The notes under the pieces are model-generated. The model was not told where the DNA came from. It saw only the letters and a program-made list of their open reading frames with translations, and ran no database searches. The position numbers and the translations under genes are program-made. A DNA stretch of 27,230 nt from Plicaturopsis crispa FD-325 SS-3. Lineage: Eukaryota; Basidiomycota; Agaricomycetes; Amylocorticiales; Amylocorticiaceae. The DNA is taken from contig KN832583.1 in NCBI GenBank assembly GCA_000827205.1, forward strand, positions 53,790 through 81,019. Direction: 5' to 3'. Of this stretch, positions 1-27,230 are shown piece after piece (position 1 is the first letter of the stretch; every line of letters begins with the position of its first letter).

Positions 1-229
1 GATCGGAGTGTATTCCTTGAATGTGGAGAGATTATGGATGGGTACGGGTGTGTCGGAGTCTGCACGGATTGCAGACTATAACTCGGGAATCGACAGAAAA
101 CGGCGAAGACGGCTACGATTATCTGTATCGGACAGATATGAACGGAATTCGGTTAACGGCGGCGATATCGGCTACGGATCAACAGAAGCGAGTATATCGG
201 ATACTGCTTATAATCTGTGGAATCGGTAG

Positions 230-430
230 GGATCTGCAGAGACGTGTTCTCTGGTACGAATGACGGCTGGCGGATACGGTGAAGGCGATGACGATGGTGG
301 ATACGATGATACAAATGACGACTGGCGGATACGATGATAAGGGTTACGACTGGCGGATACGATGATGCGGATGACGACGGTGAATACGACGAGGAATAGG
401 ATGACTGGGTGACAGTTACGACGGCGACTG
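230..430. repeat. Degenerate GAC/GAT-rich short repeats
   Basis: A 22-bp word close to TGACGACTGGCGGATACGAT recurs at 261-282, 316-337 and 345-366, embedded in GAC/GAT-rich sequence that continues to about 560. The spacing is irregular and every frame is short, so I read this as a decayed minisatellite and not as coding sequence. Confidence 0.5.
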
Positions 431-599
431 CAAAGGTGATGACGATAGGCGAAGGCTACGATGATGGATAATGAAGGGCTGTGCTGGTACGATGTCGGCG
501 GCTGATAAGGATGACGATACGGTGATGCTGCGATGCTGACTTGCTAGGGCTGTAGCAAGAGGACTGCTAAGAACTGCTGGAGTTCTGCTGAGTGCTGCT

Positions 600-1630
600 G
601 TGAAGGGGAAAAGTTCCTTCTTCTTTGCCTATCTACAGCTGACTATTTATACTACAGGAAAGTTCGTTTGTATGTGTTTGAAAAGGGGATTACTCAGCCA
701 AGCTATGCGATGAATAAGCCATGGAAGTCCGTGGAAGGTGGTGGAAAGTGGGGATGACGAATCACTAGCTGTGGAATGAGTAAGTGCACCACTAGCAGGA
801 TTGCAACGTCTAATCATCAGAAAGGTGTAGAAATCGACGTCTCGACATCCGCCCGCCCGGATGATCAGAAGTTGGAATAAAATCAAAAGAGGGGGCTTGC
901 CATCTGCCTTTCCAAGGTAAGCTCGTACCGTAAAAATGCATGCAAGTCCTGAGAACCGGAAGATAACTCCCTAGTCCGAAGGGAAGGATAATATGATGTA
1001 GATGATAAAAATGTGCAGGGAACAACTGTGACAGAAACGAAACTTCTCCCATGACAATAACACAGAATTAATTTTGTGTTACGACAGCGCGTATTTGGCT
1101 GCCTGTTTGCGTGTGAGTTTGTCGCAACCCCGAACAGTGCTCTCTACCTAGTACCCCGCACTTGATGTCCTCAATCGTTTCGGCCGTAGGCCGTGGGCTG
1201 TCACACTCGCTTTTGCGGCGTCACTGTACCTACTGGCAACTTTGGGAGTCTCTGGGCGGATTTGTGAGCCTTGAGGCTTATTTACCGTGTTGTAGTTACA
1301 TAAAAGAAGGCAATCTTGTGCACATGAATGGATACTGGTCGTTGTGAGTGAACCTATTGTACCGTGAACACTGAGGAGTGTGCTGGTGTGCGCTGGCCAA
1401 ATATGCGCCTACCGGCGAGCGTGACTCTGTCAGAAGACAAGGTGGAAGTGCAATGGACAATGACAGTGTCAAAACTGGATCTGAATAAGGGAGCCCGCCG
1501 CGCATCCTTCGCCCAGAGATTCCAGTGGCTGATGTTTGGCGTCATTACTGCAATCTGTTTTAGAGGGCAATAGCACAACCAAACAAAGGCTTTAGCTCAT
1601 ACTGGCCGTGCCACAATTGGACGGCAAAAA
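600..1630. other. Region without recognisable gene
   Basis: Only short overlapping frames are present here. I see no splice-supported chain, no known motif and no obvious repeat. It could be decayed leader or LTR sequence of the Copia remnant that follows, but I could not place LTR ends or a primer binding site. Confidence 0.4.
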
Positions 1631-1637
1631 GGACTCC

Positions 1638-1706
1638 AAGTGCCCATGCTAGAAAATTTACAAGGTCTTAGGGGGCTTAGTCAGCATGGGCACTTGTAAA
1701 TTTTCT
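1638..1706. repeat. Interlocked inverted repeats (A-B-A'-B' order)
   Basis: Two perfect inverted pairs interleave. Block A (1638-1650, 13 bp) is complementary to 1683-1695. Block B (1651-1664, 14 bp) is complementary to 1693-1706. Because the order is A, B, A', B', both stems cannot form as nested hairpins; the topology is that of a pseudoknot, with the two right-hand blocks sharing three bases. Confidence 0.75.
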
Positions 1707-1943
1707 TTTTCTACTCCTTTCCTCAGTCGTTCCACATTCTACCGTGCGGCTGAGGTATGTTATTTGCTACACTACATTACTTTGTGCCATTGCTTATGCC
1801 TGTACCAGATGTGATCTGTTTGCACTTATAGTTTTGAGAGGTTAAGAGCCCTGGGGACACTTAGGGACTCTTGTACACCACACACTATCGTCAGTCACCC
1901 GATTCACCACCACGCACTTGTAGCCTTACCCGCTTAGCGTCCA

Positions 1944-2361
1944 ATGTCCACCTCGGACTCAACTATGTGTCCGGTCCTCCAAGGACCAGAGAACTTCCAG
2001 ATATAGCGACTCCGCATCACCGCAAAGCTACAGGTGGAGAAGGTCTACGGTGTCGTCAGCGGCGCCAAGCTAGCACCCTCTTCAGCCGCACCTCCACCCG
2101 CTGCTGCTGCACCTCCACCTGCTGCTGCTGCCTCTGTCTCCACTCCCGGAACGCCTCACGGCAACCCCAACTCCAGCATCTCCGCCAAGCTGTTGACCGC
2201 CACTGACTCCTGGGAGATCCTCAGCGCAAAGGCCCATGGCATCATCATGCAGTACATCTGTACCCGTACCCGCAGGATACCCGCATGTTTACCCGGTGGG
2301 TTTTGACTACCCGTGCCATTCACTAAGTAGCACAAATGTTATGTTAAGTAGAGTGCCTGTG
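1944..2361 (+). pseudogene. Copia-type gag fragment, broken
   Basis: Reading from the ATG at 1944 gives a start typical of Ty1/Copia Gag: MSTSDST, then LQGPENFQI, then RLRITAKLQVEK, an Ala/Pro-rich linker, and SWEILSAKAHGIIMQYI. The GPENF and SAKAHGII segments are the usual landmarks of the Gag N-terminal region in this family. The codon after QI is TAG (2004-2006) where the family normally has Trp (TGG), a single G-to-A nonsense change. The frame is then broken by 67 bp of hAT end sequence (2259-2325) and appears to resume at 2326 with NVML for about 12 codons. No protease, integrase or reverse transcriptase follows, so this is a fragment. Identification rests on motif memory, not a search. 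Confidence 0.6.
2259..2325. mobile_element. Minimal hAT right-end fragment inside gag
   Basis: This 67-bp segment carries TACCCGTACCCGC-type subterminal words and ends in CCGTGCCATTCACTA, which matches the right terminus of the full hAT element at 7891-7905. The left terminus is missing. The left and right flanking octamers (2251-2258 and 2326-2333) agree at only 5 of 8 positions, so a target duplication is not proven. It is either an internally and terminally deleted derivative or a repair scar. Confidence 0.65.
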
Positions 2362-2367
2362 CCCACC

Positions 2368-2479
2368 CCCCCTGTACTATATAATTTTTTTTATGATTTT
2401 TTGAGCAAGCAAATGTGATTTTGTGCGCCCGCGAAACGAGGTCACGTGATCCCGGCGTGTGGCAGCAGCTGCCAGTAGG
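2368..2479 (+). repeat. Repeat R copy 1, outer part (split by hAT)
   Basis: This is the outer part of a long dispersed repeat with copies at 16537-16868 (inverted) and 20110-20480 (direct). Shared features are an A/T-rich outer tract, an E-box CACGTG (here in 2441-2450), and continuation after the hAT insertion into TCCGTGCGCA at 7914. Joining 2479 to 7914 restores collinearity with copy 2, which is strong support for the hAT being the later insertion. Confidence 0.7.
2472..2479. repeat. Left target site duplication of hAT
   Basis: CCAGTAGG lies directly outside the left terminus and is repeated exactly at 7906-7913. Eight-bp duplications are diagnostic of hAT transposition. Confidence 0.92.
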
Positions 2480-2605
2480 TAGTGAATGGCAAGGGTATCG
2501 GAAACCCGCAGGGTATCAGTGCGGGTAGGTCAAGGGTACGGGTACGGGTCAGCATTTAGGAACCCGCAGACAACCCTTACCCGCAAAGCGGGTATGCGGG
2601 TATCG
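2480..2605. promoter_or_regulatory. hAT left terminus and subterminal repeats
   Basis: This stretch holds the terminal inverted repeat followed by repeated GGGTA, GGGTACGGGTA and AACCCGCAG words in both orientations. In hAT elements such subterminal repeats are usually bound by the transposase through its BED finger. That role is inferred here. Confidence 0.65.
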
Positions 2606-2715
2606 AGGTATATTAAAGTATTATTTAAATATATTTGATTGGCTGGTACGGGAGATCCCGCTACCGCCTCAACAATTTTTTCTGCCTCGCATCCTCGAAA
2701 AATATATCCTCAATC
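2605..2715 (+). promoter_or_regulatory. AT-rich leader of the hAT transposase
   Basis: The sequence switches from the GC-rich subterminal repeats to an AT-rich stretch (TATATTAAAG, TTTAAATATATTTG) about 80-110 bp upstream of the transposase ATG. This is a plausible core promoter by position and composition only. Confidence 0.35.
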
Positions 2716-5700
2716 ATGGGCCCTAGCACTGCAACCAAGAAAGCACCTAGTGCAAAAAAAAAGTCAGTCCCCAAGGCACCTGTTATCCTGAATCCCCCGT
2801 CTGCACGTAGAGTTGCTGCCATGAAAAACCAAGCCACAAAAGCGAAAACGTCGGCTCAGGGCAGTTCATCGACACCGCGTACGGCATCAGGATCAAAAGA
2901 AGACCGCCGTGCGTCCGTCTCGGATGAGGAAGAGGAAGTCACTCCCCAAGTGGGTGGTTCTCTCGCTAGCGGAGACAATGCAATCATGAGGCACATCGGC
3001 GAGGACGGACTCGAGGATGACGAGGAAGACCAAAGTGTTCCCGAGCTGATTGAGATCGAAGACGATGATGATGAGGAAGAGGATGCCGAGGCGATGGATA
3101 CAGAGGAGGATGCCGAGGCTGAGCTTGGTGAGGCGCTCGTAAGAAGCCCATGCTATTTTTCACTGCTAATTGATGAACACGCAGTGCGGCTGAGCAAGGA
3201 TTGGAACAGTGCGGCTGAGCAAGGATTGGAACGCACCGATTTATGGCTTTTTCAAAGCCATTCCTATTATCGAATATCACCAAAATCGACGCACACACAC
3301 TTTTCAGTGCCTAGCAAAACACTGCAAGCAGAGGACCGCCACAAAAACAGGGTCAGTTCGACGGTATCTCGACACCAGGGACAAGACATCGACAAGCAAT
3401 TTACGCACACATGCAAAAAAATGTTGGGGTGACGATGCTGTGCTCGCGGCAGACCAGCTAGCCACCGGTGATGATGTTCGAGCTCAAACTAGCAAAGGGA
3501 CGCTAGACCAAGGGTCAATCACCGCTGCATTCGAGAGAAAAGGGAAGGAAAGGTCACTTACTCGCATCGCCAGCACACAAAAACCGAATCTAAGTAAGCA
3601 GTAAAGCCATCTCATAATTTATCCTAGTGTCGCAGCTAAGCCCTGTGTTTTCAGAGCTGAAATCGTCCGGTGGGTATCCGAAAGCATGAGGCCGTTTGCG
3701 GTTGTTAGCGATCGTGGCTTCCAATCGTTGATGAAGACTGGACGGCCAGAATATTACATACCATCGCCATCCACTGTCTCGAGAGATGTGAAACTAGTTT
3801 TTGCGAGCGCGCGTAAGCGGATGGCCAAGATGCTGCAGGTGCGTTGCCTATAGTACTGTGTATCCTTGCGAGAAATTAACGGTGTGGTTGAACTTGTAAG
3901 GAGCACGACGGAGCACTTAGCTTTGCAACAGATGCATGGACGTCGCCAAATCACCGTGCCTACATAGCCATTACCGTCCATCTTGAGATTGACGGCTCAC
4001 CTCTACGTCTCCTTCTTGACCTCGTTGAGGTTGCTGAGTCTCACAACGGAATCAATCTTGCTAAGGCTTTTGCTCAAGTCCTTGAGGACTTTGGTATCGC
4101 GCATAAGGTCAGTTCTCTCCCATGGCGTTTGCAGATAGACGGCTTACATGGTGTTTTCAGCTCCTGAGTGTAACCTGCGACAACGCATCGAACAATGATA
4201 CCATGATCGCCCATCTCGCGCGGATCGTCTTAGGTTTCCCAGGCGCTCCGAATCAGACTCGGTGTTTCGATCACATCACGAACCTCGTCGCGCACAGTGT
4301 CTTGAGGCCATTCGACGTCCCGAAAGCAAAGGCCGATGCTATGCTTGATGAAGCTGAACAGGAGCTGCAAGATCTCGTTGCAGAACTGGAGCTAGAGCTA
4401 GGTGTTGATGCCCTTGACGAGCCCGAGGCGCATTCAGAAGGCACCGGTCTCGGAGATGACGATGACGACGTAGACGGCTGGGTTGACGAGCGAGAGGCGC
4501 TATCGGAAACAGAAAGGATTGCCCTCGACAAGAGTGTCCGCCCTGTCAAACTAGTGCTTCTAAAGGTCAGTGTTCATGATCTGTGAGACGGTGTCCTATT
4601 TTATCACTCACGGCCCGAAATCTATCATGCTCAGCTCCGAAAAACATCCTACGCCATTCTACATTCAACAACACTTATTCTTCCTGCATGGGCACGGACT
4701 CTGGAACGCTTGAGCCTAGCTCAGCGCATTATGCCTCGCGATGTCGCGACGAGATGGAACTCCACTTACGATATGTTAGCATTTGCCCTATCATACCGCC
4801 AGGCCATCGATGATATAACTGGAGATCGAGCATTCAATCTACGAACATACGAGTTGAACGAGGGGGAGTGGGACATTGTGAAGCAGTTATGCAATGTCCT
4901 TAAGGTGCGTGCATCCTTCTTGCGTAGATTTCCAAATTCTGACGGATTTATTCTGGTCAGATCCTCAAAGACGCGACTTTGTTCTTCTCGCGAGCCACAC
5001 CGAACCTAGCGATGGTCATTCCCGCTATGGATCATATCGACGCTGTACTCGCCACACAGTCTATCGATGCGACGCTCTCAGCCTCAATTCGTGCTGCCGT
5101 GTTGATGGGTAAAAAGACGCTCAACAGGTATTATGACAAGACAGACAGCTCCGAAGTATACAGAATTGCGATGGGTGCGTTGGTCACTCATTCAGAATGC
5201 TCGTACTACATACTCATGCACGAAAAACATGCAGTTCTTCACCCACGACACAAGCTTGAATATTTCAAGAATGCTGGATGGGACGAGTCCTGGATCGCTA
5301 CTGCGAAAGACATTGTCGTTGACGAGTACAAAAGGTCGTACGCAGATAGGGTGGAGCCTAATGTAGCAGTGCCACCAACTCCGATGAAGAAAACGGTGCG
5401 CAAGCTAACTTCAATGAGCTGGTGGCCGATTGTCTAACCATCGTTCGCTGCTACAGTCCGGGGCTGTCAATATCTTCGACGCTCTGCCCTCTCTGGTGGC
5501 GCCGACCAAAGCCGCTTCGATCGACGAGCTCACTGCATACCTCGCTGCACCCCTTGAGCATCCGGAAGATGTTCTCGTATGGTGGACACGGAAAAAAGGT
5601 GCCTATCCGTGCCTGGCGCGGATGGCACTGGACTACCTTTCTATTCCTGGTGAGTAGAGTCTCCGAATCACAAGCTTCCTGTAGCTCACGTTGAACTGTC

Positions 5701-5926
5701 TGGTGTAGCGACCTCTGCGGATGTTGAACGTGTTTTCAGCAAGGGTCGCTTGCTTTTATCGTCTGTTCGCAACCGTCTTTCCGCCCAGTCTACGCGGGCT
5801 CTCATGTGTGTAGGTGCTTGGAGTCTCCTCGGTTTCATAAAGGATGCCGATGTCAGGGCCGTTACTATCTTGCCAGACGTCGTGGGGGAGGAGGAGGCCT
5901 TGCCTTCTGGATGGGATGCTATTTAA
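2716..5926 (+). CDS. hAT family transposase with BED zinc finger
   Basis: This gene encodes the cut-and-paste transposase of the surrounding element. Ten exons fit with consistent phase and GT-AG introns of 53-82 bp: 2716-3127, 3210-3600, 3655-3838, 3901-4107, 4161-4565, 4635-4904, 4961-5174, 5235-5395, 5457-5649 and 5709-5926. The product is about 884 aa. In order it has a basic N-terminus, an acidic Asp/Glu tract (about residues 75-135), a BED-type finger (C171, C176, H205, C209) preceded by W-N-A-P-I-Y, an RNase H-like core with Asp in ATDAWTSPN (D340) and in TCDNASNN (D405), an acidic insertion, and a C-terminal hAT dimerisation domain with SADVERVFS and LSSVRNRL. Three exons and their introns recur in the decayed copy, which supports the model. 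The weak points are the 25-bp duplication at the second acceptor and the choice of 3601 as donor of intron 2. The catalytic Glu was not pinned down. Confidence 0.88.
3184..3233 (+). repeat. 25-bp tandem duplication carrying a splice acceptor
   Basis: Positions 3184-3208 and 3209-3233 match at 24 of 25 bases. Each copy begins with the G of a CAG or ACAG acceptor followed by TGCGGCTGAG. Splicing from the donor at 3128 to the first acceptor would put the BED finger out of frame; splicing to the second (intron 3128-3209) keeps it in frame. The decayed hAT copy has only one unit here (intron 9426-9483). Confidence 0.8.
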
Positions 5927-6033
5927 TCTTGAATTTAAATTGACTGTCTTCCCGTATCTCGCCGTCTCTCAAAAAAATACCTTGTATTCGCTTGATGTCT
6001 GCCTTTCCCATATAATATCCCTCTTAGCTTACA
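5927..6033 (+). promoter_or_regulatory. Intergenic region upstream of hAT cargo ORF
   Basis: This 107-bp spacer is AT-richer than its flanks and contains CATATAATATCC about 15-25 bp before the cargo ATG. It could act as a 3' end for the transposase gene and a promoter for the cargo. This is inferred from position and composition only. Confidence 0.3.
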
Positions 6034-6390
6034 ATGGGGAGCAACATCCACAAGGAAAATGCGACGCTCGACGACGATGCCTTCAATGCTTCGTCGGAAC
6101 CCGGAAACAAGCCAGCCGTTTTGACGCTCGAAAACTCTGTATCCTCTGTACCATTCTACCATCCGCGAGAAACGCCGCGAGATCTTGCGACGTCGACGCC
6201 AAGGCCCGGAAACAGTGCCAGTGTACGCAGCTTCATAGACCTGCAGGTTCAAGCCTGGACCGCGGGTCTGAGATCTGCAGCACAATCTTTGCGACCGGCG
6301 ACTACTACGCATGGGGAGCAAGACTGGGACGCACCGCAAGAGTGCACTGTATCGGGCCCTTCAATGCCCACCGGCGCCCACATGGGTCAA

Positions 6391-6588
6391 GCGTTAAACG
6401 TCCGCCAGCGCATGAGGACTTTGAGGACTGTTGGTACGTGGCCCTCCCCGTCGTTCAACGCGCTAAACGTTAAACGTCCGCCAGCGCAGAATAATTGGGA
6501 TGAGGACTTCAAGGACTCATTGGTACGTGGTCCTCGCCGTCATTCGACGCCTTGCAAAGCGCCGTCATCTGTACGCCACCTCGAGTCC
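6391..6588 (+). repeat. Duplicated block A in hAT cargo (two adjacent copies)
   Basis: GTTAAACGTCCGCCAGCGCA occurs near 6393 and again near 6470. Each is followed by GAGGACTT, GGTACGTGG and a TCGTTC/TCATTC stretch. The second copy (6502-6588) matches 6792-6878 over about 85 bp with few differences. These are internal duplications of the captured region. Confidence 0.7.
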
Positions 6589-6619
6589 CGGAGGATGACC
6601 GCACCGAGTCGACACCCTC

Positions 6620-6755
6620 CCGCTGAGCCCGCTCATCCACCACCAGCGCCGCTGCCTGCGCACGAAGTCGCGCCCGCAGCCGCCATTGTACCGGGACTAG
6701 CTGGACGACGGCCATCTCGATTTCGAGCAGGAGGAGGAGGGCGGGGACGACACAG
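6620..6755 (+). repeat. Duplicated block B, first copy
   Basis: This roughly 135-bp block, from GCTGAGCCCGCTCATCCACC to the GGGGACG(A)CACAGG end, is closely similar to 7245-7390, which encodes the RRRLRKKS segment. In the first copy block B lies only about 30 bp after block A. In the second, A (6792-6878) and B (7245-7390) are about 365 bp apart. The first copy is therefore an internally deleted duplicate of the second. Confidence 0.7.
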
Positions 6756-7806
6756 GTGGATGATGGATCCGCAGTAGCACAAGTTCGTGCGGACTTCGAG
6801 GACTCGTCGTTACGTGGTCCTCGCCGTCGTTCGACGCCTGGCAAAGCGCCGTCGTCCGTACGCCACCTTGAATCCTGGGACGACGACTTCGAGGACGCGC
6901 CGCTGTCGAACCACGTCACGCCCAAACGGCGGCGGCCCACGCAAACGCGCAACTCGTCCGACGAGGACGAGTTTGGGGCTGCCGAGGAGGAGGACTGCAC
7001 AGTGACTGCGCGCGTCAGGCGCATGCCGCTTGCCAAAGCGTACCTGCCCCGCCAGTTCCTCCGCTCCCCAACGGCACCCGCAGCGGCAGCGTCTTCCCCC
7101 CACCACAACGCTTGCCCGCTAACTCTGTCTTCAAGTTCTCCATCCCGCCGCGCCCGCCGTCCGCGACTACAACGCACTACGGCTCCACCACGCACCTCAC
7201 GCACCCGCACCTCCAGCCCACCTCGTGTGGTCTTGCCAACCTCCCGCTGAGCCCGCCCATCCACCACCAGCGCCGCCGCCTGCGCAAGAAGTCGTGCCCG
7301 CAGCCGCCGTCATACCGGCACCAGGTGCTCAACGACGAGTTGGACGACGGCCAGTTCGAGCAGGACGAGGAAGCTGACGGGGACGCACAGGCGGTGCCAC
7401 AGCAACGCGAGCTCGTGCGCACGCCGCCTCCACCCGCGAGCGCGCCGCCGTCACTGCCCTCGTCCCCGCCGACGCCGAAGACCCTCCTCCAGTGTATTTC
7501 CTCATGTGCGAGTTCCATAGGTGCGATTGCTTTGGCCTATGACGAGCATATGTACTCATGGTTCCTTTTTCATAGGTCCCCCCTCGCCGGCGCTGTTCTC
7601 CAGCCCGCGCGTTTCCCTTCTGGTACGTGAGTGTTCACCTTTCATGCTATTTGTACTCATGACCTGATTGATGCTTAGCTCGCCATTGTAGTCTTAGCAT
7701 TGTATTTCCACGGCCTCGTAGTCACACCTATGATGTGTAGTAGTACCCCCAAACCATACCCGCACGGGTTTTTGCACCCGCGGGTATTCTGCATACCCTC
7801 GGGTTA

Positions 7807-7854
7807 ACCCGCCAAGACCCGTACCCGTGTATACGGGTACGGGTCTTGGCGGGT
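7807..7854. repeat. 22-bp perfect hairpin near hAT right end
   Basis: Positions 7807-7828 and 7833-7854 are exactly complementary around a 4-base loop (GTAT). The stem consists of the ACCCGTACCCG subterminal words in inverted order, 51 bp inside the right terminus. Confidence 0.85.
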
Positions 7855-7905
7855 ACGGGTACGGGTAGCCCTGGAAAACCCCAGGGTTACCCGTGCCATT
7901 CACTA

Positions 7906-7913
7906 CCAGTAGG
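7906..7913. repeat. Right target site duplication of hAT
   Basis: CCAGTAGG is identical to 2472-2479 and directly abuts the right terminus CATTCACTA. Confidence 0.92.
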
Positions 7914-8121
7914 TCCGTGCGCAACAACAGCGAAGGCAAGGCGGATAGCTGAGAAAGTTTCAAAGTCTGAGGGCAAGCCAAAAAGCCGGGAAATGGCAGG
8001 AGAAACCTGGGCAGAGTTGTAATGCATTAAACACCGGACCCAGCATGACTCGGAGAATAGTGCATTAGCAATTTGGGATCATGCCAGGGTTTTATATAAT
8101 AACACTACACCATCAGGTGCG
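7914..8121 (+). repeat. Repeat R copy 1, inner part
   Basis: This stretch matches the complement of 16537-16742 almost throughout, and 20247-20480 more loosely. Conserved words in order are GTCCGTGCGCA, a GAAAGTTTCAAAGTCTGA block, TAATGCATTAAAC, CGGACCC, GTGCATTAGCAATTTGGGAT, TTTTATATAATAACAC and the edge ACTACACCATCAGGTG. Similarity stops abruptly after 8121. Confidence 0.85.
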
Positions 8122-8184
8122 TGGAGGTGGCAATGCCGTTGACTTGGAGAGTGAGGTTATTCGGAGGTTCATTAGGGTCACTCA

Positions 8185-8850
8185 AAGCTCACTTTTTAGC
8201 CACTTTTTGGTCACTTTTTGAGTTCTACTTTTCCAAAAAGTGAGCAAACAGGAAGTCAAAAAGGAGTGCAAAAAGTGGCTGTTTCACAAAAAGGAGAGGG
8301 GGGGTCTCCTTTTTGACAAAAGTCTACTTTTTGCTCTCCTTTTTGCCCGCTGTTTGTCGGAACACTTGAGATCACATTCAAGCTCCGATAGGACTGCCAC
8401 GTGATGCTGAAGCTCCCCAGACACGACTCGGCCCAACGTGATTTCCGCTTTTTGTACATTAGCATAGATAAATAGCTTGTTTACGGTGTTTGGGTACGGC
8501 AGGAGGTCGACCGGGAGGTGTGCGACGATGCGGGAATGTTTTCGGCAAGGTTTCGGCACGGGCTGTATGCCATCACGTGCGCCCACCAGGCAGTGGCAGG
8601 GCGTCATGCGGAGTTGGACGGAGTTATAGCATTGGGTAGACTGCCGACGGCCGAATGCAGGACGCAAAAAGGAGAAGTGACTTTTTGGCTACTTTTTGAA
8701 TAAGGAAAACGAGGTGGGTTTCAAAGCGCCACTTTTTGGCTACTTTTTGGCTACTTTTTAGGTCCACTTTTTGCCTCCTTTTCACGAAATCACCGCCAAA
8801 ATCGCAAAAAGTGGCACAAAAAGTGAAACAAAAAGTGAAGTTGCAGATTC
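8185..8850. repeat. Clustered CACTTTTTG motifs, putative MITE
   Basis: About twenty occurrences of CACTTTTTG, CTACTTTTTG, CTCCTTTTTG or their complements fall in two clusters, 8185-8345 and 8660-8850, on either side of a 310-bp core lacking them. Both orientations occur at each end. The arrangement fits subterminal transposase-binding repeats of a non-autonomous DNA transposon of about 670 bp, but I could not assign exact termini or a target duplication. Confidence 0.55.
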
Positions 8851-9030
8851 TACTTTGATCATCGCTATTTTCCGGCACCCGCACAGTACCCGTACCCGCA
8901 GGGAAGGGTACGCTAGGTTTTCCGAGAAACTGGCTCACTATGGTCGCCGCAATTTCCCGAAAGATGAAGTATAATTTTTTTATCCTCGGAAATTTGATCG
9001 TGTGTTCACGGCATTACCCTTGTCCTGCTA

Positions 9031-9689
9031 TGCACCCATCCACTCGCAAAAAAATGCCTAAAGCACGAGAATCTGTTGTCAAAAACCCAAGCACAGCACG
9101 TAAGAATGCACTCCTCCAAAAGCAAGCAAAGAAGAAGTCTGAGGCAGAACTGGCCCAACAATCCGGCCAACAATCAAAAAACGCAAGAAGGCATATGTCT
9201 CCGAGGAAGAAGACGATACCCCATCGCATGCCGGCGGGTCGCTGGACGCTAACTCGGATATCATAATGCGTCCGTCAGACAAAGAAGATGAGGAAAGCAA
9301 GAAGGATCGCGCCGGGGAAGATGAAGAGGAAACACCGCCTGATTTGATAGACGTCGATGCTGAGAGTGACGACGAGGAGGAAGTTGAAGATGAAGATGCA
9401 GAGGAGGACAAAGAGGCCGAACTCAGTGAGACACAAAGCTCATGGTCCCGAGTGATGTATCTGATGAACTACGGTATCAATAGCACGGCTCAAAAAGGAT
9501 TGGAACACACCAATCTACGGCTTTTTCAAGCCTACTCCGGTCATCGGGTATAAAAAAGACCACCGCTCTCATGTGTTTGAGTGCCTCGCCAGGAACTGCA
9601 AGAATCGGACACGTTTAGTCAGACGCTACCTCGATACAGGCGACAAGATGTCGACAAGTAATCTCCTGTGTGTGCATGCTCGCCGGTGC
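9031..9689 (+). pseudogene. Second hAT transposase copy, 5' part (exons 1-2)
   Basis: This is a diverged relative of the transposase at 2716. Exon 1 (9031-9425) starts MHPSTRKKMPKARES and carries the same Lys-rich then acidic composition, with matching landmarks EEEDDTPSHAGGS and DAEEDKEAEL. An intron at 9426-9483 sits exactly where the intact copy has intron 1. Exon 2 from 9484 gives KKDWNTPIYGFFK and the finger cysteines (ECLARNC). A frameshift occurs in the A-run near 9174-9180, since the acidic part is only read in another frame. Homology ends near 9689, just after the finger's His and Cys (HARRC), where unrelated hairpin-array DNA begins. Upstream, 8868-8910 retains ACCCGTACCCGC subterminal words but no left terminus. 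Confidence 0.8.
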
Positions 9690-9880
9690 CAGCTTGCTAG
9701 CTGGCGGATATTGATGAGTGCGCTGCGCTGGGTGTGTATGCCTGGGCATCTGCGTGGGCTGGGGAATGCACGGACCGCGGGCACGATCCGCGGCTGCTTG
9801 CACACGGCTCTGTGCCGGGTGGGTGCATGTCGACGGTGGAGGAGGGCGGAAGGCGGCGGCAGCGGGTGTAGTGACGACGA
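9690..9880. other. Junction sequence between hAT shard and hairpin array
   Basis: The break point contains the hairpin GCCAGCT-TGCT-AGCTGGC (9687-9704), followed by GC-rich sequence grading into the array. No gene is visible. Confidence 0.4.
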
Positions 9881-10830
9881 CGACACGCCGGCTGGCGTCT
9901 CGTTTCGTTGTCGTTGCCGTCTCGCGTGCATGGGCTCGCAGCGCGCGAGATAGTGGGCCCGTGGTGGGTGCTGAGGGTGGAAGAAGGCGGGGGCAGCGAG
10001 GAAACCGACAACAACGAGACGCTCCTGGCGTCTCGTGTTGTCGTCGCCGTCTCGCGTGCACCGGCTCACAGCGCGCGAGACGGCGGGTCTGTGGTGGTCC
10101 GAGGGTGAAGGAGGGAGGAAGGCGGCGGCGGCGGGGGCAAAGCAACGACAACGACAACGAGACGCCGTCTGGCGTCTCGTTTTGTCGTCAGCGTCTCGCG
10201 TGCACCGGCTCACAGCGCGCGAGGCGGCGGGCCCATGGTGGTCCGCTGAGGGTGGAGGAGGGCGGGAGGCGGCGGCGGCGGCGGTGGGTGGAATGACGAC
10301 GCCGAGACACCGTCTGGCGTCTCGACTCGTCGTCGCTGTCTCGCGTGCACCGGCTCGCAGCGCGCGAGACGGTGGGCCGTGGTGGTGTGCTGCAGGAAGG
10401 AGGGAGGTGGTGGTCGCGGGTGGAGTGACGACGATGACTCGACGCCAGGCGGCGCCTCGTCTCGTTGTCGTTGTCTCGTTGTCGCCGTCTCGCAGCGCGC
10501 GAGACGGTGGGCCGTGGCGGTGTGCTGCGGGAAGGGAGGAAGCGGCGGTGGTGGGTGAAGTGACGACGACGAGACGCCAGCCGGCGTCTCGTCTCGTCGT
10601 CGCCGTCTCGCAGCGCACGAGACGGCGGGCCCGTAGTCGTGCGCTGAGGATGGGAGTCCGGGGGCTTCGCGCTCTAGCGCGGCGAGAGGCAAGCGGCGGC
10701 GGCGGGTGGAGTGACGAGACGCCAGCCGGCGTCTCGTTCCGTTGTCATCGTCTCGCGTGCGCACACGAGACGGCAGGCCCACGGTGGTGTGCTGAGGGTG
10801 GAGGAAGGTCGCGGCGAGCTTTGAGCTTGT
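9880..10830. repeat. Tandem array of ~140-bp double-hairpin units
   Basis: Seven units begin near 9884, 10017, 10160, 10303, 10433, 10571 and 10716, a spacing of 130-145 bp. Each has a hairpin of the form GAGACGCC-NNNN-GGCGTCTC (perfect 8-bp stems at 10159-10178, 10571-10590 and 10716-10735). A second follows, TCTCGCG ... CGCGAGA, with a loop of about 17 bases containing CACCGGCTC. Then comes a GGCGGGCCCGTGGTGG block and a GGAGGAGGGCGG-type G-rich tail. Long open frames on both strands are by-products of the repeat composition; the longest minus-strand one covers 9626-10618. Confidence 0.85.
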
Positions 10831-11700
10831 ACGCGTCGCCGTCGTGCGTCGTCGTGCGCGTCGCCGCCGTGCGTCGTTGATCTTGGCGTCACTGCGCAGC
10901 GGTCTCTGCAACTTGTCCGGGTGCACGCAAAATGCGGGCTCGAGCAGCGCAGCGCTGTGCGGTATCGAATACATAAGAAATCCGAGCTAAATTGTAAAAA
11001 ATATAATCGGCGTACCTGGGGCCCATATGCGTGGCAACCACACGCGATCCCTATGTGTGCTCGTCGGCGCCTGCGGTGCATAGCGGTGCGCGCTGTGCTG
11101 AGCGCGAGTGCGCGGTGGCCTTGGTCGTTGAGCGCGATCTGTTGTAAAGAGGAAGATGCGGATTTGAGGCCTTGAGGACTTAGAGATAAAGTATCGATGT
11201 GACGGTTCCGAGCGTGGGAACAAGTGCAGGAGCTTGCACTGATTCCCACGGAAATTTTCGTTGTCTTTGTTCTTTGCTCTTGACCACCACCAACAACGAC
11301 AAGGTATTGTTTTATGCTCTATTATCTATGTTCATAACACTGACATATCACATTGCAGGTATCCATGAATAGACAGGAGAGGGGAAAAGGTACGTAGTAA
11401 ATTGTATTGGTACAATTCTGCTACTGACACTGCCTGGGTTGCCCTGTGTACAGGCTAGGTTCCCAACACAATACACCCCCCACATGTGGCGCTGCTGTGT
11501 CATGGCAGAAAAGTACGCCCGCCCGTTCTTCCTCAAAGTGTGCGCTCATCTGTGCATTGCCAGAGCCCACCACAATCCGTGTCTGCGTCCGCACGCGCAG
11601 GATTGACATGTTAACTGGCTCGCCTGACAGCATCTCATACGACGGACAGGTGGGTTGTATTTTTTCCTAATAAAGTTCTTAACTAAATCTTCCCCTCCAT
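10831..11700. other. Unassigned stretch with intron-like signals
   Basis: No gene is recognised. Candidate introns at about 11303-11358 (GTATTG to TTGCAG) and 11391-11454 (GTACGT to TACAG) precede an open stretch 11455-11659. It contains PTTIRVCVRTRRIDMLTGSP and ends at a GTGGGT donor-like site. I could not link these into an unbroken reading frame, so they may be remnants of one small-exon gene or chance. Confidence 0.25.
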
Positions 11701-11899
11701 AGTCTAGATATTATTTTAACACAGTGAGGGTTAAGAATGAATGGTCAAGTAAAGTACATATTTTAAAGTAGTTAGAAACTGTGTTGATGTGGATGTAGTT
11801 AATTCCAATGCAATCGATTTCAACGAACTCTCAATATGTGCCATAGTTTCTATAGTTCCAATAATCAGCACCCAAAATCAGTGAAATTAGGCCTATCTA

Positions 11900-12078
11900 T
11901 AACAGCTATAGGCCAACTATAGCAAGCTATAAATGTATAAGGCCAAAAAAGTGCAACTATATAGTAGGTACTACTCTAGGAAAGCTATTCTAGCTATGAC
12001 ATCTATATAGCTGAAAAAGTCTACCATAGTTGTAAAAAATCGGCTATAGCTCACTATAGTTCTCAGGCTTTTTCCTGA
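11900..12078 (-). repeat. CTATAG-rich end, left copy (inverted)
   Basis: Read on the minus strand from 12078, this begins TCAGGAAAAAGCCTGAG and continues ACTATAGTGAGCTATAGCC. It aligns with 13362-13540 for about 135 bp at high identity and more loosely for another 40 bp. It abuts the hAT shard directly. Similarity fades outward near 11900. Confidence 0.8.
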
Positions 12079-12080
12079 TG

Positions 12081-13359
12081 TTTGTTAACGCTCAGAAACG
12101 GATCGCAAAGATGCTGCAGGTGTGTCAGATGTCATTCTCGAGAGAAAGGCGCTTACTTACCTGACTGTAAAGAAGTACAACGGCACCTTGAGCTTTGCTA
12201 CCGATGCCTGGACATCGCCAAACCACCGCACGTATGTTGCTATCACAGTCCATCTCGAACATGATGGCATACCGTTGTGCCTACTGCTCGATCTTGTCGA
12301 GGTTGTTGCGTCACACAACAGCATCAATCTTGCAAACACATTTGCGGGAGTTCTTCAGGAGTTTGGGATTGAACACAAGGTTAGTGATGGTACTTCTCAG
12401 TCAATTCACGCAGCTCACCAGAATGAATGCAATGTTCCAGATCCTGAGTATCACATCGAACAATGCCTCCAATAACAATACGATGATCTCCCACCTGTGA
12501 GAGATACTCGAGGACTTTCCTGGCTCTTCCAACCAAACGCGCTGCTTCGATCATATCACAAACCTGGTAGCCCATAGTACGTTACATTCGTTTGATGTAG
12601 CCAAAGCCAAAGCAGACACTGCCTTGAACGAAGCCGAGCAGGAGTTGCAGGATTTGATGACTGATTTGGAGTTCGACACGGTCCCAAATCTTGAAGAGAT
12701 TGGCGACAAAGATGATGACAATGAAAGAAAACGACGACGACATTGAGGGTTGGGTAGATGAAAGGGACTCAATGACCGAGACAGAGAGGGTTGCGCTCGA
12801 TGCGAGCGTGCGACCCGTAAAGCTGATTCTATTGAAGGTATAACACTTTTAACCTCCAAATCTTGCAGTACACGATCACTAGAACTGAAACTGTGTCCAG
12901 CTCCGAAAAACATCGTACACGATCATCCACTTAACTACCCTCATCCTTCCTGCGTGGACTCGTACACTCGAGCGCCTAGGCTTGGCCCTTCGGATAATGC
13001 CCCGAGATGTCGCCACTCGCTGGAACTCAACATATAACATGTTGGTGTTTGCCCTTGCGTACTGTCAGGCCATTGACGACATAGCGGGCGAACACAGCTT
13101 AGGCCTCCGGAATTTTGAATTGAAGGAAGGGGAGTGGGAGATAGCGGAGCAGTTATGCGATGTTTTGAAGGTGCGTAAAGTACGGTAAAGTAGTTACTTG
13201 CTATGCGTACTAAGTACATCAAATATCCACCCACTGGTTTCGATTGCAGATTCTGAGGGATGCGACACTTTTTTTCTCGCGTTCCACACCGAACCTGGCT
13301 ATGGTTATTCCGGCAATGGACCACATCGACCAAACACTTGCGACACAATCGATAGACAG
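12081..13359 (+). pseudogene. Second hAT transposase copy, 3' shard (exons 3-7)
   Basis: Introns at 12120-12172, 12380-12440, 12838-12900 and 13171-13249 match introns of the intact gene. The exons give LSFATDAWTSPNH, NLVAHSTLHSFDV and a complete 270-bp exon (12901-13170) with MPRDVATRWNSTYNML, identical in length to its counterpart. Inactivating changes are clear. TCDNASNN has become TSNNASNN, removing a catalytic Asp. CGA-type codon 12498-12500 is TGA. There is a frame break in the acidic insertion near 12720. The region equivalent to 3431-3800 of the intact gene, and everything after ATQSIDS, is missing. It most likely belonged to the same copy as 9031-9689, split by later insertions. Confidence 0.85.
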
Positions 13360-13361
13360 CA

Positions 13362-13540
13362 TCAGGAAAAAGCCTGAGAACTATAGTGAGCTATAGCCAA
13401 TTTTTTACAACTATGGTGGACTTTTCTAGCTATATAGATGTCATAGCTATGATAGCTTTACTAGAATGGTGCCTACTATATAGTTGCACTTTTTGCGCCT
13501 TATACTCTCATAGATCAAAATAGCTGTTATAGTTGAGCCC
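13362..13540 (+). repeat. CTATAG-rich end, right copy
   Basis: This is an inverted counterpart of 11900-12078, starting TCAGGAAAAAGCCTGAG right after the hAT shard. In both copies the base before TCAGG, read in the element's own direction, is A preceded by C. CTATAG and AGCTATAG words continue beyond the aligned part to about 13735. Confidence 0.8.
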
Positions 13541-13816
13541 ATATGAATGATATCTTTTGGCATCTGTTTGCCTGACAATGCTCAATAGCTGTTATAGCAA
13601 AGATAGTTGTGTTTGTCCAAGCTAGCTATAGTTGCAAGTATAGTTGAGGCCACTCAAATCTAGACTGATAGATGCAATAGATAGTATGATTAAAGAGAGC
13701 TGTATTCATTTCAGCAATCCTCTATAGCTAGTAGTGGTAGGGTATAGAAAAAGAGTGTGGTGTGTTGTGAAAGCAAAAAGAAATATCCAAATAAAGCCAG
13801 GCCACGTCACCAGAAA
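13541..13816. other. AT-rich tail of CTATAG element / 3' flank of minus gene
   Basis: No gene is present. The sequence is AT-rich with scattered AGCTATAG, TATAGTTG and GATAGATGCAATAGATAG words and probably belongs to the element whose end is at 13362. It also lies downstream of the minus-strand stop at 13817. Confidence 0.4.
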
Positions 13817-14034
13817 TCAGCCACTCTGACCCTGTGCCAGAACCTCTAAAGCAGCATAATCAATGTCGTCCCCCTCATCCTCCGTCGCGGATATCTTCAA
13901 ATGAGATAGATTCAACTGATCTCTATAGTTATGTATCAGTAATGCTCTTATCTGCATATAGAAAACTCACAAGATAGTGCTGTACATGTTCGTACGCATG
14001 TTCTTCAAGAAAGTTGGCATCTCCTGCTGAGCGT
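13817..14034 (-). pseudogene. 3' end of an unidentified minus-strand gene, truncated
   Basis: On the minus strand an exon of at least 60 bp ends at 13971 and reads NFLEEHAYEHVQHYL. A 76-bp intron follows (13895-13970, GTGAGT to GAAG). The terminal exon 13817-13894 reads ISATEDEGDDIDYAALEVL and ends AQGQSG-stop. The phase is consistent and the acidic C-terminus is coding-like. The gene is cut at 14034/14035 by the start of a Gypsy LTR. I do not recognise the family. It may be the last exons of a transposon gene belonging to the CTATAG element, since it lies next to that element's end and reads toward it. Confidence 0.35.
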
Positions 14035-15018
14035 TGTCAAGACGTCTGTGAGGATCAGCCCCGAAGGTTCACCAAACAGTCGCGTTTCGGCGGAGCGGGT
14101 TCTGCGGACTCGCTGAGACGATCGCGGATGAAAGATAAGATGGCGATAAGTCGCGGGAGAAGTCGCGACGAGAGAAGGAGTAATTGAGCCGGCGGAAGCG
14201 GCGGTGGCGAGAGTCACGACGAAGGAAGTCGCGGGAGAAGCGCCGAAGAGGCGCCGAAGATCTGAGAATCTAGATAAAGGGGAGATCAGTAATTACGCGG
14301 TTAGAGTGTAGAGCCCAGCGACGGGAGGGAAGCAGAAGAAGCTAGAGGGTAATTCTTATAGAGCCGAGCGACGGGAGAGAGTAGAACGAAGCAGAGTCAG
14401 AGATAGAGGCGAGGGGGAGGCGTCGGGACGAGTGTCGACCGAGCGAAGACGCGTAGAAGCGACGAGGGAAGTGGCGATGAGACGAAGTCGCGGAAACGCT
14501 TGTTGGGTGAGTTAAACACAATTTTAAGTCTAGAGAATATGTACAGGATTGAGCAGTATTTATACTTTAAGAGGAAGAAAGGGGTAATATGTCTAAAAGG
14601 GTACGCCGATGGCGTGTAAGTCGTGCGGCGTACAACGTGTTCGGTAAAATCAGAATGGTACTAGGATAAAACAGGGAAAGCGTCTTTGTCGAGATCTCGT
14701 GTCGTACGCTGGGCGCAGCGAGCGTAGGGATGACGCGCGAACCGGTTGATGCGAGTGATACACGTGGCGTACCTACGCGAGGGCTGTGGTCGGAGTCGCG
14801 TGGGTCACGGGAGCGCGTGTTGATGGCTTGGCGATTGTTCGGCAGGCATTCCCGTCGGGCCGTATCGAGCGGAGTATGCGGTCCGAGCTCGCGTATTTGG
14901 TGTCGTGTCGATGTCGCGAGGTTCGGAGTGGCGGACTTCACGTATTGTGGCTGTTCGAAGTCGCGGAGGCGTGCCGGCGTAGCGTAACTCAGTGAGCTCG
15001 TTGGTACGGGTCGTGACA
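14035..15018 (-). mobile_element. Gypsy-type LTR (minus orientation), 984 bp
   Basis: The plus strand starts TGTCAAGACG and ends GGTCGTGACA, so the termini are TG...CA with short inverted ends TGTCA-N-GAC. On the minus strand a TATAAATA box occurs at 14553-14568, within the first half, as expected at the U3/R border. Next to the minus-strand start is a polypurine tract (15021-15031). Together these say it is a 3' LTR of an element transcribed leftward, with internal sequence to the right of 15018. No pol coding follows, so the element is truncated within about 160 bp of the tract. No matching 5-bp duplication exists, which fits truncation. Confidence 0.72.
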
Positions 15019-15020
15019 GT

Positions 15021-15031
15021 ACCCCCCCCTC
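15021..15031 (-). promoter_or_regulatory. Polypurine tract of the Gypsy remnant
   Basis: On the minus strand this reads GAGGGGGGGT immediately before TAC and the LTR start TGTCACGA. This is the usual second-strand priming site of LTR retrotransposons. Confidence 0.7.
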
Positions 15032-15181
15032 AAGGCGCGAACCCCGTGAGCGCTTAAGGCCGCAGTGCTGCCGTCGGGTGGCAGTTTTGGGGTCGGGGCG
15101 TGGGTGGGCGCTTATCGCGGTGGCGTGGGAAAATGAACTTCGTAGAAATTTTTCGTCGTCGCCGCTTTTCCTCCTTGCTGC

Positions 15182-16539
15182 ATGCGACCACCTCCCCCCG
15201 GCTCTCAACTTGAAGTAGAGCTCGCGCTTGCTCGTGCTGCAGAACTATCTCCATCGGACGAGCTCGATCTCCTCTTGGCCGCTGTCGCCGAAAACAACCG
15301 TCAAGATCCTCGCTACACCCTTGTGCAAGCCGTCCGAATGGCGCCCTCCAAAGACCTTGGCGAGCGTTCGCCCTCGCCGGGTGAGCCGTTGTTCTTGCCG
15401 AGTGAGTCGGCGTCGTCGCCTAGGGGCGCCGCGAACGAGGTGGAAGAAGGCGCTAACGAGGTGGGAGGAGACGCGAACGAGTTGGAAGAGGACGCGAACG
15501 AGGTGGAAGAACATGCGAATGAGCTGGAGGAAAGACGCGAACGAGCGCGGCGAAGGCGCGGCGGGGTTGGGCGAGTCTGCGCCGGATCCTGCCGGTGACA
15601 ACGTCTGGTTGGCTGAAGACTTCGAGGCAGGTCTCCAGAACCGCATGGTGCCGAAGAACGTGGTGAACGATCAGGAAGGTGTCGAGGACGACGCTATTCC
15701 TTGGTCCCTGCGCGCGCGCTTTCGGTCGTGGGTCACCAACGACCGCCTCCAAGGGTGCGAGGCGTATAATCTCGGGTCTGGGCGCTTGGTGGTGAGTTCT
15801 CATGAATTTGTTCGTTGTGCGCGCATATGCTGATTCGTCGTTGCTTCAGGGTTGCCTCCGTTGTCACGGCGCAGGCAAGCGGTGTTTCCTGGCCGCCGAT
15901 ATTGCCAAGTGCGTGAACTGTTCGCGCTCGCGCCTGCAGTGCTCGCGCGTGCAATCCTACCACGAGTGGCGCATTCGCTCGAACATGGACGACGACCCCG
16001 AGTTTGCGGCGATCGGTGGAAGTGCCGAGTTCGTGCGCTTCCTCCAGGATTATTACGCGACGAAGGGCCAAGCCATTCCGCCTGGTGAGGAGCCGCCCAA
16101 GTCCAAGAAATCACGTGGTGCCGCGAAGAAGCCGCTGCCTCCCCCGACCGCTGTCGTTGTCTCGCCGCCGCGCACCCGCGGTCGCAAATCCGTGGCTGGA
16201 CCGTCGGTCAAGGCTCTGGGCAAGCGCCCTGCACGAGGGTCGTCTCCGGCAGGTGAAGCATCGGCGGGAGTCGCTGCTGGCGCGGAGGCGTTACAATCCT
16301 CTGCGCGACCCCAACGTAAGAAGGTACGTGTCGTTTCCTCTTGTCGGGGTTTTTTGTGTGTGATCTGACCCGTGGTGTCGCAGGCTCGTGTTATTCCCGA
16401 CACTCCGCGGAGCCCCTCACCGGATGGTGTGCCAGGCGCGACTTCGCCTTCGCCCGATCCCTTGCTCGGCGAGCTCGACTTCGAGCTCGATGTCGACCTT
16501 ACGGACCTTCACCGCCTGCGCCACGCGAACACCACCTGA
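15182..16539 (+). pseudogene. Zn(II)2Cys6-type protein gene, three exons, one frameshift
   Basis: Exons are 15182-15791, 15850-16323 and 16384-16539 with introns of 58 and 60 bp (GTGAGT...TTCAG, GTACGT...CGCAG), all phase 0. The intended product is about 412 aa. It has a charged N-terminus, then five to six heptads of type E-V/L-E-E-D-A-N encoded by a 21-bp repeat (15437-15562), an acidic stretch and a central cluster. The cluster pattern is C-x2-C-x6-C-x8-C-x2-C-x6-C (about residues 205-234), the spacing of fungal binuclear zinc clusters. A basic Ser/Pro-rich tail with KKSRGAAKK follows. One extra A in the AAA run at 15531-15533 breaks the frame inside the repeat; everything downstream stays open. 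It could be a transcription-factor-like or element-encoded DNA-binding protein. Its stop lies on the inner edge of repeat R copy 2. A sequencing error would make it intact. Confidence 0.65.
15437..15562 (+). repeat. 21-bp in-frame heptad repeat
   Basis: Six 21-bp units of type GAGGTGGAAGAAGACGCGAAC encode seven-residue blocks E-V-E-E-D-A-N. The seven-residue period would suit a short acidic helix or coiled coil. The frameshift at 15531-15533 falls in the fifth unit. Confidence 0.8.
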
Positions 16540-16868
16540 TGGTGTAGTGTTATTATATAAAACCCCGGCATGATCCCAAATTGCTAATGCACTATTTTCC
16601 GAGTCATGCCGGGTCCGATGTTTAATGCATTACAGTGCTGCCCCTGTTTCTTTTGCCACTCTCCGGCTCCTCGGCTTGCCGTCGGACTATGAAATTTTCT
16701 CAGATACCTGCCTCGCCGTCGCCCGGCGTTGCGCACGGACCTCCATGCACTTTCTCCGCACTCTGATCACGTGATCTCGGCCCAAGGGCATGCAAAAGCA
16801 TGCCCTTTCAGCTCGAAAAATTATGAAAAAAAAGTATAAAATTTAATCAGTACTCAGGAAAGGGGGGG
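16537..16868 (-). repeat. Repeat R copy 2 (inverted)
   Basis: The inner edge CACCTGATGGTGTAGTG overlaps the stop codon of the Zn-cluster gene. Inside are TTATATAAAACC, ATGATCCCAAATTGCTAATG, TTTAATGCATTAC, a GAAATTTTCTCAG block, TGCGCACGGACCT, the 12-bp palindrome GATCACGTGATC (16765-16776) and a perfect 10-bp-stem hairpin at 16784-16807. The A/T tract comes next, then a poly-G run. It is collinear with copy 1 once the hAT is removed. Confidence 0.85.
16784..16807. repeat. Perfect 10-bp-stem hairpin
   Basis: AAGGGCATGC and its complement are separated by AAAA. The hairpin is present in repeat R copy 2 only; copies 1 and 3 lack it at the equivalent site. It is followed by T-poor sequence, so it is not a simple terminator. 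Confidence 0.75.
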
Positions 16869-16944
16869 ACAGGGAGGGGTGGACTACAAATACTTTGACA
16901 TGACTATTTTACAGGCTACATAGGGACTAATTATAAATTGGGCC

Positions 16945-17870
16945 CGGGTGCCGCGGGCTGGCACAGCGTGCGCGTGGACGGCACGGGGACGGCAATGGCG
17001 TGCGCGCGGATGGGGCTGGCATGCGCGCGCACGCGGTCGGCGTGGACTGGAATGGGGTTGGCGTGCGCAGGGACGGGGCTGGCGAGCGCGTACGGGGTTG
17101 GCGTGTGCGCGTATGGGGCTGGCGTGCACTGGGACGGGGACGGGGTCGGCGTGCGCGCACGGGGTTGGCGTGCGCGCATATGGGGTTGGCGTGCGCTGGG
17201 ACGGGGCTGCCGTGTGCTGGGACAGGGTTGGTGTGTGCTGGGACAGGGTTGGTGTGTGCGCGTACGGGACTGGCGTGTGCGCGTACGGGGTCGGCGTGCG
17301 CAGGGACGGGGCTGGCGTGCACGTATGGGGCTAGCGCGCGCGTATGGGGCTGGCGGGTTGGCGGGTGCGCGTATGGGGCTGGCGTGCACTGGGGCGGGTC
17401 GGCGTGCGCAGGGATGGGGTTGGCGGGTGCGTACGGTGTTGACGTGCGCGCATACGGGGTCGGTGTGCACTGGGACGGGGCTGCCGTGCGCTGGGGCGAG
17501 GTCGGCGTGCGCGGACGGGGTCGGCGTGAGCTGGGAGGGGCTGCTGTGCGCGTGGACGGGGTTGGCGTGCGCTCACGGGGCTGCCGTGCAGGTGGACGGG
17601 CTGGCGTGAGCTGGGAAGGGGCTGGCGTGCGTTGGGATGGGGTCGGCGTGCGCGCATACGGGGCTGGCGTGCGCTGGGAAGGGGCTAGCGTGCGCGCACG
17701 GGGTTGCCGTGCGCTGGGACGGGGCTAGCGGGTTGGCGTGCACGCACGGGGTTGACGTGCACGCACACGGGGTTGGTGTGCGCTGGGACGGGGCTGCCGT
17801 GCGCTTACGGGGCTGCCATGCGCTAGGAAGGGGTCGGCGCGAGCTGGAAGGGGGCTGCCGTGCGCATCGA
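16945..17870. repeat. GC minisatellite A (15-24 bp variable units)
   Basis: This is continuous repetition of words such as GGGGCTGGCGTGCGC, GTGCGCTGGGACGGGG and GTGCGCGTATGGGG. Unit length varies between about 15 and 24 bp, and the two main unit types are of 18 and 21 bp. Several long open frames on both strands result from the composition, including a 242-codon plus-strand one at 17000-17728. None has a start context or splice evidence, so I do not call a gene. Confidence 0.85.
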
Positions 17871-18054
17871 CGTGGCAGGCCGTGGGTCGGTGATGTTGCG
17901 GGAGGGCGCGGTGTCGGTGCCGTAGGATGAAGGTCCCCAGGGGATGTCGCCATCCGGGTGCATGCTGCTGCTGGCTGGCTGCGTGACGTGGCCTGCAAAT
18001 TTGTCGTTAGCAAGCAAAGTAACGGTTAGAAAAAGAAAAAAAGACTTACAATAA

Positions 18055-18276
18055 GATAAAAAGGACGGCAGACACTCCCCGCGAAGTCGCGGGGAGTGGA
18101 AAGTCGTCGTAGCGTGCTGGGACGCGGACGACGTGGGCGACGACGATGAGGAGGAAGGAAACGACGACGACGCGAGAGTTTGCAAATTTCAAACTCCGCC
18201 GGGATTCGCCGCGCTGGCGCTCGACAGCGTCAAACGCCTTTCCTCAAGCTTCACTCGATGTTTTTTTGAGCTGTAA
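18055..18276 (+). other. Open frame in left palindrome arm, mirror of 18871-19089
   Basis: This stretch of 73 codons has no ATG. It contains VACWDADDVGDDDEEE, FQTPPGFAALALD and LSSSFTRCFFEL followed by TAA. The mirrored minus-strand frame at 18871-19089 gives nearly the same peptide. DNA similarity continues past the stop codons, so conservation is of DNA and not necessarily of protein. Confidence 0.4.
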
Positions 18277-18870
18277 AATATATATAGGCGTCGTATATAC
18301 ATGTAGATAGTGTGTACAAAATCCTGAATTTTTTTGAGCGCTGGAAATGGAGAGGGAGCGGAGAACATCCAAAAAGTCGCGAACCAACGTGTTTCATACG
18401 GTCGTTTCGCGAATAGCACTACACCCCTCGATTATTTCGCTCCAAAAAAATTATATTCGAGTTCAGAGGGTACGAAAACATGCCCTATGATTTTACAGAA
18501 GAGATCCAACGGATGTGCCCAGTGCAGGAGCCGTCATGGACTCTCCAAGCACCAGAATCGACCATTTCCGCGTCGCGGAAATGCTCGACTGCAGTGCTTG
18601 GAGAGCCTATTGCTGCTCCTGAGATGGGCACATCCGCTCAATCTTTTCTGTAAAATCATATACCATGTATTTACGCTCTCTGAACATGATCATAATTTTT
18701 TTGAAGCGAAATAATCAAGGGGTGTAGTGATATTCGTGAAACGACTGTATGGAACACAGTGGTTCGCGACTTTTCGGTACGTTCTCCGCTCCCTATCCAC
18801 TTCCAGCGCTCAAAAAAATTCAGGATTTTGTATACACTATCTACATGTAAATACGACGCCTATGTACATT

Positions 18871-19089
18871 TTACAGCTCGAAAAAACATCGAGTGAAGCT
18901 CGAGGAAAGGTGTTTGTCGTCGTCGAGCGCCAGCGCGGCGAATCCCGGCGGAGTTTGAAACTGCCAAACTTTCGCGTCGTCGCTGTTTGCTCCTTCCTCG
19001 TCGTCGTCGCTCACGTCGTCAGCGTCCCAGCACGCTGCGACGACGTTCCACCCCCCGCAACTTCGCGTGGGGGTGTCTCTTTGGTACAT
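18871..19089 (-). CDS. Hypothetical 72-aa ORF in right palindrome arm
   Basis: The frame starts with ATG at 19089 and ends RCFFEL-stop. It has a short N-terminus with DTPTRSCGG, then ACWDADDVSDDDEE, KVWQFQTPPGFAALALDDD and the C-terminal LSSSFTRCFFEL. The left arm encodes the same C-terminal 50 residues with a few substitutions but no start codon. I do not recognise the family. It may be the terminal exon of a transposon gene that was duplicated when the palindrome arose, or an incidental frame. The opposite strand of the same arm carries the intron-like block, so strand assignment is uncertain. Confidence 0.25.
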   Translation of the reverse strand: MYQRDTPTRSCGGWNVVAACWDADDVSDDDEEGANSDDAKVWQFQTPPGFAALALDDDKHLSSSFTRCFFEL

Positions 19090-19164
19090 TCACTCATTTG
19101 TAAGTTTTTGTTTTTTTTTGCCCGTTAGTTCTCGTGCTGACGAGGACTTTTCAGGCCACGTCAC

Positions 19165-19435
19165 TCACCCATCACACCCACTCGCGCAGCGCGTACCACC
19201 GCCCACGCCGAGCCAGGCCCACCCACACACGCCAAGGAGCGGACACGCGCAAGCCAACGACAGCGCGGGGCGGCACACGGACGGCCAGGAGGGCAGGGCA
19301 AGGCATGAGGGAGGCAGAGGAGGGCAAAGCGCTAGTCCAGGGCGGGCAGTGTGCCAGGAGCAGCAACAAACGGGGCCGGAAAGCGGGGACGCAGCTCCCA
19401 GCACCACCGTGCCCACACACTCCCCTCCCTGTCGA
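19165..19435. other. GC-rich spacer between palindrome and minisatellite B
   Basis: No gene is supported. The sequence is GC-rich and follows the outward AG of the intron-like block. Open frames run through into minisatellite B and are treated as composition effects. Confidence 0.35.
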
Positions 19436-19990
19436 CCCCATCCTCGCGCTGTCCACGGCGTCTCCGCGCTGTCGACGCCGCCCCGCCCTGTCCACGGCCC
19501 TGACGACGCCGCCCCGCCCTGTCCACGGCCCTGTCGACCCCATCCCCGCCCTGTCGACCCCATCCCCGCCCTGTCGACGCCGTCTGCGCCCTGTCGACGC
19601 CGTCCGTGCCCTGTCCACGCCGTCTGCGCCCTGTCCACGCCGTCCGCACCCTGTCGACGCTGCCCCGCGCCGTCCACCAGCGTCGCTGCACTGTCCGCGC
19701 CCTGTCCACGCCGCGCCCTGCTATCCACGGCCCCATCGACGCTGTTCCCGCCCTGTCGACGCCGTCCCTGCGCTGTCCACGGCGATGCCATCCCCGCCCT
19801 GTCGACGCCGTCCCCGCGCTGTCCACGGCGACGCCATCCCCGCCCTGTCGACGCCCTCCTCGCGCTGTCGACACCGTCCCCGCCCTGTCGACGCGATCCC
19901 CGCGCTTTTCACGCCCTCCCTGCGGCGTCCCCGCGTTGTCCCCGCCCTCGGCGCGCTGTCCCCGCCCTCCCCGCGTTGCGCGTAGGCGTC
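19436..19990. repeat. GC minisatellite B, 20-bp unit with SalI site
   Basis: About 25-27 copies of a 20-bp unit close to CCCTGTCGACGCCGTCCCCG; many contain GTCGAC. Because 20 is not a multiple of 3, all three frames cycle through the same peptide period and stay open on both strands, which explains the 136-353-codon frames seen here. Confidence 0.9.
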
Positions 19991-20109
19991 GCGCCCTCGC
20001 ATGTCCATTTATATAGCAAATATCTTTCTTATTCTTTCTTAGCTACATACATGCTTCCTGTACACCTGCTGCTCAATAGATATATGTTTTTCCCTTCCCT
20101 GCTGGTGCT

Positions 20110-20480
20110 GAGTGAGTGTAGACCATGAAAAAAAAATCAAAAAGAAAATCAAAAAAAAATCGAAAAAAATATTCGAATGGCTTGTGTGCATCGTTGCGCG
20201 CGTCGAACAGGTCACGTGCACGTCGGCGGTGACCGCGAGGGAGGGTACGAGGGTACGATTGAGGCCCGTGCGCATAACCGGACATTTCCGAAGACAATCC
20301 GGTAGTTTGAAGCAGGGAGTCGAAAATTTTCGAAGTCCGAAGCCAAGCCGGGAAGCCGGAGGGTGGCGGGGAAAAGCCCTAGAGCGCTGTAATGCATTAA
20401 AGGTCGGATCCGGCATGATCCAGGAAATGGTGCATTAGCGATTTGGGATGATGCAGGACTTTAATGCATTAATACTACAG
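20110..20480 (+). repeat. Repeat R copy 3
   Basis: This copy has the same order of landmarks as copy 1: a poly-A-rich outer tract (20126-20172), GGTCACGTGCA (20210-20220), GGCCCGTGCGCA, GAAAATTTTCGAAGTCCGAA (20322-20341), TAATGCATTAAAG, CCGGCATGA, GTGCATTAGCGATTTGGGAT and the inner edge ACTACAGCATCAGCTGA. It is more diverged than copies 1 and 2 are from each other. Its outer end faces copy 2's outer end across the palindrome. Confidence 0.75.
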
Positions 20481-20635
20481 CATCAGCTGAGGGCATACGC
20501 ACGCCATGGCCCTAGCCACGAACGCACAACGCCCACACCCCATCACGCCAGCGCAAAACGGTGCCAGGATGCTTTCCCAGCAACGAACCGACCACCAAAG
20601 CCCACGCCAGCGCAGCACCATGCGCGCATACTTGA

Positions 20636-20735
20636 CCAGGAGGCGAGGGCGGCGAGGAGGCGAGGGCGGCGAGGAGGCGAGGGCGGCGAGGCGGCGAGGG
20701 CGGGCGAGAAGGCGAGGGCGGGCGAGGTGGAGAGC
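20636..20735. repeat. Short GGCGAGG minisatellite
   Basis: Five to six units of about 18 bp, of type GGCGAGGAGGCGAGGGC, form a purine-rich strand-asymmetric tract. Confidence 0.8.
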
Positions 20736-20807
20736 TGCGACGGCCACACCGGCAACAACGAGCACACCACCGGTGACGAGCGCGACCACCTCATGCAGTA
20801 GCCCATT

Positions 20808-21032
20808 TGCAAAGAAACTCGAACTATCCCATTGTTGTCAATGCAATGGAACCGCATATCCTGCTGCACTGCCACCTACCGATCTTTTGGGCATCTCGGC
20901 TTGTCCGGCACCTTAGGCTTGCCTTGCGGACCTTCAATTCTGCTTTGCTAATGCTCATTGCCGCCTCGGATGGCTTGCGCGACTTCGGCATGCTTCCGGA
21001 CTCGTCGTCGTCGTGCCTCGAGGCTCGCATAT
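20808..21032 (+). repeat. Dispersed repeat Z copy 1
   Basis: It begins TTGCAAAGAAACTCGAACTA and continues TTGTTGTCAATGCAATGGAA. It ends TCGTCGTCGTGCCTCGAGG near 21027. Both end motifs recur at 25334-25535 (direct). The first also recurs inverted at 23344-23390 and the second inverted at 23869-23892. Confidence 0.6.
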
Positions 21033-21125
21033 TTCTATTTTCAGCCGTTCTTCCCAAACCGTACACTACGGTACAGCCCTTGTTTGTGCTCAAAAGAAAC
21101 GGTAAAAAAAATTTATTACTTTACT

Positions 21126-21213
21126 AGGGTCTTAAAAGACCCTCTACAAACTAAATATACGGCCAAAAAAAAGCCCGCACCCACCGCGCACTGCGCGCCG
21201 GCGGATGCGGGCT
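21126..21213. repeat. Two small hairpins bracketing an A-run
   Basis: AGGGTCTT-AA-AAGACCCT lies at 21126-21143. A second hairpin has stem AGCCCGCA/TGCGGGCT at 21172-21179 and 21206-21213, with a GC-rich loop. Their function is unknown; they may mark the edge of an element. Confidence 0.5.
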
Positions 21214-23050
21214 CTACACACATGGGCTCACCCTCATCCTTGTTCCCCCGGTTGTAACCACGAAGACCGGGAGCTAAGCCCGGTTGGGTTGCGGTAGGGG
21301 GAGACAGGAGACAGGAGACGGGGGAGGGAGCGCATACGCGCTAGGAAGAAATTGGACAGTGCGCAGGCTGCCGCTGAGGGCAGCCCGCGCGCTTGGCCGC
21401 CGCAGATGCGAGCCTGCACAGCAATGGGGCTGCTGTGAGGCACGCCGGCTGTGGTCACCGCGTGCGCACAAAGGCGGCAGCTGTGGCGGGCGTAGACGCC
21501 TGGCGGCCGCGGTGTTGGCAGTTTGCGCTAGCGATGGTGGTAGGTGCACGAGCGCCGATGCCACGGACGCCAGTCATGCTGACGTGCGGTCGGCGCTCAC
21601 GCTGTCGTGGAGCGGGGTGCCGTGGGTGTGGGTGTCCTGGCGCCGGCGCCGGCAGCGGTGCGGTTGCACTGGCACCGGGGTGTCACCGTCATGCTGCTCC
21701 GGCGGGAGCCAGCAGGCGCTAGCTCCCGGCGTCGCCCTGCGCTGCAGCAGCTGCACCGGCACCGCGTTTGTCCTACCCTGCCTGTGCATGATGGACCGGG
21801 TATCTGGTCCACCCCATCTGCCACCGGGCCGTTGCGGCATGATGCAGGCTGCGCACGGCGTTGTGTGAGGGGAATGCCCCCTTCCATGGTACAACGCACG
21901 CTCACGCCGATCCCACATCCCCACACCATTCGCACTTGCGAACTCGCGCAGACCCGCGGAGACGATGGGAGAGAGGCACCGCAGAAAGAGGGAGAGGGAG
22001 CAAAGCGGGAGGGCGAGAGATCAGGCCAGCGACCGCCGTCTCGACGCCATCCACCCAGTGCGTCCCACTCCCAACGTACCGCCGTCCCACTCCCAACGTA
22101 CCGGTGTCCCGCTCCCAACGTCCCGCCGTCCCGCTCCCATCCCGCTGCCGTCCCATTCCGTCGCCATTCCACTGCCAGCACACCGCCGACGCCAGCCCTA
22201 CTCTCGCACTAGCGCACCCAGCCAGCGCGCACCTCCATCCCTCTGCCAGCGCGCGGCCCTCCGGCACGCGCCAGCGTTCGCACCCGCAGCACACGGCTCC
22301 CCCATGGGTGCACGCTCGCCAGCGCATAATCGCGCCAGCCGCAAGCGTAGCATCCGCACGCTGTGTATGCTCCATGCTCGCACCCGCGCCTGCTCACGTC
22401 AACGCACACAAACCCCACGCTGGCGCCCGCAGGCCAACACTCTGCACAGGTGCACGACAACACACGCGGGTGTGCACCAGCAGACTCGTTGAGTCGGCTG
22501 GCCCGCCGCGCACGATCTGCGCTAGTGCAGACCGCCGGCGCCCAGTGTGCACGGCACCACACCGTGCGTGCGTTCGCACTAGTAGGCCCACACACCCACC
22601 CTTGTGCGATACACAGGGAGCTAGGGGGCCCGTGTTGCGCACGCCGAGGACCACCTGCCTCGTCGCTAACAAGCGCGTCGAGGCTCTCCGCGTCGTCCGC
22701 ACCGCTAACCCCGCCCTCCACTGCCGGCGTTATCGCCTCCGCCCTCGACTGCGAGCGGCATGGGCCTCCGGCATTCCTATCTCTGCCGCCGCCTTGCCCC
22801 TCTGCCATCAATCTTGCCGCCGTTGACGGCGGTGTTCCCGCGCCGGCGCTTCCCGTACCCGCCCGTCCCGCGACTTCAATGTTCAATCCCACCTCTATTG
22901 CCTTCCCACTCGCGCCGTCCGACCTCTCCCCGGCTACATATTTTTTTTTGTATTAAATAGAATTGATAATTTTTAACACATTCGAGTAACGCATCTACGC
23001 AAGGCAATGAGTGAATAGAAATAAACATGACAAAGAGGACCTATGTACTT
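21214..23050. other. GC-rich low-complexity region, no gene supported
   Basis: Long overlapping frames on both strands lack coherent domains, splice support or conserved motifs. A 22-bp tandem repeat of type CGTCCCACTCCCAACGTACC occupies about 22065-22160. The rest is rich in CGCACC, CCAGCGC and similar words. Composition alone explains the open frames. Confidence 0.5.
22065..22160. repeat. 22-bp tandem repeat
   Basis: Four to five units close to CGTCCCACTCCCAACGTACC, decaying at the right side. Confidence 0.7.
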
Positions 23051-23084
23051 GAGCATGATGTGCCCGACGGCACGAACAGGCAAT

Positions 23085-24735
23085 TAGGGGTAAAGCCCAA
23101 AGCAATGCCCGAGGCCTGCCCGAGGAAGGGCGAAATGTTCTAGAGTCAATGCTAGGGGCTGATTATACAGAACGGGATGTCCGAGAAATGCCCGAGGGAG
23201 CGCGGACCAAGCTCCTGTAGATTTAGGGGCTAGAGAACTGTTTTGGGAAGCCGAAAAAAGCGCCCAGGGAGTGGTTTTGAAAATTTCGAAGTCCGAAAGC
23301 TAGCCTGCTGACTAATCAGATCTGGTTTGGCTGTAGATCAAATCCCCGCGTTGCATTGCATTGACAACAATAGGATAGTACGCGTTCCTTTGCAATTATC
23401 TCACATCAATGGCTGGCGCGACGGCGGCGGCGGCGGCTCGCCCTCGACCACATCCATCCGGTGCCACCAGCCAGTGTGCAGCGGAAGGGTGGCGACGAGG
23501 AACGACGCTGCGGCAACCCCGTATGCGTCGTCCACGTTGTGCTCCCCGTCGTCGCCGGCCCTATACCATCCACCGCTATCGCGCTCGCACCGCCGCTTCC
23601 GTCACCCTCGCATACATTGATGCGCACTTCTGCCAACCGGCGCGTTGCGCATGCCACACTCCGCCCAATCTCGTGCACTCCTATATAACACCAGCATTTT
23701 TTTTCTTTTTTCTTTTTTACTCTTTCTTTCAATATGGAATCATGTACTCATGTAGATTACATCTGATTGCCATTGAATTTCTGAAGTACAAAAATTCGAG
23801 CACGGGGGAAGAGTGGAAAAACGAGCATTCACAAAGGTTTGAGGAAGGTGATCAAAAATAAATTTTGCGAGCCTCGAGGCACGACGACGGCGACGCAAAA
23901 TTGACGCCGGGCAACGTCGGAGCCGTACGAGGCCGCGCGGAAGCTAACGGAAAAGCTCCGAAGGCTTTGGAATGATACTGAACGCCCGGACGATGTATCC
24001 GAGCATTGTAGGAAGCTCGCGGAAAGCCCTGCAGTCACGCGGAAACCAAAGGTAATAGCCCCGAGATATTTTGAACGCCCAAACATTGGGTCCGAGGCCT
24101 GGACCCTGGCGCACCACCGGTGCTGCAAGCCAGGAGGCCCGATATTGGCCCGAAAAGCTTTCAGTGAAATGATTTGTCAGCATTGCAGTGAACCCGAAAT
24201 CCTGCCAAACCTGCAGGCATATAGGATTGCAAGTGTGCATTATAATCCAGGCAGTAACTTACTGGACAGTAATTTGCTGGTAAAATTGCAATTCGCATTT
24301 ACAGTAAGTACTGTACTACATTACAAAACGATTACAAGGACGCCTGGCCATAGCTGTAGGATAATTACAATAGAACCCAGGAAGATGTCGTTGTGGCCAA
24401 TGCAAAGGAACACGATATCCGCCGGAGCCCCTATTAGCTAATGATCCCCGGAAAACGCTCCGAGCGGCAGCCTTTCGGATTCTGAAATTTTCAAACTCCC
24501 TTCCTAAAACAGTGTTACAGCCCCTATATCCACCTCGGACATTTCGCCTGGCCCGGGCCTTTCCTCGGGCTGCTCGGGCTATTGGCCCCTATAAACCTTT
24601 CCAAATATGCGCTCCCTCCTCGGGCTACCCGCGGGGATACCTTTGTGGCCATATTAGCCCCTATTTGAGATTTTAACTTTTTTTACCCTCGCTCGGGCTG
24701 GCCTCGGGCATCCGGATGCCCCTCTACCGCACCTG
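23085..24735. mobile_element. Putative inverted-repeat element, ~1.65 kb
   Basis: The left end (about 23085-23300) and the complement of the right end (about 24460-24735) share an ordered set of words. These are ATGCCCGAGGCC/TGCCCGAGG, repeated TAGGGGCT, CACTGTTTTRGGAAG, GAAAATTTC followed by GTCCGAAAG/ATCCGAAAG, and CGTTCCTTTGCA. The interior has a T-rich tract (23695-23730) but no transposase. I could not define termini or a target duplication. This could be a non-autonomous element or two inverted solo copies of one repeat. Confidence 0.5.
23869..23892 (-). repeat. Dispersed repeat Z end motif, inverted
   Basis: GCGAGCCTCGAGGCACGACG is the complement of the motif ending Z copies 1 and 2. 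The core GCCTCGAGGC is itself palindromic. Confidence 0.6.
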
Positions 24736-25333
24736 CACAATGTACGCGCACACTTGGCGCACACACCCGAATATTTTCTTTTTTTTTCTGATTTTTTACC
24801 TTTATTTCTGTTTCCGAATCCTGGTTGCTTGCTCGTAGTACTTATGTCGGGTGCCCATGATACCGTAGAAATCTATTTATTGGACAAAAAAAAAAGCGCG
24901 ACGATAGCGGCACAGGCGCCGATACCGTCGGCCTACTCGTGGGGTGCGGGGAAGCAGGGAGGAAACGGCGTGGCGGGGCGCGATAGCGCCTGCCACGGCG
25001 TCGCCGTCTACGGGCCACCCACCTCCGCATCGCTCGGCCCTCATACGCGACCTGCCGCCCCTCTGCTCCCTGGCACACCGGCCTCCCGCGATCGCGCCAC
25101 CGTGGGGCCGCCGATCGAGCTCGAGCGCACCGCGCTAGGCGCGGTATACGGTGGTGCGCGGTGAATGCCGCCGCGCGTTGATCGTGCCGCGTTGCGCGTC
25201 GTGCGGATGCGGGCTGGCGTGGACGTGGTTGAGCGGCGGGGATGCGCTACCGTGCGCCGGGTTGACGTGGACGTGGGCGACGCCAGCCATAGATGTGAAG
25301 AAATTGTAATAGATCCCCTATTGTGTGGGGCGA

Positions 25334-25535
25334 CTTGATGCAAAGGAACACGGTTACCAAAAACACAGCCACAAGACCGCTTTTGGGCTGCCCGGCTCGT
25401 CCGGCATCCACTGGCAGCCTTCGGAGCTCGAAATTCTGGTCTTTGTGGTGCTGGACCATGCTCTCGGTCATTTGCACGTCCCCGGCGATCCCGGGCGTTC
25501 GTTGCCGGTTGTCGTCGTCGTGCCTCGAGGCTCGC
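25334..25535 (+). repeat. Dispersed repeat Z copy 2
   Basis: It starts with GATGCAAAGGAACACGGTTA and ends TCGTCGTCGTGCCTCGAGG. The interval of about 190 bp between the two motifs is close to that of copy 1 (about 180 bp). The sequence in between has diverged, but CAGCCTTCGGAGCT is shared with the inverted locus near 23970. Confidence 0.6.
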
Positions 25536-25769
25536 GGCTCTCAATATGGTATACTTCCTCAGCTTCCTTAAACCTTCGGCTTTGCGCGATTTCGGACTTT
25601 CTCTGCCAAATTTTATTATATCTACTCCACTATACATAGTGCTCTCTCGTTCCTCAAACTCAAGGTATTTGTCTTTTAAATGTAAAAAAAAAATTGATTA
25701 TAAATATAATAATTAAGACTGTACTACACGGGGAGAAGGGATGGTGGTGGGCGCGCGGGCGCGCTGCTG

Positions 25770-26540
25770 ATGCGCGTATGCGCTGACGATAGGCGGGCGG
25801 GCGCTTGCGCCGACGATGCGCGTATGGGGTGGCCGTCGGCCATGCACGGGCCCGTGTGGACGGTGTTGATATGCATGCGTGCCGACAATGCGGACACCCG
25901 CGCTCCTGATGTGGGCGTCTGCTCTGAGGGCGGAGGCGTAGCCGTAGCCGAAATGCGCATGGGCATGGGTGCCACCGTTGCGCGGCTGGGCGTGGGCGCT
26001 GCCGAGGCGGGTGTCGGTGCCAATGGTGCGGGCGCGGCCGTGGTCATAGCCGAGATGCGCGTGGGCGGGGGCGTTGCCGTTGCGCGGGTGGGCGAGAGCG
26101 CTGCCAATGCGGGCAAGGGCGCATGCGCGGTCGATGCAGGCGTTGGCGCTGATAGTGCAGGTGTGCCGTGGCCTTGGCCGAGACGCGCGTGGCCGCGGGC
26201 GCTGCCGTTGCGCGGGTAGGCGTGGGCGCTGGCCATCGGCGCTGCCGATGCGGGGATGGTTGCGCGCTCTGACGGGCCGCGACGGGCGTGCGCGTCGAGA
26301 ATTCCGTGCGGAGGCGGGGCCGGTGTGGATGTGCGGGCGTGGGCGTGTGCGCAGCGGTTGCGCGAGTGGGCGTTGGGCTGCCGTTATGCAGGTGGGCGTG
26401 GGCGCTGACGACGTGCGTGCCAACGCGGGCCTGGGTGAGCGTGGGCACTGACAACGCGCGTGCCGACGCGGGCCTGGCAGTGCGCATGCGCAGGTGGGCG
26501 TGGGTGTCGAGCGACAGGGCGGGTGGACGGGGTGCACCCC
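25770..26540. repeat. GC minisatellite C
   Basis: Degenerate repeats of type GTGGGCGCTGCCGATGCGG and GGGCGTTGCCGTTGCGCGG have a period of about 18 bp, with many substitutions. Multiple open frames on both strands (up to 372 codons on minus, 25713-26831) follow from the composition and the multiple-of-three period. Confidence 0.75.
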
Positions 26541-26682
26541 GGGTACGTCATGTCGTCTGACGGCACTGGGGGGTCTCGTGCTCGTGCTCCTCATATCTGA
26601 TCCCACGCCTCCTTCCTGCGACCTTGCCATCGTTGTTCTCTGTGCGTGTAGCGAGAGTGTTGACCTCGTCGACGACGAGTAG

Positions 26683-27097
26683 TGTGGTAGGAGCCTGAGG
26701 GGTCTTGTTAGCTTAAGAACTGTGAAACGGCCTCTAAGAGACTCGCGCGAGTAAGACGAGCGGCACCGGCTTCGGTATAGACAGGAGACGGGAGCGAACG
26801 AGTAAGTAAGACTTAGGAAAGAGAAACGCACCTAGGGTTACACGAGAGAGCTCAAGAAAGAAAGAGAAAGGGAGGAAGAGGAATAGTAGGTGGAACGGAC
26901 GACAGCGATGCGACTAAGTGACTCTAAGTTACAAGAGGAGCGACGCGAGAATATAAGTAGTTCCAAGTCCGCTTCCGACTCCGATTCCGAATCCGCGCCT
27001 CGCGCACTTACTCATGTAAATTCGGCGCGTCGACTCCTAAGGCCGGTCCGTCGGTCCATCGGTCCGTCGGTCCGCGCCACTAATCCGAATCGTCACA
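26683..27097 (-). mobile_element. LTR of a second retrotransposon (minus orientation)
   Basis: The right boundary CGTCACA is followed by GAGCCCCCCCATGAG, which on the minus strand is a polypurine tract ATGGGGGGGCTC directly before TGTGACGA. The left boundary TGTGGTAGG at 26683 gives TG...CA ends, but it is less certain; 26708 is an alternative. The interior carries an 8-bp repeat GGTCCGTC (27041-27075) and a TCCGA-rich tract (26966-27000). The internal region of the retroelement would lie to the right, beyond the window. Confidence 0.55.
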
Positions 27098-27110
27098 GAG
27101 CCCCCCCATG
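27098..27110 (-). promoter_or_regulatory. Polypurine tract of the right-edge LTR element
   Basis: On the minus strand this reads CATGGGGGGGCTC immediately before the LTR start TGTGACGA, as for the Gypsy remnant at 15021-15031. Confidence 0.6.
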
Positions 27111-27230
27111 AGTATGTTGCGCGACGCCTGTAGTGCAAGAATAACAAGAAGCAAGAAGTATTGTCCGAGAAGACATAAGCTGAAGCAATCCGTCCTTTCG
27201 CAAGGACAGACGCGGGCGCCGATTACTGAG

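Follow-up and report, generated by a model that had tools for sequence, protein, structure and literature searches.

The question raised by this locus is whether a mirrored arrangement of repeats in the window (the whole stretch of DNA analysed, 27,230 nucleotides of contig KN832583.1 of Plicaturopsis crispa FD-325 SS-3) was formed on the spot or belongs to a mobile element, and what its two facing halves may represent. Its features, numbered from the first letter of the window, are as follows:

16533..20489, whole element, 3957 bp, with 5'-CA...TG-3' termini; ends fixed against the C6, C7 and C24 copies
16533..16742, plus strand, A-end (copy 1 of repeat R), CACCTGATGGTGTAGTGTTA..., with TTAATGCATTA-like subterminal words
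16996..17804, left GC minisatellite, 21/42-bp unit, C-rich on the outward strand
17976..18572, left arm of the palindrome, its outward-facing unit on the minus strand
18188..18202, minus strand, conserved core of the left arm, TTCAAACTCCGCCGG as written on the plus strand
18573, palindrome centre, homologous between subfamilies
18574..19171, right arm of the palindrome, with an outward-facing unit on the plus strand and an imperfect copy of the hairpin
18945..18959, plus strand, conserved core of the right arm, the same TTCAAACTCCGCCGG core as in the left arm
19421..19924, right GC minisatellite, 20-bp unit
20383..20489, minus strand, B-end (copy 2 of repeat R), CAGCTGATGCTGTAGTATTAATGCATTAA when read inward

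These coordinates give the order R, GC minisatellite, arm, centre, arm, GC minisatellite, R, as in the original prediction. The centre was likewise correctly placed at 18573, as a single nucleotide separates 18369-18572 from 18574-18777, an arm pair which is 81% alike. Two further arm pairs, 18077-18375 / 18772-19070 and 17976-18042 / 19105-19171, are 89% and 76% alike, and the description of the arms as near-perfectly mirrored has to be lowered to 81–89%. The R copies (16533-16639 and 20383-20489) were found to be inverted and 80% complementary over 107 nt. Their outer ends (16533 and 20489) lie at distances of 2.04 and 1.92 kb from 18573, and not at the 1.70 and 1.54 kb given earlier. The two minisatellites do have different units, and the arms are more similar to each other than the repeat zones are, both as had been claimed.

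The outline of A-end, GC-rich zone, facing arms, GC-rich zone and B-end was also found at six further loci of the 33.2-Mb assembly, with one arm degenerate in two of them and an N gap at the centre of one (the C7 copy). Copies with the R pair are located at C6:1829856-1833657, C7:1240750-1244899 and C24:225751-229660. The six further loci have 5'-CA...TG-3' termini and a perfect 7-bp target-site duplication, which was thus present in six of the seven copies with both ends known, the window copy being the exception. It should be noted that the ends had been defined beforehand in four of these copies and that in two (C2:740241 and C6:1126082) the partner end was located via the duplication. One A-end and one B-end per copy were found in all four of the window, C6, C7 and C24 copies. 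The arm core had 57 matches in the assembly versus none for a control, with 11 of 12 facing core pairs spaced 765–773 bp apart. The window also contains a second family sequence:

7903..8119, minus strand, solo truncated A-end, sharing 92% identity with the C6 copy along 217 bp

As outline, termini, duplications and arm core recur across the assembly, the locus belongs to a dispersed transposon family, and it is practically certain that the element is a DNA transposon of about 4 kb. Two properties agree with the TIR type, namely the inverted ends of its dispersed copies and a duplication of fixed length (7 bp, in six of seven copies). MITEs are short, measuring a few hundred bp, and the copies of this family, at 3.8–4.2 kb, are too large to be placed among them. 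The recurrence of the same outline with 7-bp duplications puts the mirrored order beyond chance, and a local inverted duplication was rejected on the same ground. The view that R, minisatellites and arms form one unit was borne out, since they occur together at other loci; of the single inverted-duplication origin proposed for them, the one unit stands and the local duplication does not, the locus being a dispersed transposon copy with a palindrome that precedes the subfamilies.

This age of the palindrome follows from its centre, which is homologous in all eight copies where it is readable; the arms are ~45–72% alike between subfamilies. In the C24 copy, about 200 columns of the arms are at 100%, flanked by stretches near 80%. 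Among the window, C6 and C7 copies, arms within a copy are 78.7–83.7% alike versus ~79–84% between copies, with the right arm of the C7 copy set aside as it borders the N gap. In the C43 and C6d copies, same-side arms are more alike between copies (81.4 and 87.8%) than are the two arms within one copy (72.8 and 66.3%). Conversion is therefore not continuous, within-copy arms being no more alike in either group. It is probable that the arms regained their likeness through inter-arm conversion, either when each subfamily was founded or earlier, with free turnover of the minisatellites; the picture of conversion is less clean than was first thought.

Within the arms, three further features were predicted:

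17993..18049, minus strand, candidate spliceosomal intron of the left arm, 57 nt, GTAAGT...GCTAAC...TTTGCAG then GCCAC
18073..18098, minus strand, hairpin with a 10-bp stem, the left-arm copy of a hairpin that shows compensatory changes across the family
19100..19154, plus strand, candidate spliceosomal intron of the right arm, 55 nt, GTAAGT...GCTGAC...TTTTCAG then GCCAC

Most arms of the family contain an outward spliceosomal-type intron with its 5' signal 522–527 nt from the centre. The intron pattern adjoins 27 of 38 core matches, and a looser pattern was detected in 30 of 32 aligned arms; in all sequence examined there were 42 intron-like matches, 27 of them directly outward of a core. No clear 3' splice signal was found in the C13 left and C7b right arms. 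In the family hairpin 92.1% of 317 cells are paired, and cells with a double change number 15 versus 4.0 in shuffles (0/500), with two of five covariation measures not unusual against shuffles. An attempt to obtain the hairpin strand from wobble pairs gave none, with 10 G-U versus 8 A-C, and an RNA of the outward strand and a DNA hairpin fit alike.

Codon periodicity was absent from the arms (53/50/44 over 16 pairs), and no reading frame was conserved across the intron junction in eight copies. Protein-coding arms were rejected on these grounds and on the lack of a Pfam match in five window frames of the element. A search of the window against Rfam gave no match at gathering score. The only weak match in 17900-19250, to MIR821 (41 bits versus a gathering score of 249), was ascribed to the palindrome and rejected. 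That the arms are two divergent non-coding transcription units is regarded as an evenly balanced proposition, with splicing and any RNA function predicted from sequence. On this reading, a conserved and seemingly non-coding unit is present twice, facing outward from a bidirectional start region at the centre that both copies would use. Each copy would consist of a first exon of ~525 nt with the hairpin in it, followed by a short spliceosomal intron and then by an exon of GC-rich repeats.

A somewhat doubtful alternative is an ordinary foldback-type non-autonomous element, whose palindrome would be no more than a passive by-product and whose arms would have no function. The window element does resemble foldback/Galileo elements in its long inverted repeats and the tandem repeats inside them; Galileo is not known to have an intron-bearing central unit. 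However, the core, intron signals, 522–527-nt spacing and hairpin have been kept despite arms that are ~45–72% alike, a pattern not readily given by descent alone. It is unlikely that the arms represent a protein gene's promoter and 5' exon, captured from or shared with another gene or element, whose coding capacity has been lost or is retained in other copies. Such an origin would suit the conserved centre, intron and outward orientation, but it is opposed by the missing frame and codon periodicity and by the frames without Pfam match. It is also opposed by a stretch bearing a KDZ (Kyakuja-Dileera-Zisupton) transposase, C25:212050-218900, from which the arm core is absent; of five exact arm words tried, only the short GGCCACG was present there, once per strand.

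As none of the five window frames has a Pfam match and no KDZ match was found on C30, the element is non-autonomous, and the family probably uses the enzyme of another element to move. Similarity to family ends, at 74–80% over 99–169 bp, was found for two ends situated ~2 kb from KDZ transposase genes, which makes KDZ the likely mover. One, at C25:213550, has KDZ and CxC2 domains ~2 kb inward and matches four family ends (76–80% over 99–114 bp). The other, at C19:59892, aligns with the A-end of the C13 copy over 169 bp (126 of 171 columns) with a score of 135, the maximum after shuffling being 27. Searches for a partner of these two ends found none, and no complete two-ended KDZ element was recovered. 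An arm core at C27:135962 lies near KDZ matches at C27:133421-134150, but the arm there is of the usual palindrome type and the stretch does not resemble the KDZ pieces of C25; it was therefore not taken for a KDZ element with arms. On the strength of the matching ends, it is likely that KDZ transposases move the family; they would act in trans on the A- and B-ends, producing the 7-bp duplications.

Kyakuja elements of Agaricomycetes share 7-bp duplications and 5'-CA..TG-3' termini with this family (PMC12730594). They differ in having a transposase, none being found in the family copies, and in the terminal inverted repeats, which Kyakuja families are reported to lack. As the element has inverted ends (~107 bp, 80%), it was not filed as Kyakuja proper. 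KDZ1-3 of Cryptococcus neoformans belong to the same superfamily and have inverted ends of 139–241 bp, but are 9–11 kb in size with transposase genes, a CxC1 domain and duplications of 8 bp (KDZ1) or 4–8 bp (KDZ2 and KDZ3) (PMC12810828). It is rather improbable that the family is moved by a transposase of a different superfamily that makes 7-bp duplications, for example of the hAT7 or P/Galileo type. hAT7 families of rust fungi do produce 7-bp duplications (PMC12730594), with a hAT transposase. The foldback-like Galileo of Drosophila likewise has long inverted repeats that contain tandem repeats, and its chimeric copies are bounded by non-matching 7-bp sequences, as the window copy is (PMC3573991), but it has a transposase of the P-element superfamily. 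Against both stand the KDZ genes lying inward of family-matching ends, in a gene search that covered KDZ.

The window copy differs from the others in its missing duplication, the flanks being CGAACAC and AGGGCAT. Two features concern its history:

15219..16532, plus strand, interrupted gene of a multicopy family, its coiled-coil exon entered by the element
18973..19133, probable mosaic break, with the inner side nearer C6/C7 and the outer side nearer C24

By sequence comparison, this copy is probably a mosaic or recombinant of two subfamilies, with a mosaicism less clean than first thought. The mosaic and the absent duplication fit ectopic recombination or an assembly mis-join. Among ends with flanks inspected, neither AGGGCAT nor CGAACAC was found on the side fitting a reciprocal product. 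A local inverted duplication or assembly artefact as the whole explanation is very improbable, since the outline occurs with duplications at six loci and the window contains no N, even though a mis-join could yield both peculiarities of this copy and N is present at the centre of the C7 copy.

Overall, a non-autonomous KDZ-moved transposon with two outward non-coding units, arm conversion and a recombinant window copy is considered probable. Non-autonomous transposons are usually viewed as little beyond the ends needed for movement. In this family the interior is conserved too: both mirrored halves keep a core, intron signals and a covarying hairpin, at a constant spacing from the centre. Such an interior amid 45–72% divergence offers a testable case for selection on non-coding cargo in a mobile element. 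It is tentatively suggested that the element carries as cargo two head-to-head genes for spliced, structured non-coding RNAs, that the palindrome has outlasted the deep divergence of the subfamilies because both arms are selected and repaired from one another, and that the RNA works for the element; if so, it might help to control expression, evade silencing or promote transposition. The palindrome family also allows exchange between arms to be measured and, as likely KDZ substrates, its members may serve to define recognition by these little-studied transposases.

The mirrored order of the original prediction was borne out: R (the inverted terminal repeat), a left GC minisatellite, an arm, the centre at 18573, the facing arm, a right GC minisatellite and R. 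The arms, described as near-perfectly mirrored, proved to be 81-89% identical. Comparison with other copies set the element ends at 16533 (A-end) and 20489 (B-end), with flanks CGAACAC and AGGGCAT and no target-site duplication. A left-arm search of the assembly (33.2 Mb, 49 contigs) gave at least 58 matches, including head-to-head pairs on contigs C6, C7, C24, C13 and C2. The two R regions, used as queries, matched 11 and 14 times, and these matches included R pairs flanking the facing arms on C6, C7 and C24. The window element is a member of a dispersed family, six copies of which carry a target-site duplication.

Copies with a 7-bp target-site duplication
C6:1829856-1833657, element copy, GGACCGT
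C7:1240750-1244899, element copy, TCACAAA
C24:225751-229660, element copy, CCGGAGC
C13:971916-975782, element copy, ATATTCA
C2:740241-743999, element copy, ACTGCGT
C6:1126082-1130093, element copy, CGCGCCT

The duplication was present in six of the seven copies with both ends known, the exception being the window copy; for C2:740241 and C6:1126082 the partner end was located via the duplication itself, and then proved to be nearly identical inverted end sequence. The termini of copies with both ends known are 5'-CA...TG-3', and the window, C6:1829856, C7:1240750 and C24 copies each have one type A end (CACCTGATG) and one type B end (CAGCTGATG). A 29-letter end pattern allowing three mismatches gave 24 genome matches (reversed control, 0). 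For 11 further single ends the sequence examined yielded no partner. A third, truncated A-end, 92% identical to the C6 copy along 217 bp, lies at window 7903-8119 on the reverse strand; nothing resembling the remaining element parts was found beside it.

In an alignment of 18 arms from nine copies, the palindrome centre was homologous in all eight copies with a readable centre, that of C7 being an N run (1242476-1243066). Arm identity is about 45-72% between subfamilies as against 78-89% between the two arms of one copy in seven copies (73% in C43, 66% in C6:888k), so that arms go together by subfamily. In C43 and C6:888k arms group by side (left with left, right with right) rather than by copy, the left arms in C13 and C7:86k do likewise, and among the window, C6 and C7 copies arms are no more alike within than between copies. 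Since there is no grouping by copy within subfamilies, any homogenisation of the arms would be episodic. In C24 about 200 columns are 100% identical and are bordered by stretches near 80%, the appearance expected of a conversion tract. The identical tract in C7 is longer but adjoins the N gap, and may for that reason be an assembly effect. The palindrome is a conserved unit. The minisatellites are the fast-changing part: their unit, and whether they are there at all, varies from copy to copy and from side to side, with none reported by the repeat finder on several copy sides; the outward strand of the GC-rich zones is C-rich on both sides. Further tandem repeats were seen at window 9874-10611, 20638-20727 and 22061-22159, with units of 135/144 bp, 17 bp and 22 bp.

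The core, a conserved 15-mer of the arms (TTCAAACTCCGCCGGNNTTNNCC), occurs 57 times with at most one mismatch (control, 0). These include 12 facing pairs, 11 of them at 765-773 bp (outer to outer) and the twelfth that of C7 with its gap (1151 bp), giving at least 45 loci. Two facing cores were present in all eight copies examined for them; C2:740241 and C6:1126082 each have one core with four mismatches and no adjoining intron, and as such cores can arise by chance, support for their second arm is weak. In several copies R holds a 15-mer two to four mismatches from the core (TTCAAACTCCGCCGG; window 16679-16693, C6:1833498), which may reflect either chance or a protein-binding site common to both.

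Read outward, the arms carry GTAAGT, a GCTAAC-type branch site and CAG, with GCCAC next in many arms. The strict intron pattern, requiring GCCAC, was found 15 times, always in arms and outward. With a middling pattern an intron adjoins 27 of 38 cores (five of the other 11 being weak cores with two mismatches), and a loose one fits 30 of 32 aligned arms, with a changed branch site in the remaining two. All sequence examined held 42 intron-like matches against three in one shuffle. Of the 42, 27 are on the outward strand at 80-200 nt from a core in the outward direction, and the other 15 lie elsewhere. In 16 of 16 arms tested (eight copies) the 5' splice signal is 522-527 nt from the centre; for three arms, C6 R, C13 L and C7b R (L and R, left and right), the 3' side was wrongly or poorly chosen. 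No conserved reading frame across the intron junction, no codon periodicity of substitutions (53/50/44 over 16 pairs) and no Pfam or Rfam family at curated level was found, from which we infer, on sequence grounds, that the arms may be two divergent non-coding transcription units.

Immediately upstream of the intron is a hairpin whose stem has at most 10 bp. Across 32 arms 92.1% of 317 cells are paired, and 15 cells show double-side changes against 4.0 in shuffles; none of 500 shuffles was as high in this count or in covariation score, with inherited changes counted many times. Two other measures are unremarkable: the number of pairs changed on both sides is 4, a value that 80 of the 500 shuffles attained, and that of further pair types is 8, attained by 408 of them. 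More pair types occur in one of six slid versions. The stem is complete in the left window arm and imperfect in the right. Wobble counts (10 G-U, 8 A-C) do not fix the strand.

The best-supported mover of the family is a Kyakuja-Dileera-Zisupton (KDZ) transposase. The genome has 43 KDZ domain matches, tallied per exon, one of them below the curated cut-off. An A-type end at C25:213550 resembles four family ends (76-80% over its first 99-114 bp), and split KDZ exons, carrying CxC2 and KDZ domains, are found about 2 kb away. The end at C19:59892 has the same geometry relative to a KDZ gene, and aligns with the C13 A-end over 169 bp (126/171 columns, score 135; maximum of 100 shuffles, 27). At a third end, C21:133148, the KDZ gene lies 2 kb inside in opposite orientation. 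The sequence examined yielded no partner for the C25 or C19 end, and the KDZ link therefore falls short of proof. In the passages of PMC12730594 cited here, Kyakuja of Agaricomycetes have 7-bp duplications and 5'-CA..TG-3' termini, as in the present family, but are reported without terminal inverted repeats, which this family has; no claim of membership in Kyakuja proper is made. The corresponding passages of PMC12810828 give Cryptococcus KDZ1-3 inverted ends of 139-241 bp, with duplications of 8 bp (KDZ1) or 4-8 bp (KDZ2, KDZ3). It should also be noted that a fragment at C6:1130094-1131060, 51% identical to the C-terminal part of the C25 KDZ, adjoins the C6:1126082-1130093 element and is followed by a second A-end.

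By identity, the A half and inner arms of the window copy are nearest C6/C7 and its outer B half is nearest C24, the affinity switching near 18973-19133. The B-end is not discriminating in its last 80 bp, and diagnostic sites in the outer B half give mixed counts, in part because a site that agrees with either C6 or C7 is scored by the rule. Together with the absent duplication, the switch suggests a recombinant copy or a mis-join, which the window cannot separate. The window (C30:53790-81019) reaches the end of an 81-kb contig. A recombinant window copy would resemble the chimeric copies of Galileo described in PMC3573991, whose flanking 7-bp sequences do not match.

The left flank (15219-16532) belongs to a multicopy gene family (17 matches) with coiled-coil and cysteine-cluster exons, the latter presumably Zn2Cys6-like; a Pfam search gave no match for the family. 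The element enters the coiled-coil exon at the position that corresponds to N of LRAEN in the C24 paralogue, and no other part of the window was found to hold the rest of the gene. The C25 element interrupts another paralogue about two codons from this site, while that of C24 sits in its own paralogue one exon earlier. The gene parts beside the three elements are window 15219-16532, C24:229662-230361 (stretch L043) and C25:212645-213405 (L082/L099), and in all three the A-end is at the upstream side of the gene; a target preference is possible. Many arm copies were seen near contig ends (C2:3.55-3.60 Mb, C17, C18, C3, C34), possibly a subtelomeric location or repeats breaking assemblies.

Among the open-licence PMC titles and abstract openings listed, no non-autonomous KDZ element of such architecture was found. 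We rate the element as foldback-like and non-autonomous, with probable KDZ ends and a conserved, mirrored interior bearing candidate introns.
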